Source: Hallerella succinigenes
Lineage (GTDB): Bacteria > Fibrobacterota > Fibrobacteria > Fibrobacterales > Fibrobacteraceae
Reading direction: 5' to 3'
NCBI RefSeq assembly: GCF_002797675.1
Contig: NZ_PGEX01000001.1
Coordinates: 930,001 to 994,000, forward strand
DNA: 64,000 bases
The notes beneath the pieces were generated by a model. That model did not search any database. It saw nothing but the letters and a program-made list of their open reading frames with translations, and was not told where the DNA came from. This document shows, piece after piece, positions 1 to 64,000 of this stretch (the stretch's first letter is position 1; each line of letters begins with the position of its first letter). A program made the position numbers and the translations under genes.

Positions 1-160
1 CTCGTGCCGCAAACGCAGAGGCTTCATCCAGATAATACGGTTCCTTTTCGGGGTATTGGATCGTTTCGTAAACGGCTTCTCCACGGAGAGCCGGCAGTAA
101 GGCGTTCCAACGTTCGCCAAAGTATTCCGAGTAGAAAGCAAAGAAATCGGGAGCTGCCAT
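1..160 (-). CDS. Probable RsmB/NOP-family rRNA (cytosine-5) methyltransferase, N-terminal fragment
   Basis: The minus strand from the ATG at 160 reads MAAPDFFAFYSEYFGERWNA and continues to a YYLDEASAFAAR segment at the window edge, so about 53 residues are visible. A short N-terminal helix followed by Y-Y/F-L-D-E-A-S just ahead of the SAM-binding domain is what I expect in RsmB/NOP-type RNA m5C methyltransferases of spirochaete and Fibrobacter style. The catalytic cysteines lie outside the window, so the function is inferred from this short match only. The gene is separated from the upstream tRNA by a terminator and so is transcribed on its own. Confidence 0.5.
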   Translation of the reverse strand, partial: MAAPDFFAFYSEYFGERWNALLPALRGEAVYETIQYPEKEPYYLDEASAFAAR

Positions 161-190
161 GCGGGCTAAATTAGAAACTTTAGAAGGGTT

Positions 191-226
191 TAAAAAATAA
201 GAAGGCCGATTCCTAAGAACCGACCT
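191..226 (-). terminator. Rho-independent terminator after tRNA-Gln
   Basis: On the minus strand AGGTCGGTTC and GAATCGGCCT (217-226 and 203-212) form a 10-bp stem with G-T pairs and a 4-nt loop. A T-rich tract (complement of 191-200) follows at once. Confidence 0.75.
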
Positions 227-232
227 ATCTTA

Positions 233-303
233 TTGAGCTACCTGGACTCGAACCAAGACAAACAGATTCAGAATCTGTTGTGCTACCATTACACCATAGC
301 TCA
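233..303 (-). tRNA. tRNA-Gln (anticodon CTG)
   Basis: The minus strand folds as a complete cloverleaf: acceptor TGAGCTA/TAGCTCA, D-arm GTGTAATGGTAGCAC, anticodon stem ACAGA/TCTGT around loop TTCTGAA, and T-arm CTTGG-TTCGAGT-CCAGG. The anticodon is CTG (positions 269-271), reading glutamine codon CAG. The discriminator is A and CCA is not encoded. The gene lies between the end of sppA and a terminator, with a promoter-like sequence inside the sppA 3' end. Confidence 0.95.
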
Positions 304-316
304 GTGATTTGACCCA

Positions 317-344
317 AAGTTAGAAAAAATGTTTAAAACGGCAA
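317..344 (-). promoter_or_regulatory. Likely promoter for tRNA-Gln
   Basis: Minus-strand TTGCCG (339-344), a 16-nt spacer and TAACTT (317-322) place the start of transcription just ahead of the tRNA. The -35 box lies within the last codons of sppA. Confidence 0.5.
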
Positions 345-2660
345 GGGGGGTGCGACAAAAAGAGCCCAAACTTGTGTTTTTTCTACCGAGTTCAGCCAAT
401 CCATGAGCCGAATTTGGTCCGAAAAGCTCCTAGAGATGTAGGAATCATCCGTAAGAATCGACTGGAGGACCACCGGGCGACGCTCCGAAATCCCTGCCAA
501 GCGTTTGGCTTCGGTTATCGCGAGATCCATTCCGCCAATCCGGTGCACAAGACCGTTTTGAACCCCTTGACTGCCCGTGAAGACGCGCCCACCGGCAAGG
601 CTTTTGTCCAAGGAATCCTTCGAAAGTTCCGTCGCTTCGCTGACCACACCGAGGAAGCGGTCGTAGAAGGCGTCCATGTAATTCTGCAATGCCTGTTTTT
701 CTTCGTCGTCAAATTCGCGGCCCTGCCCTTCGGCATCGGCATGCGGATGCGTCTTGATCGGTTCCATACGAAGCTTGAGCTTGTCGAGCAGCCCCTTAAA
801 GCTGACCTTGCCGCCAAAAATGCCGATGCTTCCGATAATGCTCGCCTTTTCGGCGATGATTTCATTTGCGCCGCATGCAATGTAATAACCACCGCTTGCG
901 CCCATGTCGCCAATGCTCGCAATCACCGGCATTCGGGTCTTCGCAATCGTGCGCAAGCGATGCCAGATTTCATCCGAAGCCTGTGCCGAGCCTCCCGGGC
1001 TGTTGATGCGCACGATCAGCGCGGAATACTCCGGAGAATGCATCAGGTTTCCCAAGGCGTCCAGAACTTCCGCAGAACCCGTGCTGCGTGTTCCCGTGAT
1101 CGGATCGTATCCGCCAGAACCGTCCACGATCGAGCCTTCGATATTCAACAAGGCAATCCTTGAACGCGGGCGCCAGTCCTCGTCGAAAATGCGCAAGCCC
1201 GCTTTCGGCACAAAGTCCGAGACCATCACAAACGGAGCTTCGATCCCGTAAAGCGTCTTCAGCACATAAGGAGCGACTTCGTCCAAGTACAAAAGCGTAT
1301 CCACAAGCCCGACCCTTTTCGCATCCTGGGCGAGCAAGCTCGGATGAGCCATCATTGAATCCAAAGATTCCGTATTTGATATCCGAACGCGGGAGTCCGC
1401 CGTCATGGACCTCCACCAATCCTTGTAAAGCGTCTCGTAATTCGAACGGGCTTCGACGCTCATCGAGTCCGCGGTGTAAGGCTCAACCGCCGACTTGTAA
1501 GCTCCATGACGCAAAAGTTCCACCTTCACCCCGATCCAGTCAAAAAAGCCTTTGTAATAAAGGACTTCCCCGCCGACACCGCGGTAATTCACCCGAGCCG
1601 AAGGTTCAAGCACAATCTTTGACGCGGAACTTGCCGCAAGCAACGTCGTCGGACGGATCTCGTCGAGGTAAGCAACCGTAACACGCCCCTGTATATTGAG
1701 CTTTGCAATGCCTCTTTCGATTTCCTTCGAAATCGCGGTACCCGCTTTGTAACCGGAGAAATCAAAAATGATTACTTCCGCGCTACCGTCCGCAAGGAGC
1801 AGTTCAAAGTTTTCCCGCAACGATTCTAAGCTGAGCGACTGTTTTCCAAAAAAAGAAAAGCCCTGTTCCGTTTCCTTCAAAGGCATCGAAAGCGGAACGC
1901 GCACCACACGGGAAAGCATGTTCGCATCCGCGATTCTTGCCGAATGATACCCAATCGAAAAATGGCGAGGCTTCCAATCGTTGTCAATCGAAAGCGTTCC
2001 ATGGACCGTGCGTCCAAACGCATGCGAAAGATAAACTCGGTAATCTTCCTTACCGTGAAGCGGAATCTGCACCCCGACGTTCAAGAGCTTCAAATCGGCC
2101 TGCAACAGCAAACGGTGCGTGCTCTGGTTCACCCCGGCATAGCTGACCGAAAAGCCGTCCCATAGGCGAACAGTCGCCCCGTATTCCTGCATCCGGCGTT
2201 GCTTTTCTGGGCCGAACTGCAGTGCATGGCGGCTGTCAAAACCCAAAGCGAGCCAGTTGAACGGGCGCACCAAAATGCCAGGCGTCATCGAAAAATCCGT
2301 TCCGTCAAAATCGGCGCTGCGGAATGCACCCACCGAAATTCCAAGGAACGCCAAACGGTCGAGCATCGGAATGGAACTGATCCAATTCCATCGCGATTCA
2401 TCGACTCCTTCATAGTCGGAGCGGTATTCAAAAGACGCACCGAAGTAATCGCCGTTCGCACCCAAGGACATTTCATAAACATCGTCCTTGGTACATCCAA
2501 AATTCAAAACAGCCCCTGGAGAATCGAATGCGGAAAGGCCCGCCGGATTCCCAAAGAGACCGTTTGAATTCGGGAGAGATGGAAACATCCATTCCCCCGG
2601 AAGGTATGCGAAAGAAGTAACAGTCAGGGTGAATAGAATCTGGGCGATATATTTTTTCAT
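333..2660 (-). CDS. sppA: Signal peptide peptidase SppA (S49, double domain) fused to an outer-membrane-like N-terminal domain
   Basis: A 775-residue protein with a signal peptide (1-18). Residues 20-250 look like an outer-membrane beta-barrel module: an NPAGL motif near 38 and alternating aromatic strands, as in PorV/TraF-like proteins. Two S49 protease repeats follow (about 270-470 and 500-720). The SppA catalytic dyad is present: the lysine of GAYKSA (K389) in the first repeat and the serine of GASGG (S589) in the second, with SPGG at 554-557. E. coli SppA is 618 residues, so the extra length is the N-terminal module. By family, it would cleave leftover signal peptides; here the fusion could place it at the outer membrane. 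It starts 18 nt after the GH5 gene and is probably co-transcribed with it. Confidence 0.85.
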   Translation of the reverse strand: MKKYIAQILFTLTVTSFAYLPGEWMFPSLPNSNGLFGNPAGLSAFDSPGAVLNFGCTKDDVYEMSLGANGDYFGASFEYRSDYEGVDESRWNWISSIPMLDRLAFLGISVGAFRSADFDGTDFSMTPGILVRPFNWLALGFDSRHALQFGPEKQRRMQEYGATVRLWDGFSVSYAGVNQSTHRLLLQADLKLLNVGVQIPLHGKEDYRVYLSHAFGRTVHGTLSIDNDWKPRHFSIGYHSARIADANMLSRVVRVPLSMPLKETEQGFSFFGKQSLSLESLRENFELLLADGSAEVIIFDFSGYKAGTAISKEIERGIAKLNIQGRVTVAYLDEIRPTTLLAASSASKIVLEPSARVNYRGVGGEVLYYKGFFDWIGVKVELLRHGAYKSAVEPYTADSMSVEARSNYETLYKDWWRSMTADSRVRISNTESLDSMMAHPSLLAQDAKRVGLVDTLLYLDEVAPYVLKTLYGIEAPFVMVSDFVPKAGLRIFDEDWRPRSRIALLNIEGSIVDGSGGYDPITGTRSTGSAEVLDALGNLMHSPEYSALIVRINSPGGSAQASDEIWHRLRTIAKTRMPVIASIGDMGASGGYYIACGANEIIAEKASIIGSIGIFGGKVSFKGLLDKLKLRMEPIKTHPHADAEGQGREFDDEEKQALQNYMDAFYDRFLGVVSEATELSKDSLDKSLAGGRVFTGSQGVQNGLVHRIGGMDLAITEAKRLAGISERRPVVLQSILTDDSYISRSFSDQIRLMDWLNSVEKTQVWALFVAPPLPF

Positions 2661-2678
2661 TTCTGAAAAAATATAACC

Positions 2679-4025
2679 TTATTTGCACTTCACATAGAAT
2701 GTCGGATTCTTGGAGAAGACGCTATCCGCAAGCCACTGACCGCTCGCCGTGAGCTCCATATTGCGGCTTTCGAAAGCGGATGCTCCCTCGGGCACACAGG
2801 AAGCCGACCAGTTCGCCGAAGAAAGCTGGAACTTGTCAACCCATTCCTGCCATTCCGAATTGTGTTCAGAAACATCACCATCGCCGTTCGCATTAATCGT
2901 TCCCCATTCAGAAACGATCACGGAAAGACCGCCCGCCATCGCCTTTTCGGCGCGAATGCCCTGGTTCGAAATCTTATGCGATCCTGCATAGTAATGGAAG
3001 GAATAGGAAATATTTTCGCCTTCCACCGGTTCCTTCACAAAAAGGTCCGGAGTCTGATCCCACGCAGGGCTTCCGACGATGACCATGTTATCCGAGTACT
3101 TGCGGATTACGGGAATCACCGTTTCTGCATAGAGCTTGATCCAGTTCCAACGCGCATCCGTCGGTTCGTTATAAATTTCAAAAATCACGTTGTCATAGGC
3201 TCCCCACTTCTGGGCGACATATTCAAAGAAGAGCATCGAAGATTTAGGATCGAGATGCGCCTTATGAGAATGGTAGTCCACGATCACATAGATATCGTTC
3301 TTGATTGCCGATTCGATTGTGGCATCCAAGAAGGCGCGATACTTTTCCGTATCCGTAAAGTAATTGCCACGGCCCCAGTTCAAATCCACGCCCATTGCAG
3401 CACGAATCAGTTCGATGTGCATGGAATCGACCATCCATGTAATCTTTTCGTCGTTGTAAAAATCCGTGCCGTTTTCTATGAGGCTCCAGTAAAGGCTCAT
3501 GCCACGGACCTGGACTTCATTTCCCGGAGTCGAATACGCAGGGCAAGAACCGTAAATGCGTCCATGGCCGTCTGCATTCAAGCCAACCTTCATTTCACCG
3601 TACTGACCGACCGGTCCCACGCGGCGAGGTTCGATCGTCGGTTCCGCGACATGCACGTCCAATTGGAGCAAGGAATCCTGCAAGTCATAAACCTGCCGGA
3701 TCGAATCCTGTTTCAAAGAATCGCGAACAATGGAGTCGCGAACAATGGAATCCCGAATCGCAATCTGGCGAATCGAATCTTGGATAATGGAATCGCGCAC
3801 AAGCGAATCGCGAATGATGGAATCCCGTCTTGCGACTTCCGCCAACGAATCCAGAAGCTGTTCATACGCAATCGAATCTTGGATTGCAATTTCTTTCGCA
3901 ATGGAATCCGCTATCGCCTGCTGGCGAGCCCGTTCTTCTTCAAGCACTGGAGACGGAGAAAGATCTTCGTCACAGGCAGACAGAAGAGAGAGAAGTAGGG
4001 CACCCAATAGATAGCGAATTTTCAT
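2679..4025 (-). CDS. GH5 endoglucanase-like lipoprotein on a DSI-repeat stalk
   Basis: A 448-residue protein with lipobox LLSAC (lipidated Cys18). Residues 38-118 are a charged repeat of the type RDSIxRDSLxxDSI, probably a long helical or coiled stalk. The catalytic domain (about 135-448) is glycoside hydrolase family 5: NEP with acid/base Glu287 (FEIYNEP) and nucleophile Glu373 (VSEWG). By family it hydrolyses beta-1,4-glucan or a related glycan at the cell surface. The ATG is preceded by GGGAGG, with a TATATT box at 4050-4055. The GVGP-type start and RGMSLYWS segment of the catalytic domain match the GH5 gene at the right end of the window. sppA follows after 18 nt. Confidence 0.85.
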   Translation of the reverse strand: MKIRYLLGALLLSLLSACDEDLSPSPVLEEERARQQAIADSIAKEIAIQDSIAYEQLLDSLAEVARRDSIIRDSLVRDSIIQDSIRQIAIRDSIVRDSIVRDSLKQDSIRQVYDLQDSLLQLDVHVAEPTIEPRRVGPVGQYGEMKVGLNADGHGRIYGSCPAYSTPGNEVQVRGMSLYWSLIENGTDFYNDEKITWMVDSMHIELIRAAMGVDLNWGRGNYFTDTEKYRAFLDATIESAIKNDIYVIVDYHSHKAHLDPKSSMLFFEYVAQKWGAYDNVIFEIYNEPTDARWNWIKLYAETVIPVIRKYSDNMVIVGSPAWDQTPDLFVKEPVEGENISYSFHYYAGSHKISNQGIRAEKAMAGGLSVIVSEWGTINANGDGDVSEHNSEWQEWVDKFQLSSANWSASCVPEGASAFESRNMELTASGQWLADSVFSKNPTFYVKCK

Positions 4026-4161
4026 ATAGCCTCCCTAAGCTTTTTCTTCAATATATTTTTTGCCAAAGAGAAGCAGCCTAAGATTTCTACCGATTCTGTT
4101 TACAGCTGAACACAGGCTCTCAGAGCTGAGAAATTAGAGACGTGATCGCCACGCGCACTCA

Positions 4162-5040
4162 CTACTCATTCGATCGAATAGCCGTCACAGTCGGGCAAGT
4201 CACTTCCAAATACGAACCGTTGTCGTTCGAAACAGCAACCGTCGGCGTTACCGATTGTCCCGCAGCCGTAAACGTTAGCGAAGCGTTAGCCCAAGTCGGG
4301 TTCACATCGCTTGACCAGGTATAGGCCGAAATACCAAGGAGGCTTTCACAACCTGAGATATTCCAGTTAGCAAGCCCATAGCCATTCGAAACATCTACCG
4401 TTTCCGCAGACGCCGTGCATTTACAGCCTGTAATCGGAGCGACCGTCACCATTAGCGGAGAACATGTGATTGTATCGCCGCCCGCAATCGAAAGCCTTGC
4501 GATGTAAGTTCCCGTTTCCGGATATTGGCCAGAAACATTGCGAAGTCCCTTTCCCGAACCCGTTCCTTGATAAGAGCCTTCAATAATCCATTTGAACTTA
4601 AGGGAGCTTGCCACACTAGTATCTGCAGGACTCGTCTGGGTAAAGACCCACGTTGCCCACTGCGTCATCACAATGGAATCTTTTTGCGGAGCACAGGTTC
4701 CAAGAATTTCAACCGATTCCGCACTGCTTGAAGATTTTGCCGAGGAGCTGGATGGTTTCGTTTCCCCCGCCACACTCGACGAAGAATTGACTTTGACGCT
4801 GGACGAAGAATTGACTTTCACGCTCGACGAAGAGCTCACAGCACTTGACGAGGAATTGCCGTTAGGGATCGTCGAAGACGATGAAACTATCTCGCTTGAG
4901 CTGGATGAAATCGTCGAAGACGATGATTCCATTACAACGGATTCGATTCCAGAAACAGTCCTCAAATCCGTATCTTCACACGCAACCATCCCAAAGATAA
5001 GCAAGCTTGCGGCCAGGGTAAAAAATTTCGATTTTTTCAT
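4162..5040 (-). CDS. Serine-rich surface lipoprotein with PKD-like repeats
   Basis: Start set at ATG 5040 (MKKSKFFTLA), 292 residues; an upstream in-frame ATG at 5085 would bury the signal peptide. Lipobox GMVAC. Residues about 35-110 are poly-serine linkers. Two cysteine-containing Ig/PKD-like segments follow; the first begins GTCAPQ and contains WVFTQTSPA, the second CKCTASAETVDV. The same two segments occur in the lipoprotein at 7083-8303, so these are paralogues. The stop of the upstream outer-membrane gene overlaps this start (TAATG), implying translational coupling. Ligand and role are unknown; a surface scaffold or carbohydrate-associated function is a guess from context. Confidence 0.8.
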   Translation of the reverse strand: MKKSKFFTLAASLLIFGMVACEDTDLRTVSGIESVVMESSSSTISSSSSEIVSSSSTIPNGNSSSSAVSSSSSVKVNSSSSVKVNSSSSVAGETKPSSSSAKSSSSAESVEILGTCAPQKDSIVMTQWATWVFTQTSPADTSVASSLKFKWIIEGSYQGTGSGKGLRNVSGQYPETGTYIARLSIAGGDTITCSPLMVTVAPITGCKCTASAETVDVSNGYGLANWNISGCESLLGISAYTWSSDVNPTWANASLTFTAAGQSVTPTVAVSNDNGSYLEVTCPTVTAIRSNE

Positions 5041-5717
5041 TACAGCCTCACCGCCCAAAGAACGAAACGAGCACCGACGTTCCACGCCCGAGCATCGTGC
5101 TTCCTTTCATTCACAACGAAAGTCGTGGAATTTGTCAAATCGTAAGCACCGAAAAGCGCGGCTTCAAGAGACACCGCCCCCAGCGGGAAGCGGTAACCGG
5201 CAGAAATTTCGAGCGGAACTTTCACATGAGATTCAAGTCCCCAATAAATACTCTGTTCCTGACTTTCACACAAAGTAATTTTATCCTGGAGAGCGACCAT
5301 AACCGCCGAGCCGAGCTCTGCCCAGACGCCCTTTTCCTTGCTGGACTGGAACCGTACAGCGGCTCCGCCACCCAAGCGCCAAAAGCCTTCATTGATCGTC
5401 GCCTGAGTTCCTTCGCTAACATAGACTGCTTCATATTCGCCAAGAGCCGACAGGCGGAATGCGAAATGATGATACCCGATTAACCCCGAAAGTCCAAAAG
5501 CAACATGCGGAGCTTTCAGGTGATCTTCCTGAAGTTTGACATTCCACATGCCAAAAGCACCATCCAAAGCAACGCCCAAATCCACCCACAGATTTTCTGA
5601 GGACGCTTCACTTGCATTAGGCGCAAGAACAAGGGTAGAACTAGAATCTGACGGCTGCGCAAAAGCGCAAGATGCCACAGCAATTAAAAATCCAACGATT
5701 CGAAAAATACGTTTCAT
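5040..5717 (-). CDS. Small outer-membrane beta-barrel protein (hypothetical)
   Basis: A 225-residue protein with a signal peptide ending near AFAQP (1-20). The rest alternates hydrophobic and polar residues in strands (WVDLGVALDGAFGMW, FRLSALGEYEAVYV, ISAGYRFPLGAVSLEAALFGAY) and ends in a hydrophobic strand, as 8- or 10-stranded outer-membrane barrels do. No enzymatic motif is visible. It is followed with a 1-nt overlap by the serine-rich lipoprotein at 4162-5040, suggesting that the two act together at the outer membrane. Confidence 0.7.
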   Translation of the reverse strand: MKRIFRIVGFLIAVASCAFAQPSDSSSTLVLAPNASEASSENLWVDLGVALDGAFGMWNVKLQEDHLKAPHVAFGLSGLIGYHHFAFRLSALGEYEAVYVSEGTQATINEGFWRLGGGAAVRFQSSKEKGVWAELGSAVMVALQDKITLCESQEQSIYWGLESHVKVPLEISAGYRFPLGAVSLEAALFGAYDLTNSTTFVVNERKHDARAWNVGARFVLWAVRL

Positions 5718-5790
5718 TTCCTAGGAAAATATATACCACACCTCTCTGCAAAAAAAGCAAAAAGATTTTAATGATGTTTCCCGTTTAAAA

Positions 5791-5817
5791 CAAAAAGACC
5801 TCTCCGAAGAGAGGTCT
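5791..5817 (-). terminator. Terminator after the Rpn-type gene (repeat copy 1)
   Basis: A perfect 22-bp hairpin (5796-5817; stem AGACCTCTC, loop TTCG on the minus strand) followed on the minus strand by TTTTTG. An identical 22-bp hairpin lies at 7030-7051, on the other side of the Rpn gene. Confidence 0.8.
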
Positions 5818-5840
5818 ATAATTACTGCAAATGGATTGCA

Positions 5841-6803
5841 TTACAAGGCTAAGATTTCATTTTCAGATAGGCCGCTTTGTTTGGAAATAAGCGAAATGCT
5901 GACTCCCGCATCCCGAAGTCCCTTTGCCATCTCCCTCCGTGCTTCAGCACGTCCTTCAGCACGTCCTTTTGCACGGCCTTCTGCACGGCCTTCGGAAAGG
6001 CCCTCTTCGCGGGCACGAGCCTTCTCCACATAAAGTTCGTAATTGTGATCGCCCATCTTCATCGCCTCGCTTACTAAGAACTCATTTGTAAATGTACTCA
6101 ATTTTGCACGCTCCTGCAAGAGACGGAACATTGGGTCAACGACAGCGTTCCCAACAGTCTCGTCGTTAAGACTTTCAAAAAAGCGAAGCCACAGCGCAAG
6201 GCGACTGTTGTCCTTGGTAAAATTCCCTTTTAGGAACTTGGGAATTTCTACAAGCGTGATGGTCTGCTTTTCGTAAAACACCTCGTTTTCCTGATTTTTG
6301 AGACGGATGCTGTGGCGATAATTCCCGGAACGGGGAAAGCCGTTGAACATTTGCAGACTGATTAAATTTAAGTTGCGGAGGCAGTAGTCCTCACCCTTGA
6401 CGCGGCCCGCAACCACATGCTTTGCGGCATAAAGCACCAAACGGTCGGCATAGCTTTTGCCATTCACATGCTGAACTTCAAGGACAATTCGATCCTTATG
6501 TTGGTCATCCGCCACGATATCCGAAGTCGATGTTTTTGCAAAAGCTTCTGGGCTTACAGGATTTGCAAATGTGACGTGATCAATGCAATCGGCACCATCC
6601 AATTTGAGCACTGCATTCAGAAAATCAACGGTGACAGCTTCGTTGGCGGGATTTCCCAAAAGCACTTTGAAAATATCGTCATTGTAGACATAAACATATT
6701 TATAGCGTTCAGTATACTTTGCAATACAGGCGCGCGTATCGCCGCCAGTCTTGTGGATTTCGCAAATGTCCCGAAGCATTTTCGCATATTGTTCTTTTGT
6801 CAT
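5841..6803 (-). CDS. Rpn family PD-(D/E)XK nuclease / putative transposase
   Basis: A 320-residue protein matching the Rpn/PDDEXK_2 family of recombination-promoting nucleases. The visible nuclease core is D95 (TSTSDIVADD) and E109-x-Q111 (VLEVQ). The C-terminal part (about 262-290) holds a repeated EGRAEGRA-type segment, common in this family and probably helical, then a short helix-turn-helix-like end (GVSISLISKQSGLSE). Family members are scattered, horizontally spread genes linked to RecA-independent recombination in E. coli. It stands alone between two identical terminator hairpins, with a TGATTAAT inverted repeat upstream. No terminal inverted repeats or target-site duplications of a transposon are evident. 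Confidence 0.85.
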   Translation of the reverse strand: MTKEQYAKMLRDICEIHKTGGDTRACIAKYTERYKYVYVYNDDIFKVLLGNPANEAVTVDFLNAVLKLDGADCIDHVTFANPVSPEAFAKTSTSDIVADDQHKDRIVLEVQHVNGKSYADRLVLYAAKHVVAGRVKGEDYCLRNLNLISLQMFNGFPRSGNYRHSIRLKNQENEVFYEKQTITLVEIPKFLKGNFTKDNSRLALWLRFFESLNDETVGNAVVDPMFRLLQERAKLSTFTNEFLVSEAMKMGDHNYELYVEKARAREEGLSEGRAEGRAKGRAEGRAEARREMAKGLRDAGVSISLISKQSGLSENEILAL

Positions 6804-6937
6804 TATTTCCTCTGCTAGTTACTTACCACTCCAACAAGATGATTCCGTTTGAAAGCATTCGTTTTATTGCAAAATTCATGCCATAAACGAAATGCCGATT
6901 TTCGTCAAAAAACAGAAGAATTCTTCAGCCGCAAAAC

Positions 6938-6958
6938 TGATTAATCGCTCATTAATCA
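6938..6958. promoter_or_regulatory. TGATTAAT inverted repeat, possible operator
   Basis: TGATTAAT (6938-6945) and ATTAATCA (6951-6958) form a perfect 8-bp dyad separated by 5 nt, about 135 nt upstream of the Rpn gene start. There is no T-tract, so it is more like a protein-binding site than a terminator. The rest of 6804-7029 shows nothing else I can name. Confidence 0.4.
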
Positions 6959-7024
6959 CTTTGAGCCATTCCTAACACAGAGAAATCACAGCAAAAAAAA
7001 TAGCCGGCGGTTTTGAATGCATAC

Positions 7025-7056
7025 AAAAAAGACCTCTCCGAAGAGAGGTCTTTTTT
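7025..7056 (-). terminator. Terminator after the serine-rich lipoprotein (repeat copy 2), bidirectional
   Basis: The 22-bp hairpin at 7030-7051 is identical to that at 5796-5817 and is flanked by A6 on one side and T6 on the other, so it can end transcription in both directions. Confidence 0.85.
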
Positions 7057-7082
7057 GAAATTTACTAGGCTAATACCAGCTA

Positions 7083-8303
7083 TTACCACCAGTTAGCACC
7101 GCATTTAACTTCGGAGGTAGCGCCAGTCAATTCAAGGCTCATAGTACCAGAGCAGTCCGAAGCGCTCACGCCTTCAATTGCAGCATGATAAGTACCAGAA
7201 GTCGCCGCACCTCCGTTGACAGATGCGCTCCAAGATTCACCGGTAGCGCTTGTGCACCAAATTTGGCAGCCGCCAGGATTCGTCGCACCCATAGAAATAG
7301 TGTAAGATCCAGCTTTCGGCAAAGTCACCAAGTCATTAGCTTTAAGAATTTCATATTCCGGAGCCGAGGAATCCGTCACCTTCACGGTACCACAAGTCAC
7401 TTCTTGCTTCGTTCCTTCGGCGTTCGAAACCGTCACCGTCGGAGTCACATCGCCCTTCGCAGAAACCGTCATCGAACCTGTGTTATCCGAACCCGTCACG
7501 CCTGCAGACCAAGCAAAGCCCGTAATTGTCGCATCCGAAGTGCAGCCTGTTACCTTCCAAGAAGCCGTTGCCGTTGCACCGGCGATATCCACCGTTTCCG
7601 CATCAGCCGTGCAAGAGCAACCCGTAATCGCAGCACCGTTCACCTGAAGAGCCGAGCACGTGACCGTATTGCCGTCCACGACAAGGGTCGCACTATAAGA
7701 ACCGCTTTCCGTATAAGTTGCTGTAGTCTTCTTCAACCCGGTACCATTTGCCGTGCCTTCCGTCGAGCTCGGCATCGACCAATCATAGGCAGCCTGTGCT
7801 CCAGCCGTAATGCCAGCCATACCAGCCGGGGTCACCTGGGTAAAGGTCCACGTAGTCGATTCACCCTTGTTGATCGTCGCCGGAACCGGTGCACAAGTAC
7901 CGTTTACCGTACCGTCATCCTGAATTTCAACAGAAGAACTCGACACGACTGTCGAAGACGAAGAGGTCGAAGCGCTCGAGAAGTTAATCACAGCCGAAGA
8001 GCTCGACTTTTCCGTTGATGCGGAACTTGTTACTGCAGCAGAAGAAGAACCCGGTTCCGTAATTTCTGAGCTAGAAGAAGATTCTTCAATAACAGTATTA
8101 TTCGCCTTTTTAGCGCATTCCGCATCGCTTGCACAGGCATTCGTGGCCGTTTCGACACGACCTACATAGTAAGAAGAATCATAAACGAAGACGTTACCCT
8201 TGTCTTCCGAAGTAACACCAGATACGTCACCGCTGCCACAAGCGACAAAAGCGCCACCGGCAATCGCAGCGAGAGCGAGTCCATACATCAACTTTTTCTG
8301 CAT
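7083..8303 (-). CDS. Serine-rich surface lipoprotein with PKD-like repeats and a C-terminal cysteine domain
   Basis: A 406-residue protein with lipobox AFVAC. The N-terminal segment CGSGDVSGVTSED...SYYVGRVETA...CASDAECAKK is shared with the lipoprotein at 11289-12239. A poly-serine linker (about 74-128) leads to two Ig/PKD-like repeats that match the protein at 4162-5040 (GTCAP, WTFTQVTPA, CSCTADAETVD). The C-terminal domain (about 318-406) carries paired cysteines and ends CGANWW. It diverges from the pectate lyase gene and shares its 304-bp upstream region. Binding to cell-wall glycan is plausible from context, but no known binding domain is recognised. Confidence 0.8.
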   Translation of the reverse strand: MQKKLMYGLALAAIAGGAFVACGSGDVSGVTSEDKGNVFVYDSSYYVGRVETATNACASDAECAKKANNTVIEESSSSSEITEPGSSSAAVTSSASTEKSSSSAVINFSSASTSSSSTVVSSSSVEIQDDGTVNGTCAPVPATINKGESTTWTFTQVTPAGMAGITAGAQAAYDWSMPSSTEGTANGTGLKKTTATYTESGSYSATLVVDGNTVTCSALQVNGAAITGCSCTADAETVDIAGATATASWKVTGCTSDATITGFAWSAGVTGSDNTGSMTVSAKGDVTPTVTVSNAEGTKQEVTCGTVKVTDSSAPEYEILKANDLVTLPKAGSYTISMGATNPGGCQIWCTSATGESWSASVNGGAATSGTYHAAIEGVSASDCSGTMSLELTGATSEVKCGANWW

Positions 8304-8607
8304 AAGAAAGGCCTCTTTCTTGTAAATTACAACAATCCAATGAGGAATTTAAACTTTTTTAGGCTAAACGCAACATATTTATGCGGTACAAAAGTTCCTC
8401 TTTTTCAAATCCCGTGAGTCAAAGCACGCAAAAAGGCTCGCAATCCCCCTCTGGAGCATTTTTGCCTAAATTTTTATTTACAAAAGGCGTACGGCATCGT
8501 TGTCTGCGAACAACGAATAAATTGTGAAATTCCGCTATCCTACGAAACCACAATAGATTCAGGAAAGGGAACTTTGGCTCAATTCAGAGTTAAAGGATTC
8601 AGGTTGG
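8304..8607. promoter_or_regulatory. Divergent intergenic region with a TCGTTG dyad
   Basis: This 304-bp stretch separates the lipoprotein (minus) from the pectate lyase (plus) and must hold both promoters. TCGTTG (8497-8502) and CAACGA (8511-8516) form an inverted repeat about 92 nt upstream of the lyase start, a possible operator. I see no convincing small gene here. Confidence 0.4.
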
Positions 8608-11217
8608 ATGCCTATGAAAAACACATTCTGTAAAAAAAGAGCCCTGATTGCAGGGATCGTCCTCAGTTGCAGTTTTGGCTTAAGCCAAGCCGCCATTTCT
8701 CCGACTGAAGTGGTCACTCTTCCGTCCGACGCGAAGCTCGGCGGCGGTGACGCTGTCGGTTCTACTTTATCCCGCTCCACCTATAACGGCGGAAAAGGTC
8801 CGGGCATTTGGATTGTGGCTGACGGCGGTTACCGTTTGTACCATAATGGAGCCCTTCTTGCCGAAGACAACCAGGCTGGACGCGTTCGCTTTGTGCCGAT
8901 GACGTTCCTTCCGGGCGAAAACGCCATTTCTGTAATCGGCGTCGATGAAGACGGCGCCCACGGCGTGATGGTGCAGATCGATGAACTGCATGAATCTTAT
9001 TACAGTGGCGGTACAGGCTGGTACGCAAAACCCGACTACGGCATTTACAATAACGCATGGAAAAATAAGGGCCGCGACTTGAGCCAATGGGGCGGAGCTA
9101 CCACCCTGAGCTATTCCAATACGAAAATGCCAAACGGAGCCGATTTAACGGGTTGGCCGTCCGGTTCGCAGTCCAAGTGGATTTGGACGGGATCTTCCAC
9201 CGATACCACCGTGGCCCTTCTTTACAACTTAAACATCACGGCCGAAGGCTTTGGAGCATCCACCACCGGCGGCGATGCGGGATCCATTGTCATCGCCTCG
9301 GATTCGGCTTCGATCCGAAAATATTTGCAGTCTAGCGAAGCGGTAACGATTCTTGTTCCGGAAGGAACCTATGATTTTAGACAGTTCCGCGATGCCGTCA
9401 CGGAAGCGACTGCCGCAGGGCGCACTTGGTGTAAATCCGCCTGCGGTGCAAATGACAAGAATTCAAGCAATACGTTCTACCGCATCAACTTTGCAGCCAA
9501 CACCTGTAGCGGTCTAGACGGAACGACGATTGTCGGAACCGGTGAAATCCAGTCGTGGGATAATTGGATTACCATCAAGAACAACAAGAGCCTCATCGGC
9601 ATGGGACGTGGGGCCAATCTCCGCGGAGCCTCTCTCAACAACCGCAAAAACGAAGGCGCCGGTAACAATATTTTCCGCAATCTCGCCATTTACGACGTGA
9701 ACCCGCATTTGATCGAAGCGGGCGATGGTCTAGAAATTTCCGGTAACAATGGCAATGAAGTTTCGAATTTCTGGTTTGACCACATCAGTTACAAATGGAT
9801 TTCGGACGGCATGGACCTGGAATTTGTCAAGGGTCTGACAGTTTCCTATGTCGACTATGACGGAGCAAACGAATACAACTGCTATTACTATGATCCCTAT
9901 ATGCATCTTGTGGAAAACGCACAAGCGACCATTCACGATATGTATTGGCATAATTCCTTTGGACGTGTTCCGAAAATTTATGCCAAGGACGGAAGTAGCG
10001 TCACCCCCACGGTGCACATCTACAACTCCTATGTGGATTATAACCATTGGCATATTATCGATGTCAACGGCACCTCTTCTTTAACGTCTCAACTGCTTTA
10101 CGAAAACAATTACATCGGCACGGCCAATATCCAAGTCGCCGGCAAAGATGCCTATAGTAAAGTCAACATGAAGAACAACACGATCAAGAAAGCAAAAAGT
10201 TCGACTCCGTACAGCAACAACGGAACCGCAACAAGCACCGCTTTCACCGATAACGTGTTTACTCCGAGCTATTCGTACACTTTGCGCACGAACAGTACCC
10301 TTCCGGATTCCATGCCTCTGCTCACAGGTGTAGGTGGTCGCTACGGTAGTATGCCCAGCTACAATCAGGCGACAGGGATTTCCCCCATCGCATCTACGGT
10401 AAGCGTTTCGGCAACACCTGCCCAGAATGCAGTTACTTTATCTGCAACCGTCAAAAGCAACAGCGGCTCTGCCATTACCAAGGTGGACTTTTACATCGGC
10501 ACGACGCTCGTCGGTTCTGCAACGTCTAGCCCGTACATGACAACCGTTTCCGATGTCTCTGCTGGCACCTACAGCGCCATTGCGATTGCAACGGATAAGA
10601 ACGGTCTCGAAGGCGTTTCCTCGTATACCACTTTTGAAGTCTCGGGTGAAGCGGTTCTCACCAAGGCTACCTTGACCAAGAACGGCGCCGGTTCTTCGAA
10701 TCAGACAATCACCCTGGGCGAATCGATTGCGTCCTTCAGCTATGTCTGGGGCAACTGCTCCGGAGTTGAAGTCACGGGTCTTCCAAATGGAGTCAACTAC
10801 ACCTTGAATGAATTCGAATCCCGTGTAACGATTTCGGGAACGCCAACGGAAGCGGGAGCATTCACTTATACCATCGCCACAGTTGGTGCAGACACAAACG
10901 TTTCCGTCGTCCGCAAGATTACGGTGAACGATCCAAATGCAAGTTCTTCGAGCGTCGCCGCGGAATCGAGCAGTAGCGAAACCGCAACTAGCAGCGCTAC
11001 GGCAGAATCTTCGAGCAGCGCAGAAGAATCCACGGTGATTTCTGGAAACGTCAACTACGTCCGAGAAGCGACCACCTACTACCGCATTTTCGACATGCAG
11101 GGTCGCCCGCTCTTCTCCGGTGCACAAAAGCCAAACCAGATGCCCGCCGACCGAGTCATCGTCATCGAATACACAAAGAGCGGAAGCATTAATCGTCGAT
11201 ACATCCAGGCACAATAA
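8608..11217 (+). CDS. Modular family 1 pectate lyase, secreted
   Basis: An 869-residue protein: signal peptide (1-29); an N-terminal beta module (about 64-126) with GPGIWIVADGGYRLYHNG; a PL1 parallel beta-helix (about 220-570) with the WFDH motif at 389-392, the SDGMDLE segment at 399-405 and the substrate-binding arginine R453 (GRVPK); an Ig-like module (597-680; KVDFYIGTTLVGSAT); a second Ig-like module (685-775); a poly-serine linker (778-808); and a basic C-terminal segment (820-869) with YRIFDMQGRPLF that resembles type IX sorting tails. By family it cleaves polygalacturonate by beta-elimination using calcium. ATG 8608 or 8614 could be the start. The gene is flanked by two related lipoproteins. 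Confidence 0.88.
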   Translation: MPMKNTFCKKRALIAGIVLSCSFGLSQAAISPTEVVTLPSDAKLGGGDAVGSTLSRSTYNGGKGPGIWIVADGGYRLYHNGALLAEDNQAGRVRFVPMTFLPGENAISVIGVDEDGAHGVMVQIDELHESYYSGGTGWYAKPDYGIYNNAWKNKGRDLSQWGGATTLSYSNTKMPNGADLTGWPSGSQSKWIWTGSSTDTTVALLYNLNITAEGFGASTTGGDAGSIVIASDSASIRKYLQSSEAVTILVPEGTYDFRQFRDAVTEATAAGRTWCKSACGANDKNSSNTFYRINFAANTCSGLDGTTIVGTGEIQSWDNWITIKNNKSLIGMGRGANLRGASLNNRKNEGAGNNIFRNLAIYDVNPHLIEAGDGLEISGNNGNEVSNFWFDHISYKWISDGMDLEFVKGLTVSYVDYDGANEYNCYYYDPYMHLVENAQATIHDMYWHNSFGRVPKIYAKDGSSVTPTVHIYNSYVDYNHWHIIDVNGTSSLTSQLLYENNYIGTANIQVAGKDAYSKVNMKNNTIKKAKSSTPYSNNGTATSTAFTDNVFTPSYSYTLRTNSTLPDSMPLLTGVGGRYGSMPSYNQATGISPIASTVSVSATPAQNAVTLSATVKSNSGSAITKVDFYIGTTLVGSATSSPYMTTVSDVSAGTYSAIAIATDKNGLEGVSSYTTFEVSGEAVLTKATLTKNGAGSSNQTITLGESIASFSYVWGNCSGVEVTGLPNGVNYTLNEFESRVTISGTPTEAGAFTYTIATVGADTNVSVVRKITVNDPNASSSSVAAESSSSETATSSATAESSSSAEESTVISGNVNYVREATTYYRIFDMQGRPLFSGAQKPNQMPADRVIVIEYTKSGSINRRYIQAQ

Positions 11218-11243
11218 TTCGAAATTTCTCTCCTGTAAATATC

Positions 11244-11278
11244 AAAAGCGAGACTCTACGGAGCCTCGCTTTTTTTTA
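11244..11278 (+). terminator. Terminator between the pectate lyase and the convergent lipoprotein
   Basis: AGCGAG (11247-11252) pairs with CTCGCT (11265-11270), with an inner CTC/GAG stem, and is followed by a run of T (11270-11278) on the plus strand. The AAAA before it gives weaker termination for the minus-strand gene. Confidence 0.8.
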
Positions 11279-11288
11279 CTTCAGAATC

Positions 11289-12239
11289 TTACCAACAAGC
11301 TGTGATCGCTAAGGAAGAATTACCCGGAACCGTCACTGTAATCGGGAACGTTGCAGAGAGCTGTCCTTTACAACCGCCCCACCATGCATTCGCATTCCAT
11401 TCCACGCTTTCAGCAAACCAACTTAAGCAATCCGTTCGATCTCCCGAAAGTTGAATCGTCTTTTCGCCTGTGTTACCGCTACAAGACTGAATTTCATACG
11501 TGTACCCGCCATCCAATGTTGTTGGCGCCGATTCCACGATGACCACGGCATCTCCGCTGCTCGAGCTTCCTTCTGACGAACTCGAACTTTCCACACTGGA
11601 AGAACTTTCTGCTGAACTTGAACTTTCCGCGCTCGAAGAACTTATCTCTGAACTGGAGCTTACAAAGCTCGAAGAGCTTGTCTCGGAACTGGAACTTTCC
11701 ACGCTCGAAGAGCTTGCCTCGGAGCTGGAGCTTAAGACGCTCGAAGAGCTTGTCTCGGAGCTGGAGCTTACGACACTCGAAGAGCTTGCCTCGGAGCTGG
11801 AGCTTAAGACGCTAGAAGAACTTGCCTCGGAACTGGAGCTTAAGACGCTCGAAGAGCTTGCCTCGGAGCTGGAGCTTAAGACGCTCGAAGAGGACGAAGC
11901 AATCTCCACAGAACTAGAGCTAAAGACAATCTGAAAAGAGCTCGACGAAAGAGCGCTACTCGACGAAGAGACATCCCCTGTAGATGAATTCCCTTCCACA
12001 GACGAAGAGCTTTCTGTCGACGCAGAGCTTTCGCCACCCAGTTTTTCAGCGCATTTAGCATCTGCCTTGCAAGCTTCCAACGCCTTTTCCACTTCCTGGG
12101 CATAATAGGTAGAATCCTGCAAATACTGCAGGGTTTCGTCGTCCGAAGTCACATCGGAAATATCACCCGAACCACAAGCCACAAAGACACTGGCAACGGA
12201 AAGAGCAAAAATGAGTCCCGAAAAAAATTTTTTATTCAT
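11289..12239 (-). CDS. Serine-rich lipoprotein with a long tandem-repeat stalk
   Basis: A 316-residue protein with lipobox VFVAC. The N-terminal segment (CGSGDISDVTSDD...STYYAQEVEKA...CKADAKCAEK) is a paralogue of that at 7083-8303. Residues about 71-228 are almost entirely serine with E, A, V and L, built from a 12-residue repeat (SSSSVLSSSSEA) encoded by 36-bp tandem units. The C-terminal domain (about 230-316) has cysteines and tryptophans (CLSWF, WWGGC) and ends ITACW. This is probably a surface-exposed cysteine domain on a long flexible stalk. It converges on the pectate lyase across a shared terminator. Function unknown. Confidence 0.8.
   Translation of the reverse strand: MNKKFFSGLIFALSVASVFVACGSGDISDVTSDDETLQYLQDSTYYAQEVEKALEACKADAKCAEKLGGESSASTESSSSVEGNSSTGDVSSSSSALSSSSFQIVFSSSSVEIASSSSSVLSSSSEASSSSVLSSSSEASSSSVLSSSSEASSSSVVSSSSETSSSSVLSSSSEASSSSVESSSSETSSSSFVSSSSEISSSSAESSSSAESSSSVESSSSSEGSSSSGDAVVIVESAPTTLDGGYTYEIQSCSGNTGEKTIQLSGDRTDCLSWFAESVEWNANAWWGGCKGQLSATFPITVTVPGNSSLAITACW
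11595..11882. repeat. 36-bp tandem repeat array, eight copies
   Basis: Eight contiguous 36-bp units begin at 11595, 11631, 11667, 11703, 11739, 11775, 11811 and 11847. The last five are nearly identical, while the first three have diverged. Each encodes 12 residues of the serine-rich stalk, so copy-number change keeps the reading frame. Confidence 0.9.
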
Positions 12240-12303
12240 AAAATTCCCAAGATCGTTAAAGATCCTAAAGAGAAATGTAATAACTTTCGGCAGACTGTAA
12301 ACT

Positions 12304-13095
12304 TTAGTTTGCGGTATCTTCCGGATTAATCTTACGTTTTCCGGTAATAAACTGCTTCACAAACGGATTTGTGGTGTTTTTGATTTCATCGACCGTACCG
12401 ACTTCAATAATACGTCCCTTATACAGCATCGCAATGCGGTCCGCGACCTTAAACGCGCTGACCATGTCATGCGTCACCACGACCGAAGTTACACCGAGTT
12501 TACTCTGCATATCGAGAATCAAATCGTTAATCACATCGCTCGTAATCGGATCCAAACCTGTCGTCGGTTCATCGTACAAAAGAATTTCAGGGCTCAAGGC
12601 TATCGCACGTGCTAGGGCGACGCGCTTTCTCATGCCACCCGAAAGTTCACTCGGCATCTTGGTGCGAAATTCCGGCACCAGGTTAATCAGCTTGAGCTTT
12701 TCCGTTACCACTTCCTGAACCTGTTTTTCAGAAAGTTCCGGATGATGTTCACGGAGTGCGAAGGCAATATTTTCACCCGTATCCATGCTATCGAAAAGCG
12801 CTCCGCTCTGGAACAGCATGCCCATCTTTTTACGAATGGTTCGGGTGTCAAAAAATTTGGGAGTACTGATCGTTACACCATCGACCACGACTTCGCCACC
12901 ATCCGGTTGCAAAAGTCCAATCATGTGTTTCAAGATTACAGACTTACCACCGCCCGACTGACCGATGATCACCATCGTTTCACCCCGGCGAATGTTCAGA
13001 TTCACATCTGCCAAAACCGTCTGCGTACCAAAGGTTTTCTGCAACCCGCGCAGCTGAATCATGATGTCATTGGGATCGATATTCACATTGGGCAT
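12304..13095 (-). CDS. mlaF: MlaF-like ABC transporter ATPase (phospholipid transport)
   Basis: A 263-residue ABC ATPase with Walker A GQSGGGKS (45-52), Q-loop (LFQSGALF), signature LSGGM (151-155), Walker B ILLYDEP (171-177) and a switch His in VVVTHDM. The FQSGALFDSM segment and the neighbouring MlaE permease mark it as the ATPase of the Mla system, which moves phospholipids between inner and outer membranes. No MlaD, MlaC or MlaB gene lies beside it, so the substrate-binding parts must be elsewhere. It is the last gene of the long operon that starts at rnc, 8 nt after mlaE. Confidence 0.9.
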   Translation of the reverse strand: MPNVNIDPNDIMIQLRGLQKTFGTQTVLADVNLNIRRGETMVIIGQSGGGKSVILKHMIGLLQPDGGEVVVDGVTISTPKFFDTRTIRKKMGMLFQSGALFDSMDTGENIAFALREHHPELSEKQVQEVVTEKLKLINLVPEFRTKMPSELSGGMRKRVALARAIALSPEILLYDEPTTGLDPITSDVINDLILDMQSKLGVTSVVVTHDMVSAFKVADRIAMLYKGRIIEVGTVDEIKNTTNPFVKQFITGKRKINPEDTAN

Positions 13096-13103
13096 AACGA
13101 AAC

Positions 13104-13889
13104 CTATTGGAAAAGAATGGCGTCAGTGGCAAGGTCCAAAATCAAAATCATCAGGCAGCACGAAACCACCGCATCCTTTGTCGCAAGACCAACACCTCGC
13201 GCACCCGGAGCCGCATTGATTCCGTGAAGCCAACCGATCAAAAAGATAATGACTCCAAATACAAACGATTTAATGGCACCGCCGAATAAGTCCATCGGAT
13301 TGAACAAATACTGCATACCCGTGTAGAACGTATACGAGGAAATGTCGAGAACGAGCACCGCGACAATCCAACCACCGATCAAAGCGAGGCAATTCGAAAT
13401 GACCGTCAAACACGGCACCATCGTCATAAAGGCGACAAAACGCGGCATCGCCAAAAAGCGATACGGATCCAGCCCGAGCACCTCATGAGCATCGAGTTCT
13501 TCCTTTTCGCGCATCGAAGCGATTTCCGCCGCAAGAGCACTTCCCACGCGACCCGCCAACACGAGCGCCGTCAAAAGCGGTCCAAGTTCAATCAGCACCA
13601 TTTTACAGGCGGCTGTACCCACCCACTTGTCGGCAACAAGCCCGCGGAACTGGAACGAGGCTTGCACCGTCGCCACCATGCCCGTGAAGATCGAAGTCAC
13701 AAACAAAAGCGGCATCGACGAAACACCGATCGCCACCATCTGCTTGAGCACAAGTCCCCACGTGCGAAACACGTAAGGCAACTGGCGCAAGGTAAACCAC
13801 AGAATACAGCATAATTCTCCAACGCTCGAAATGCCGTTGGTAATCATCTTTCCCATGAAAAATAGTGGGGCGAGGAGAATCTTTACCAT
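13104..13889 (-). CDS. mlaE: MlaE-like ABC transporter permease
   Basis: A 261-residue membrane protein of the MlaE/DUF140 permease family: hydrophobic segments at about 45-80, 95-120, 150-190 and 200-250, and the family segment ELGPLLTALVLAGRVGSALAAEI (in part). It is the inner-membrane partner of MlaF. It begins 2 nt after the dnaB stop, which suggests translational coupling. The linking of dnaB with mlaEF is not a functional pairing I know of. Confidence 0.9.
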   Translation of the reverse strand: MVKILLAPLFFMGKMITNGISSVGELCCILWFTLRQLPYVFRTWGLVLKQMVAIGVSSMPLLFVTSIFTGMVATVQASFQFRGLVADKWVGTAACKMVLIELGPLLTALVLAGRVGSALAAEIASMREKEELDAHEVLGLDPYRFLAMPRFVAFMTMVPCLTVISNCLALIGGWIVAVLVLDISSYTFYTGMQYLFNPMDLFGGAIKSFVFGVIIFLIGWLHGINAAPGARGVGLATKDAVVSCCLMILILDLATDAILFQ

Positions 13890-13891
13890 AC

Positions 13892-15304
13892 CTAAATTCC
13901 GATGTCATCCACCGAACCGAAGCCCATGCCGCCATCCGGGCCCGCTTCTTCTTCGGGAATGTAGTTGTCGAAACGCGTGTACTGCGGAATCCAAGTCAGG
14001 TCAATGTCGGCCGTTGCACCGTTACGGTGCTTTGCCACGAGCAGTTGAGCCTTGTTCTTATCCGCTTCATCATGGCTACGGTAAAACGGACGTTCAATGA
14101 ACCACACCATATCAGCGTCCTGTTCGATAGAACCGGATTCACGCAAGTCGGAAAGCTGCGGACGAGCTTTGATACTGCGAGCGGCATCCGCACGTTCTTC
14201 CGTTTTACGGGAAAGCTGAGCAAGAGCGATAACCGGGATTTTCAAATCCTTCGCCAGCACCTTCAATCCACGGGAAATCGCACCGACGGCGACCGCACGG
14301 TTTTCTTCCTTGCCTGTTTTCATCAGCTGCAAGTAGTCCACAATCACTAGGTCCAAGCCAACCTTGCGTTTTAAACTTCGGCACTTGGAAAGGAGTTCCA
14401 TAATGCCCAAGTCCAAGTTGTCATCCACGTAGAGCGTATTCGACTGCATAATACGGCTTGCCGCGCCCGGGAGCTTTGCAAATTCATCCTGGTTCAAATG
14501 ACCCGAACGGAACTTGGAAAGTTCAATTCCCGCCAAGGAACAGATAATACGCTGCATCAACTGTTCTGCGCCCATTTCCAAGCTAAAGAACGCGACATGC
14601 TTTCCGTAGTTCACACTGGAATTCGCCGCAAGGGTCAGCGCAAAAGCGGACTTACCCATACCCGGACGTCCAGCGAGAATGATCAAGTCGGAAGGTTGCA
14701 AACCGTTCGTCAAGCGGTCAAGATCCGTAAAGCCTGTCGGGCAGCCCGAGAAACCGTCCTTACGCATTTCCACGGCTTTTAAAATTTCTTGCACGACTTC
14801 ACTTGCTGGGCGCAGGGAATTCTTCACCTGCTTTTCAGCAAGTGCCATCACGGAGCCTTCGAGCTTCGAAATCACATCGTCCGGTTCCGCCGTCGGATCC
14901 TGCGCCTCGCGGATCGCTGTCGTCGATACGTTAATCAGGCGGCGCATCACCGCCTTTTTCTGAATGATTTCTGCATGGTAACGAGCATTCGCGCCGCTCG
15001 CCACGGATTCGATCAGCTTCAAGAGATATTCTCTTCCGCCTGCCGCTTCGAGTTTGTTCTCCGTTTCAAGCGCGTTGCTGAGCGTCACCACGTCGATCGG
15101 CGTGTTGAACTGGGAAAGCCTCTGAAGCGCTTCCCAAATAATCTTGTGACGTTCCTGGAAAAAGTCATCGGGATCGAGCAGCGAAACCACGTCCGAAAGG
15201 ACGTTCGGGTCTTGCATCACACCGCCGAGGAAAAACACTTCCGCTTCGACTGCCTGGGGTGCTGCTCTACCGCTGTACTCGTAATTTTCTTGTTCCTGAT
15301 CCAT
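13892..15304 (-). CDS. dnaB: Replicative DNA helicase DnaB
   Basis: A 470-residue hexameric helicase that unwinds DNA at the replication fork. The N-terminal domain (about 12-115; PQAVEAE start) is the collar that binds primase. The RecA-like C-terminal domain (about 180-455) has Walker A GRPGMGKS (212-219), VIVDYLQLM (H2/H3 region) and the arginine-rich KHRNGATADIDL end. Length and order match the family, with no intein. It lies between the UDG-like gene (18 nt upstream) and mlaE in the same operon. Confidence 0.95.
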   Translation of the reverse strand: MDQEQENYEYSGRAAPQAVEAEVFFLGGVMQDPNVLSDVVSLLDPDDFFQERHKIIWEALQRLSQFNTPIDVVTLSNALETENKLEAAGGREYLLKLIESVASGANARYHAEIIQKKAVMRRLINVSTTAIREAQDPTAEPDDVISKLEGSVMALAEKQVKNSLRPASEVVQEILKAVEMRKDGFSGCPTGFTDLDRLTNGLQPSDLIILAGRPGMGKSAFALTLAANSSVNYGKHVAFFSLEMGAEQLMQRIICSLAGIELSKFRSGHLNQDEFAKLPGAASRIMQSNTLYVDDNLDLGIMELLSKCRSLKRKVGLDLVIVDYLQLMKTGKEENRAVAVGAISRGLKVLAKDLKIPVIALAQLSRKTEERADAARSIKARPQLSDLRESGSIEQDADMVWFIERPFYRSHDEADKNKAQLLVAKHRNGATADIDLTWIPQYTRFDNYIPEEEAGPDGGMGFGSVDDIGI

Positions 15305-15322
15305 TCTAAACCTATTTGGAAT

Positions 15323-16132
15323 TTAACCAAAAAATCCGCACTTCGGAATTTGAATTTTCCAAGTGACAAGCTTCAGCTGGCGATTCGTGAGCATTTCTTC
15401 CGGATCGATCAGAGCCGTTGCCTGGGTCTTTGCAAATTCAAGCGGTTTTCCGCCAAAGTCCACCACTTTCACGTTATTCTGCGAAAGAGCCTGTTTTAAG
15501 AGTTTATCACCAAAGAAGATGACCGTCTGCGGCTCCATCAGCAAAACTTCCTTTTCGAGCATCTTCTTCAAAACAAGAGCGACCTGCGGAAGTACCATAC
15601 GGGAAACCTGCTTTTTGCAGAAGTACGTCACCCCGATTTCTTCCGGCTTGACATTCAAGCCTCCGAACATGCGAGCGACCATTTCACCCACATCGGACTT
15701 TGCATAACCGTTTTCGAGATATTTCGGAAGCGGAGAATAAACAACAAGCAGCAAACGCGGTTTGTTCAAGTTGCCTTCACCCCGAATGAACGGAGTCTTG
15801 GCATAAAGCTTTTCAGCCGCCACGAGCTCGTAAAACTTTTCAAGGGAATCCGCCTTTTCGTAAGCCGAAGGAACGGCGGATTTTGCCGATTCCGGAATCT
15901 CAATCTTCGCAGTCGGCATTAAAGCCGGACGTGGCTTTGGAGCAGGGGCAGGACGTGGAGCAGCCGGTGCAAAGCCCGGCGTAAAATTCGGAGCGGGCTT
16001 AGGCGGCGTGAACTGCACAGCAGGCTGCGCCTGCAGCGGAGACCAAGCCCAAGGTTCATCCGAATACAGTTGATCCGAATCCAAATCGATCTGCGCACGG
16101 AGATAGTTTGCAAGTTCCGAAAAATCAGGCAT
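15323..16132 (-). CDS. Uracil-DNA glycosylase-like protein lacking the catalytic motif
   Basis: Start set at ATG 16132 (MPDFSELANYL), 269 residues, because GGGAGG lies 7 nt upstream within the coaBC end; the genes overlap by 8 nt. Residues about 40-90 are a proline/alanine-rich linker. The C-terminal domain follows the family-4 UDG plan: RGEGNLNKPRLLLV where the family has a GEGNxxA...GEAPG region, a VIFFGDKLLKQAL strand, and DPEEMLTNRQLKLVTW where active enzymes have HPSxLLRxPxxKxxTW. The catalytic GEAPG motif is replaced (VVYSP) and the second motif's His is Asp. It may bind DNA without glycosylase activity; its position beside dnaB supports a replication role. Family assignment is moderate. 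Confidence 0.6.
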   Translation of the reverse strand: MPDFSELANYLRAQIDLDSDQLYSDEPWAWSPLQAQPAVQFTPPKPAPNFTPGFAPAAPRPAPAPKPRPALMPTAKIEIPESAKSAVPSAYEKADSLEKFYELVAAEKLYAKTPFIRGEGNLNKPRLLLVVYSPLPKYLENGYAKSDVGEMVARMFGGLNVKPEEIGVTYFCKKQVSRMVLPQVALVLKKMLEKEVLLMEPQTVIFFGDKLLKQALSQNNVKVVDFGGKPLEFAKTQATALIDPEEMLTNRQLKLVTWKIQIPKCGFFG

Positions 16133-17333
16133 AGAACGCCTCCCGCTTGGCACTCACCAACTTCACCACATCCTCGGCGAGTTCTGCCTTGGAGCGCATC
16201 AAAAGTTCCGGCACAGGTTTTCCCTTTTCGAGAATCGCAAACGGAACGCGGTCATAGCCAAAACCCGCACCGTCCACGACAGGCGTATTCAGCACCAAAA
16301 AGTCTGCACCGCTCTTGGAAAGTTTTTCTTCGCCGTGTTTTTGCACATCATCGGTTTCAAGTCCAAAGCCGACAATCACCTGTTTTGCGGCTTTATTTTT
16401 GACCGAGTCCCGCAAAATATTCGGATTCGGTTCGAGTTCCAAAACGAGCTGGCCGCGGCTATCCTTGATCTTTGTTTCCGATACATGCTTTGGACGGTAA
16501 TCCGCCACCGCTGCGCAATGGACAATCACATCCATCTTCGACTGGGCAGAAAGAACGCGGTCATACATATCCTGCGAACTTGTCACCGGAACATCGAAAA
16601 CGCCGAACGGCACTTTCACATCCATCGGACCGTGTACAAAGAATACGCGGTAACCCGCCTTCAAAAATTCATTCGCCAATGCGACTGCCGTCTTTCCGCT
16701 GGAACGGTTCGATATGTAACGTACCGGGTCAATCGCTTCTTCGGTACGACCCGCCGTAATCAAAACAGATCCCATCTTCGCTTCAGATTCCGGTGAGTAG
16801 AATCTCAAAGCGTTGACGATTTCCGCGGGTTCCATAAAGCGGCCCGGGCCCATTTCGCCACAAGCGAGTTCCCCCGCCGGAGATTCCAAAATATGCGTGT
16901 CCGCAAAAGAACGGAGCGTTTCCAAATTCTTTTGCACGGCATTCGAAAGATACATCGCCGTATTCATCGCCGGGGCAATCCACTTGTCTCCGGTACTTGA
17001 CATGTAGCAAAGAGAAACCGGATCGTCCGCAAGGCCGTTCGCAAATTTTCCAATCGCATCCGCCGAAGCAGGCGCCACAATGTACAGATCCGCCCACCGC
17101 GGAAAATCGATGTGTTGGAAAGGACGTCCTTCCGGGTTACCGTCTTTCGTGTAAACCGGGCACTTGGAAAGCGAAGCGAAAGAGAGCGGCGCCACGAACT
17201 TTGTCGCCGCTTCGGACATCGCGACGCGCACTTCCGCGCCTTCCTTTTGAAGCAAGCGCAAAAGTTCACATGCCTTATACGCCGCAATGCTTCCCGTGAC
17301 ACCCAAAAGGATTTTCTTTCCCGCTAAAATCAT
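16125..17333 (-). CDS. coaBC: Bifunctional phosphopantothenoylcysteine decarboxylase / phosphopantothenate-cysteine ligase
   Basis: A 402-residue protein for two steps of coenzyme A synthesis. The CoaC half (1-185) has the flavin site GSIAAYKAC, active His74 (QHIDFPRWAD), PAMNTAM (121-127) and the flap Cys158 (ACGEMGPGRF). The CoaB half (190-400) has the NRSSGKTA dinucleotide-type segment (209-216) and KIKDSRGQL. The start overlaps the end of the thioredoxin-reductase-like gene by 4 nt (ATGA). Confidence 0.95.
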   Translation of the reverse strand: MILAGKKILLGVTGSIAAYKACELLRLLQKEGAEVRVAMSEAATKFVAPLSFASLSKCPVYTKDGNPEGRPFQHIDFPRWADLYIVAPASADAIGKFANGLADDPVSLCYMSSTGDKWIAPAMNTAMYLSNAVQKNLETLRSFADTHILESPAGELACGEMGPGRFMEPAEIVNALRFYSPESEAKMGSVLITAGRTEEAIDPVRYISNRSSGKTAVALANEFLKAGYRVFFVHGPMDVKVPFGVFDVPVTSSQDMYDRVLSAQSKMDVIVHCAAVADYRPKHVSETKIKDSRGQLVLELEPNPNILRDSVKNKAAKQVIVGFGLETDDVQKHGEEKLSKSGADFLVLNTPVVDGAGFGYDRVPFAILEKGKPVPELLMRSKAELAEDVVKLVSAKREAFYA

Positions 17334-18232
17334 TTTGCGGCTCCTTCCTTTGTGCGCAACTGACGCAAATATTCAACAACGGCAAGGCCCGCCTTGGCAC
17401 CTTCGCCCACAGCGACCGCCACTTGCAGAATTCCACCGAGGCAGTCTCCCGCAGCAAAAAGGCCGGGAACCGTCGTCATCAATTTTTCATCGACAACCAG
17501 CTTATTTGACTGCACGGCCGCACCGGTCTTGCGGGCGAGATCCGCAGCGCTAGCCGTTCCCAGGGCCACAAAAATTCCGTCCACCGGAATTTCCTTGCCG
17601 CTTGCAAAACGGATTTTCTGCACATGGTCGTCGCCTTCGACGGCGACGATCTTTTCTTTTTCCACGGCATATTCCGCAGGAATTTCCACCTTGGGCTCTT
17701 CGCCCAGCGTACAAATGGAAACCTGGGCGGCAAGCGGCAAAAGTTCCTTGGCTTCAGAAAGGGCATAAGCGCCGCTTCCTAAAACCACCACGTTCTTTTT
17801 GCGGTAAAAGAATCCATCGCAGACAGCGCAATAGCTCACGCCCTTGCCTTCAAAAGCGTCAAGGCCCGAAACAGGCGCCTTCGCACGCACAGATCCAGCG
17901 GCGACCACAACGGACTTCGCCAAAAATTCCCTTTCGCCATCGGCGCCTTTCACGCGCGCATGGAACTGGTCAGCAAACATCAAATCCAAAACTTCACCCG
18001 TAAAGATTTCGGCGCCAAGGGCCGTGGCCTGGGCTTCCCCACGGCGTTCGAGTTCTGCACCCGTAATCGGTTCTTCAAAACCGTAATAGTTCGCAATCGC
18101 ATGCGCACGGGCAAGTGCACCCGTATCCTTTGCGACGATCAACACCGATAGCCCAGAACGCAAAGCGTACAGGGCCGCCGAGATTCCCGCAGGGCCTTTT
18201 CCAACGATCAACACGTCAAAGTTATTCTGCAT
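17330..18232 (-). CDS. Thioredoxin reductase-like FAD/NAD(P) oxidoreductase
   Basis: A 300-residue flavoprotein of the TrxB fold: FAD-binding GKGPAG (11-16), redox CAVC (135-138), NADPH-binding GSGAYA (152-157) and a C-terminal FAD segment LFAAGDCLGG. The CxxC is CAVCDG, one step off the usual CATCDG. It probably uses NADPH to reduce thioredoxin or a similar partner. No thioredoxin gene is adjacent. The start overlaps the upstream substrate-binding gene by 11 nt and the stop overlaps coaBC by 4 nt. A second trxB elsewhere cannot be excluded, so no firm symbol is given. Confidence 0.85.
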   Translation of the reverse strand: MQNNFDVLIVGKGPAGISAALYALRSGLSVLIVAKDTGALARAHAIANYYGFEEPITGAELERRGEAQATALGAEIFTGEVLDLMFADQFHARVKGADGEREFLAKSVVVAAGSVRAKAPVSGLDAFEGKGVSYCAVCDGFFYRKKNVVVLGSGAYALSEAKELLPLAAQVSICTLGEEPKVEIPAEYAVEKEKIVAVEGDDHVQKIRFASGKEIPVDGIFVALGTASAADLARKTGAAVQSNKLVVDEKLMTTVPGLFAAGDCLGGILQVAVAVGEGAKAGLAVVEYLRQLRTKEGAAK

Positions 18233-20042
18233 AATGGACCTCTGCCGGTTCTAAGGCTAAAGACTTTCCCGACTGCATGGCGGCATCAAGCTTTTGAGAC
18301 TTGTCTATCGAAAGCCACCAGTACACCGGTATGCTTTCATCTTCACGTCCAAACTTCGCATAAACATTCTTCGGCAAACCAAAGCGATTCCAGTACAGAA
18401 TGCGGTGGAAGTCGCACTGCCACATCAAAACGTACGGAACGATTTCCGTCAAACGCTTGTCCAAGGCTCGAAGAATTTCATTGCGCTTCGCAAGATCGAA
18501 TTCGGTTTTCTGCAATTTCACAAGACTATCGACAACCGCGTCCTGCAAACCGGTCACGTTGTTTGTACCCGGATCGTTTGCCGTTTCGCTCGACCAGGAA
18601 GCTTCCGGATCTTTCAAACGGGAACTTCCCCACGCGATCCAGTACATGTCAAAGTCCGCATCGTCCAAGCGTTTGCGGAGCGTGCTCTGCGACATCTGTT
18701 CGATTGAAGCCTGAATGCCCGCCTTCTTGAGTGCTTCCTGATAGAGCGTCAAATGGCGCATATCTTCGCTTGCGGTGATGAACGTGATTTCAAACGGCTT
18801 GCCGTCTTTTTCTAGCATGCCCTTTTCACCCGGAACATAACCCGCTTCGGCAAGGAGCTTTCGCGCCGCATCCATATCGAACGGATAATTCAGCGACGTC
18901 GGATTTTCATGATTTTCCCAAAGGTCCGGGTAGTAGCTGTTGAGCAAGAAGTACTGGTTGTACATATACTTTTCGTTCATCAGCTTGCGGTCCATCAGGT
19001 AAGAGAGAGCCTTGCGAACGCGCACGTCCTTGAACTTATCGCGGCGCAGGTTCATCGCCATGCCCTGGAATCCGATCGGTTCACGGTTAAAAATGCGCTG
19101 TTTCACAGCCCAGCCTTTTTGCACGGCGTCAAAGTCCGTCTGTTTAATCCAAATGGAAGACGTGTAAATCGCATACGCGTCGAGATCGCCTTTCTTAAAG
19201 GCTTCGAGTGCCTTGGTGCGGTCTTCCATAAAACGGTAACGGATCTTTTCAAAGTTGTACTTGCCGCGGTTCCAGTTCTTGTGGAAGCCCCACCAGTTCG
19301 AGTTGCGGGAAAGTTCCACGTAGCGATCTTCACGGAATTCCGAAATCTTGTACGGGCCTTCCACCACCGGGAACTTGTAACGGATCTGGTTAAAGTCCTG
19401 ATCCTTCCACACGTGCTTCGGGAAAGCCACAAGGCCTGCCGCTTCCCAGAAGTTCGCCCAATGCACATCCTTCGCCGTGATCGAAATCGTGAGCGAATCG
19501 AGAATCTTCGGACGTTCAAAACGGGAAAGTCCCACCTTGAAAATCGGCGTCAGATTCTTCGGATCCATGATGACATCGTAGTAATACTGCACATCTTCGG
19601 CGGTGATCTGCACACCGTCGCTCCACTTGGCGCGCGGATCGATATGGAATGTGAAAGTCATGCTGTCCGCAGAGATTTCCCACTTGTCCGCGAGAATTCC
19701 CACCGGGCGTTCTTCCGTTGTGTGCAGCGACACGAGCGGTTCAAACATCAGGCTCATCAGCCCCGCGCTAAAGCTGTTGTAATCCTCCCACATGTTGAAG
19801 GACTTCGGCATCGCCGAACCCCACAGGCGAATCGATCCACAAGCCACTGCAGACGTATCTGCAATCGGGTCAAATTCCCCATCCGCATCCGCCGGGTACA
19901 CCGTCGATGCCGGGCAGTTCACCGCACCTTTCGAAGCGGACTTTTTGTCCTTGGAAGATTCCCCGTTGCAAGCCGAAAGGCTCGCTGCGAGCAAAACGCC
20001 CACGGTCAAAAGCACAAAGCAAGCTTTCACAGAAAATTTCAT
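18222..20042 (-). CDS. Peptide/oligosaccharide ABC transporter substrate-binding lipoprotein (SBP family 5)
   Basis: Start set at ATG 20042 (MKFSVKACF), 606 residues; an upstream in-frame ATG at 20072 lies inside rnc and would spoil the signal peptide. Lipobox SLSAC. The body matches the extracellular solute-binding family 5 (OppA/DppA): WKISADSMTFTFHIDPRAKWSDG, YYxxx and a long C-terminal lobe. It would bind peptides or sugar oligomers in the periplasm. No permease or ATPase genes are adjacent, so it is an orphan here. The start overlaps the rnc stop by 4 nt. Confidence 0.85.
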   Translation of the reverse strand: MKFSVKACFVLLTVGVLLAASLSACNGESSKDKKSASKGAVNCPASTVYPADADGEFDPIADTSAVACGSIRLWGSAMPKSFNMWEDYNSFSAGLMSLMFEPLVSLHTTEERPVGILADKWEISADSMTFTFHIDPRAKWSDGVQITAEDVQYYYDVIMDPKNLTPIFKVGLSRFERPKILDSLTISITAKDVHWANFWEAAGLVAFPKHVWKDQDFNQIRYKFPVVEGPYKISEFREDRYVELSRNSNWWGFHKNWNRGKYNFEKIRYRFMEDRTKALEAFKKGDLDAYAIYTSSIWIKQTDFDAVQKGWAVKQRIFNREPIGFQGMAMNLRRDKFKDVRVRKALSYLMDRKLMNEKYMYNQYFLLNSYYPDLWENHENPTSLNYPFDMDAARKLLAEAGYVPGEKGMLEKDGKPFEITFITASEDMRHLTLYQEALKKAGIQASIEQMSQSTLRKRLDDADFDMYWIAWGSSRLKDPEASWSSETANDPGTNNVTGLQDAVVDSLVKLQKTEFDLAKRNEILRALDKRLTEIVPYVLMWQCDFHRILYWNRFGLPKNVYAKFGREDESIPVYWWLSIDKSQKLDAAMQSGKSLALEPAEVHYAE

Positions 20043-20896
20043 TTTTTCCCCTTCGCCCGAGCTTTCGCGCAATCCTTTTCCGCACGGGCGATCGATTTTT
20101 TCGTTACCTTCGGCGGTTTCACGTTTAACAGAGCTTCATTCGTCTTTGCGGCTTCTTCTTCCTTGAACTTTTCCAAAGCGATCTTCGCCGCTTCCTGCTC
20201 CGCTTTCTTCTTCGAAGCACCCGTTCCACGGCCGTATTCCTTGTCCTGGAACATCACTGTCATCTCAAAAACCTTGCAGTGTTCCGGGCCCGATTCCGAA
20301 ACGAGTTCGTAATCCGGATGTGGAAGCGCTCTCGCCTGCATATATTCAAGCAGGGCGCTCTTGTAATTGATAAAGTCCGCTTCCGAAACCACCTGCTGCA
20401 CATTCGGGAAAATGTGGCGGTTCAAAAAGGCTCGGCAATGCTTGATATCGCTATCGAGATAGATCGCGCCGAGAATCGCTTCAAAAGCGTCCTCCAAAAG
20501 GCTGTCGCGGTCGCGACCGCCATTCTTCGCTTCGCCCTTGCCTACGCGCAAATAGGTTCCCAAGTTCCAGCTGCGGGCTATTTTCGTCAAAGCTTGACCC
20601 GAAACGATTACGCTCTTCATCTTCGAAAGATCGCCTTCCGGCAAATGCGGATAAGTCTTGTACAGGTATTCCGTCACGAGCATATTCAGCACAGAATCGC
20701 CCAAGAATTCCAAGCGTTCATTGTTTTCCCAATAAGGGATTTCCTTATCCGAAAGCCATGAACGGTGCACAAGGGCATGCGCCAAAAGTTCCGGATTCTT
20801 AAAGGTGTAACCCAGACTGTTTTCTAAATCGTTTCCCGACTTCTTGCGGAACCACAAAAAGATGCGGTGGATGACATTCTTGTCTTTCTTTTCCAT
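20039..20896 (-). CDS. rnc: Ribonuclease III
   Basis: Start set at ATG 20896 (MEKKDKNVIH), 285 residues; the frame stays open to 20998, but that would read through a terminator hairpin. The catalytic domain has the signature NERLEFLGDSVLNML and the downstream acidic DSLLEDAFEAILGA; a double-stranded RNA-binding domain follows (about 190-262; ASKKKAEQEAAKIAL), then a lysine-rich tail. It cuts double-stranded RNA in rRNA and mRNA processing. Only about 10 nt separate the T-tract of the upstream hairpin from the start codon, and there is no clear ribosome-binding site. It heads the eight-gene operon ending at mlaF. Confidence 0.93.
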   Translation of the reverse strand: MEKKDKNVIHRIFLWFRKKSGNDLENSLGYTFKNPELLAHALVHRSWLSDKEIPYWENNERLEFLGDSVLNMLVTEYLYKTYPHLPEGDLSKMKSVIVSGQALTKIARSWNLGTYLRVGKGEAKNGGRDRDSLLEDAFEAILGAIYLDSDIKHCRAFLNRHIFPNVQQVVSEADFINYKSALLEYMQARALPHPDYELVSESGPEHCKVFEMTVMFQDKEYGRGTGASKKKAEQEAAKIALEKFKEEEAAKTNEALLNVKPPKVTKKSIARAEKDCAKARAKGKK

Positions 20897-20905
20897 ATAG
20901 GAAAA

Positions 20906-20944
20906 GATAAAAAATAAGCCTCTCCCAGATTGGGGCGAGGCCTT
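20906..20944 (-). terminator. Terminator-like hairpin just upstream of rnc
   Basis: On the minus strand GCCTC-G-CCC pairs with GGG-A-GAGGC (20918-20941) and is followed by TTATTTTTTATC. The T-tract ends about 10 nt before the rnc ATG, so it is either the acpP operon terminator or an attenuator in the rnc leader. Confidence 0.75.
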
Positions 20945-20973
20945 ATCACTCGGGATTTCCTTTAAAAAGCAAA

Positions 20974-21037
20974 CAGCTCTTTTGTCACGCTGCCTCATAC
21001 AAGGATTTGCACAAGGACGAGTTTGACAAAAGAGCTG
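20974..21037 (-). repeat. 14-bp perfect inverted repeat with 36-nt loop downstream of acpP
   Basis: CAGCTCTTTTGTCA (20974-20987) and its exact reverse complement (21024-21037) flank a 36-nt loop. On the minus strand the second arm is followed by TTTGCTTTTT, so it could be a long-loop terminator of acpP or a structured RNA element between acpP and rnc. Confidence 0.7.
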
Positions 21038-21055
21038 CGCCGAACAGTCGAGAAC

Positions 21056-21301
21056 TTACTTGTTGAGCTTGTTCTGGATGTAGGAAAGAACGTCAGAAAC
21101 CTTGATGAACTTTTCTGCATCTTCATCGAGGATTTCGATGTCGAATTCGTCTTCGAGAGCCATCACGAGTTCAACGCGGTCGAGGGAATCAGCGCCGAGA
21201 TCGTTCACGAAGGAAGCTTCGCGAGTCACGTCTTCCGGCTTGACACCGAGCTTTTCAACGACAACAGCCGTAATTTTCTTGAGAAGTTCTTCTTCAGTCA
21301 T
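21056..21301 (-). CDS. acpP: Acyl carrier protein
   Basis: Start set at ATG 21301 ([10 protein letters not shown]), 81 residues, with GGAG 7 nt upstream; the in-frame ATG at 21313 lies before that site. The DSL motif gives Ser39 as the phosphopantetheine attachment point. Highly acidic ([15 protein letters not shown]), as expected. It carries growing acyl chains in fatty-acid synthesis. fabG lies 51 nt upstream; no fabF follows, whereas fabF commonly comes next in other bacteria. Confidence 0.96.
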
Positions 21302-21352
21302 TTTTAACTCCATTTGAGGTTTTGTGAAAAATTAGAAACTTTTTTTAAAATA

Positions 21353-22093
21353 TCAAGCTCCAAGGCCGCCATCGACACCCAGAACTTGTCCAGTGATATA
21401 GCTAGCTTCATCGGAAACGAGGAAAGCGACCGCGTTTGCGACGTCCTTCGGTTCACCAATGCGCTGTACCGGAATGGCATTCTTGTACTTTTCGAGGGCT
21501 TCCGGGGCGATTTTTGCCGTCATATCGGTACCGATAAAACCCGGTGCGACCGCATTCACGGTAATGCCACGAGCAGCAAATTCCATCGCATTCGTCTTGG
21601 TGAGGCCAATGATGCCCGCCTTGGAAGCGGCATAGTTCGCCTGACCCGCCTGAGCGCGAATGCCATTGATGCTTGCCATGTTCACAATGCGACCGGAACG
21701 GCGCCCCATCATGTGACGGGCGACAGCGCGCGTGCAGAGGAACGCGGAGCGAAGGTTCGTGCGAATCACGTCGTCGAAATCCGCATCCTTCATGCGCATC
21801 ATCAAACCATCACGGGTAATGCCCGCATTGTTCACCAGAATATCGACCTGGCCAAAAGCTTCGAGGATCGCCTTGAAGGTGACCGCCACCTGATCTGCAT
21901 CCGAAACGTCGCAAGCAAAGCTCTTTGCTTCAGAGCCCGTTTCCTGCGCAATCTGTTCTGCGATTTCCGGACGTTCCTGCGTCGAAATCACAGCGACGCG
22001 TGCCCCCTGAGCGGCGAGCGTCTTCGCAATTTCGAGACCGATGCCACGGGAAGCACCCGTAACAACTGCAACTTTACCTTTCAAATCAATCAT
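21353..22093 (-). CDS. fabG: 3-oxoacyl-[acyl-carrier-protein] reductase
   Basis: A 246-residue short-chain dehydrogenase that reduces 3-oxoacyl-ACP with NADPH. TGASRGIG (12-19) is the cofactor loop, NNAG lies at 88-91, and the catalytic residues are Ser141, Tyr154 and Lys158 (YAASK). The C-terminal NAVAPGFIGTDMT segment is typical of FabG. It starts 8 nt after fabD and is part of the fabD-fabG-acpP unit. Confidence 0.95.
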   Translation of the reverse strand: MIDLKGKVAVVTGASRGIGLEIAKTLAAQGARVAVISTQERPEIAEQIAQETGSEAKSFACDVSDADQVAVTFKAILEAFGQVDILVNNAGITRDGLMMRMKDADFDDVIRTNLRSAFLCTRAVARHMMGRRSGRIVNMASINGIRAQAGQANYAASKAGIIGLTKTNAMEFAARGITVNAVAPGFIGTDMTAKIAPEALEKYKNAIPVQRIGEPKDVANAVAFLVSDEASYITGQVLGVDGGLGA

Positions 22094-22101
22094 AGTTTTC
22101 C

Positions 22102-23025
22102 TTAAGCTTTGAGTGCCTGTACGGCTTCGACAGATTCCACCGCGGTGAACTTCACTGCGCGGTCGATCTTGCGCTGAAGACCGGCGAGGACGTGACCGAC
22201 ACCCACTTCCACACCGGAAGTCACGCCAAGTTCCTTAATCGCGTATGCCATCGACTGATTCCAACGGACCGGGCTCACGAGCTGACGCACCAAGAGATCC
22301 TTGATTTCAGCACCGCTTGTCACCGTCTGAGCCGTCACGTTTGCAATGAGCGGTTTCTGGAGATCGTTAAACTTTGTGTTCGCAATTGCGTCGGCAAGAC
22401 CCGCCTGAGCGCTCTGCATGAGCGGGCTGTGGAATGCACCGGAAACGGCGAGCGGAACAGCCTTGACGCCTGCAGCGCCGCAATTGTCCACGAGAGCCTT
22501 CACAGCATCGACTTCACCGGACACGACGATCTGGCCCGGGCAGTTGAAGTTTGCCGGAACGACAATGCCGACATTCTTCACAGCGTCGCAAAGTTCCTGG
22601 ATTTTGTCGTCGTCAACACCGATGATTGCAGCCATGGAACCCGGATGTTCCTGACCGGCCTTCGCCATCAAGGAACCGCGGAGACGCACAAGCTTCAAGC
22701 CGTCTTCAAAAGAGAAGCCTCCAGCAGCGCAGATTGCGGAATATTCACCGAGAGAGTGACCGGCGACGAAATCGAAGTCAACGCCTTCCGACTTGAGAAC
22801 TTCAAGAACCATCATGGAAGAGACGAAGAGAGCCGGCTGAGTGTTCGCCGTAATCTTCAAATCTTCTTCCGGACCTTCGAACATCACCTTCGAAATCGAA
22901 AAGCCGAGAGTATCGTCAGCCTTTTCGAGGAGCTGCTTCGCCGGAACGAACGATTCAGAGAGAGCCTTGCCCATGCCCACATACTGTGCGCCTTGGCCCG
23001 GAAAAACAAAAATTGTCTTAGACAT
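22102..23025 (-). CDS. fabD: Malonyl-CoA:ACP transacylase
   Basis: A 307-residue enzyme loading malonyl units onto ACP. GQGAQ (10-14) forms the oxyanion region, nucleophile Ser91 lies in GHSLGE, and active His199 in GAFHSPLM. Length is standard. GGAG lies 7 nt before the ATG. A terminator separates it from plsX, so it probably starts its own transcript; candidate TATATT-like sequence lies close to the start codon. Confidence 0.95.
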   Translation of the reverse strand: MSKTIFVFPGQGAQYVGMGKALSESFVPAKQLLEKADDTLGFSISKVMFEGPEEDLKITANTQPALFVSSMMVLEVLKSEGVDFDFVAGHSLGEYSAICAAGGFSFEDGLKLVRLRGSLMAKAGQEHPGSMAAIIGVDDDKIQELCDAVKNVGIVVPANFNCPGQIVVSGEVDAVKALVDNCGAAGVKAVPLAVSGAFHSPLMQSAQAGLADAIANTKFNDLQKPLIANVTAQTVTSGAEIKDLLVRQLVSPVRWNQSMAYAIKELGVTSGVEVGVGHVLAGLQRKIDRAVKFTAVESVEAVQALKA

Positions 23026-23065
23026 AGTTTACTCCAAGATATATTAACTAAGTGCTTTGCGACAA

Positions 23066-23100
23066 CAAAAAATCGTCCGAGAACGAGATGTTCCGGACGA
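23066..23100 (-). terminator. Terminator between plsX and fabD
   Basis: On the minus strand TCGTCCG-GAAC and GTTC-(T)-CGGACGA (23073-23100, one bulge) form a strong hairpin followed by TTTTTTG. It lies where fabH is found in many bacteria. Confidence 0.85.
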
Positions 23101-23189
23101 AATCTTAAACAGTTGTTCAATAAAATCCAAATCCGAAGTCTGTTCAGACTGACCCAAACGGACCAAGAACAGATTTGAACTTTTCATCA

Positions 23190-24158
23190 TTAAGCTTCGA
23201 TACCTGCGAGCTTCTTGCCGATCTTTTCCGGCACATTGTTCGCGGCGAACGTATAGGCAACCTTAATCGCCTGTTCGATAGCCTTAGCATCGGAACGACC
23301 GTGGGCAATGATACCGGTACCCTTAAGACCGAGGAGAAGAGCTCCACCCGTGTTACGGTAATCCCATGCTTCGTTAAACTGCTTACCAGCCGGAGTGTCA
23401 ATCACGCCGAACGTCTTGGTATGCAATTCAAAGAAACCTTCATACATCTTCAGAAGAACGTTGCCGACGTAACCGGAGCAGACAACGACATCCGCTTCGC
23501 CGAGAAGAACATCACGGCCTTCGATATTGCCGATAAAGTTCACCGGGGCATTCTTCAAAAGCTGGTACGCTTCCTGAACGGAAACCGGACCTTTCTTTTC
23601 TTCTTCGCCCATGTTCAAGAGGCCGACCTTCGGATCCTTGATGCCGAGATAAGATTCTGCAAAGACAGAACCTGCGAGAGCAAAATCTCTGAGGACGTTC
23701 GGCTTTTCATCCACGTTGGCACCTGCGTCCACGAGAACGCTGCGGCCCTTGGCATTCGGGATAATGCAGCCGATAGGCGGACGGGCGAAATCTTCGCTCG
23801 TACGGCCGAGAATCATGAGGCAGGATGCCATCATGGCACCGGAGTTACCGGCAGAAACGCTAGCCTGGACGAGACCCTTCTTCTGAAGGCCCACGCACAT
23901 CACGAGACCGGAGTGCTGCTTCTTGCGGAGCACTTCAGTCGGATGTTCGTCCATAGCAACGAGTTCAGGAGCGTCTACAACCTGGATCAGCTTACCTTCG
24001 TAACCGAATTCTTGGAGCTTTGCCTTGACCTCGGCCTCAGGACCGCACAAAACAATCGCAAACTTTCCTTCAGAACTATTGACCGCGTTGATGGCTCCCT
24101 GGACAACCACGTCCGGAGCGTTATCACCGCCAAACGCATCAAGAGCAATGCTGATCAT
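23190..24158 (-). CDS. plsX: Phosphate acyltransferase PlsX
   Basis: A 322-residue enzyme making acyl-phosphate from acyl-ACP for phospholipid synthesis. Family hallmarks are the start MISIALDAFGGDNAPDVVVQG (in part), SAGNSGAMMA, and VDAGANVDEKP. It follows rpmF by 31 nt in the common yceD-rpmF-plsX order. Confidence 0.95.
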   Translation of the reverse strand: MISIALDAFGGDNAPDVVVQGAINAVNSSEGKFAIVLCGPEAEVKAKLQEFGYEGKLIQVVDAPELVAMDEHPTEVLRKKQHSGLVMCVGLQKKGLVQASVSAGNSGAMMASCLMILGRTSEDFARPPIGCIIPNAKGRSVLVDAGANVDEKPNVLRDFALAGSVFAESYLGIKDPKVGLLNMGEEEKKGPVSVQEAYQLLKNAPVNFIGNIEGRDVLLGEADVVVCSGYVGNVLLKMYEGFFELHTKTFGVIDTPAGKQFNEAWDYRNTGGALLLGLKGTGIIAHGRSDAKAIEQAIKVAYTFAANNVPEKIGKKLAGIEA

Positions 24159-24189
24159 GGTGTGTAAACTCCTATCTAATTCTTAAAAA

Positions 24190-24372
24190 TTAGTCTTCCT
24201 GAATGTGAACGACTTCTACGCCGTTGTAATAACCGCAGACCGGGCAAACGCGGTGCGGACGCTTTACGGAACCGCAATGGTCGCAAGTAGCGAGAGCCGG
24301 CATCTCGATCTTCCAGTGCGTACGACGCTTGTCACGACGAGCAGTAGAGGTTTTTCTTTTTGGTGTTGCCAT
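24190..24372 (-). CDS. rpmF: 50S ribosomal protein L32
   Basis: A 60-residue protein starting MATPKRKTSTARRDKRRTHW, with two CxxC pairs (CDHC, CPVC) forming the zinc ribbon of the C+ type of L32. It sits between yceD and plsX, the usual order. Confidence 0.96.
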   Translation of the reverse strand: MATPKRKTSTARRDKRRTHWKIEMPALATCDHCGSVKRPHRVCPVCGYYNGVEVVHIQED

Positions 24373-24409
24373 TTTTGAACTCCTAATCGTTCGGCTTAAG
24401 GTTCCGGAA

Positions 24410-24934
24410 TCATCCGTTCGGATGTTCCATCTTGGCCTTAAGCGCTTTCAATTTTTCCCAACGAGGATCTTCCTTCGGTTTTTCCGACTTTTCGCCGATT
24501 TCCCAAACGAAGGCCTTGTCCGGATCGTCCTTAACCGGATGGAGGGGTTCCTGGAGAATCACCAGTTGCCGAACACATTCGGTCACATCTACGTGGTCCT
24601 GAACCTGCGGTACGCGGAATCCAAAGATTTCATCGTCCGAATCGTCCAGTTCCTGCTCTGCCAGTCCCGAGGTGAGTTCCACCCAAAAGCTAATCGGCGT
24701 CTCAAACGGATGGTCGAAGAGCTCGAGCGTGCGAGAGCATTCCAAAATCTGTACCCCAGAAAGAGTCCCCGTGAGCATCCACTTGTTCGAATCTTCGGGG
24801 ACGACCGTCAATTCAACTTGAAGCGGACCCTGGATACGGAGTTCTTCAAAAACGTTCGCATCGGAATTATCCTTTACGAAACTCGCCTGCAAAGAACCTT
24901 CACAGGAAGCAATTTTTGAAATCTCAATTCTCAA
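24410..24934 (-). CDS. yceD: DUF177 / YceD family protein (23S rRNA accumulation protein)
   Basis: A 174-residue protein recognised by position (directly before rpmF) and by pattern: an N-terminal beta region (MRIEISKIASCEGSLQAS), a middle CSRTLELFDHPFETP segment matching the family CxRCL-type block, an acidic DDSDDEIFGF stretch, and the C-terminal DPRWEKLKALK motif typical of YceD. In E. coli and plants the family supports 23S rRNA accumulation. A good sigma70-type promoter lies just upstream. Confidence 0.85.
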   Translation of the reverse strand: MRIEISKIASCEGSLQASFVKDNSDANVFEELRIQGPLQVELTVVPEDSNKWMLTGTLSGVQILECSRTLELFDHPFETPISFWVELTSGLAEQELDDSDDEIFGFRVPQVQDHVDVTECVRQLVILQEPLHPVKDDPDKAFVWEIGEKSEKPKEDPRWEKLKALKAKMEHPNG

Positions 24935-24943
24935 GGTAGCGCA

Positions 24944-24972
24944 AATATACTAGAAAAAAATTATTCAGTCAA
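24944..24972 (-). promoter_or_regulatory. Sigma70-type promoter of yceD-rpmF-plsX
   Basis: On the minus strand TTGACT (24967-24972), an exact 17-nt spacer and TATATT (24944-24949) lie just ahead of the yceD start. This is the clearest promoter in the window. Confidence 0.8.
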
Positions 24973-25014
24973 TAAAAGGAGGCAAAAAACACCTTCAAAG
25001 GGGATCTTTTCCGG

Positions 25015-26367
25015 CTATTCCTCGCTTTCAAACGCATCGTTTGCGGTCGTCGGAGGGGTGTAAGTGATGCCCTGGAACTTCAAAGTATCTCCATGAGGCA
25101 GGTTCACCCGAATGCTCTTGACGTAATCTGCAGGGTCAAATTTGCCCGACTTGAGATTGCGGATTACCAGTTCGTCGCCCGAATAGAAGACGAGATCCTG
25201 GTAGTCGGACGGCACATTCACCATGGTGATGGAGTTGCAAGAACTGACCGTTTTAAAGTTACTGGTTCCACGAAAACCGACTCGAATGCTGTACGCCCAG
25301 CAGAGGGTATCCTGCGTGAATGCGCCTTCTGCAACGAGGAAGACCGAGCCGAGGAAGTTCGAAGTTTTTGCAAGGGTCACCGTCGAAACATGGAGCGTGT
25401 CTTTTGCTTCTTCCAAATCGTCCTTGTCGATGTAGTCCGAAAGGCCCATGAGAACGCCGCCCGCAGAATCCTTGCTGCGAAATTCCACGCGGAAGCTGTC
25501 TTCGATCAAATCAAAAGCCGGAGCAGCCACACGCCAGACGCCCATCGAATCCGTGACAGCCTGCGTCACAAAGGCTGCGCTATCCAAAACGCCAAAGCCG
25601 TAAAGATCCGTCACTACATGGACCGAAACGCCCTTCGCCGGCTTGCCGTTTGCGTTCTTGACGACGCCCTGCAAAATCTTTACCTGGGTCGGTTCGTTTT
25701 GCGAAGCGTCCCAGCGCAGCTTGCCGACATCCAAAGTGTCACCGGCAGAAACCATCACCGAAAGCTTACGGATAATCGTCGAATCCGCATAGCCCGAGGA
25801 GCGGAGCTTTGTAATCACGCTCGAATCCGCCGGGAGGATCGTCAAAGAGTATGCGCCTTCCGGAAGAGCGATCTTAAAGGAATCCGGAGCGAAAACGTCG
25901 ATCGAGAACGTCGTCGAATCGAGTTGTACCCTAAAGTGCGAACCTGCGAGGAACGAGGCGTTGCCCGTATATTCCAGTTCGCCCACCACCAAGGCCGATT
26001 CGCGGAGCTTTACGCGCAGGCTGTCTTCACTCTTGGAAGAGACATGGCGAATAATCTGCGTTTCGGAGAGTGTCGAATCGTTTGAATGATAGCGGAATTC
26101 AAAATTCACCGTATCGGCAATGGTGCTGTCGAAAGCAAAGGCGCCGAGCGAATCCGTTTCCGTTTCAATAAAGTCCAAAATAGAAGCCGAACGAGCCACG
26201 ACCTGGCGCACCGAGATCCCGCTTCTTGCAGAACCGTTGGCAAGGGTCACCGTACCAGCGATCGTGTTTTCCGTATCGGTCGCGGTCCCTGCAACCTTGT
26301 CGGAACAAGCCAAAAAAACGAAAGCGCCGAGGAGAAGCGCGAAGATGCGCAGACTAATCTTCATCAT
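25015..26367 (-). CDS. Lipoprotein with carboxypeptidase-regulatory-like beta domains, coupled to a TIGR02147 regulator
   Basis: Start set at ATG 26367 (MMKISLRIF), 450 residues, with GGAG 6 nt upstream inside the regulator gene. Lipobox FLAC. An N-terminal beta module (about 33-110; TIAGTVTLANGSARSGISV...DSLGAFAFDS) and a second (about 228-300; LQGVVKNANGKPAKGVSVHV...TDSMGVWRV) look like carboxypeptidase-regulatory or CarboxypepD_reg folds, which act as Ig-like spacers. The rest is beta-rich and unassigned. It overlaps the upstream regulator by 14 nt, so the two are translationally coupled and probably linked in function. Confidence 0.8.
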   Translation of the reverse strand: MMKISLRIFALLLGAFVFLACSDKVAGTATDTENTIAGTVTLANGSARSGISVRQVVARSASILDFIETETDSLGAFAFDSTIADTVNFEFRYHSNDSTLSETQIIRHVSSKSEDSLRVKLRESALVVGELEYTGNASFLAGSHFRVQLDSTTFSIDVFAPDSFKIALPEGAYSLTILPADSSVITKLRSSGYADSTIIRKLSVMVSAGDTLDVGKLRWDASQNEPTQVKILQGVVKNANGKPAKGVSVHVVTDLYGFGVLDSAAFVTQAVTDSMGVWRVAAPAFDLIEDSFRVEFRSKDSAGGVLMGLSDYIDKDDLEEAKDTLHVSTVTLAKTSNFLGSVFLVAEGAFTQDTLCWAYSIRVGFRGTSNFKTVSSCNSITMVNVPSDYQDLVFYSGDELVIRNLKSGKFDPADYVKSIRVNLPHGDTLKFQGITYTPPTTANDAFESEE

Positions 26368-27229
26368 CGGAATCTCCTTCGGTTTCATCCATTCGAGCTT
26401 CGTTCTCCTGGAGAGCTTCGAGCTCCTTCGAGAGCGGGAAGAATTGGATATTCAGTTCACAGATCATCGACTCATGATCGTCCGAGCGGACGATATCGAC
26501 CACTTCCTTACGAAATGTATCAATTTTATGGATGATGCGTTCAAGCCCTTGCGGAGAAACGCTCATCGTCGTACACGAAACGTTACGACGTTCGGTACTG
26601 TAACGGTCCACGGCAGCCTTGCCGAGGTCCATCATTTTCTTTTGGAAGTCGTGAACGATAAACGGTGGAATTTCTCGGCCACTGGTGATTGTCTTGTTGA
26701 CAGAACGCCAAAAACCGTTTTCTTTTTCGATAAGGCCGAGATTCGAAAGCAGCTTGATCGCCTGCTTTGCCTGCGGAACCGTAATGCGCGGGTTGAGGAA
26801 CAGGGCGAGATCCTGGTAGTTGTCCGAAACATTCAAAACGGACAGAGCCTCACGGACGGCGACATAATACCATTCCTTATAATATTCTATCTGCTGACGG
26901 GAGAGCGCCTTGGTCGTACGCGGAAGAAGGGCGGACATTTTTTCAAAGATGACCTGCTTCGATTCCGGGGTTTCCGCATGGGTGAAGTCCACCATCAAGC
27001 TGAAGTAGCGGCCTTCCTTTTCGGAAAGTCCAAGCGCATGGATGAACTTGGGAACCATTTGCGGGGTCAAAGACTTACGGCCCTTCACAAGATCAAGATA
27101 GAATCCGCTGGACGTGTAGCCCGCTCGCTTAGCGAAAGCGCGATACGAAAAATACCGTTGTACGGACTTACGGTACTCGTAATAATCCTGCAGGTACTTT
27201 CGATAATTGTAATAGGCGAACACGTTCAT
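26354..27229 (-). CDS. TIGR02147 family (DUF4423) putative transcriptional regulator
   Basis: A 291-residue protein. The start MNVFAYYNYRKYLQDYYEYRK is the hallmark of the TIGR02147 family, multi-copy in Fibrobacter. Residues 28-75 (SYRAFAKRAGYTSSGFYLDLVKGRKSLT, quoted in part elsewhere) form a Cro/XRE-like helix-turn-helix; a longer helical DUF4423 part follows, and residues 145-185 (ITVPQAKQAIKLLSNLGLIE) look like a winged helix. The C terminus is acidic. A TATATT box lies 12 nt upstream of the ATG and a TTGGGAACAC element lies at the -35 position. The lipoprotein gene downstream overlaps its end. It probably controls this locus, possibly itself; its target is unknown. Confidence 0.8.
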   Translation of the reverse strand: MNVFAYYNYRKYLQDYYEYRKSVQRYFSYRAFAKRAGYTSSGFYLDLVKGRKSLTPQMVPKFIHALGLSEKEGRYFSLMVDFTHAETPESKQVIFEKMSALLPRTTKALSRQQIEYYKEWYYVAVREALSVLNVSDNYQDLALFLNPRITVPQAKQAIKLLSNLGLIEKENGFWRSVNKTITSGREIPPFIVHDFQKKMMDLGKAAVDRYSTERRNVSCTTMSVSPQGLERIIHKIDTFRKEVVDIVRSDDHESMICELNIQFFPLSKELEALQENEARMDETEGDSDDED

Positions 27230-27240
27230 AGCGCATTAAA

Positions 27241-27346
27241 AATATATTTTCTCCTATTTTTTGGGAACACCTAATTGTGCAAAGATTTTGTAAGTTTTTA
27301 GCGAAATTTCGTTAAAAGAACAATTTGGGAACACTTTTGGGAACAA
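27241..27346. promoter_or_regulatory. Repeated TTGGGAACA elements and a dyad upstream of the TIGR02147 gene
   Basis: TTGGGAACAC occurs at 27261-27270 and 27325-27334, and TTGGGAACAA at 27337-27346, all in one direction; a weaker copy lies near 27383-27392. An 18-bp imperfect palindrome TTAGCGAAATTTCGTTAA (27298-27315) sits between them. The first copy overlaps the -35 position for the TATATT box at 27241-27246. These look like operator sites. Confidence 0.55.
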
Positions 27347-27405
27347 CTCCTCTACTCTTCGCGCGATTTTTTGTCTATTTTCAAGGAACACCCAATCCCA
27401 TCCCT

Positions 27406-27442
27406 AGAATCGCGATCTATCAAAAGGTCGCGATTCTTTTTT
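27406..27442 (+). terminator. Terminator-like hairpin 13 nt before the hydrolase-like gene
   Basis: AGAATCGCGA (27406-27415) and TCGCGATTCT (27428-27437) form a perfect 10-bp stem followed by T6 on the plus strand, ending just ahead of the ATG at 27456. It would end a transcript coming from the left, so it marks a leader attenuator or the 3' end of a small RNA. Confidence 0.75.
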
Positions 27443-27455
27443 ATCTTGTAGCGCG

Positions 27456-28220
27456 ATGAACGCTCTCAAGAACATCCTTTTCAAGATTCTGCGTCTGATC
27501 GGCATTTTCGCTCTGATCTACGTTTGCCTTCTCCTTTACATGGTTATGTCGGAACGCCGCCTGGCGTTCCCCCGTGCAGAAATCGACGACGCTTCCGAAT
27601 CGGCGCTCCGTGACAACGCCGTCCTTTGCCACGTCGAAAACGACAAAAAGCTTCAGGGCTGGATCCTGAACGATTCCCTGCCGACAACTGCACTGTACTT
27701 TGCCGACCGTGGCGAAGATGCGGCGACCTTCCTCGCCAACGCAAAGAGGATTTCGGGATTTCGACTTGTCACGTTCAACTACCGCGGTTCCGCCGGGAGC
27801 GAAGGAACGCCAGGCGAAAAGTATTACGACTCGGACATTCGGGCAATGGTCGGCTGCGCCCATTCGAACGACCTTATCTTCATCGGTCATGGCACGGGAG
27901 CGATCGCCGCGTACAATTCTTTTGCAAGCGGGCTTGGCAAAGGAGCCCTTCTCGTTGACCCTGCAGAGAGTTTTAGTTCCGCTTTATCGGCACGTTACCG
28001 AATTTTCTTTCCGAAATTCCTGAGCAGGACCCATTCGCGGATGATTTTTAGCGATGAACAATCCAATCCGGCGACCGTCATCGCAGACGACCCTCGTCGT
28101 GGTGAACTTGTACGCAATTTATTGAACAAGCATTCTAAAAAATTTACCTTGGTCGAGCGAGAAGGCAATTCTTTACTAGAAGTCATGCAGGCCGAGCTTA
28201 CAAAAATAAAAACAAAGTAA
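27456..28220 (+). CDS. Membrane-anchored alpha/beta hydrolase-like protein, catalytic residues replaced
   Basis: A 254-residue protein with one N-terminal membrane helix (about 10-32). The body follows the alpha/beta-hydrolase plan: FNYRGSAGSEGTPGE (107-121) matches the family NYRGxGxSxG segment. The nucleophile elbow, normally GxSxG, reads GHGTG (144-148), so glycine replaces serine. Where the family has its catalytic His, the sequence reads EGNSLLE. It is therefore probably a non-catalytic homologue. A terminator-like hairpin sits just before the start. Confidence 0.7.
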   Translation: MNALKNILFKILRLIGIFALIYVCLLLYMVMSERRLAFPRAEIDDASESALRDNAVLCHVENDKKLQGWILNDSLPTTALYFADRGEDAATFLANAKRISGFRLVTFNYRGSAGSEGTPGEKYYDSDIRAMVGCAHSNDLIFIGHGTGAIAAYNSFASGLGKGALLVDPAESFSSALSARYRIFFPKFLSRTHSRMIFSDEQSNPATVIADDPRRGELVRNLLNKHSKKFTLVEREGNSLLEVMQAELTKIKTK

Positions 28221-28296
28221 CACTTATCATCTTGTCCCATTTCGGTGAATTTTTTAATATTAGTCCTGTGTACCCCAAAAGGTGAGGTTTAGTGTT

Positions 28297-28935
28297 ATGG
28301 ATAGCTTTAAAGCTAGAATGGATATCCGTGGTTTTCTTCGCTTCTCTAAAGAACTCGCGGAAAAGTTCAAACTCAAAACAGCCGTTTACGCAGATCTGAT
28401 GGTGGATAAGGTCGGCGGTCGAATCGCCATTATCCCGACGAGCAAGCTCAAGGCAACGTCCTTCCGCATTCTCCCGTCGAACGGCACTTATCTTCTGTAT
28501 CTCCGCGGCGCAATGAACGTCGTCGGCATGAAGGTCGTTTCGGGAGACGTCGAACTCACGAAAGAAGACGACAAGATCATTTTCCAGAAGAAAAATTCAA
28601 AGAAGACCGGTGCGTGGGAACTCTTCGCCTGCCGCAATTCCGCAGGCCTTCCGATGATTTCTATCGATGCCCGCGGAACGATGATCCTCGACAAGCGTTG
28701 CATCACCGCTCTCAACACAATAAAGAATTCGACGGCGACTCCGGAATTCGATCCCAAGAAAAAGACATTTAAATTAACTTTCGGCAAGAAGGGCCTGCTC
28801 AACATCCGCACCATCGAAAGTCACGCCAGTCTTTCTATGATGGGGACGTTCCACTCTTTCGGCGTCAAACTTCCGGAATCTCATGTGCGTTACTGCGTCC
28901 AGATTTCGGGAAACGTCATGACTTTCAAACTATAG
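28297..28935 (+). CDS. Hypothetical protein
   Basis: Start set at ATG 28297 (MDSFKARMDIRGF), 212 residues; GGTGAGG lies about 9 nt upstream, and the GTG at 28282 is within that site. I do not recognise a family. It has no signal peptide and no membrane segment and is rich in lysine and short beta-like stretches (GTYLLYLRGAMNVVGMKVV, FKLTFGKKGLLNIRTI). It is followed after 10 nt by a small membrane protein, so the two form an operon. Confidence 0.65.
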   Translation: MDSFKARMDIRGFLRFSKELAEKFKLKTAVYADLMVDKVGGRIAIIPTSKLKATSFRILPSNGTYLLYLRGAMNVVGMKVVSGDVELTKEDDKIIFQKKNSKKTGAWELFACRNSAGLPMISIDARGTMILDKRCITALNTIKNSTATPEFDPKKKTFKLTFGKKGLLNIRTIESHASLSMMGTFHSFGVKLPESHVRYCVQISGNVMTFKL

Positions 28936-28945
28936 GGGTTCAATC

Positions 28946-29365
28946 ATGTTCGAAATTTTCAAGGCGTTTTACCCCGTCCATTACAATTTCGGCGCATTTG
29001 CCCTGCTATTGCTCTTGTTCGTGATCTTTTTGCTGACCAAGAAGAATTTCAAGTGGGCAATCATCTTCATCATCGTTGACATCGCCTTCAACGTATTCAT
29101 CTACCACAAGACGGCTCACCGCGTTTGGATCATTACCGAAACGCCTGCCGCACAGAATGAATGGGACACTCCGGCTCCGAAAACTTACAAGTTCTCTGCT
29201 CCGGACAACTGGGTGATCGAAGGCGACAACGGCGAAAAGATGCACTGGTGCTGGGTGGAAACCTGGGCGGAAAAGTTCCTGAGCTTCGACTTTGTCGATA
29301 GACTTTGGGGAACGAACAAGGCGAAGCAGCTTCGCGGCGCTTCCGAAGAACGCTTGGACCAGTAA
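28946..29365 (+). CDS. Small membrane protein, hypothetical
   Basis: A 139-residue protein with two predicted membrane helices (about 14-32 and 37-55) and a hydrophilic C-terminal half containing several tryptophans (VWIITE, MHWCWVETWAEKFL). GGGG lies just before the ATG, 10 nt after the preceding hypothetical gene. A terminator follows. No family recognised. Confidence 0.65.
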   Translation: MFEIFKAFYPVHYNFGAFALLLLLFVIFLLTKKNFKWAIIFIIVDIAFNVFIYHKTAHRVWIITETPAAQNEWDTPAPKTYKFSAPDNWVIEGDNGEKMHWCWVETWAEKFLSFDFVDRLWGTNKAKQLRGASEERLDQ

Positions 29366-29392
29366 GCCTTTAAATTTTCGATCGACCTTTAC

Positions 29393-29425
29393 AAAAAGTT
29401 CGGGTGCGCATCCGGACTTTTTCTT
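29393..29425 (+). terminator. Terminator after the hypothetical operon
   Basis: AAAAAGTTCGG and CCGGACTTTTT (29393-29422) form a stem around an 8-nt loop and continue into CTTTT. The A-rich left arm makes it usable for the convergent lpxH gene too. Confidence 0.8.
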
Positions 29426-29456
29426 TTGCCATTTTTCTTTGAAGTTTTGGAAGCGC

Positions 29457-30188
29457 TTACTTTTGAAATGGGACAACAGAAATTTCGCCATTTTCAAGCT
29501 TTGCATAATTCAAATGGAAAAGCCACTGCCCCGGGGAAACGACCTTGCCTTCTGCGTTTTCCCAAATGCCCGGAATATGGTGATGCCCGTGAACGCAGAT
29601 GTCGCAGTGATTGTCTCGCATTCTTTCGGCAGCGGCATCGAGATACGAGAAAATGTCGATAACGCGGTCCTTGCCCGCCTTACGGCTATTTCTACCGACA
29701 AAAGTTGCAATGTCCATTCCCCAGTCCGGATGGATTTGACGGAAAAGAAATTGCGCCCATTTGGCGTCGATCAGTTTTCTCGCGGCGCGGTACCCCTTGT
29801 CTGCCTTGGCGACACCGTCCCCGTGCATCAGGTAAATATCATGCCCCTGAATGTTTTTTGCAACGTAGGTACGGTGAACTTGTACGCCAAGTTCCTTCGA
29901 AAAAAAATCGCCCAGCGCAAAGTCGTGATTGCCCGTCAGATAATGCACTTCCGTTCCGGAATCCACCAAGTCTCCTAACACGCGGTAAAGCGGCATGTGT
30001 CCGCGAGCCACGTAATGGCGGTACTCGTACCAAAATTCAAACAGATCGCCGACGATAAAAAGGTGCGACGCACCGCCAATCATTCCTTTTAAGAAATGAA
30101 CAAGAGTTTCTTCGCGATCTTCGATGGATCCGGGAGGATTCACGCCGAGATGCGCATCCGAAATGAAGTAGGCGACTTTGGTTTCCAT
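29457..30188 (-). CDS. lpxH: UDP-2,3-diacylglucosamine diphosphatase (LpxH-type)
   Basis: A 243-residue metallophosphoesterase. Metal-binding motifs are in order: D11-x-H13 (SDAH), GDLFEFW (Asp48), GNHD (86-89), HGD (near 122) and HGHHH (near 205). GDLFEFW and the length match LpxH, which makes lipid X in lipid A synthesis at the inner membrane face. The gene stands alone on the minus strand. Confidence 0.85.
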   Translation of the reverse strand: METKVAYFISDAHLGVNPPGSIEDREETLVHFLKGMIGGASHLFIVGDLFEFWYEYRHYVARGHMPLYRVLGDLVDSGTEVHYLTGNHDFALGDFFSKELGVQVHRTYVAKNIQGHDIYLMHGDGVAKADKGYRAARKLIDAKWAQFLFRQIHPDWGMDIATFVGRNSRKAGKDRVIDIFSYLDAAAERMRDNHCDICVHGHHHIPGIWENAEGKVVSPGQWLFHLNYAKLENGEISVVPFQK

Positions 30189-30220
30189 ATTTTGAAATCT
30201 AATAATTCTAATTTTAAGGG

Positions 30221-30784
30221 GTGAAATTCTGGCTTTGCATCTTGACCGTTCTTCTCTTTTCCGCTTGCGCGCCTAAGCTTTACCATGCGGATTTTTCGGC
30301 AGATGCCTCTGCAGATAAAGCCTTTGCTTCGCCCGATTCATCCGCAATCCATTTTCACGCCCGCGAAAACGGCAAAACGGTCGAATTTCCGGAACGTTTA
30401 CAGACCGCCTATGCGCAAGGGATACAAGACGCCGTGCCGAACGGCTGCACCTTAGAGCTTTCTTTCGACGGAAACGTGGAAGAGCATTATGCGAGCCTCT
30501 GGTACTTGGGAATCCTTGTCCTTGCTCCGCTTTGGCCCGCCATGCCGCGTGCAGACGATATTTTCCTTTTGTTGCATTCTGAACTTGTCTGCGACAGCGT
30601 GAGCGTGGAACGTGCAGAACTTTTGGAAGAAGAACATCCGCGCCTTTTTTGGTACGGTCCATACCGCGGCGGATACATGCAGGAACGCGCCGACATGATT
30701 CACAGAAAGCTGATCGCACGTTTAAGACAGTCCCTTTTGCAAAACACCCCAGTGGATGAATCCATCCGCTCGGACATTTACTAA
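30221..30784 (+). CDS. Small lipoprotein, hypothetical
   Basis: Starts at GTG 30221; no other start codon fits the signal peptide MKFWLCILTVLLFSAC, whose lipobox is FSAC (Cys16). 187 residues. A hydrophobic stretch near 89-104 (ASLWYLGILVLAPLWPAMP) could be a membrane or lipid-inserting segment. No known domain. rsmI follows after 10 nt and lnt after that, so this lipoprotein is co-transcribed with the enzyme that acylates lipoproteins. Confidence 0.65.
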   Translation: MKFWLCILTVLLFSACAPKLYHADFSADASADKAFASPDSSAIHFHARENGKTVEFPERLQTAYAQGIQDAVPNGCTLELSFDGNVEEHYASLWYLGILVLAPLWPAMPRADDIFLLLHSELVCDSVSVERAELLEEEHPRLFWYGPYRGGYMQERADMIHRKLIARLRQSLLQNTPVDESIRSDIY

Positions 30785-30794
30785 AATTCAGACT

Positions 30795-31481
30795 ATGCAT
30801 ACACTTTACGTTGTCGCCACTCCGATTGGAAATCTTGAAGACATGACCTACCGCGCCGTGCGCATTTTAAAAGAAGTACCGCTCGTGCTCGCCGAAGACA
30901 CCCGTCATTCGAGACTTCTGTTTGACCACTTCGACATTCACACGCCGATGGAAAGCTATCACGACTTCAACAAGGAAGAAGTTACACCGAAATACGTGGA
31001 ATACCTGAAGAACGAAGGCGACATTGCGATTATCAGCGATGCCGGAACTCCAGGCATCGCCGACCCTGCATTTAACCTGGTACGCGAATGCGTGCGTGAA
31101 GGCATTGATGTGCGAAGCGTCCCAGGTGCCTGTGCTATGATCAACGCCCTCGTTTCGAGCGGCATGCCGACCGACCGTTTCCGCTTCGAGAACTTTTCTC
31201 CGAAAAAGAGTGCCCAACGTTTGCACTTGCTTGAAAAGCTCAAGGAAACCGCCGACTCGACACTTATCTTTTACGCAAGCCCGCACAACCTGGTCAAGTT
31301 TATCGGTGAAATCCAGCAGGTCTTTGGCGAAACGCCTATCGCCCTGATGCGCGAGCTGACCAAAAAGTTTGAAGAACACCTGGTGGCGACACCTTCCGAA
31401 CTTTTGGAACATTACAAGAAGTGCAATCCCAAGGGCGAATACGTTCTCCTGTTCCATCCGCAAGGTAAGGGTGGGTTATGA
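30795..31481 (+). CDS. rsmI: 16S rRNA (cytidine1402-2'-O)-methyltransferase
   Basis: Start set at ATG 30795 (MHTLYVVATPIGNL), 228 residues; the longer frame from 30756 overlaps the lipoprotein gene. The family signature VATPIGNLEDMTYRA, LAEDTRHSRLL, and SDAGTPGIADP are all present. It methylates C1402 in the ribosomal decoding centre using SAM. Its last 4 nt overlap the lnt start (ATGA). Confidence 0.94.
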   Translation: MHTLYVVATPIGNLEDMTYRAVRILKEVPLVLAEDTRHSRLLFDHFDIHTPMESYHDFNKEEVTPKYVEYLKNEGDIAIISDAGTPGIADPAFNLVRECVREGIDVRSVPGACAMINALVSSGMPTDRFRFENFSPKKSAQRLHLLEKLKETADSTLIFYASPHNLVKFIGEIQQVFGETPIALMRELTKKFEEHLVATPSELLEHYKKCNPKGEYVLLFHPQGKGGL

Positions 31482-33346
31482 TTTTTTTCCTTTTTATCCA
31501 AGCAGTCCTGAACATTGCGCTTGTTATGTCCGATCCGGACATGGAAGGCATTTACCTTTTTAAGGCTCAACTGATTCCATTTCTCTGTGCGCTTCCCTTT
31601 ATTTTCAAACGTGATTTTCGAAAGAATTTTTCAAAGATGCTTTACAGTTTCTGCGGCATCGGATTCCTTTCGCTTGCGATCGATTACGCGTTTCGTTCCC
31701 ACGTCGGTCTGATTCAGCTTGCCACGGTCTTTGTACCTTTGGCGCTTTACGGACTGTTCCATTTTGCCGTTTGGAATGTGCAACGCGCTAAAGAAAGATT
31801 CTCTTTAGCGGCTCTGGCGATGAGTTCGCTCAGCTGGGGACTTTACGCCTTTGCATTTCCGCCACTTCCTCTTGGTCCAGGTGCCCTCGTATTTCTTGTG
31901 CCGTGGTTCATTGTGCTTCTGCGCTCCAATATGCAGACAGCTCTTTTCGCTTCGTTCTGGTCGGGCTTCATTTACAACGTCATCAATTACTATTGGATTT
32001 ACAACGTGATGAACGTGGGACCGGCCGTTTTGATCATGATCGGTCTAATTCTCTTGATTTCTTACTTCAGCGTTTACAATACAATCGCCGCGGCGGTTTT
32101 TGTGAAAGCCCGCGATGTAAAAATCAAGGGTATTCCTGTTCTGCTCATTCTCTTCCCGCTCTTTTACGCGGGTCTTGAAATGACGCGGAGCATTGGAGAC
32201 TTTAGCTTTCCGTGGAGCCATCTCGGGTACGCCTTGGGAAATCAACTTCCGCTGTTACAGGCACTTTCGATCATCGGCATTTTTGGTTACACAGCCATCA
32301 TCATCGCAAGCAATTTGGCGGTCGCCGAAGCCTTCGTGAAAGGCAAAAAGTTTTTGATTGCCGCACCGGTTGCGATTTTTGCCTTGCTCTTTGGATACGG
32401 AAGCTTTGTGCTTTCTAAACCGGAAGCGGCTCCGTTCTATATGGAAAACGAGGCAGAAGCCCCGAAGGTTGCGGTTGTTCAGCCGAATATTCATCAGACG
32501 AACAAGTGGAACAAAGCCTACTACGATTCCGTCGTGTCCAAGACTTGGCAGATTGTAAACGACAGCGTCGATTGGAAATCCGGAGACTTGGACCTGGTCG
32601 TTCTTCCGGAGACCGCGATTCCCGACTTTATAAGGTTCCGCAGCCGTGAAAAGCTTTGGCTCAAGAACCGTATCAAGGGAACGCAGACAAGTCTCTTCAT
32701 CGGAGCGTTGGACTTTGACCGCGAAGGAAAACCGCCACGTCCGGTAAACCTTTACAACAGCGGTTTCCTGTTCCGCCCCGACGAAAAGAATTACACGCGC
32801 TACATCAAAACGCACCTGGTGCCGTTTAGCGAAAGGCTCCCCTTCGATGACGTGTTCCCGATTTTGAATTACGTGGACGTTGGGCAGGGCAACTTTGTTC
32901 CCGGCAAGGAACGCCCGGTCTTTGAACCGTATTTCTGGAGCCCGTTCATTTGCTACGAAACAATCTACGGTGCCGAAGCCAGACGCTCCATCCGTAACGG
33001 CTCCCGCCTGATGGTAGACATCACGAATGACGGCTGGTTCGGGAAAAGCACCGCCGCAGCCCAGCATTTGAACCAGCTACGTTACCGCGCCATCGAAAAC
33101 GGCTATCCGATTGTCCGTTGCACGAACACCGGAATTTCCGCATTCGTCGACCAGTACGGCCATGAAGATCTAAAAACAGAGCTTTACACGGAACGCGTCA
33201 TCACACGTCGCATTCCACTCCGCTCCAGGGATACTCTTTATTTCCACATAGGCGATGCAGTCGAGTATGGACTGCTCGGATTCTTCTTTGCCTATCTTGC
33301 GGCGCTGTTTATCCGATTAAAGACATGGGCCAGTGCCCAACCTTAG
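31478..33346 (+). CDS. lnt: Apolipoprotein N-acyltransferase with an N-terminal membrane extension
   Basis: A 622-residue protein; E. coli Lnt has 512. About 105 N-terminal residues with roughly three membrane segments precede the usual Lnt start (SSLSWGLYAFAFPPLPLG). The membrane part is followed by a nitrilase-like periplasmic domain with the full triad: Glu378 (LPETAIP), Lys444 (KTHLVPF) and Cys492 (FICYETIY). It adds the third acyl chain to lipoproteins, of which this window holds many. Its 3' end overlaps the convergent gene at 33309 by 38 nt. Confidence 0.92.
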   Translation: MIFFLFIQAVLNIALVMSDPDMEGIYLFKAQLIPFLCALPFIFKRDFRKNFSKMLYSFCGIGFLSLAIDYAFRSHVGLIQLATVFVPLALYGLFHFAVWNVQRAKERFSLAALAMSSLSWGLYAFAFPPLPLGPGALVFLVPWFIVLLRSNMQTALFASFWSGFIYNVINYYWIYNVMNVGPAVLIMIGLILLISYFSVYNTIAAAVFVKARDVKIKGIPVLLILFPLFYAGLEMTRSIGDFSFPWSHLGYALGNQLPLLQALSIIGIFGYTAIIIASNLAVAEAFVKGKKFLIAAPVAIFALLFGYGSFVLSKPEAAPFYMENEAEAPKVAVVQPNIHQTNKWNKAYYDSVVSKTWQIVNDSVDWKSGDLDLVVLPETAIPDFIRFRSREKLWLKNRIKGTQTSLFIGALDFDREGKPPRPVNLYNSGFLFRPDEKNYTRYIKTHLVPFSERLPFDDVFPILNYVDVGQGNFVPGKERPVFEPYFWSPFICYETIYGAEARRSIRNGSRLMVDITNDGWFGKSTAAAQHLNQLRYRAIENGYPIVRCTNTGISAFVDQYGHEDLKTELYTERVITRRIPLRSRDTLYFHIGDAVEYGLLGFFFAYLAALFIRLKTWASAQP

Positions 33347-33941
33347 GGCGCACAGTCACCTGGGCGCCATTCAAAAGGGATTTCGCCGCTTCGACAGCCG
33401 GAGCGGTAACCCACTCGTCATCCTTGCCGAAGCGTACTTCGCAATTCGGCACAGATACCGGTTCTTCTATTTTGGCTTCCGCCAAATATTCGAAGCCCTT
33501 GGCAATCGATTCCGGTTTGATCTTTAAAGCGGTCTCCATCCAAAGATCCTGATTGACTTCTTCGGAAGGGCCAAAGAGATCTAGTATTCCCTGCAGAGCG
33601 ACCTTTGGCATCTTCTGCACTTCCTTTGCCATCAAGAGCACTTGCTTTTGAGGCCAGGCGTCTTCTCCATGGCAAAAGTCGAGAATCGGAGCGAGCAAAA
33701 TCCACTTCTGGTTCGCCGGGCGATTCTCCAAATTTTTCAACATGACCAAAGCCGAAAAATCGATACCGACAAGCACATCTGCATTTTTCACAGCCGACAG
33801 CGAATACAGATCCTGCAAAACAGGAACCTCCTCCGCATAAGAAATAAATGTGTGTTCAGCGTCCAAATCGACCACGGAAAGTTCATCTTCCCAAACGTTC
33901 AAATCCGAAGCCAATCCAGAAAGCCACGTCCAATTCGACAT
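33309..33941 (-). CDS. BioH/BioG-like alpha/beta hydrolase with Asp at the nucleophile position
   Basis: A 210-residue protein resembling small pimeloyl-ACP esterase-type hydrolases (BioH/BioG style): start WTWLSGLASDLNVW, the LLAPILDF strand, the CHGEDAWPQKQ segment and a C-terminal GHWPMSL (His203). The nucleophile elbow reads GIDFSA (59-64), so Asp61 stands where Ser is expected. It may be inactive or use Asp, as haloalkane dehalogenases do. No biotin genes are adjacent. It overlaps lnt tail to tail. Confidence 0.6.
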   Translation of the reverse strand: MSNWTWLSGLASDLNVWEDELSVVDLDAEHTFISYAEEVPVLQDLYSLSAVKNADVLVGIDFSALVMLKNLENRPANQKWILLAPILDFCHGEDAWPQKQVLLMAKEVQKMPKVALQGILDLFGPSEEVNQDLWMETALKIKPESIAKGFEYLAEAKIEEPVSVPNCEVRFGKDDEWVTAPAVEAAKSLLNGAQVTVRPKVGHWPMSLIG

Positions 33942-34128
33942 AAGCTATCCTCGCATTAAAATCATTCTTTGAAAAAAAGATATAATCATCTTTTCCGTTA
34001 CGCAACATTTTATGTGATGTACGTAATAAAAACGCCGAATCCGGAGTTCAAAACGGTCCATTTCGGAATAATCGTTTTGCACAATTTCTCTCGTAATTTC
34101 GATCTTTTATAAATTTTGCCTTTAAAAT

Positions 34129-35244
34129 ATGACTTCCGCAACAAATGAAAGAATCGGTTGGATAGATGAATTCAAAGGCTGCGTGCTTCTGCTCGTGTGC
34201 CTGTTTCATGTGGAGCAGTCCTTTACAAGCATCGACATGGGACTTTCCCACGCAAGCGCATTCCGCATGACCGCCTTCTTTTTTATTTCGGGAGCCCTCT
34301 TTAGCACGCGCCGGTTTCCGACCTTTGTTAACTATACAAAGCACAAGGCGAAGGTTTTGCTGTTGCCGTATGGGCTGCTTTCGCTTTTATTCTTAGCCTT
34401 GGATCCGGTGCTGTACAACTTTGAGCTTTATTATCCACGGTCTCCCAAGATGATGCTCCTCGGGATCGTTCCCGACATTCAAAATGTATGGCAGTATATC
34501 GGTTGGAACCTGTTCAAGATTTTTGTCGTCGGAAAATCCTCGGTCGGGTCCGGGCCTATTTGGTTTGTGTTCAATCTTTTTTGTGTAAGCGTCGCATTTT
34601 ACCTGCTTCAAAAAATCACCCGGGGACACTTTTGGAAAACCTTTTTGCTCGCGGTCCTAAGCCTTATCGCCGGATGGGTGATGAACCGTTACCAGGTACA
34701 CTTGCCCTTTGGATTTGAACGGGTCTGTACAACGCTCTTTTTCTTTGCCTGCGGATCGCTTTGCAAAAATGCGATTATCGCTCTTGGAAAGCAAAAGTCT
34801 TGTATTCTCGTTCTCGTTGCCGCAGTCTCTATTTGGCATTATCTCTTTTTTGAAAATGCGAGCCCGTGGTTCAGTATCATGAACAACCATCTCGGAAAAA
34901 ATATCGGATCCTTCCTTGCGAGTTCAGGCTTTGGAATTTTATCGCTCGTTTCCGTGTTTTTGCTGATGGACCGTTTGCCCGCTTGGAAAGGCTTTGCAAC
35001 CGCCAAAGGAATTCTTCGAAACATTTCCCGCAACGGCCTCATTATTCTCGCCGTTCACTGGTGGATTCTGCTCGTACTTCGAATCGTTTTCAAAGCGGAA
35101 CTCGACAAGCCTGGGCTTGCCTACATTTCGATTCCAATCGTCATCATAGGCGTTATCCTTGCGATCCCGCTGTTCCGTTGCAAATTGTACCGTTTGATTT
35201 CCAAAGAAAAAATCAGTGCAAAAGAAAGCCTTTCCATTCACTGA
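34129..35244 (+). CDS. Acyltransferase 3 family membrane protein
   Basis: A 371-residue, multi-spanning membrane protein with about ten hydrophobic segments. The start RIGWIDEFKGCVLLLVCLFHV has the acyltransferase 3 pattern: an Arg-x-x-x-x-D-x-x-K-G segment and the catalytic His in LFHV. Such enzymes O-acetylate surface sugars, peptidoglycan or other glycans. No glycan gene lies beside it to give a substrate. It converges on nrdG across a short hairpin. Confidence 0.8.
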   Translation: MTSATNERIGWIDEFKGCVLLLVCLFHVEQSFTSIDMGLSHASAFRMTAFFFISGALFSTRRFPTFVNYTKHKAKVLLLPYGLLSLLFLALDPVLYNFELYYPRSPKMMLLGIVPDIQNVWQYIGWNLFKIFVVGKSSVGSGPIWFVFNLFCVSVAFYLLQKITRGHFWKTFLLAVLSLIAGWVMNRYQVHLPFGFERVCTTLFFFACGSLCKNAIIALGKQKSCILVLVAAVSIWHYLFFENASPWFSIMNNHLGKNIGSFLASSGFGILSLVSVFLLMDRLPAWKGFATAKGILRNISRNGLIILAVHWWILLVLRIVFKAELDKPGLAYISIPIVIIGVILAIPLFRCKLYRLISKEKISAKESLSIH

Positions 35245-35252
35245 AAAGGCTT
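35225..35252. terminator. Bidirectional hairpin between acyltransferase and nrdG
   Basis: AAGCCTTT (35226-35233) pairs with AAAGGCTT (35245-35252), partly inside the acyltransferase 3' end. T-rich sequence follows on both strands (CTCGTTTT on plus, TCTTTTG on minus), although neither tract is long. Confidence 0.5.
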
Positions 35253-35263
35253 CTCGTTTTGAA

Positions 35264-35785
35264 CTATTCCATTCTCAATACGACGGCGCCCGTTTTCCGG
35301 GTTTCCCTCATATCGATAATGCGCTGATTTTCCGAACCTCGGAAGCGGAGCATGAGATTCTTTTTTTCGATCATGAAAGGCCCGTCCACCAGAACATCGA
35401 TCGAATCCAAGATTTCATCGGTGACGTCCGTATGTTTTTTTCCGCCCGCGATCAGGTCGCGGTCATAAACGTAGCCGGAAAACATCCAAATGCTCTTTTT
35501 CGGAAGTTCCTTTTTTATGCGACGGATCAATTGCACAATCGTTTCTTGATTCGACGGTTCAAAAGGTTCCCCGCCGAGGATGGTAATGCCCTCGTAGTAG
35601 CTCTTCGAAAGTTCGCTTAGAATGAAATTTTCGATTTTATCGTCGTAAGGGACGCCAAAATTAAAGTCCCACGTTTGAGCATTGAAGCAGCCTTTACAAT
35701 GGATGGTGCAACCGGAAACGAACAGCGAAACACGAATGCCCGTTCCATTTGCACAATCCACTTTGTAAATCTGACCGACATGCAT
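35264..35785 (-). CDS. nrdG: Anaerobic ribonucleoside-triphosphate reductase activating protein
   Basis: A 173-residue radical SAM protein with the cluster motif CxxxCxxC (Cys26, Cys30, Cys33: CTIHCKGC) and the SAM-binding GGEP. It installs the glycyl radical on NrdD. The family length is about 150-175. It starts 11 nt after nrdD and is co-transcribed with it. Confidence 0.95.
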   Translation of the reverse strand: MHVGQIYKVDCANGTGIRVSLFVSGCTIHCKGCFNAQTWDFNFGVPYDDKIENFILSELSKSYYEGITILGGEPFEPSNQETIVQLIRRIKKELPKKSIWMFSGYVYDRDLIAGGKKHTDVTDEILDSIDVLVDGPFMIEKKNLMLRFRGSENQRIIDMRETRKTGAVVLRME

Positions 35786-35796
35786 CTGGCGCGACC

Positions 35797-38106
35797 TTAG
35801 TGAGATGCGTTCGGATTCACAGAGCCTGTTTCCTGAATTTCACCGAGACCGATGTGAAGCACACGGTCTGCGATTTCCGCTGTACGACCCTGATTCCAGA
35901 ACTGAGTGCCGATGTAGCCACAGGTTCTGCGTGCCACATGCATTCTCGCCTGTTCACGGTTGCCGCAGTTTGGGCATTCCCAAACGAGCTTTCCCGTCGA
36001 ATCCTTGACCACGCGAATTTCGCCCGAATAACCGCAGACGTCGCAGAGGTCGGACTTCGTATTGAGTTCTGCGTAAAGAATCGTGTCGTAGATGTGCTTC
36101 ATAATCGCGAGAACAGCCGGGATGTTGTCCTGCATATTCGGCACTTCTACGTAGCTGATAGCGCCACCCGGAGAAAGTCTCTGGAATTCCGCTTCTTTGG
36201 AAAGCTTTGCGAACGCATCGATTTCTTCTGTCACATGGATGTGATAGCTGTTCGTGATGTAGTTCTTGTCGGTCACGTGCGGAATCTTGCCAAAACGTTT
36301 CTGCAGAGCCTTGGCAAACTTGTACGTGGTACTTTCGAGCGGGGTTCCGTAAACAGAGTAGTCGATATTTTCTTCGGCCTTCCACTGGGCACAGGAATCG
36401 TTCAAGAGCTGCATGACCTTGAGACCGAAAGCGTCACCGGCAGAGCTCGTATGCGAAACGCCTTTCATGTAGAACACGCATTCGGCAAGGCCTGCGTAGC
36501 CGAGAGAAATCGTCGAATAGCCATCATAAAGAAGACGGTCGATTACTTCACCCGGTTTGAGACGTGCCAATGCTCCGTCCTGCCAAAGGATCGGGGCGAC
36601 ATCGGACGGTGTACCGAGAAGACGTTCGTGACGCAAACGGAGAGCTCTGTGGCAAAGGTTCAAACGATCCTTCATGATTTCCCAGAACTTGGCTTCGTCA
36701 CCACCCGAAGAGCAGGCTGCATCGACGAGGTTGATCGTCACCACGCCCTGGTTGAAACGGCCGTAATACTTGTGAACGCCTTCGACGTAATTTTTTGCAT
36801 TGCCAAGGTTACCCTTTTGCGCATCCGTAAAGCGGTCCGGGGTGAGGAAGGAGCGGCAACCCATACACGGATAGCAGTCTCCCTTCATCGCAAGAGCCAT
36901 CTTTTCGGAGATGTAGTCCGGGACCATACGCTTTGCAGTGCATTCCGCGGCGAGCTTTGTCAGGTAGAAGTACTTGCTACCTTCTTCGATGTTGTCGTCC
37001 TGCAGCACGTAGATGAGCTTCGGGAAGGCCGGGGTGATGTAAAAGCCGCGATTGTCCTTCACGCCGAGGATTCTCTGTTTGAGCATGACTTCGATAATCA
37101 AAGCCAAGTCATCACGGATCTGTCCTTCCGGAACTTCGTGAAGGTACATAAAGACGGTCACAAACGGAGCCTGGCCATTTGTCGACTGAAGCGTAATCAG
37201 CTGATACTGGATTGTCTGACAACCGGATTCCACTTCACGGCGGACTTCGTCTTCCACAATCTTCTTGAGTTTTTCTTCATCGACATCGACGCCTGCTTCG
37301 GCGAATTCCGCCTTCAGACGCTGGGAAATCTTCTGACGGCTGATGTCCACATAGCGAGCAAGGTGGGACATCGTAATCGTCTGTCCACCATACTGACTCG
37401 AAGCAACCTGCGCCACGATCTGGGAAGCCACGGTACAAGCCGTGTTGAAACTTCTCGGCGTATCGATATGCGTTCCGCTGATGCACGTGCCGTTGTCAAG
37501 CATGTCGCCCAAGTTCACAAGGCAACAGTTGTGCATGTGCTGGGCAAAGTAGTCTGCGTCGTGGAAGTGGATGAGGCCATCCTTGTGAGCCGCCACGATG
37601 TCGTCGGAGAGCAGGTAACGATTCGTGTAATAACGGCTCCATTCGCCTGCCATGTAGTCACGCTGCACAGAGAGAACGGTCGGGTTCTTGTTCGAGTTTT
37701 CCTGCTTGACTTCTTCGTTATCCCGTTCGACAATGCCCGAAATCTTCTGGTCGATGTTGCTCATCTTACGAAGTTCGTTGTGCTTGTAACGGTAGGTGAT
37801 GTAGAGACGCGCCACGTTGAACTTGCCCGTCGCCATCAAGGAGTTTTCCACCTTGTCCTGGATTTCTTCCACAGAAAGGTCGCGACTTGCGTTGCGGGCA
37901 TCGCGTTCGATACCGTTTACAATCGCAGCGATCTGTTCTTCGGTTAATTTATCCGAAAGAATACCTTCTTCCTTATTCGCCTTACGAATCGCGTTTGCAA
38001 TCTTTTCACCATCAAAAATGACACGTTCCCCAGAACGCTTCATGATGTAAATCTGAGGAGCTTCAATGTCCATGTTACCATCGAGGGATTCATCGTAAAT
38101 CGCCAT
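35797..38106 (-). CDS. nrdD: Anaerobic (class III) ribonucleoside-triphosphate reductase
   Basis: A 769-residue oxygen-sensitive reductase making dNTPs. An N-terminal ATP-cone (about 14-110; MKRSGERVIFDGEKI) gives allosteric control. The zinc site near the C terminus is CDVC...CPNC, and the glycyl-radical glycine is Gly730 in RTCGYIG. GAGGTG precedes the ATG. With nrdG it supports an anaerobic life-style. Confidence 0.96.
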   Translation of the reverse strand: MAIYDESLDGNMDIEAPQIYIMKRSGERVIFDGEKIANAIRKANKEEGILSDKLTEEQIAAIVNGIERDARNASRDLSVEEIQDKVENSLMATGKFNVARLYITYRYKHNELRKMSNIDQKISGIVERDNEEVKQENSNKNPTVLSVQRDYMAGEWSRYYTNRYLLSDDIVAAHKDGLIHFHDADYFAQHMHNCCLVNLGDMLDNGTCISGTHIDTPRSFNTACTVASQIVAQVASSQYGGQTITMSHLARYVDISRQKISQRLKAEFAEAGVDVDEEKLKKIVEDEVRREVESGCQTIQYQLITLQSTNGQAPFVTVFMYLHEVPEGQIRDDLALIIEVMLKQRILGVKDNRGFYITPAFPKLIYVLQDDNIEEGSKYFYLTKLAAECTAKRMVPDYISEKMALAMKGDCYPCMGCRSFLTPDRFTDAQKGNLGNAKNYVEGVHKYYGRFNQGVVTINLVDAACSSGGDEAKFWEIMKDRLNLCHRALRLRHERLLGTPSDVAPILWQDGALARLKPGEVIDRLLYDGYSTISLGYAGLAECVFYMKGVSHTSSAGDAFGLKVMQLLNDSCAQWKAEENIDYSVYGTPLESTTYKFAKALQKRFGKIPHVTDKNYITNSYHIHVTEEIDAFAKLSKEAEFQRLSPGGAISYVEVPNMQDNIPAVLAIMKHIYDTILYAELNTKSDLCDVCGYSGEIRVVKDSTGKLVWECPNCGNREQARMHVARRTCGYIGTQFWNQGRTAEIADRVLHIGLGEIQETGSVNPNASH

Positions 38107-38161
38107 CGTTTTTCACCTCTTCGAAAATTTATGTTTCTTTTTTTCTGTAGTCTTGCACCCA

Positions 38162-38170
38162 AATATACCA
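38162..38170 (-). promoter_or_regulatory. Extended -10 element upstream of nrdD
   Basis: The minus strand reads TGGTATATT, a TGn-TATATT extended -10 box, about 55 nt before the nrdD ATG. No good -35 box is seen at the usual distance. The rest of 38107-38322 shows only the tex terminator. Confidence 0.4.
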
Positions 38171-38269
38171 AAATCGGACCGCCCCTCCTGGTCCGCTTTC
38201 GGAGCTTTCATCGTGAACTTGTAGGCCCTCGTCGGTCCTTCAAAATCGCTTCAAATTCGCCATTTTGGA

Positions 38270-38301
38270 TATGAAAAAAGCTCGGCCATGGCCGAGCTTT
38301 T
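38270..38301 (-). terminator. Terminator after tex
   Basis: A perfect 26-bp palindrome (38276-38301; each arm AAAAGCTCGGCCA) followed on the minus strand by TTTTTTC, 22 nt after the tex stop codon. Confidence 0.85.
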
Positions 38302-38322
38302 GTGAGTCTTATCACACCCGGT

Positions 38323-40665
38323 TTACAGGCCCTTCTTGAACTTTTTCAGCATCGAGGAAAGCTTGCTCTGCGGTTGGGCATTTCCCTTGCCCTGAGAGGC
38401 ATTTGCACCGCCGAGACGAGCCTTCAAATCGGCGAGGGTCGCATGCGGACGGATACCGCCTTCACGACGCTGACCGCCACGCGCATTGCGCGGAGCTCGT
38501 CCCGCACCGGCGACGCCATCGACCTGTTCGGGCTTCATCGAAAGGGAAATGCGTTTCTGGCCTGCATCCACGCCGAGGACGCGCACCTTCACTACATCGC
38601 CGACCGTAAGAACGGTCTTTGCGTCTTCCACGAACTTATCGCTGATTTCAGAGACATGCACCAGGCCGTCCTGGTGAACGCCGATATCGACGAATGCGCC
38701 AAAGTTTGCCACGTTCGTCACGACGCCTTCCATCCAGCTGCCCGTCACGAGATCGTTGATGCTCTTGATCGAATCATCGAACTTTGCATAACGGAATTCC
38801 TTACGCGGGTCGCGGGACGGCTTTTCGAGTTCGGAGAAAATGTCTTCGAGGGTATGCTTACCGACCGTATCCGAAAGGAATTCATCCGGGGAAAGCGACT
38901 TGATGGCGCTTGCGTTACCCACGAGATCCTTCACGGCGACGCCGGCCTTAGCAGCCATACGTTCGACGAGTTCATAGTTTTCCGGGTGAACGGCGCTGCA
39001 ATCGAGCGGGTTTTCGGCGCCCGGGATGCGGAGGAAGCCTGCCGACTGTTCAAAAGCCTTCGGACCAAAGCCCTTCACCTTCAAAACGTCCTGGCGGCTC
39101 TTGAAAGCACCGTTCTGTTCGCGGTACTTCACCACATTTTCAGCAAGCGTTGCCGAAACACCTGCCACATGGGTCAAAAGCGGTGCACTTGCACTGTTCA
39201 AATCCACGCCGACCATGTTCACGCAGCTTTCGACGACTTCGTCGAGGCGCTTCTTGAGTTCACGCTGGTTCACATCGTGCTGGTACTGTCCAACGCCGAT
39301 CGACTGCGGATCGACCTTCACGAGTTCGGCGAGCGGATCCTGCAGACGGCGGCCGATAGAAATCGCGCCACGGGTCGTCACGTCTTCATTCGGGAATTCC
39401 TGAATAGCGAGCGGACTTGCGGAATACACAGAAGCGCCTGCTTCGGAAACGATCACACGGGCCGGCTTTTTTCCCTTGAACTTGTGGCTCATGGCGGCGA
39501 CAAAAGCGTCCGTTTCACGGCTAGCAGTGCCGTTACCGATTGCGATCAAGTCCACTTCGTACTTTTCAGCGAGAGCGGCGATATAATCGCCCGCTTCGGC
39601 GACGCGCTTCTGCGGTTCGTGCGGGAAGATGACGCCGTGATCGATAAACTTACCGTTCTTATCGAGAACAGCCACCTTACAACCGGTACGGAAGCCTGGG
39701 TCGAGGGCGAGAACGGCGTGGTGACCGGCCGGCGGAGCGAGAAGAACGTCCTGAAGATTCTTGCTGAACACCTTGAACGCTTCTTCTTCTGCCTTGTCCT
39801 TCAAGATCAGGCGGACTTCGCTTTCGAGGCTCGTCTTGAGCAAACGATCCCAAGCGTCCTTGCACATTTCTTCCAAATACGGTTTCCAGATGCTGTCGCC
39901 CTTGATCACCTGGCGCTGCAGGTAACCGACAAGAGCTTCATCCGGCATTTCCACGGAAAGACGGAGAACCTTTTCCTTTTCGCCACGGCGAAGGGCAAGC
40001 ATACGGTGGCTCGGAATCTTCGAAACCGGTTCGGAGAAGTCGTAGTAGTTCTTGAACTTGGTTTCCTGCTTTTCGAATTCCTTGCGGACCTTCGACGTCA
40101 TGACGCCTTCCTTTTCGATCTGCGCACGCAGATACTGACGGCAGGTCGCGTTGTCAGCGAGTTCTTCAGCGAGAATGTCGCAGGCGCCAGCGATTGCCGC
40201 CTTCGGATCGGCAAGGCCCTTTTCTTCGGAGAGGTAAATCCGGCCGATTTCTTCCGGCGTATTGGAGGTTTCTTCCTGAGCCATGATGATACGAGCGAGC
40301 GGTTCGAGACCGCATTCCTTCGCAATCGTCGCACGGGTACGCTTTTTCGGCTTGTACGGAGCGTAAAGGTCTTCGAGAAGGGTCTTTTCCTTGCAGGATT
40401 CGATCTTTGCCTTAAGTTCCGGAGTCAGCTTGCCCTGTTCTTCGATGGACTTCAAAATAGTCGACTTACGGTCTTCAACTTCTTGCAAATATTCACGGCG
40501 GTGCTGGATGTCACGGAGTTCGATTTCATTCAACGTTCCCGTCTGGTCCTTGCGGTAACGCGCAATAAACGGAATCGTACCGCCCTGGTCCATCAATTCC
40601 AAGGCTTTGGCCACACGCCATTCTTCTAAGTTCAGTTCTTGGGAGATGACTTGCGAAAAATTCAT
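38323..40665 (-). CDS. tex: Transcription accessory protein Tex (S1 RNA-binding)
   Basis: A 780-residue protein: a Tex N-terminal helical domain (EWRVAKALELMDQGGTIPFIARYRKD, quoted in part), the YqgF-like RNase H fold (ALDPGFRTGCKVAVLD), helix-hairpin-helix motifs (KYREQNGAFKSRQDVLKV) and a C-terminal S1 domain (about 645-718; GVVTNVANFGAFVDIGV). Length and order match Tex. It binds RNA and affects transcription; its exact role is still debated. A glycine/arginine-rich stretch follows the S1 domain. Confidence 0.94.
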   Translation of the reverse strand: MNFSQVISQELNLEEWRVAKALELMDQGGTIPFIARYRKDQTGTLNEIELRDIQHRREYLQEVEDRKSTILKSIEEQGKLTPELKAKIESCKEKTLLEDLYAPYKPKKRTRATIAKECGLEPLARIIMAQEETSNTPEEIGRIYLSEEKGLADPKAAIAGACDILAEELADNATCRQYLRAQIEKEGVMTSKVRKEFEKQETKFKNYYDFSEPVSKIPSHRMLALRRGEKEKVLRLSVEMPDEALVGYLQRQVIKGDSIWKPYLEEMCKDAWDRLLKTSLESEVRLILKDKAEEEAFKVFSKNLQDVLLAPPAGHHAVLALDPGFRTGCKVAVLDKNGKFIDHGVIFPHEPQKRVAEAGDYIAALAEKYEVDLIAIGNGTASRETDAFVAAMSHKFKGKKPARVIVSEAGASVYSASPLAIQEFPNEDVTTRGAISIGRRLQDPLAELVKVDPQSIGVGQYQHDVNQRELKKRLDEVVESCVNMVGVDLNSASAPLLTHVAGVSATLAENVVKYREQNGAFKSRQDVLKVKGFGPKAFEQSAGFLRIPGAENPLDCSAVHPENYELVERMAAKAGVAVKDLVGNASAIKSLSPDEFLSDTVGKHTLEDIFSELEKPSRDPRKEFRYAKFDDSIKSINDLVTGSWMEGVVTNVANFGAFVDIGVHQDGLVHVSEISDKFVEDAKTVLTVGDVVKVRVLGVDAGQKRISLSMKPEQVDGVAGAGRAPRNARGGQRREGGIRPHATLADLKARLGGANASQGKGNAQPQSKLSSMLKKFKKGL

Positions 40666-40718
40666 AGTTCCTATTCCTCAAATGTTTAGTCACGGGGACA
40701 ATTTAACATCTTTTCCGG

Positions 40719-42560
40719 TTAAAACGGGAAAAACAAAGGTAGCACAAAGGTCATGATAAAACCCATTCCGAACTGCAAAGGACCGCCGATTTTCAGATAA
40801 TCGTTGAAAGTATAGCGGCCAGCATTCATGACCAAAGCGTTCGGAGGGGTGGAAAAAGGCGAAATAAAGCAGCAACTGGCCGAAACCGTCACCGCAAACA
40901 GGAACGGATACGGGCTCACACCGAGACCCGCGGCCGCACTCATCGCAATCGGGGTCAAAAGGACCGCCGTCGCCGTATTGCTGATAAAGATTGTAACAAT
41001 GGACGTTGTATAATAGATACCGGCGAGCAGAGCATAAGGCCCGATCGTCCCCAGATATTCCACCAAGGCATTCGCAATGATGCCCGAGACGCCCGTTTTT
41101 TCAAGAGCTGTCGACATCGGGAGCATCGCCGCAATCAGCACGGTACTTTCCCAGTTGATCGACTTGTAAGCGTCCTCCACGTTGCGGAAGCAGCCCGTCA
41201 AAACCATGAGCAGCGCAGCGATCAGCACCGCCGCCACCGAAGACACCGCGTTCGTCACCATCAAAATGACCATCAAAACGAGAATCGCCGCCGCAAACGG
41301 CATCTTGTGGTCGAGCGGGACCGCAGCAGCCGATTCCAAGGGTTCCCCAAGGACAATCCATTCCGTATTCGACGAAGAAAGCTTGCGAATGTTCTCCCAG
41401 GTTCCCTGCACAAGAAGCGTGTCGCGGGATTCCAGGTTCTTTTCCGTAAGCCCATGGATGATATATTCCCCGTTGCGCTGGATGCCAAGCAGGTTCACCC
41501 CGTACTGCGCACGCAGATTCGTTTCCATCACATTGCGGTTGATAAAGGAAGAATCCGGCATCACGAGCACTTCGGCAATGCCCCAGTTGCGAAAATGGAA
41601 AGATTCCCTTTCCGCTTCCTTTTCCGAAAGGATCGGAGCGCTCATCTCCTTGGAAAAGCGTTTCACGTCTTCGATGTCACCCATCATATAAAGGATGTCG
41701 TCTCCATAGGCGACGCTTGTCGGGCCGGCGAGTTCCTGGCGACCTTCGCCAAAGAACTTTCCTCGGGAAGGATGGTCCACCTCGATGACCGTCAAATTGT
41801 AATGGGTCGGAAGCTTGAGTTCCGCAAAAGAACGCCCGATCAGCGGAGAATCGTAACGGACACGAACGCGGGTCACGTTGCGCGAAAGACGGTATTCTTC
41901 GGCAAGCTCGTTCAAGGACTTGTTTTTGCGTTTATTGGACTTCTTTTCTTCCGTCTTTTTGCAAAGCAAATGCGAAGCCGGGAGAAGCGCAAAAATAATG
42001 AGCAAAAGCACCACGATACCTATTGGCGTAAACGAAAAGAGCTTTAAGCTCGGATATCCCGCCTTGATCAAAGCCTCGTTGATCACCATGTTCGGAGGCG
42101 TACCGATCAAGGTCAGCATACCGCCGATACTGCAAGCAAAGGCCATCGGCATCAAAAATCGCTTCGGGCCGGACTTTGCGCCCGCCGCCACGCTCATCAC
42201 AATCGGGAGCATCAGCGCAGCCGTTCCCGTATTCCCCACAAAAGCTCCGATAAAGCCCGTCACGAGCATAATCACGACAAACAAAACGCTCTCCTTGTCG
42301 CCCGCGATCTTCACTATCTTCTGGCCAGCGACACGAGCAAGACCCGTTCTAAAAATCGCACCGCCGACGACAAAAAGCCCAAGGATCATCAAGACGATCG
42401 GATTCGAAAAGCCTTCGAGCGCTTCATCGACCGTCACTACGTCAAAAACCATCAAAATCACAAGGGAACAGAGCGCAACGATATCCGAGCGAATCTTCCC
42501 CTGTACAAAGAAAAACATCGAAACTGCCAATACAAGCAGTGTAACAACGAGAGAAAACAT
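40719..42560 (-). CDS. SLC13-family permease with TrkA-C (RCK_C) domains
   Basis: A 613-residue transporter with two sets of membrane helices (about 1-200 and 420-613) and, between them, a cytoplasmic insert (about 210-405) holding two RCK_C-type regulatory domains. Motifs: GNTGTAALMLP (near 108) and GTPPNMV (near 152), with their repeats SNTATAVLLTPIA and STPPNALV in the second half. This matches the sodium-coupled sulphate/dicarboxylate-like transporters with RCK_C inserts. The substrate cannot be read from sequence. Confidence 0.85.
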   Translation of the reverse strand: MFSLVVTLLVLAVSMFFFVQGKIRSDIVALCSLVILMVFDVVTVDEALEGFSNPIVLMILGLFVVGGAIFRTGLARVAGQKIVKIAGDKESVLFVVIMLVTGFIGAFVGNTGTAALMLPIVMSVAAGAKSGPKRFLMPMAFACSIGGMLTLIGTPPNMVINEALIKAGYPSLKLFSFTPIGIVVLLLIIFALLPASHLLCKKTEEKKSNKRKNKSLNELAEEYRLSRNVTRVRVRYDSPLIGRSFAELKLPTHYNLTVIEVDHPSRGKFFGEGRQELAGPTSVAYGDDILYMMGDIEDVKRFSKEMSAPILSEKEAERESFHFRNWGIAEVLVMPDSSFINRNVMETNLRAQYGVNLLGIQRNGEYIIHGLTEKNLESRDTLLVQGTWENIRKLSSSNTEWIVLGEPLESAAAVPLDHKMPFAAAILVLMVILMVTNAVSSVAAVLIAALLMVLTGCFRNVEDAYKSINWESTVLIAAMLPMSTALEKTGVSGIIANALVEYLGTIGPYALLAGIYYTTSIVTIFISNTATAVLLTPIAMSAAAGLGVSPYPFLFAVTVSASCCFISPFSTPPNALVMNAGRYTFNDYLKIGGPLQFGMGFIMTFVLPLFFPF

Positions 42561-42666
42561 ACAGCCACAAAATTAGCAAATTCAAACGGAGGCAATTTGC
42601 AGAACCCCTGCCGAAATATTAGTTTTGAATTCAAAAATGTAAAATTCACCCCGAATAGGAATGTTT

Positions 42667-43017
42667 ATGTCTGACTGCATCTTTTGCAAAATTATTAAAG
42701 GCGAAATCCCTTCTACCAAAATCTACGAAGACGATGAATTCTTCGCCTTCAAGGATTTGAACCCGCAGGCGCCCATCCACACGCTCGTCGTCCCGAAAAA
42801 GCACATCACGAGCCTTATGGATATGGAAGAAGCGGACGCCCCGCTGATGGGCCGTCTTCTTTACCGCGCCCAGGAAATTGCGAAGTTGCAGGGCCTCGGC
42901 GAAGGCGGAGCCCGTTTTGTGTTTAACTGCAAGGGTGACGCCGGACAGACCGTTTGGCACATCCACTGCCACATTCTCGGCGGAAAGCGTCTCGACGACG
43001 GTTTCGGCGCAAAATAA
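42667..43017 (+). CDS. HIT family nucleotide hydrolase (HinT-like)
   Basis: Start set at ATG 42667 (MSDCIFCKII), 116 residues, with AGGA 6 nt upstream. The histidine triad HIHCHILGG is near the C terminus and CIFCKI at the start, both as in HinT. Such proteins hydrolyse nucleoside phosphoramidates. recO follows within 17 nt. Confidence 0.92.
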   Translation: MSDCIFCKIIKGEIPSTKIYEDDEFFAFKDLNPQAPIHTLVVPKKHITSLMDMEEADAPLMGRLLYRAQEIAKLQGLGEGGARFVFNCKGDAGQTVWHIHCHILGGKRLDDGFGAK

Positions 43018-43034
43018 GCTTCTCTGATACCGTT

Positions 43035-43778
43035 TTGCTCAAACAGACCAAAGTCATCGTTCTCCATCGAATGCCCTACAGCGATTCCTCGTTGATCGTG
43101 AAGGGCTTTTGTTTTGATTTTGGAGTCCAATCCTTTTTGGTCAAGAGCGCAAAGAGCCATAAGAATCCATTCAAAAGCTCCCTCGATCCGCTTGCCGAAA
43201 GCGAAATCGTCTTCCATGATTCCGGAAAGAGCGATTTGCACTTTATCCGGGAGGCAACCCTGATCGACTGGTTCCCGAATCTGCGCAAAGACCTGGAAAA
43301 GACCGCGATGGCGGAAGTCATGGCGGAAATTCTTTTGCGCTACCTGCCGACCGGACTTTCGCAGGAACTTGAGTTCCGTTACACGGAAAAGGCTTTGCAA
43401 GTGCTCGACAGGGGAAAGTGTCCGCAAGACGCGCTTGCCCGTTGGATGTGGCACATTGCCGATTGCGCGGGGTATGCGCTTTCCGTCGACGATTGCATTC
43501 GCTGCGGAAATTCCATCTCGGGGAATCCCGCCGATTTCCTTTTTGAATCGGGCGGGGCGCTTTGCAAAGACTGCCTCGGCTTCTTTTTGCCGCACTATTC
43601 CCCTGAGTTTTTAAGCGATATCGCCCGTTTGACCGCTCGAATGCCGCTTCACGACCCGCGAGCCCTCGAAGGGGAGTTTTTCAAGTATCTCAAAACACAT
43701 CTCGGCGAAAACCGGGAAATCAAATCTTACCGTTGGTTACAGGAGGTTCGTGGTTATGCTTTCAGCACAACAGATTAA
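43035..43778 (+). CDS. recO: DNA repair protein RecO
   Basis: Start placed at TTG 43035 (reading LLKQTKVIVLHRMPYSD), 247 residues, because the RecO OB-fold normally begins a few residues before this segment; no ATG lies nearby and the choice is uncertain. A zinc site CIRC...CKDC lies near residues 155-190. The N-terminal GIVL-type segment and S-L-I-V are as in RecO. It loads RecA onto single-stranded DNA in the RecFOR pathway. It overlaps the panB start by 23 nt. Confidence 0.85.
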   Translation: MLKQTKVIVLHRMPYSDSSLIVKGFCFDFGVQSFLVKSAKSHKNPFKSSLDPLAESEIVFHDSGKSDLHFIREATLIDWFPNLRKDLEKTAMAEVMAEILLRYLPTGLSQELEFRYTEKALQVLDRGKCPQDALARWMWHIADCAGYALSVDDCIRCGNSISGNPADFLFESGGALCKDCLGFFLPHYSPEFLSDIARLTARMPLHDPRALEGEFFKYLKTHLGENREIKSYRWLQEVRGYAFSTTD

Positions 43779-44502
43779 AGAACGTAAAGGAAAACAGAAG
43801 ATAGCCCAGATTACCGCTTACGACTTTGGCTTTGCCAAAATCGCGGAAGCCGCCGGCATCGACCAGATTCTCGTCGGTGACAGTCTCGCCAATACCATGC
43901 TCGGGTACAAAAGCACGCAATCCATCGGCATGACCGAAATGCTCGTCTTTACCGCAGCCGTTTGCCGTGGCGCTCCGAACACGCACGTCATCGCCGATAT
44001 GCCCTTCAAGAGCTATGACGATCCGAAATCGGCTCTGGAGAATGCGAAAAGATTCATGGACGTCGGCGCAAGCTCTGTAAAGCTCGAAGGCTTTATGCCC
44101 GACGCGATTGAAACGCTCATCCAGAACGGCATTCCTGTCTGTGCACACCTTGGACTTTTGCCGCAAACCGCAGTCAGCATGAAGCAAGTCGGCAAGACCG
44201 AAGAAGAAGCGGAAAGACTTTTAAAAGAAATCACCGCGATCGATGAGCTCGGCGCTTACGAATGCGTGCTAGAACACATTCCAGAGATTCTTGGCGAAAA
44301 GCTCACCAAAGCCGTGAGCCTAATAACCATCGGTATTGGCGGCGGTCCGCACACCGATGGTCACGTCACCGTTTTGCACGATGCACTTGGCATCAACAAC
44401 GGAAAGATTCCTCCATTTGCAACAAAGTATTGCAACATCTTTGACATCGCCAAAAAAGGGATCGAAGATTATGTTTCCTTTGTTCACACCGAGGCGCTAT
44501 AG
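43756..44502 (+). CDS. panB: 3-methyl-2-oxobutanoate hydroxymethyltransferase
   Basis: Start set at ATG 43756 (MLSAQQIKERKGKQKI), 248 residues; AGGAGG lies 9 nt upstream inside recO. The motifs VGDSLANTMLGY, the metal-binding Asp residues of DMPF, and the GIGGGPHTDGHVTVLHDALG segment (quoted in part) are those of PanB. It makes ketopantoate for pantothenate, feeding the CoA pathway that includes coaBC in this window. Confidence 0.95.
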   Translation: MLSAQQIKERKGKQKIAQITAYDFGFAKIAEAAGIDQILVGDSLANTMLGYKSTQSIGMTEMLVFTAAVCRGAPNTHVIADMPFKSYDDPKSALENAKRFMDVGASSVKLEGFMPDAIETLIQNGIPVCAHLGLLPQTAVSMKQVGKTEEEAERLLKEITAIDELGAYECVLEHIPEILGEKLTKAVSLITIGIGGGPHTDGHVTVLHDALGINNGKIPPFATKYCNIFDIAKKGIEDYVSFVHTEAL

Positions 44503-44551
44503 AGTGTTATTTCCGATTACCAAGTTGGCAAAAAATTTTTTAAAATAAATG

Positions 44552-44580
44552 TTGATATTTTGTGAAAATCAAGTTATTTT
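44552..44580 (+). promoter_or_regulatory. Sigma70-type promoter of the histone-H1-like gene
   Basis: TTGATA (44552-44557), a 17-nt spacer and TATTTT (44575-44580) lie 43 nt ahead of the ATG. The surrounding DNA is very AT-rich, so chance matches are possible. Confidence 0.5.
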
Positions 44581-44623
44581 ATTGTCATAGTTATCAACAA
44601 ATCCAAAAGAGGAACAAAAAAAT

Positions 44624-44926
44624 ATGGCAAACGCAAAGAAAACTGTAAAAAAAGCCGAAGTGAAGAAGGCTGCTCCGAAGAAGGCTGTCGCCAAGAAGGC
44701 TGCCCCGGCTAAGAAGGTCGCTCCGAAGAAGGCTGTCGCCAAGAAGGCCGCCCCGGCTAAGAAGGCTGCTCCGAAGAAGGCTGTCGCCAAGAAGGCCGCC
44801 CCGGCTAAGAAGGCTGCTCCGAAGAAGGCTGTCGCTAAGAAGGCCGCCCCGGCTAAGAAGGCCGCTCCGAAGAAGGCTGTCGTCAAGAAGGCCGCCCCGG
44901 CTAAGAAAGTGGCGAAGAAGAAGTAA
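44624..44926 (+). CDS. Histone H1-like lysine/alanine-rich DNA-binding protein
   Basis: A 100-residue, very basic protein made of lysine, alanine and proline: MANAKKTVKKAEVKKA, then five copies of a 16-residue repeat (APKKAVAKKAAPAKKA) and an AKKK end. It resembles the C-terminal tails of eukaryotic H1 and bacterial H1-like proteins (AlgP, chlamydial Hc-type). It should bind DNA or RNA by charge and may be unfolded. It has its own likely promoter and a terminator. The ribosome site AGAGGA is about 10 nt from the ATG. Confidence 0.85.
   Translation: MANAKKTVKKAEVKKAAPKKAVAKKAAPAKKVAPKKAVAKKAAPAKKAAPKKAVAKKAAPAKKAAPKKAVAKKAAPAKKAAPKKAVVKKAAPAKKVAKKK
44672..44911. repeat. 48-bp tandem repeat, five copies, in the H1-like gene
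   Basis: Five contiguous 48-bp units encode the 16-residue KKAxAPAK-type repeat (residues 17-96). The units differ at only a few bases, so copy number could change in frame. Confidence 0.85.
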
Positions 44927-44960
44927 TTTTTAGTTTTCTCTCTTTGCTAAAAAAATCAAC

Positions 44961-44990
44961 AAAAAGACCTGGCTTCAGCTGGGTCTTTTT
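44961..44990 (+). terminator. Terminator after the H1-like gene
   Basis: AAAAAGACC (44961-44969) pairs with GGTCTTTTT (44982-44990) around a 12-nt loop; the right arm doubles as the T-tract. Confidence 0.85.
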
Positions 44991-45022
44991 GCATTCATAC
45001 ACCGATTTTCTAAATTTTGGGT

Positions 45023-45340
45023 ATGATTTCCGAAAAAGACTTGAAAGAAATTGAATCTCTCAGCCTCGAAGAAAAGGCCACCCGCGTGGAAAAGCTTCTC
45101 GAAGGCAAAGAAACGCCCAGCGCCTTTGAACTCGGACTCTATCTCGCCCTGAAAATGGCTCTTGAAATCAAGACCGGTCAGGAACTCGGCAGTGCCACGG
45201 GCAAAATTGTCGCCGGCTGGATGCAAAAGTATTCCCCGGAGCTCGTCGAACAGGCGATTCCTCTTGCCAAACAGTTCTTTACCGATCCCGAAAAAATTGC
45301 AAACCGCATCCGCAACGGTCTTCTCGCAGCAAATGGCTAA
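45023..45340 (+). CDS. Hypothetical small protein
   Basis: Start set at ATG 45023 (MISEKDLKEI), 105 residues. Charged, mainly helical (SLEEKATRVEKLLEGKE, PELVEQAIPLAKQFF), with no signal peptide or membrane segment. I do not recognise it. It overlaps the ppx start by 8 nt and opens a four-gene operon. Confidence 0.65.
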   Translation: MISEKDLKEIESLSLEEKATRVEKLLEGKETPSAFELGLYLALKMALEIKTGQELGSATGKIVAGWMQKYSPELVEQAIPLAKQFFTDPEKIANRIRNGLLAANG

Positions 45341-46316
45341 ACTGGTTAAAACGCTCCCCGCCTCGGTCGACATCGGCAGCCATTCGACAATTCTTTTGAT
45401 TGCTGATTTTGAAACCGATGCAAATGGCAAAGAAACGCTCCAACCCAAAATTCAAAAGGTGGAAGTTTGCCGCCTTGGCGAAGACGTTTACAATACCGGA
45501 AACGTTTCCGCAGAACGCCTGGAAGAACTTTCGAAGATCCTTTCGAACTTCCGCGCAACGGCACACGCCCTAGGTGCAGAAATCAAAGCCTGCGCCATGA
45601 CCGAAGCCGCCCGCAAGGCGGAAAATGGAGATGAGATTATCGCTGCGGTCGAAAAAGCGCTTTGGACCAAGCCGCAGATTATTTCTGGCGAAGAAGAAGC
45701 CGCCTACACGTTCCGCGCCGTCGAAGAATGGCACGGCGAAGGCATTGTGACTTTGGATATCGGCGGAGGCTCGACCGAAGTTTCCGACGGAAAGAAAGCG
45801 GTCTCGGTTCCGGTCGGCGCGCTTTACCTTTTTAAGCAAATGGGTGCGATTCCAGGTCCGGAATACAAAAAGTGGGAAAAGGAAATCCTCAAGGGAAATC
45901 CTTTGCGCCCGTATTCCAAAAAGCAGATTTACCTTGTCGGCGGAACGGGTACAGCCCTCGCCATGGTATTTTTGAACCTGCCGGAATTTGACTTCAAGTC
46001 AATCGAAGGTTTGGAGCTGAATCTCGATCAGCTCGAAAAAACGATTACAAAAATTTCCAACGTGTCGAAGGAACTCCGCGCGAGCATGCCGGGCCTTGAA
46101 AAAGGTCGTTCCGACGTCATCATCTGCGGCCTGTATTGGCTGCGCAGCCTGCTCGCCCGTTTGCACGCGGAAAGCTTCCGCATCAGCACGGCGGGTCTCC
46201 GCTTTGGGCTTCTTTACCCGCCTAAACCGGAAGAAAAAAACGTCGAAGAAAAGAAGGAACGCAAGCTCCCACCTTGGTTGCAAAAGAAAAAGGATTCTGA
46301 AGATGCGAATCAATAA
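45333..46316 (+). CDS. Ppx/GppA phosphatase family protein
   Basis: Start set at ATG 45333 (MAKLVKTLPASVDIGSHS), 327 residues; the longer frame from 45162 lies in another gene. The family's actin-like motifs are present: SVDIGSHS (phosphate 1), TEAARKAENG and TLDIGGGSTE (phosphate 2). By family it removes phosphate from polyphosphate or pppGpp; which one cannot be told. The C-terminal lysine-rich tail is short. It overlaps the next gene by 14 nt. Confidence 0.88.
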   Translation: MAKLVKTLPASVDIGSHSTILLIADFETDANGKETLQPKIQKVEVCRLGEDVYNTGNVSAERLEELSKILSNFRATAHALGAEIKACAMTEAARKAENGDEIIAAVEKALWTKPQIISGEEEAAYTFRAVEEWHGEGIVTLDIGGGSTEVSDGKKAVSVPVGALYLFKQMGAIPGPEYKKWEKEILKGNPLRPYSKKQIYLVGGTGTALAMVFLNLPEFDFKSIEGLELNLDQLEKTITKISNVSKELRASMPGLEKGRSDVIICGLYWLRSLLARLHAESFRISTAGLRFGLLYPPKPEEKNVEEKKERKLPPWLQKKKDSEDANQ

Positions 46317-47022
46317 ATTTCTTTCGCTGTGCGGTGTCGCAAGCCGCCGTGCTTCCGACGATCTGATTCGTCAAGGCCGTGTAACCGTCAACGGAGACGT
46401 CTTGGAAGGACTCGGCCGAGAAGTCGATGAGCACAAGGACGATGTCCGCGTTGACGGCAAACGCGTGCGCCCGCCTAAAAGGACTTCAATTCTGATGTTC
46501 CACAAACCCGCAGGCTGCGTTTGCTCTGCAAGCGATCCGCAGGGTCGCACAACCGTCTACGATTACCTCCCGGCGGAATACCGTTCGATGAAGTATATTG
46601 GACGTTTGGACTTGCAGAGCCGTGGACTTCTTTTGTTTACCGACGACGGCGATCTGCTATACAAACTCACGCATCCGAAGTTTGAAGTTCCCCGCAGCTA
46701 TTATGTTTGGACGACTCGCCCGCTTTCCCATGCCGACGCCCAGAAACTCGTCGATGGTGTCGAAATCGGGGAAAATGAAAAGGGAGTGATGGAATCCGCC
46801 CACGCCGAAGAAATTTTCTTTGACCAGGGATTCTTTGAAATGGTTCTTTGCGAAGGCAAGAACCGTGAAATCCGTCGCATGCTCGAACAGGTCGGTTATA
46901 CGATCCGCGACTTGAAGCGTGTAACTTATGCGGGTATTGGGCTTGGAAACCTGCCGACCGGCGAATTCCGAGAACTCTCTTCCGCGGAAGAAAAAATCCT
47001 TCGCGAAGCGGTTGAGGATTAA
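46303..47022 (+). CDS. RluB/RsuA-type pseudouridine synthase
   Basis: Start set at ATG 46303 (MRINKFLSLCGVASRRASDD), 239 residues. An N-terminal S4 RNA-binding domain (1-60) precedes the synthase domain with the catalytic motif GRLDLQSRGLLLFT (Asp in GRLD) and NREIRRMLEQVG. It makes pseudouridine in rRNA, most likely 23S (RluB-like). The genes on each side overlap or abut it. Confidence 0.9.
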   Translation: MRINKFLSLCGVASRRASDDLIRQGRVTVNGDVLEGLGREVDEHKDDVRVDGKRVRPPKRTSILMFHKPAGCVCSASDPQGRTTVYDYLPAEYRSMKYIGRLDLQSRGLLLFTDDGDLLYKLTHPKFEVPRSYYVWTTRPLSHADAQKLVDGVEIGENEKGVMESAHAEEIFFDQGFFEMVLCEGKNREIRRMLEQVGYTIRDLKRVTYAGIGLGNLPTGEFRELSSAEEKILREAVED

Positions 47023-47025
47023 CCA

Positions 47026-47712
47026 ATGAAACGCAGCATTTTTATCGGAGACATTCACGGTTGCTACGATGAAATGATGAAAATGCTCGACGTCGTCCAT
47101 TACACGCCGGGCGATGACTCCATTTATTTTACCGGCGACCTGATCAATAAAGGTCCCGATTCCATAAAAGTCGTACAGGAACTTCTCGCCAATCCGTTCC
47201 AGTACGTCATGGGAAATCACGAAGCCTGGCTTTTGAATTTTGTAAAGATTCCCGAAAACGAATGGACCGAAAAACAAAAGCGCTCCGCAGAAATTCTCGG
47301 CGATCCATTCTGGCTTGCATCCATTGTTAAAAATTGGCCCCTCTGGATTGACACGCCTCAAGCGTTACTCGTCCACGCAGGCATTGAACCGGGAAAGGCA
47401 AAGATCGAAGACATGGATCCTAACGTGCTGCTTTCCGTGCGCACCTGGGACGGCAAAGGCGAAGACCTGAACAACCCCGAGGATCCCGCTTGGTTTGAAT
47501 GTGTAACCTGGCCCAAAACCGTCATTTTCGGACATTGGGCTGCCAAGGGACTCGTCGATAACGTTCCAGGATTCATCGGACTCGATTCCGGCTGCGTCTA
47601 CGGGAAATACCTTTCCGCCTACTGCCTTGAAGAACGAAAGTTCTATTCTGTTCCCGCGGCACGGCCGTACAGCCCGATCAAAAAGAAGAAACGCGTACCT
47701 ACGAACGCCTGA
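47026..47712 (+). CDS. PPP-family metallophosphatase (ApaH/serine-threonine phosphatase-like)
   Basis: A 228-residue protein with the complete PPP signature set: GDIHG, GDLINKGPDS, GNHE, HAG and GHW...DSGCVYG. The family includes bacterial serine/threonine phosphatases and ApaH diadenosine tetraphosphatases; which one is not clear. It ends the 45023-47712 operon, with a terminator behind it. Confidence 0.88.
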   Translation: MKRSIFIGDIHGCYDEMMKMLDVVHYTPGDDSIYFTGDLINKGPDSIKVVQELLANPFQYVMGNHEAWLLNFVKIPENEWTEKQKRSAEILGDPFWLASIVKNWPLWIDTPQALLVHAGIEPGKAKIEDMDPNVLLSVRTWDGKGEDLNNPEDPAWFECVTWPKTVIFGHWAAKGLVDNVPGFIGLDSGCVYGKYLSAYCLEERKFYSVPAARPYSPIKKKKRVPTNA

Positions 47713-47720
47713 GTTTCAAA

Positions 47721-47757
47721 TTGGCTCAAAATCGTGACGCAGAGCCAAATGTTTTTT
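47721..47757 (+). terminator. Terminator after the phosphatase gene
   Basis: TTGGCTC (47721-47727) and GAGCCAA (47742-47748) form a 7-bp stem followed by ATGTTTTTT on the plus strand. Confidence 0.7.
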
Positions 47758-47826
47758 CCAAAAGCCAAGGAACCATCGTTTAAATCCTTTGCTTTTTAAG
47801 CGTCAATTTCTAAATTGTGTCGCACT

Positions 47827-48843
47827 ATGACAGCGCAAGAACTTTTCAATCGTCTCAAGAGCATTCAGCCGGGTGCCGTTCTTTGCAACTACACCATGGA
47901 ATACTGCGAAAAATTGATTCCGATTATCAACGAAATCAACGAACTCAAAAAAGAACGCAACGCGGTGATTCTCGCCCACAGTTACGTGGCACCGGAAATC
48001 GTCCTCGGTGTTGCCGACTACGACGGTGATAGTTTCAAGCTGAGCCAGGACGCTACCAAGGTCCAAGCCGACATGATTATTTTTGCCGCGGTCCGCTTCA
48101 TGGGCGAAACGGCAAAGATTTTGAATCCGACGAAAGAAGTGATCATTCCGGGTCCGCTTTCCGGTTGCAGCCTCGCCGACAGCATTACCGGCGAAGACGT
48201 GAAAAAGCTCCGTGCAAAATATCCGGGTTATACGGTCGCCTGCTACATCAACACGACCGCTGATGTGAAAGCGGAATGCGATGTCTGCGTCACGAGCTCC
48301 AACGTTTACAAAATCATCGCAAACCTTCCAAACGACAAGATCATCTTTGTCCCGGACCGTTTGATGGGGGCAAACCTTCAGGAAGCTCTTGAAAAGAACG
48401 GCATCCACAAGGAAATCGTTCTGTTCTCCGGTTGCTGCTATGTGCATGAAAAGTACGATCCGGAACTCATCAGTTTCTTCCGAAGCCAGAATCCAGGGCT
48501 CCGCGTGGTGAGCCATCCGGAATGCCATCCGGGCGTCGCCCTTTTGAGCGATTACGTCGGCAGTACCGGTCAGATGGTCAAGTACATCAAGGACCAGCCG
48601 GAAGGCACCCCGTTCCTGCTTCTCACGGAATGCGGCTTGAACGCTCGCATGCATTATGAATTCCCGAACAAGCAGTTCATCGGCAGTTGCAGCATGTGCA
48701 AGTACATGAAGTCGAATTCGCTCGAAAACATTCTTGAATCTCTGCGTCACCCAGAAATGGCTTCCAAGGTGGAACTCTCCGCCGACGTAGCAGCCCGCGC
48801 CAAGCACTGCATTGACGAAATGTTCCGCTACGCAGCGATGTAA
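47827..48843 (+). CDS. nadA: Quinolinate synthase
   Basis: Start set at ATG 47827 (MTAQELFNRLKSIQ), 338 residues. It condenses iminoaspartate with DHAP in NAD synthesis. The iron-sulphur cysteines lie in SGCSLADS, SGCCYVHE and GSCSMCKYM; VILAHSYVAPEI and HPECHPGVALLSDYVGSTGQM (in part) match the family. The outer-membrane protein gene follows within 18 nt. Confidence 0.96.
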   Translation: MTAQELFNRLKSIQPGAVLCNYTMEYCEKLIPIINEINELKKERNAVILAHSYVAPEIVLGVADYDGDSFKLSQDATKVQADMIIFAAVRFMGETAKILNPTKEVIIPGPLSGCSLADSITGEDVKKLRAKYPGYTVACYINTTADVKAECDVCVTSSNVYKIIANLPNDKIIFVPDRLMGANLQEALEKNGIHKEIVLFSGCCYVHEKYDPELISFFRSQNPGLRVVSHPECHPGVALLSDYVGSTGQMVKYIKDQPEGTPFLLLTECGLNARMHYEFPNKQFIGSCSMCKYMKSNSLENILESLRHPEMASKVELSADVAARAKHCIDEMFRYAAM

Positions 48844-48861
48844 TCTTGCAACGGAGGTCCG

Positions 48862-49557
48862 ATGAGATTCCTTTCGAAGCTTCTGATTCTTTTGTTGATT
48901 GTGACCGGTACAAGTTTTGCCGGTTACCGCGGAAAAGTCATTTGGCACCGAAGCTACTTCATTTCCCTCGGCGTGGATGCGCTCTTCTCCTTGGGCGGTG
49001 ACTTGAACGGTGACGGAGCTATCGAAGCCAACGGCGATGACACCGATGACGTCGTTTACCTTCCCCACATCGGATCTTTCCCATTGCCGAACATCGAAGC
49101 GGGTGTAAACTTTAACCAACACACGATTGCCGTCCATTTCGGCATTTGGCAGCCTGACGTCCGATACGGCGAAGATACGGATTACTTCACCGAAGACGAT
49201 GCGAACTACTGGCGCCTTGGCGTGGAATACCGCTACTACTTCTTCTGGCCGGAAGACTTTATGATTGGCCCGGGCCTCGGTTACGCCTTTGCCCGTTACT
49301 CCGTCCACGGAGCAGCTATTGGCTTTGACAAGTATGACGGCGAATACCGCGAAGCGGCCGTCTTTGCAACAAACTCTTTTGCCGTTTCGGCAAATATGCG
49401 TTACAAGATTCGCCCGTTCGGCATGGATGTCGCTTTGCGTTACCGCCCCACGTTCATCCGCAGCTTAAGCACCGAAACGGCCGGCTACTGCAGCCTTTCC
49501 GAAACGCTCTGGCACCACATGATTGAAGTGAGCGCCCGAGTGTTCCTCGAATTCTAA
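48862..49557 (+). CDS. Outer-membrane beta-barrel-like protein with an EF-hand-type loop
   Basis: A 231-residue protein with a signal peptide (1-20; ends SFAGY) and strong aromatic beta strands (NYWRLGVEYRYYFFW, FAVSANMRYKIRPFGMDVALRYRP) ending in EVSARVFLEF, the C-terminal aromatic strand of outer-membrane barrels. A loop near 46-58, DLNGDGAIEANGDD, has the spacing of calcium-binding EF-hand or dockerin loops. GGAGG lies before the ATG. It follows nadA by 18 nt. Function unknown. Confidence 0.7.
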   Translation: MRFLSKLLILLLIVTGTSFAGYRGKVIWHRSYFISLGVDALFSLGGDLNGDGAIEANGDDTDDVVYLPHIGSFPLPNIEAGVNFNQHTIAVHFGIWQPDVRYGEDTDYFTEDDANYWRLGVEYRYYFFWPEDFMIGPGLGYAFARYSVHGAAIGFDKYDGEYREAAVFATNSFAVSANMRYKIRPFGMDVALRYRPTFIRSLSTETAGYCSLSETLWHHMIEVSARVFLEF

Positions 49558-49584
49558 GATTCGACTTCTTAAAAGACCAGCTCC

Positions 49585-50247
49585 TTACCAATCCTTTTCG
49601 GGGCGAGCCTGACCGCGCACCGGTTTCCACGGTTTGCGTTCTCCATGTTCCGCATCAAAGTCTTTGAGCAACTGGGAAGCTTGCTCTGGAGTCATCTGTC
49701 CCGGAGGCACGGTTTCCGGATTTTCATTTCCGCCTTGCGGTTGTTCCGGGTTTTCCTGCTCGTTTGAATTGCTGGATTCTCCGTTACCGCCCTGCGAATG
49801 ACTGGAGTCTGAATTGCTTGACTGAGAATGGCTGGACTGCGAGTCGCTAGAATTTGCACCTTGGGAATCGCTCGAACCGTTTTGATTCTCGTCCTGATTC
49901 TGTTGATCCTGATTCTGTTGATCCTGATTTTGCTGATTCTGCTCGTTTTGATTCTTGTCCTGGTTTTGATCCTGGTTCTGATTTTCGTTATTCGGATTGT
50001 TCTGCTGATTCTGCTTTTGCTGCTCATCCTTGGATTCTTCGATACGATCCTGAAGCATTTGCAGTTTGGCATCATCCGGGTAATACGAAAGACCTTCCTT
50101 GCAGGTGATTTCTGCCGTCGGCAAACGGTTTTGAATGTACTGGAAAGCCGCGTCCGAATAATACTGGGCAGCACTCTTCGGGGCTTTTGCCGCAAAGGCG
50201 CATGTGGAAGCAGCCACAACGGAAAGGAACAGGGTAAACTTTTTCAC
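49585..50247 (-). CDS. Secreted Gln/Asn/Ser-rich protein at the end of the Bat operon
   Basis: Starts at GTG 50247, overlapping the stop of the TPR gene by one base (TAGTG). 220 residues: signal peptide (1-20), a short helical repeat (SAAQYYSDAAFQYIQNRLPTAE), then a long low-complexity region of N, Q, D and S (about 77-175), and a C-terminal segment (PEQASQLLKDFDAEHGERKPWKP) that looks like the short BatC-type end. It may be a second BatC-like protein with a disordered middle. Function unknown. Confidence 0.7.
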   Translation of the reverse strand: MKKFTLFLSVVAASTCAFAAKAPKSAAQYYSDAAFQYIQNRLPTAEITCKEGLSYYPDDAKLQMLQDRIEESKDEQQKQNQQNNPNNENQNQDQNQDKNQNEQNQQNQDQQNQDQQNQDENQNGSSDSQGANSSDSQSSHSQSSNSDSSHSQGGNGESSNSNEQENPEQPQGGNENPETVPPGQMTPEQASQLLKDFDAEHGERKPWKPVRGQARPEKDW

Positions 50248-50978
50248 TAGATCACCCCCAAATCGTTATCGGCATTGGACTGATCGATTTTACTCTTGGG
50301 AGCACGTCCTGCCTTAATGTCAATTACGTCTTCAATACGTTGAATGTACGGGCCAAAGCTCGAAGCGGTAGAGTCCGAGGCCATCGTATTTTCAAGCAGA
50401 TTCTTGGCAGGCGTGTATTCGCCGTCCTTGCACATTTGCAGGGCCCGGGCAAGGATCTGTTTTGCATTTTCCGAAAGTTCGGGCTGCTTTTGATCCTGAT
50501 TTTCGTTCTGCTGATTCTGTTCTTTCTGCTTGTCAATTTCTTCTTTGAGCTTGCGTTGCACAATTTCCACATTGCGCTTCGCATTTTCAAAATTCGGATC
50601 GAGATCGATCGCTTTTTTTAAGTAGCCAACCGCTTCACGCCATTTTGCAATGCGTTCCGACGGTTCCGAAGACTTTTCTCCGAGGCGGTAGAACGTGTTT
50701 GCCAAATTGAAAGCGGCCTTTGAAGCGATCGAAGAGTCCGGCATGCGAGAAGCGCTTTCGAGTTCCTTCTGCGCTTCTTCGTAATTGCCGAGCTTGTACT
50801 GGCACGTTCCGATGTTGTAAAAGAGCAATGGATTCGCAGGTTCATCCTTTCGCGCTTCCATGTACTTTTGAAGCGCTCCCGCAAAGTCGCCCTTGCGGAA
50901 CAGCTCATTGCCATCGTTGATCGGGCGAGCGAAAGCCGCAATCGCCAAAAGCGAAATTAAAATGAAGATTCTTTTCAT
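50247..50978 (-). CDS. TPR protein (BatC-like)
   Basis: Start set at ATG 50978 (MKRIFILISLLAIAAFA), 243 residues; an ATG at 50993 overlapping the previous stop is the alternative. Signal peptide, then at least three tetratricopeptide repeats (NELFRKGDFAGALQKY, LLFYNIGTCQYKLGNYEEAQ, KAAFNLANTFYRLGE) and a Q-rich stretch (about 150-170). The VWA-VWA-TPR order matches batA-batB-batC, whose products form complexes in the envelope of Bacteroides and spirochaetes. Confidence 0.8.
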   Translation of the reverse strand: MKRIFILISLLAIAAFARPINDGNELFRKGDFAGALQKYMEARKDEPANPLLFYNIGTCQYKLGNYEEAQKELESASRMPDSSIASKAAFNLANTFYRLGEKSSEPSERIAKWREAVGYLKKAIDLDPNFENAKRNVEIVQRKLKEEIDKQKEQNQQNENQDQKQPELSENAKQILARALQMCKDGEYTPAKNLLENTMASDSTASSFGPYIQRIEDVIDIKAGRAPKSKIDQSNADNDLGVI

Positions 50979-50992
50979 TTGCACAACCTTCA

Positions 50993-52021
50993 TCAGCTAA
51001 AACGTCCAGCGACCTGCTTGCGCTTTTTTCCGCGTTCCGAAAGGAGCGCTTCTGCCAAAAAGAGCAGCGCCGCGATCGCCAAAAAGATTTGGTAACGGTC
51101 CTTGTAATTTTCCACCTGGTCCGAAGAGGTGTCCCGCTTTTCTAAGCTCTGAATTTCCGAGAGCACCTTCTGCAGCTGGAATTCACCCGGGCTTGCGTAA
51201 AAATACCGCGCACCTGTAATGCCTGCGATATCCTGCAACGTCTTTTCTTCCAAATGGGTCGTCACAATATTCCCAAAGCGATCCTTGTGATACGAGACGT
51301 CTCCATTTTTCGAAGGTTCCGGAATAGGAACACCTTCCTTGGAACCGATGCCGACCGTGTAAATGCGAATGCCCGCTTCTGCCGCTTCCTTCGCCTTTTC
51401 CACCGCCTTGGCGTCTTGTTCTTCGCCATCGCTCATCAGCACCATCACAGCGTACTTAGACGGCACCTTGGAACGACGGAACATCTGCAAGCCTTTATCG
51501 ATTGCCGCGGCAAGATCCGTTCCCGGCAAAAGCCAACCCGGTTCCAAGTCGCGCAAAATCAACTGCACCGTGCCGTAGTCCAAAGTGAGCGGCACTAAGG
51601 TCTGCGCTTCACCCGAAAAAGCCACAAGGCCCACACGGTCGCCCGAAAGCGTATCGAGGAATGCAGAAATTTCATGACGGGAACGCACCAAACGATTCGG
51701 CTTGACATCTTCCGCAAGCATCGAAAGGGAAATATCCTGGAGCAGCAAAACGTCAAGGCCCTTGCGTTCAATATGTTCCATCTGACGGCCCCACTGCGGA
51801 CGGGCAAGCGCCAAAATCAAAAACGCAAGACCGAGGAGCAATAGGCTCGTCTTGATCGCACGTCGCCACGGAGAAAGCGAAGTCGCAATCTTCGGGAGCA
51901 TCGATATGGACGCAAAGCGCGAAGCGAGCTTTTTCCGCCGATGGTACGCATAAATAAAGAGCAACAAAAAAAGCGGGAGCGTAAAGAGAGCCCACAAAAA
52001 ATTCGGTTCTGCAAATCTCAT
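50993..52021 (-). CDS. VWA-domain membrane protein (BatB-like)
   Basis: A 342-residue protein with two N-terminal membrane segments (about 7-26 and 58-73), a von Willebrand factor A domain with the metal-ion site DISLS (96-100), and a C-terminal membrane helix (about 310-330). The usual DxSxS MIDAS is present. Start overlaps the BatA stop by 4 nt. Bat proteins in this arrangement are thought to help stress tolerance and assembly in the cell envelope. Confidence 0.85.
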   Translation of the reverse strand: MRFAEPNFLWALFTLPLFLLLFIYAYHRRKKLASRFASISMLPKIATSLSPWRRAIKTSLLLLGLAFLILALARPQWGRQMEHIERKGLDVLLLQDISLSMLAEDVKPNRLVRSRHEISAFLDTLSGDRVGLVAFSGEAQTLVPLTLDYGTVQLILRDLEPGWLLPGTDLAAAIDKGLQMFRRSKVPSKYAVMVLMSDGEEQDAKAVEKAKEAAEAGIRIYTVGIGSKEGVPIPEPSKNGDVSYHKDRFGNIVTTHLEEKTLQDIAGITGARYFYASPGEFQLQKVLSEIQSLEKRDTSSDQVENYKDRYQIFLAIAALLFLAEALLSERGKKRKQVAGRFS

Positions 52022-53112
52022 GGAATCCTCACAAACCGCGTATTCGCGAGCACAAGTTCAAGCAAAATCAAGAGCGCTCCCACAAGGAGCCACGGATAAA
52101 ACTTTTCCTGGTAACGCGCATAGGCGATCGTTTGAATTTCGGTCTTTTCGAGTCCATCGATTTCGGAATAGATTTTTTCCAAATCGTCCTTGCTTTCTGC
52201 ACGGTAAAAACGTCCGCCCGTACTGGAGGCGATTTGACTCAACGTTTTTTCATCCAAGCTGTTTTCGGCAGGAATCGGCTGTTCCCCCCACGAGATTTCA
52301 CCCGTCCAAGGGTTCTGCTGGAACGCGAGGAACGTTCCGCTCTTTTTGCCGACGCCAATCGTATAAACCTTGACTCCAAGCGCCTTTGCCACTTCCGCCG
52401 CATGGAGAGGCGGAACAAGGCTCGCATTGTCAATGCCGTCCGTCAAAAGCACCACGACCTTCGACTTCGCATCGGACTTTTCTAAACGCGCCAAGGAATT
52501 CATCAAGCCGTCGCCAATTGCGGTGCCGTTGCCCGAAGCCGAGGAATCGTCCACCGCCTGCAAAATTTCAAGCAGTGCACCGTAATCCAAAGTCAACGGC
52601 ACGAGCGTGTAAGAGTTTCCCGCAAAAACAGAAAGTCCTATGCGGTCGCTTTCACGCTTTTGCACAAATTCAGCCATCACGTTTTTCGCATAGCCCAAAC
52701 GGGAATAGTCCCAAAAGCGACCGCTCTTCAAAACCTTTTCCGCATTCATCACCCCGAGCTTTGCCTGATCCGTACGGGTCAGCATATCGAGAGTTCCCAT
52801 GGAACCGGAAACGTCCAAGGCGAGCATAATGTCCACGCCATCCGTCGAAGTGTATTCGACTTCTGTCGCATTCTGCGGACGAGCGAGAGCCACGACAAAG
52901 CAGCAAAGCGCAGCCATGCGAAGCGCTGGGACAATGTAGCGGGCACGCACTTTAGAGCCCTTCGCCGCCTTTTTGGCAATCGCGAGCGCCGGGAACTTGA
53001 TCGTACTTTTTCGTTTATGCGCGTGCCACCACCAGTCCAAAATCAACAGGGGCCCGAGCAAAAGCAAAAAGAACGCTTCGGGATTTTGAAAATGCAAATT
53101 AGCGAGATCCAT
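52018..53112 (-). CDS. VWA-domain membrane protein (BatA-like)
   Basis: Start set at ATG 53112 (MDLANLHFQN), 364 residues, with GGGCGG upstream; GTG 53118 is the alternative. N-terminal membrane segments, a VWA domain with perfect MIDAS DVSGSM (Asp100, Ser102, Ser104), then a C-terminal membrane helix. Overlaps the BatD-like gene upstream by 14 nt and BatB downstream by 4 nt, so the operon is tightly coupled. Confidence 0.88.
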   Translation of the reverse strand: MDLANLHFQNPEAFFLLLLGPLLILDWWWHAHKRKSTIKFPALAIAKKAAKGSKVRARYIVPALRMAALCCFVVALARPQNATEVEYTSTDGVDIMLALDVSGSMGTLDMLTRTDQAKLGVMNAEKVLKSGRFWDYSRLGYAKNVMAEFVQKRESDRIGLSVFAGNSYTLVPLTLDYGALLEILQAVDDSSASGNGTAIGDGLMNSLARLEKSDAKSKVVVLLTDGIDNASLVPPLHAAEVAKALGVKVYTIGVGKKSGTFLAFQQNPWTGEISWGEQPIPAENSLDEKTLSQIASSTGGRFYRAESKDDLEKIYSEIDGLEKTEIQTIAYARYQEKFYPWLLVGALLILLELVLANTRFVRIP

Positions 53113-54085
53113 TTGCACCGCCCTTCTTACCGTTCTTGTTCTTTTCTTCTTCCGGGACAGGCTTCGTATCTTCTAAAAGGCGACTCGCCCAATCTTCCCA
53201 AAAGACACCGCGGTCGTCGCCGATTTTCATCTTGGCAAACTTCACCGGGTAAGTTTCTTCTTCGAGTTTCACCAAGGACTGCTTGTACGCTTCGGCAAGG
53301 CCTGCGATCTGCGAAACACGAGACTTCAACTGCGAAAGTGTCGCGTCGAGAATTCCTTCCGACGGATGTTCGCCGAGGAACCTACGTTCCACATAGCGAC
53401 GCATAATAAAGCTCAAAGCCGTATAATAATCCGCCTGATTTCCCATGGCAAGAAGCTGCTTTTCACGCAGTTCCTTCAATGCGAGAAAGGCTTCTTCATA
53501 CGGCGGAAGTCTCGGAGCTTCCTTATTCTTGCGGAACTTTTTGTGCAAGAACCAGCCGAGTACCACCAAAAGGATCGCTCCGAGAACAATCAAAAGTCCC
53601 GAAAGCCATGCAGGGAGCCTCGAGTCGTCCAAAGGTTCTTCCACATCCAAAATATCTTCTTCCGAACCGTCTGTCCGCGTCACAACCTTCACCGCCACCG
53701 GATCCGTTTTCGTCACCACGGTATCGGCACCCAGAACCGCTCGCACCTCTTGCGGCGCAATCAAAAAATCACCCGCGACAAACGTATTGAGCGTTGCCCG
53801 CCAAACGAACTTCTTTTGACCTTTCACTCCCGCAATCGGAATTTCTTCATGCTGCATGTCCTTGACTTCAAAGCTTCCGAGGTTTCCCACAAAGCTCGGT
53901 AAATCCACATAAGCGCTTTCCGGAGCGTTCACATCGATTTCATAATCGAAACGATCACCCACAAAAATCTGTGAAGCAGTCGTCGAAGATTTCACCGACA
54001 GGTTGAATGCAAATGCGGAAGCTACAGAGATTGCACCGATAATCAGCGCAAGCTTCCTTGTCAAAAATCGAAATTCAAACATCAT
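53099..54085 (-). CDS. BatD/DUF4381-like membrane protein with signal peptide
   Basis: A 328-residue protein with a signal peptide (about 1-26), an Ig-like extracytoplasmic domain (about 30-140; FVGDRFDYEIDV), one membrane helix (about 160-183; LLIVLGAILLVVLGWFL) and a helical cytoplasmic tail of DUF4381 style (about 200-310) with PPYEEAFLALKEL and YVERRFLG. Starts with TAATG overlap behind the DUF58 gene. Confidence 0.75.
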   Translation of the reverse strand: MMFEFRFLTRKLALIIGAISVASAFAFNLSVKSSTTASQIFVGDRFDYEIDVNAPESAYVDLPSFVGNLGSFEVKDMQHEEIPIAGVKGQKKFVWRATLNTFVAGDFLIAPQEVRAVLGADTVVTKTDPVAVKVVTRTDGSEEDILDVEEPLDDSRLPAWLSGLLIVLGAILLVVLGWFLHKKFRKNKEAPRLPPYEEAFLALKELREKQLLAMGNQADYYTALSFIMRRYVERRFLGEHPSEGILDATLSQLKSRVSQIAGLAEAYKQSLVKLEEETYPVKFAKMKIGDDRGVFWEDWASRLLEDTKPVPEEEKNKNGKKGGANGSR

Positions 54086-54972
54086 TAACTCCGACGTCTC
54101 TGCAACATTCTAAAATGTTCCACGAGCGGATTCACCGTGTCGCGGAATTCATCCTGAACCTGGCACAGCACATAGTCCACGTTCATTTTCTGGAAAAGGC
54201 TCCGGGTCGCTTTCTGGGCCTTTTTCGCCTCGTGCGCAAAGGCTTCACGGAAGGCAGCATCACCCGTATCCACAAGCATCGTCTCACCGGTTTCCGGATC
54301 TTCGAATTCCACGAGTCCCACCGGCGGCAGTTCCATTTCACGCGGGTCCATCACCGAAACCGCCAGCATGTCGTGACGCTTGCAAAGGATCTTAAAAGCT
54401 TTGTCGAATCCCGAATCCTGAAAGTCCGACATCACCACGATCATCGAACGACGATTCAGTACGCCACCCACATATTCAAGCGCATTCTGTAGATTCGTCC
54501 CGTGATGTTCCGGCTTAAAGTACAGGATTTCTCGGATCAAACGCAAAACGTGCTTGCGCCCTTTCGCAGGCGGAATAAAAAGCTCCACCTGATCCGTAAA
54601 AATCAAAAGTCCAACCTTGTCGCCCGTCCGCACGGCGGCAAACGAGAGAAGCGCGGTGATGGCCGCCATGGCTTCACCCTTCATTTCCTTTCCCGAACCG
54701 AATTCCGAACTGGAACTCGCATCCACCATCAGCATCAAGGTCAGTTCACGTTCTTCCACGAACTTCTTGATGTAAGGAGTCCCCATACGAGCCGTTACGT
54801 TCCAATCGATCGAGCGAACGTCATCTCCCGGCACGTACTCGCGGACTTCGCTGAATTCGACGCCATTGCCCTTGAACGAGCTGTGATAAGCGCCAGCCAT
54901 CATCGAGTCGAGAGATCCCCGCACCGAAAGTTCGATGCGGTTCACCGTTTTGAGAATATCCTTCGAAAGCAT
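54085..54972 (-). CDS. DUF58 domain protein
   Basis: Start set at ATG 54972 (MLSKDILKTV), 295 residues; the frame upstream lies in moxR. The DUF58 hallmark EYVPGDDVRSIDWNVTAR is present. DUF58 proteins nearly always follow a MoxR ATPase, as here (gap one base), and often carry a VWA-like fold; the MVDASSSSEFG segment fits its metal site. Role: partner of MoxR in assembling envelope or other complexes. Confidence 0.88.
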   Translation of the reverse strand: MLSKDILKTVNRIELSVRGSLDSMMAGAYHSSFKGNGVEFSEVREYVPGDDVRSIDWNVTARMGTPYIKKFVEERELTLMLMVDASSSSEFGSGKEMKGEAMAAITALLSFAAVRTGDKVGLLIFTDQVELFIPPAKGRKHVLRLIREILYFKPEHHGTNLQNALEYVGGVLNRRSMIVVMSDFQDSGFDKAFKILCKRHDMLAVSVMDPREMELPPVGLVEFEDPETGETMLVDTGDAAFREAFAHEAKKAQKATRSLFQKMNVDYVLCQVQDEFRDTVNPLVEHFRMLQRRRS

Positions 54973-54973
54973 A

Positions 54974-55960
54974 TTATGGCACTTCGACAGAATCCAAGAT
55001 CTTCTGGACAACGAGTTCCGCAGAAACTTCTTCCGCTTCCGCTTCATAGCTCAAAATGATGCGATGACGGAGAACTTCCATCGCCACAGCCTTCACATCT
55101 TCCGGCGTCACGTAACCGCGGCCTTCGATGAACGCGTGCGCCTTCGCCGCCTTTGCAAGGCCAATCGAAGCACGCGGAGAACCGCCGACCGAAATAAAGC
55201 TCGTCAATTCCGCTTTCTTGATGCTTGCCGGATCGCGCGTCGCAAGAACAAGGTTCACAATGTATTCGCGAATGCGTTCATCCACGTAGATTTCCTTCAC
55301 CAAGGAACGCGCCTTCAAAATGTCTTCCTTGTTCGCCACGGCACTCGGAATCTTTAAGCCCGTTCCGCTCACCGCTTCAAGGATCTTCATTTCGTCATCC
55401 TTGCCCGGATAACCGACCTTCACCTTTAACAAGAAACGATCCACCTGAGCTTCCGGCAACGGATACGTACCTTCCTGTTCAATCGGGTTCTGCGTCGCAA
55501 GAACAAGGAACGGTTCGTCGAGCTTGTACGTTTCATCGCCGATCGTAATCATGCGTTCCTGCATCGCTTCGAGAAGGGCGCTCTGCACCTTGGACGGAGC
55601 ACGGTTGATTTCATCGGCAAGAACGAGGTTCGTAAAGAGAGGTCCCTTGCGGGTTTCAAAACGAGATTCCTTCGCGTTGTAAATCGTCGTACCGAGCAAG
55701 TCCGCCGGGAGAAGATCCGGGGTAAACTGAATACGCTTAAAGTCGAGAGAAACCGCACTTGCAAAAGCGGAAACCGCAGTCGTCTTCGCAAGTCCCGGAA
55801 GGCCTTCCAAAAGAATATGACCGTCGGCAAAAATACCGGTGAGAATGCTCTTCACCATGTCCTTTTGACCGATCACGGTCCCTTCTACTTCACGCAAAAG
55901 ATCTGTGCAAAAATAGCCCTGATCCTTAATCTTTTCCGTCAATTCTTGTACGTTTGTCAT
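54974..55960 (-). CDS. MoxR-family AAA+ ATPase
   Basis: Start set at ATG 55960 (MTNVQELTEK), 328 residues, with GAGG 6 nt upstream. Walker A GLPGLAKT (53-60), Walker B LVLADEINRAP (112-122), sensor segment ATQNP and arginine finger region PEAQVDRF. MoxR proteins act as chaperones for complexes with VWA partners. Second in the seven-to-eight-gene operon. Confidence 0.93.
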   Translation of the reverse strand: MTNVQELTEKIKDQGYFCTDLLREVEGTVIGQKDMVKSILTGIFADGHILLEGLPGLAKTTAVSAFASAVSLDFKRIQFTPDLLPADLLGTTIYNAKESRFETRKGPLFTNLVLADEINRAPSKVQSALLEAMQERMITIGDETYKLDEPFLVLATQNPIEQEGTYPLPEAQVDRFLLKVKVGYPGKDDEMKILEAVSGTGLKIPSAVANKEDILKARSLVKEIYVDERIREYIVNLVLATRDPASIKKAELTSFISVGGSPRASIGLAKAAKAHAFIEGRGYVTPEDVKAVAMEVLRHRIILSYEAEAEEVSAELVVQKILDSVEVP

Positions 55961-55967
55961 CTTGACC

Positions 55968-56798
55968 TCATTCGTCTTCTTCAATGTTTAACAGTTTTGC
56001 TGCGGTTTTCCAGGTTTCCTTATTTTGGAAAGCGTCGCGTTCTCCGCCTCCATAACGAGCATGGGCAAATTCCTCTAGCAGGGAATCAAAACCTTCCAAA
56101 GTCCCTGCCTTGGCAAGTTCCTCCAGATTATCGCTACCATACCGCATCATAGCCCATGATTTACAAATTTTTTCCAAATCAAGCAACCAAGCGCGGCTAT
56201 CCGCCTTGGCGATTCTCTTCTTCAAAAGCAAGAATTCTTCGGCAAGTTCTGCGTCTTCCTGTTTTACCGCCTTTTTCTTCGCTTCAGAGCTTCTCTTTTT
56301 TTGCAGAACGACCAACAGCGCTCCGAGAACGATTCCAAACACGCACACGCCCAGAATCAAAAACTGAACGGTGTCCGAAGGCTCTTCAATGCGGAACGAG
56401 ACGATATCCGTCTGAACTTCCACAGCCCCTTCCGCCGAAGGAATCTGAAAATGCAATGCCGGAATCGAAACGTTCCCCGAATCGTCCGCCAAAAGCTTGT
56501 ACACGAACTGCGTATTCGAAACGGACTTTCCGTTATGCACCACTTGGGAATGTTCTTCTCGCAACCCGATCTGCGTCACGCCCTTGGTATTGGCAGAACT
56601 CGTCGGCACCACCAGCAGAGCGTTCCGCCCCGCCGAAGCTTCCCAGGTCACATTCACCCGGTATTCAAAAGTATCGCCTTTAACGATTGTTTCGGGAAGC
56701 GCATCCGCATGGACAGAAACTTTAATCTGCGCAGGTTCCACAGCAGCCGAACCTTCAACACTTGCAGAACTTTGTTCTAAAACTTCTTCGTTCATCAT
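55968..56798 (-). CDS. BatD/DUF4381-like membrane protein lacking a signal peptide
   Basis: A 276-residue protein opening the MoxR operon. It resembles the BatD-like protein at 53099-54085: an Ig-like beta domain (about 23-140; IVKGDTFEYRVNVTW), one membrane helix (about 146-166), and a cytoplasmic helical DUF4381-like tail (about 185-270). Unlike its neighbour it has no signal peptide: an in-frame stop lies only a few codons upstream of the ATG, so the start is not mis-placed by annotation. The N-terminal domain would have to cross the membrane as a translocated tail. Confidence 0.7.
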   Translation of the reverse strand: MMNEEVLEQSSASVEGSAAVEPAQIKVSVHADALPETIVKGDTFEYRVNVTWEASAGRNALLVVPTSSANTKGVTQIGLREEHSQVVHNGKSVSNTQFVYKLLADDSGNVSIPALHFQIPSAEGAVEVQTDIVSFRIEEPSDTVQFLILGVCVFGIVLGALLVVLQKKRSSEAKKKAVKQEDAELAEEFLLLKKRIAKADSRAWLLDLEKICKSWAMMRYGSDNLEELAKAGTLEGFDSLLEEFAHARYGGGERDAFQNKETWKTAAKLLNIEEDE

Positions 56799-56852
56799 TT
56801 GGAATATAATAAAGGCTTATTTTCAAAACGTCACAAAAAGTTCACGGGAAAG

Positions 56853-56887
56853 TAAAAAATCGCCCGGCACAAGTCGGGCGATTTTTC
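56853..56887 (-). terminator. Bidirectional terminator after the first GH8 lipoprotein
   Basis: AAAATCGCCCG and CGGGCGATTTT flank a 7-nt loop (56855-56886), giving an 11-bp or longer stem with A-runs on one side and T-runs on the other. Confidence 0.88.
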
Positions 56888-56905
56888 AATTTCAAGCGAG
56901 AAGGA

Positions 56906-58426
56906 TTAGATTCCCATATTGCTCGGCTTCGTGTAGTAACCGTTCAACAGCTGACTGTACATCATCTGAAGAATATTCGGGAAGTAGCTCGAAGCAGATG
57001 TCTGCATGGACGTTCCGTTCAACAAAGTCGTGCAAGAATTCAGCCATTCCGCAGAATTGCCAGCCATACCGGTTGCGCACCAGGCAGCCTGCCAGTGCAC
57101 AGGAACCGCCTGGCCTTGGATATCGGCTCCGACGCTCAAATTCCAAGAGTAGTTCACCGCCGGGATTGAAGCCGGATCGTTGTTCGACTTTTCCATGATG
57201 AACTTGTTCAAGGTGTTCAGCACTTCTGCAGCGCGTTCATCCGAGAACCAGTAGTAATCCCAAGCGATACGCCACGGAATACGCACGGATTCCTTGTTGA
57301 AGGTCCAGTACGTAGTCTTTGCACTGTTGTTCGGCGGGTTGATCGCATTGCCTTCGCCATCGCTCCAGTCCGGAAAAACGCCCGTACCAGCGTCCTGCAC
57401 CTTCTTCATGTAGGCATACTGAGCATCGAGCACAGATTTCCAGTCATGATTTTTATCCACCACGGCGAACAAGCGAAGTGCCACCGGAGAGAAGTAGCTC
57501 AAGTTGTAAGACGGATTCGCGGCAGCCTTCCAGGTCGGCGTGTCACCCGAATAGAGGAGGTTATTCGAGGTATTGACTTCGTTATCCCATAGAGCGTTGA
57601 TCAGAGTCAAAGCATCATTCAAGTAACCCGTGTTGCCCGTCTTATAGTAGGCGAGAACGAGGGAGGTTGCGATATCCAAGTCTGCGTCCGTTGCACTCGA
57701 CACATCCGGAATATCCCAACCGAAGCTCGACACGAGCCACGGCATCAAACCACGACCGCTTGCATAGGCTGAATTACGGTAAGCCTGGTTGTAAACCCAA
57801 AGAGCGTTGAACGCTTCCAGGTCGCCTTCAAAAAGCGTAATGAGCATGCCATAACCAATGCCTTCCGACACCGTACAGCCACGCTTGTACATATTCGAAC
57901 CCGAAGCTTCCGCAATCGTGCAGCTCGCCGAGTTAAAAGTCGACCAAATCACACGGGCAGCCGTCATGCCCTGCGCCGTATAGGCACCAAAGACCGTCGA
58001 AAATTCAGCGCCCCAAGTTGGGTAACGGGAAGCTTCTTCATTCAAAGTGATGTAGTGGAAAGCCTTCCAGGTATCATAAAGGCTCGACGTCACCGACTGA
58101 TCTGCAGTCGTCGGGAATACACCCGAAGTCGTTCCACCCGTCGCTGCATCAATAAAGGCGCTGTTCATCGAAGACGTCGCCACCGGCGTCGACGAAGAGC
58201 TGCTTATAACAGCCATCGAAGAGCTGCTTAAAGCAGCCTCCAAAGAGGAAGAAACGCCATCATAGACAGAGGAAGAGGAATTAATCGGAGTCACAACGCT
58301 ACTGTAATAGGCAGTAGCAGAAGACGTCAAAGTCGGATCGGGCGAAGAAGCGCTGTCGCCACCACAAGCCGAAAGACCAAAAGCGGCAAGCAGGGCAAGA
58401 GATCCAGCGCAAAGATTCAAGTTCAT
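56906..58426 (-). CDS. GH8 glycoside hydrolase lipoprotein A
   Basis: A 506-residue lipoprotein (lipobox LSAC, Cys21). Residues 28-95 are a serine-rich linker. The GH8 domain (about 110-500) has the proton donor Glu188 (VSEGIGYGM) and the Asp cluster ATDADLDIA (247-251), which holds a substrate-binding/catalytic Asp in the family. GH8 members are endoglucanases, chitosanases, licheninases or xylanases; the exact activity is not predictable. Its neighbour at 58597-59967 is a tandem paralogue. A TATATT box lies upstream at 58476-58481. Confidence 0.88.
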   Translation of the reverse strand: MNLNLCAGSLALLAAFGLSACGGDSASSPDPTLTSSATAYYSSVVTPINSSSSVYDGVSSSLEAALSSSSMAVISSSSSTPVATSSMNSAFIDAATGGTTSGVFPTTADQSVTSSLYDTWKAFHYITLNEEASRYPTWGAEFSTVFGAYTAQGMTAARVIWSTFNSASCTIAEASGSNMYKRGCTVSEGIGYGMLITLFEGDLEAFNALWVYNQAYRNSAYASGRGLMPWLVSSFGWDIPDVSSATDADLDIATSLVLAYYKTGNTGYLNDALTLINALWDNEVNTSNNLLYSGDTPTWKAAANPSYNLSYFSPVALRLFAVVDKNHDWKSVLDAQYAYMKKVQDAGTGVFPDWSDGEGNAINPPNNSAKTTYWTFNKESVRIPWRIAWDYYWFSDERAAEVLNTLNKFIMEKSNNDPASIPAVNYSWNLSVGADIQGQAVPVHWQAAWCATGMAGNSAEWLNSCTTLLNGTSMQTSASSYFPNILQMMYSQLLNGYYTKPSNMGI

Positions 58427-58527
58427 AATTTCTCCGGGGATATGGGCAAATAACTACCTGTGGGTAGCCGCCACAAATATACACATCCATTTTTAAAAAA
58501 CCGTGAAATGAAAACGAAATTTTAAAT

Positions 58528-58570
58528 AAAAAAAGAAGAATGAAGCCTGCGTCACAGACTTCATTCTTCT
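58528..58570 (-). terminator. Terminator after the second GH8 lipoprotein
   Basis: On the minus strand AGAAGAATGAAG pairs with CTTCATTCTTCT (58534-58570, one mismatch, loop including TGACG) and is followed by TTTTTTTATTT. Confidence 0.85.
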
Positions 58571-58596
58571 ACAGTTTTCCAAATGCCGATAGAGGC

Positions 58597-59967
58597 TTAA
58601 ATGCCCATATTACTCGGCTTCACATACATGCCATTCAACAGCTGGCTGTACATCATCTGGAGAATGTTCGGGAAGTAACTCGAAGCGGAAGTTTGCATTA
58701 CCGTGGCGTTCAAGACATTCGTGCAAGTGTTCAACCAATCCATTGAATTGCCCGCCATACCGGTTGCGCACCAAGCAGCTTGCCACTGGGTCGGCAAATT
58801 CTGGCCTTGGATATCGGCTCCAATGCTCAAATTCCAGGAGTAGTTCACCGCCGGAATCGAAAGCGGATCATTATTCGATCTTGCCATGATGAAGTTATTC
58901 AAGGTGTTCAACACCGATGCAGCACGTTCATCCGCAAACCAGTAATAGTCCCAAGCGATACGCCACGGAATACGCACGGATTCCTTGTTGAAGGTCCAGT
59001 ACGTAGTCTTTGCACTGTTGTTCGGCGGGTTGATCGCATTGCCGCTGCCATCGCTCCAGTCCGGAAAAACGCCCGTACCGGCTGCCTGTACATTCAGCAT
59101 ATAGGTGTACTGCGCATTCAGCACAGAAGTCCAATCATGATTCTTGTCTACAAGAGCGAACAAGCGGAGTGCCACCGGAGAGAAGTAGCTCAAGTTGTAA
59201 GACGGATTCGCGGCAGCCTTCCAAGTCGGCGTATCGCCCGAATACAGGAGATGATTGCTCAAGTTGACTTCGTTATCCCACAAGGCGGCAATCAAAGTCA
59301 AGGCATCGTTCAAGTATGCCGTATTGCCCGACATGTAGTACGCGAGAATGAGGGAGGTCGCAATATCCAAGTCCGCATCCGTTGCACTCGATTCATCCGG
59401 AATATCCCAACTGAAGCTCGAAGTGAGCCACGGCATCAATCCACGGCCGCTTGCATACGCGGAATTACGGTAAGCCTGGCTATAAATCCACAAACGGTTG
59501 AATGCGTCCCAGTCCCCCTGGAAGAGCGTAATAAGCATACCATAACCGATACCTTCCGATACCGTGCAGCCACGCTTGTACATATTCGAACCCGAAGCTT
59601 CCGCAATCGTGCAGCTCGCCGAGTTGAAAGTCGACCAAATAACACGCGCAGCACCCAAACCCTGCGCCGTATAGGCACCAAAGACCGTCGAAAATTCAGC
59701 ACCCCAAGTCGGGTAACGAGTAGCTTCATCTTCCAACGTAATGTAATGGAAAGCCTTCCAGGTATCATACAACGCTGCCGTATAAGTCGGATTCGCCGTT
59801 GCCGGGAGAATACCCGAAGTCGACGCACCGCCACCACCTGCAGAAGAAGTCTGGGTCGATGACGAAGAATTTTCCGGGGATGCGGAAGTCGAGCTGCTCG
59901 TACTGCAAGCCGACAAACCGAATGCGGCACAGAGAGCGAAAGCTCCCAAAGAAGATTTCAAATTCAT
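58597..59967 (-). CDS. GH8 glycoside hydrolase lipoprotein B
   Basis: A 456-residue lipoprotein (lipobox LSAC, Cys21). A shorter serine/glycine linker (22-52) leads to a GH8 domain nearly identical in key parts to that of the gene at 56906: Glu138 (VSEGIGYGM), ATDADLDIA (197-201). The two differ mainly in the linker and in parts of the domain. A likely promoter, TTGCAG-18-TATATA, lies upstream near 60017-60048. Confidence 0.88.
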   Translation of the reverse strand: MNLKSSLGAFALCAAFGLSACSTSSSTSASPENSSSSTQTSSAGGGGASTSGILPATANPTYTAALYDTWKAFHYITLEDEATRYPTWGAEFSTVFGAYTAQGLGAARVIWSTFNSASCTIAEASGSNMYKRGCTVSEGIGYGMLITLFQGDWDAFNRLWIYSQAYRNSAYASGRGLMPWLTSSFSWDIPDESSATDADLDIATSLILAYYMSGNTAYLNDALTLIAALWDNEVNLSNHLLYSGDTPTWKAAANPSYNLSYFSPVALRLFALVDKNHDWTSVLNAQYTYMLNVQAAGTGVFPDWSDGSGNAINPPNNSAKTTYWTFNKESVRIPWRIAWDYYWFADERAASVLNTLNNFIMARSNNDPLSIPAVNYSWNLSIGADIQGQNLPTQWQAAWCATGMAGNSMDWLNTCTNVLNATVMQTSASSYFPNILQMMYSQLLNGMYVKPSNMGI

Positions 59968-60070
59968 AAAGTCTCCAGGATGAATTTTGAACGGCCATCA
60001 GGCAAATTACGTTCTAAATATATAACGATTATTTGAGAATTCCTGCAAACGAAAGCAAAAATTTAGCTTA

Positions 60071-60108
60071 CAAAAAAAAGAATGGAATCTGTATCACAGA
60101 TTCCATTC
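60071..60108 (-). terminator. Terminator after the CBM protein
   Basis: GAATGGAATCTG (60080-60091) and CAGATTCCATTC (60097-60108) form a perfect 12-bp stem with a 5-nt loop, followed on the minus strand by TTTTTTTTG. Confidence 0.9.
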
Positions 60109-60134
60109 CTAAAGCTCAAAAGAGTTTTCTCAGA

Positions 60135-61058
60135 TTACTTGAGAATGATCTTCTGGTTGAAGTTTGCCTTGCCAGCAACGCGGACCATGTAGACGCCAGC
60201 GTCGAAGGAAGCGAGGTTCAAGGAAGCAGAAGAGGAGTTGAGAACGCTCTTCAAAACAACCTGACCCTGGAGGTTGATCACTTCAACAGTTGCACCAGCG
60301 TTCACGCCAGACAGAGCGAGCGTACGGCCAGCAACGGAAGCCTTCACAGCGGAAGCGGAAGAAACAGCCTTGATGCCCGCAAGACCGCACTTGCCGAGTT
60401 CGCCGATCGTAGCAACGTTGAATTCAGTAGACTTGCCGTCAGCAGCAGCGATCTTGAACTTGATAGCGGCAGCGGAAGCGAGAACGACAGACTGGTCAAC
60501 CTTCGTGCCCCAGCCGGATTCCTGCTTGAAGGAGCTCCACGGGAGGTCAACGACAGCTTCAGAAGCCTGAATCTTCAAGGAAGCCTTGTAGTTGTTGTAA
60601 GCAGTCACCGTGGCTTCGTCAGCCGGAGCGATTTCGAGAGCCGGAGCAATGCCAGTGGACTTGTAACCGATGCAGATACCACCCCAAGAAGAGATGTCAT
60701 TACCGCCCTGGGCGCCGCCGCTCAGGTTGAAGCCAACACCGACGAACGGATAAGAGTACGGGCCACCCATGGTCGCAGTACCGCAGACACCGCCGCAAGC
60801 GTCGATAATCGGGTCCATAGCGTCTTCAGCGTATGCGTTACCCTTACCAGTCGGCCAAGTGATGCTGGAGGTACCCGGACCATTGTCAGCGGTTTCCTTG
60901 TTATCGTTGTAATCGTACCAGTAACCATAGGTGTCGGTACCATCATCGAAACCGGTTTCAACGCGGTATTCGGAGTTTGCACCAACCCAAGTGTCCATAG
61001 CGAAAGACATAGAAACAGCTGCGAGAACTGCAGATGCTGCTAAGATTTTCTTGTTCAT
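60135..61058 (-). CDS. Carbohydrate-binding-like secreted protein with type IX-like C-terminal tail
   Basis: A 307-residue protein with a signal peptide (1-20). The body (about 24-225) has aromatic-rich beta segments (TYGYWYDYND, YPFVGVGFNLSGG, DISSWGGICIGYKSTG) like a CBM11-type jelly-roll. No catalytic residues are seen. The C-terminal 70 residues (VEVINLQGQVVLKS...GVYMVRVAGK...QKIILK) have the shape of T9SS sorting tails. It may bind cellulose or mixed-linkage glucan. The TATATT box at 61110-61115 lies 52 nt upstream. Confidence 0.75.
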   Translation of the reverse strand: MNKKILAASAVLAAVSMSFAMDTWVGANSEYRVETGFDDGTDTYGYWYDYNDNKETADNGPGTSSITWPTGKGNAYAEDAMDPIIDACGGVCGTATMGGPYSYPFVGVGFNLSGGAQGGNDISSWGGICIGYKSTGIAPALEIAPADEATVTAYNNYKASLKIQASEAVVDLPWSSFKQESGWGTKVDQSVVLASAAAIKFKIAAADGKSTEFNVATIGELGKCGLAGIKAVSSASAVKASVAGRTLALSGVNAGATVEVINLQGQVVLKSVLNSSSASLNLASFDAGVYMVRVAGKANFNQKIILK

Positions 61059-61345
61059 ATTTTCTCTCTCTTGTTAATGTGGATGCCCAATAAGGGCGGT
61101 TTGCAAGCTAATATATCTTTTTTTCTGAAAAAAGAAAGTGATTTTTCCATTCCTTAACTTTTTTTTGCAAAGTTCCTTTTTTATGGGAAATATCGCACTT
61201 TGGTTTACAGATTTTTACATTTTGAATTCGACTTTTGGGGCAAAAATAATCGTAAAGCGTGACGAATTGCAAACAAACTATCATTTAACTTTTTTATACA
61301 ATAAAAGAAATCCGTTTCTTTTTGAGTTGGATTATTTTCGGAGGT
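61059..61345. promoter_or_regulatory. Divergent AT-rich region between CBM protein and GH8-CBM enzyme
   Basis: This 287-bp stretch must hold both promoters. The minus-strand TATATT box at 61110-61115 fits the CBM gene, though without a clear -35. No convincing promoter or dyad stands out for the plus-strand gene, and no small gene is visible. Confidence 0.35.
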
Positions 61346-63544
61346 ATGAAAAAGTCATCTAAATCCCTTCTTTTCTTAGGCTTTACGGCGGCATCCCTCT
61401 CCTTCGCAGGGACTCCACAGTTTCCATTCCCGCAGAACCAAGCCTATCCTTACGGCAACACGTTCAAATCTGCCACAATTGACTCTCTCAAGAACCATTT
61501 TAAGATGTGGAAAGGCGCTTGGTACACCGAAGCGGGTACCTATTATCAAAAATATGAAGGCGCCACCGCAAATGCAAACGCCGGCATGCCTGCCGGCACG
61601 GCTCGTATCATTAGCCCGAACGCCCACTCCGAATACACGGTTTCCGAAGGCATCGCCTACGGCATGCTTATCATGGTCTATATGTCTAGCACAACCGATG
61701 ACCACCAGGCGGAATTCGATAAACTCTGGAAATATTGGAAGTGCTACGGCAAGGGCTTGAACGGAAGCGGTTGCAATAGCTGGAGCGGCCAGGGCATGGA
61801 CTGGGAAATCGACAACGAATCCGGCTCCATAATCGGCAGCGGTACGGCGAGCGACGCAGAATTTGATGCAGCAGTCGCCTTGATTATGGCTTACAAGCAG
61901 TGGGGCGACGCCTCTTACCTGAGCGATGCCAAGCAGTTGATCTCTTGGATCAAGAGCAACGACATGGAATCCGACGGAAGCATTAAACCGGGCAGCAACT
62001 GGAACCCGGCATTCAACCCGAGCTATACAGCCGTCGCAGCATTCCAATTGTTCTATGAAGTGACAAGCGATAGTTTTTGGCAGACGGCGATTTCGACGTC
62101 CCTTACCCATTTGCGCGCTTGCCAGAACTCCGTGACCGGCCTGATGCCGGACTGGTGCGACTGGAGCTCGCATCAGGCGATTCAGCCTAACGCTGCCGTT
62201 TCGGGTGGATATCTGGGATTTTATGACGATGCGGCCCGCACTCCGTGGAGACTCGCCTGGGGCTATGCCTGGTACGGCATTGCTGGCGCCAAGGAAGCTA
62301 ACGACGCGATTATCGGCTGGCTCGATTCCGCCACTTATGGATACGCAGGCATGATCCTTCCGGGCTACAACCTAGACGGTTCTTCGGACAACGAAGTGTT
62401 CGTTTCGTCTACCTATGCAGGCGGCCTCGGTCTTTCGATGCTTTCGGCAGACGCTCCGAAGTCCTACCTGGAAAACCTGTATTACACGCTTTCCAATACA
62501 GAAGGCAAGGAAACTTTGACCGCATCCAAGGGTGAAAATTACTTTGCTGCGACGTTGAACGTTCTTTACATGCTCCTTCTCACCGGTAACATGCCGAACT
62601 TCTACAATATGGAAGGTTACACGGTCTTTACTCCGGACCCGACGAATGTTCTGACTCCGTCCGCTCCGGCAGGCACATTGATGCCAGTGGGTTCGGGCGC
62701 AACGATTTCCGGTTTCTGGAACTGGGGCGGTTACTCGGATAAATTCGGCGTTACCAAGATGTATCCGGATTCCGGCAGCACGGCGATTTACCAGCAGGAC
62801 GACGGTTCTTACGTTGTCGCCATGGAAGCTTTCCTCGCTCCGGAACCGACCTATATCGGCGGCGTGGAATTGAACTACCCGTTTGCCGGTGTCGCATGTT
62901 CCTTTGACGAAGACGAAAGCTATTATGACTTGAGCGACATTTCCACGGTTCACGTCGTTTACAAGAGCCAGGGCGTGATGCGTTTCGCCCTCCTTGACCA
63001 GGAAACTTTGCTTCAGGATCAAGAAGGCGGCGAACCGGGCTACTACCTGCATCCGACCGAAGATTGGAGAGCTATCGACATCGATATTACAGCCAATGCA
63101 AACGATGTCTTCAACTCTCTCACTTACCCGTCTTGGGTGAACTTCGAAAGCTACCGTTCTGACGTTGTCAAGGCGGTTCGCGGTTTCAAGTTCGACGTGA
63201 AAATGCAAAAGGCTGGCTACGCTTCCTTCGCCCTGAAGGAAGTAAGCCTTCTCGATGCAACAGGAAACGTCGTCACGAACTTGAAAGACATTAACGGCAT
63301 TCAAACTCCAAAGGTTACTGTCCAGAAGTCCCTGCTTCGTCGCGAAGGGAATCAAATCTATTACCAGCAGGCTTCGAACGGTGCAAAGCTCCGCGTTTAT
63401 GACTTGAACGGCACTCTGCTTTCTTCCAAGAGCATCCAGGGTTCCGGTCAGGTTGCCATCGATCAGCTTGCTCCGGCTAGCGGCCTGTACGTTCTGCGTC
63501 TTTCGGACGGTGCCAATTCTCAAACTCTGAAAATTCAGAAATAA
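61346..63544 (+). CDS. GH8 glycoside hydrolase with a CBM-like module and type IX-like tail
   Basis: Start set at ATG 61346 (MKKSSKSLLFLGF), 732 residues, since the signal peptide begins there; the GGAGG site is only one base from the ATG. The GH8 domain (about 30-420) has Glu101 (VSEGIAYGM) and Asp170/174 (SDAEFD). A C-terminal beta module (about 440-655) with YPFAGVACSF and DISTVHVVYKSQG resembles the CBM-like protein at 60135. The last 70 residues (LRVYDLNGTLLSS...GLYVLRLSDG) form a T9SS-type tail. It is more distant from the two GH8 lipoproteins than they are from each other. Confidence 0.88.
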   Translation: MKKSSKSLLFLGFTAASLSFAGTPQFPFPQNQAYPYGNTFKSATIDSLKNHFKMWKGAWYTEAGTYYQKYEGATANANAGMPAGTARIISPNAHSEYTVSEGIAYGMLIMVYMSSTTDDHQAEFDKLWKYWKCYGKGLNGSGCNSWSGQGMDWEIDNESGSIIGSGTASDAEFDAAVALIMAYKQWGDASYLSDAKQLISWIKSNDMESDGSIKPGSNWNPAFNPSYTAVAAFQLFYEVTSDSFWQTAISTSLTHLRACQNSVTGLMPDWCDWSSHQAIQPNAAVSGGYLGFYDDAARTPWRLAWGYAWYGIAGAKEANDAIIGWLDSATYGYAGMILPGYNLDGSSDNEVFVSSTYAGGLGLSMLSADAPKSYLENLYYTLSNTEGKETLTASKGENYFAATLNVLYMLLLTGNMPNFYNMEGYTVFTPDPTNVLTPSAPAGTLMPVGSGATISGFWNWGGYSDKFGVTKMYPDSGSTAIYQQDDGSYVVAMEAFLAPEPTYIGGVELNYPFAGVACSFDEDESYYDLSDISTVHVVYKSQGVMRFALLDQETLLQDQEGGEPGYYLHPTEDWRAIDIDITANANDVFNSLTYPSWVNFESYRSDVVKAVRGFKFDVKMQKAGYASFALKEVSLLDATGNVVTNLKDINGIQTPKVTVQKSLLRREGNQIYYQQASNGAKLRVYDLNGTLLSSKSIQGSGQVAIDQLAPASGLYVLRLSDGANSQTLKIQK

Positions 63545-63581
63545 GCGTTCAACTTGGGAGTGGGTACCTTAGGAGATTTCT

Positions 63582-64000
63582 ATGAAGAAACTTACCAAAC
63601 TTCTCGTCGCAGGCGCCTTGGCGTTTGCGGCAGCCGCCTCGGCGGACGCCACAACCGCCAAGCCTTACCGAGTAGGTCCGGTGCAAAACTACGGCGCGCT
63701 CGGCACCAGCGGAGGTGAAGTCATCAGCCAAAAAACCAATAAGCCCGCAATGCTTCGCGGCGTAAGCCTTTTCTGGTCCGATGCAACCGGCTTGCAATAT
63801 TACAAACCGGACGTCATCGCGTGGGCAGCCAAGAATTTGGGCATCGATGTGTTCCGCTTTGCCATGGGCGTGCAGTATTACGACAGCAACGGCGGCACAA
63901 GCAATCCGATGGAAGAAGGCTATTCTTACATGACCTCTCCGGAAACCTATATTTCCAAAGTGGACCAGATGGTACAAGCGGCGGTGGAAAACGACGTCTA
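63582..64000 (+). CDS. GH5 glycoside hydrolase, 5' part (runs off window)
   Basis: ATG 63582 with AGGAG 6 nt upstream; 139 residues visible. Signal peptide (about 1-22), then YRVGPVQNYGAL and LRGVSLFWSD, the start of a GH5 domain. The same pattern is in the GH5 lipoprotein at 2679-4025 (VGPVGQYGEM, VRGMSLYWS). Here there is no lipobox and no stalk. The catalytic NEP and SEWG are beyond the window. It follows the GH8-CBM gene by 37 nt and is probably in its operon. Confidence 0.85.
   Translation, partial: MKKLTKLLVAGALAFAAAASADATTAKPYRVGPVQNYGALGTSGGEVISQKTNKPAMLRGVSLFWSDATGLQYYKPDVIAWAAKNLGIDVFRFAMGVQYYDSNGGTSNPMEEGYSYMTSPETYISKVDQMVQAAVENDV

Follow-up and report, generated by a model that had tools for sequence, protein, structure and literature searches.

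A TIGR02147 regulator, its partner lipoprotein and a predicted divergent small RNA form a candidate cellulase-control module in Fibrobacteraceae

Fibrobacter ranks among the leading degraders of cellulose in the rumen and is important for plant-fibre breakdown; the F. succinogenes genome paper left the transcriptional control of its cellulases unanswered and placed the regulators probably elsewhere in the genome (PMC3079729). The locus described here lies in a 64-kb stretch of Hallerella succinigenes DNA (the window), and the question it raises is whether a TIGR02147 regulator gene that overlaps a lipoprotein gene and is preceded by repeats constitutes a self-controlled set, as the initial annotation had proposed, or belongs to something wider. 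Self-control and coupling are both retained in our analysis, but the pair is not isolated, as the same operator also faces an RNA gene, cellulase genes and chaperone-lipoprotein genes. The best explanation of the sequence evidence, to which we assign a probability of roughly 0.7, is that regulator, small RNA and lipoprotein would form a module controlling cellulases. Such a module would be a first testable candidate for Fibrobacter cellulase control, comprising a regulator, a DNA motif and candidate cellulase targets, and a first functional lead for the large and uncharacterised TIGR02147 paralogous family; it also includes a conserved, previously undescribed predicted small RNA in genomes without detectable Hfq.

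The regulator matches the TIGR02147 profile over its full length (341.8 bits against a cut-off of 50; profile positions 2-271 of 272; NCBIfam) and has a C-terminal DUF4423 match at residues 106-266 (PF14394; 110 bits vs 30; Pfam). A weak Xre/Cro-type HTH signal is seen at its N-terminus (residues ~24-80), together with weak PDB profile matches over residues ~15-80 to the HTH proteins C.BclI, 3kxa and CI repressor (E 0.11-0.17). The AlphaFold model, predicted from an alignment of close orthologues only, was poor (pLDDT 54) and unfit for a fold search. Close orthologues of the regulator (62-98% identity) are present across most Fibrobacteraceae genera, with only distant relatives in three of them (g6, g8 and g9). 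The papers searched contain no mention of TIGR02147 and a single one of DUF4423, which serves there to label an entry of a proteome table. The starts of the regulator gene and of the hydrolase gene on the far side of the intergenic region lie ~10-15 nt past -10-like boxes (27229-27246 and 27443-27456), which suggests leaderless or near-leaderless transcripts in this group.

The overlap between the regulator and lipoprotein genes is 14 nt, as had been annotated, when the lipoprotein is read from its ATG at 26367, and an overlap of 1-14 nt is found at 59 of 60 distinct orthologous loci. The only domain signal noted in the lipoprotein, a CarboxypepD_reg match, was below threshold. TIGR02147 genes occupy 13 loci in the window's genome (12 full genes and one fragment), and at 11 of these, including 10 of the 12 other copies, a lipoprotein gene lies directly downstream, usually with an overlap of a few nucleotides; lipoprotein neighbours at other TIGR02147 genes, looked for at the suggestion of the initial annotation, are thus present. 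Repeat clusters upstream of the other TIGR02147 genes, looked for on the same suggestion, are absent at the 12 paralogues, whose upstream regions score at most 1.7 bits with the operator matrix vs 38 for the regulator's own, and an operator common to all TIGR02147 paralogues was rejected on this absence. The data support lipoprotein coupling as general in the TIGR02147 loci of this genome and the operator as specific to one paralogue. The TIGR02147-lipoprotein pairs among the 13 loci (L001-L013) form a general two-gene unit, and a TEN...(I/V)AG motif often stands past the lipobox.

Upstream of the regulator, the three direct copies of TTGGGAACA first reported there are the only exact ones in the window (27261, 27325 and 27337), single-mismatch copies occur at chance level, and TTTTGGGAACA is found five times in the 3.13-Mb genome, with two of the five at the regulator locus. 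Repeat analysis of this region returned three 14-nt copies. The repeated elements are present, but the probable functional unit is shorter than these copies: a GAAC half-site that recurs every ~11-12 bp, with further half-sites proximal to the regulator and at the start of the small RNA (Table 1). The TATATT box on the minus strand was also recovered, with the first TTGGGAACA copy 17 nt upstream of it, over the -35 position; an AT-rich -10 box is kept in the orthologues. A position matrix gives the tandem operator 38 bits, vs 6.8 for the next best site in the window. The CGAAATTTCG palindrome is present in the window as described, but it does not persist in other species of the genus and is not a conserved element.

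Table 1. Coordinates of the features of the regulator locus in the window.
Feature	Position	Strand	Basis
Partner lipoprotein MMKISLRIFALLLGAFVFLAC-SDKVAGTATDTENTIAG...	25015..26367	-	Sequence; ATG at 26367
TIGR02147 (Fsuc_second) regulator gene	26354..27229	-	NCBIfam and Pfam profile scores
Regulator promoter -10 box (TATATT)	27241..27246	-	Sequence; start codon 11 nt further
Proximal operator TTTTGGGAACACCT, covering the -35 of the regulator	27259..27272	+	Repeat analysis; orthologue conservation
CGAAATTTCG palindrome	27302..27311	.	Kept in L020, lost in L021-L024
Tandem operator, GAAC at 27318 and 27329 (11 bp apart), third at 27341	27318..27344	+	
Small-RNA -10 box (TATTTT; family consensus TATATT)	27376..27381	+	Orthologue conservation
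Small RNA, ~58 nt: 5' part, then terminator	27385..27442	+	Conservation, covariation
Near-invariant 5' part GGAACACCCAATCCCATCC	27385-27403	+	Orthologue conservation
Small-RNA terminator (intrinsic; stem of 13 pairs, T-run)	27406..27442	+	Terminator located at 27406-27437; covariation

Comparison of 113 orthologous intergenic regions, of which 84 are distinct, reveals that these elements are kept at the orthologous loci: the TTGGGAACA copies stand in fixed register in all 84 distinct regions, and a tandem GAAC pair exactly 11 bp apart is found at 84 of 84 distinct loci (consensus AAAAAGAACACTTTGAGAACACTTT). Nearly all 84 have a proximal GAAC ~28-45 nt from the regulator start codon and another where the divergent unit begins. 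Between the tandem site and the divergent RNA start, the spacing falls at 55-57 bp (59 loci), 64-67 bp (24 loci) or 76 bp (one locus), and never at 58-63 bp among the 84 distinct loci; these steps correspond to helical-turn shifts, which a protein that works from a single side of the DNA would tolerate. Helical phasing of the proximal-to-tandem spacing is suggestive only (R 0.34 on unique distances). The tandem GAAC site is also found upstream of class-level homologues of the regulator (f3, ~46% identity), where the small RNA is absent, which ties the operator to the regulator beyond the family Fibrobacteraceae. The proposal of self-control is supported by both the conserved site over the regulator's own -35 and the tandem site at the class-level homologues. 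A 29-nt direct repeat (76%; TTTT..CTATTTT..GGAACACC.AAT) is shared by the regulator promoter (27247-27275) and the small-RNA promoter (27368-27396), a pattern that would fit an origin of both RNA start and proximal operator in one duplicated element. At one f3 homologue (L045), GGAACACCCAATC, which agrees with the RNA start over 13 identical nt, adjoins the tandem operator; this locus has no terminator, and a protein gene stands where the small RNA would be.

Past the repeats, and outside the interval 25015-27346 covered by the initial annotation, lies a predicted, unannotated small-RNA gene in divergent orientation, whose RNA has a 5' end that is single-stranded and fixed and finishes in an intrinsic terminator. 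Its 5' sequence GAACACCCAATCCCATCC is almost invariant, with the predicted start at GGGAACACC, and the 5' 18 nt, from GAAC on, are nearly fixed across loci while the stem drifts with compensation. A TATATT-type box stands 5-10 nt before GGGAACACCCAATCCCATCC at every locus with the exact 5' block; the T-A---T-T positions of this -10 element are kept in 97-100% of 81 distinct loci, across which no conserved -35 was found, and the assignment of an own promoter draws on consensus evidence only. A hairpin and T-run follow GGGAACACCCAATCCCATCC at all exact-block loci except one (L106), with 93.8% of cells in the stem paired, changes in both partners at 10 of the 11 scored pairs, and a covariation score of 0.781 vs 0.322 when shuffled and at most 0.256 when slid. 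Since the regulator lies on the opposite strand, any transcript ended by this terminator must begin in the intergenic region or run antisense to the regulator. The RNA is without a match in Rfam (best E ~1, far below the gathering cut-offs), and a resemblance of GGAACACCCAATCCCATCC to 5S rRNA was rejected because of this lack of an Rfam match and its single copy.

Among 101 relatives, 44 carry the small-RNA block, each in exactly one copy, and all 44 belong to genera with a regulator orthologue; among the same 101 relatives it was not found in genera g6, g8 and g9 or in other families. Across the 84,980 species genomes of GTDB, 63 of the 67 block matches are in Fibrobacteraceae, and the remaining four, near chance expectation in number, lack both the regulator and the terminator. 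At L028, L041 and L044, orthologous loci where the exact block is missing, the start has diverged and a hairpin is present. Hfq was detected in none of 21 genomes, including the window's own complete genome, with control genomes positive.

Computational searches for targets of the small RNA gave little signal. Its pairing with the start of the partner lipoprotein gene is no better than with shuffles (77 of 200), its pairing with the regulon mRNAs is weak, and none of the target classes beats shuffled controls. Among the regulon mRNAs, a conserved GGATGGG complement is found in the GH8 leaders only (z -1.1 to -1.7). No recurrent strong complement RTGGGRTTGGGTG was found in 63 genomes other than the RNA itself and scattered sites; of four such sites inspected, three lie inside open reading frames and one in a simple repeat. 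Complements to the 5' end that span start codons of secreted-protein genes (L189, L204, L205 and L221) precede GH30-like and GDSL-esterase-like genes in single relatives and one secreted-protein gene in two genomes; these are isolated, are not kept across the genus and are suggestive at most.

We searched 63 family genomes for the exact operator GAACNNNNNGNGAACACTTT, with the reversed pattern, which gave zero matches in these genomes, as a control. The operator was found upstream of an FKBP-type isomerase (chaperone) lipoprotein gene in ~13 Fibrobacter genomes and upstream of a GH45 lipoprotein cellulase gene, one GH9 and one GH8 cellulase gene, the GH8 and GH9 sites being in Fibrobacter. With three mismatches allowed, the search also reached more GH8 promoters, the gene of a 149-aa lipoprotein and, in two genera, that of an unnamed secreted protein; the other additional matches inspected were mostly inside open reading frames. 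When a position matrix trained on the regulator locus only was scanned over 50 GH45 loci, matches of at least 9 bits fell only 112-188 bp before the GH45 ATG or, at one locus, before a divergent gene, and came from the window's own genome, its genus and genera g2, g3 and g5. Over the 2.2 Mb scanned on both strands, four matches of at least 9 bits are without a recurrent explanation. The window's genome (G000) has exactly two sites with the exact tandem pattern, at the regulator locus and before GH45 (GAACGATTAAAGAACACTT, 118 bp before the ATG, with the GH45 promoter at about 1446485 of C1), and three further genomes (G002, G003 and G005) have the same two. The operator stands before GH45 in 19 of 49 regulator-positive and 0 of 14 regulator-negative genomes (Fisher p 0.006, with genomes without a test counted as negative and genome relatedness ignored), and at the thresholds used it is absent there in most regulator-positive genomes. 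The occurrence of the same operator before cellulase and chaperone-lipoprotein genes indicates a regulon, and not only a self-controlled pair. Proteomics of F. succinogenes on cellulose, in which the GH45 protein FSU_1893 was up, the GH8 protein FSU_3149 down and 40 of 49 lipoproteins down (PMC6851124), fits this regulon loosely, as a whole rather than gene by gene.

If the regulator and lipoprotein were a self-controlled pair standing alone, with operators at their own locus only and no other targets, this would account for the conserved operators upstream of the regulator's own gene and for the lipoprotein pairing that is general in the TIGR02147 family. Such a pair is very unlikely, however, given that the tandem operator faces the divergent RNA and also stands before cellulase and FKBP genes, where neither its position nor its distribution over genomes is explained by chance. 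Somewhat more weight, although still little, goes to an operator network that is real but bound by another protein, with the TIGR02147 gene as one target among others: the HTH of the regulator is weakly predicted, and the assignment of the operator to it rests on sequence. Against such a protein stand the autoregulatory position of the sites, their joint absence with the orthologue, and the retention of the operator at class-level homologues without the small RNA, together with its absence from the 12 paralogues.

GGAAC is the usual -35 core of ECF sigma factors, so that the GGGAAC sites could be taken for promoter elements of this type instead of TIGR02147 operators. We regard this as most improbable, because the sites are tandem at exactly 11 bp and stand a long way upstream from the -10 of the small RNA. 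They are also oriented away from the genes of the regulator, FKBP and the 149-aa lipoprotein, and they follow the TIGR02147 orthologue in their presence. It also seems hardly probable that the block and hairpin are the leader or attenuator of the downstream alpha/beta-hydrolase gene rather than a free small RNA. That gene starts only 14 nt past the T-run in the window, but a separate -10-like box directly precedes the ATG of the hydrolase genes, the 18-nt 5' part stays constant irrespective of the hydrolase gene, and other genera keep the block and hairpin with long or different sequence past them.

Under the favored module, the TIGR02147 protein would bind the GAAC sites, with the conservation of the tandem 11-bp pair marking it as the probable main operator, and would repress the regulator-lipoprotein operon through the operator copy over its own -35. 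From ~56 or 65 bp upstream, the tandem pair would activate the divergent ~58-nt RNA; we infer activation because the upstream sites are phased and there is no conserved -35. The position of the operator before the GH45, GH8, GH9 and FKBP-lipoprotein genes leads us to expect cellulose degradation and envelope-protein folding under control of the regulator, with a presumed sign of control. Pairing of the small RNA with mRNAs would proceed independently of Hfq, and the co-translated lipoprotein probably acts as the input arm. A broader picture, in which this is the founding case of a novel type of signalling module, with the lipoprotein as a surface or secretion sensor that together with the regulator and the Hfq-independent small RNA switches Fibrobacter between cellulose-degrading and other envelope states, and in which the other pairs are parallel, insulated channels with their own operators, is possible but doubtful.

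Divergent pairs of a regulator and a small RNA are known; what is new is the regulator family, the RNA, the lipoprotein partner and the cellulase regulon. In the enterobacterial SgrR/SgrS and GcvA/GcvB systems, a transcription factor and a small RNA are divergent and share intergenic operators, and the Fibrobacteraceae locus has the same layout, with operators between the two genes and an intrinsic terminator on the RNA. The proposed auto-repression and RNA activation also resemble SgrR/SgrS. Unlike in SgrR/SgrS, the regulator is an unrelated TIGR02147 protein, the RNA is without an Rfam match, the module has an operon lipoprotein and a cellulase regulon, and Hfq was not detected; by analogy, the best reading is that the module would work like SgrR/SgrS without being a homologous family member. 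With the other TIGR02147/DUF4423 paralogues the regulator shares full-length membership and a lipoprotein neighbour, but among the copies of the genome only the gene at 26354-27229 has the operator and the small RNA. CelR is a LacI-type protein. The module resembles it in that a dedicated DNA-binding protein, here a predicted one, has sites in front of several cellulase genes, and differs in that the TIGR02147 regulator is not LacI-type and in its small RNA and lipoprotein. A CelR-type cellulase regulator, for example that of Thermomonospora fusca, is cited in the genome paper (PMC3079729).

Several further observations concern the operator sites and their neighbors. A CRP-like palindrome, TGTGA-N6-TCAC, adjoins the operator before the 149-aa lipoprotein (L281, L282, L285-L288, L311 and L315), and related TCAC/TGTCA pieces at the GH45 and GH8 promoters would fit catabolite control. 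A neighboring gene in the window (28297-28935; MDSFKARMDIRGFLRF...) is conserved and has no Pfam match; in some Fibrobacter (L033, L115 and L139), but not in the window, an operator-like site lies ~113 bp upstream of it. The tandem operator is also found upstream of related secreted proteins with an FNFGR...NNYW motif in two genera (L279:1-1386, minus strand; L273:1570-3018, plus strand), which have no Pfam match and are possibly an unrecognised polysaccharide-active enzyme.
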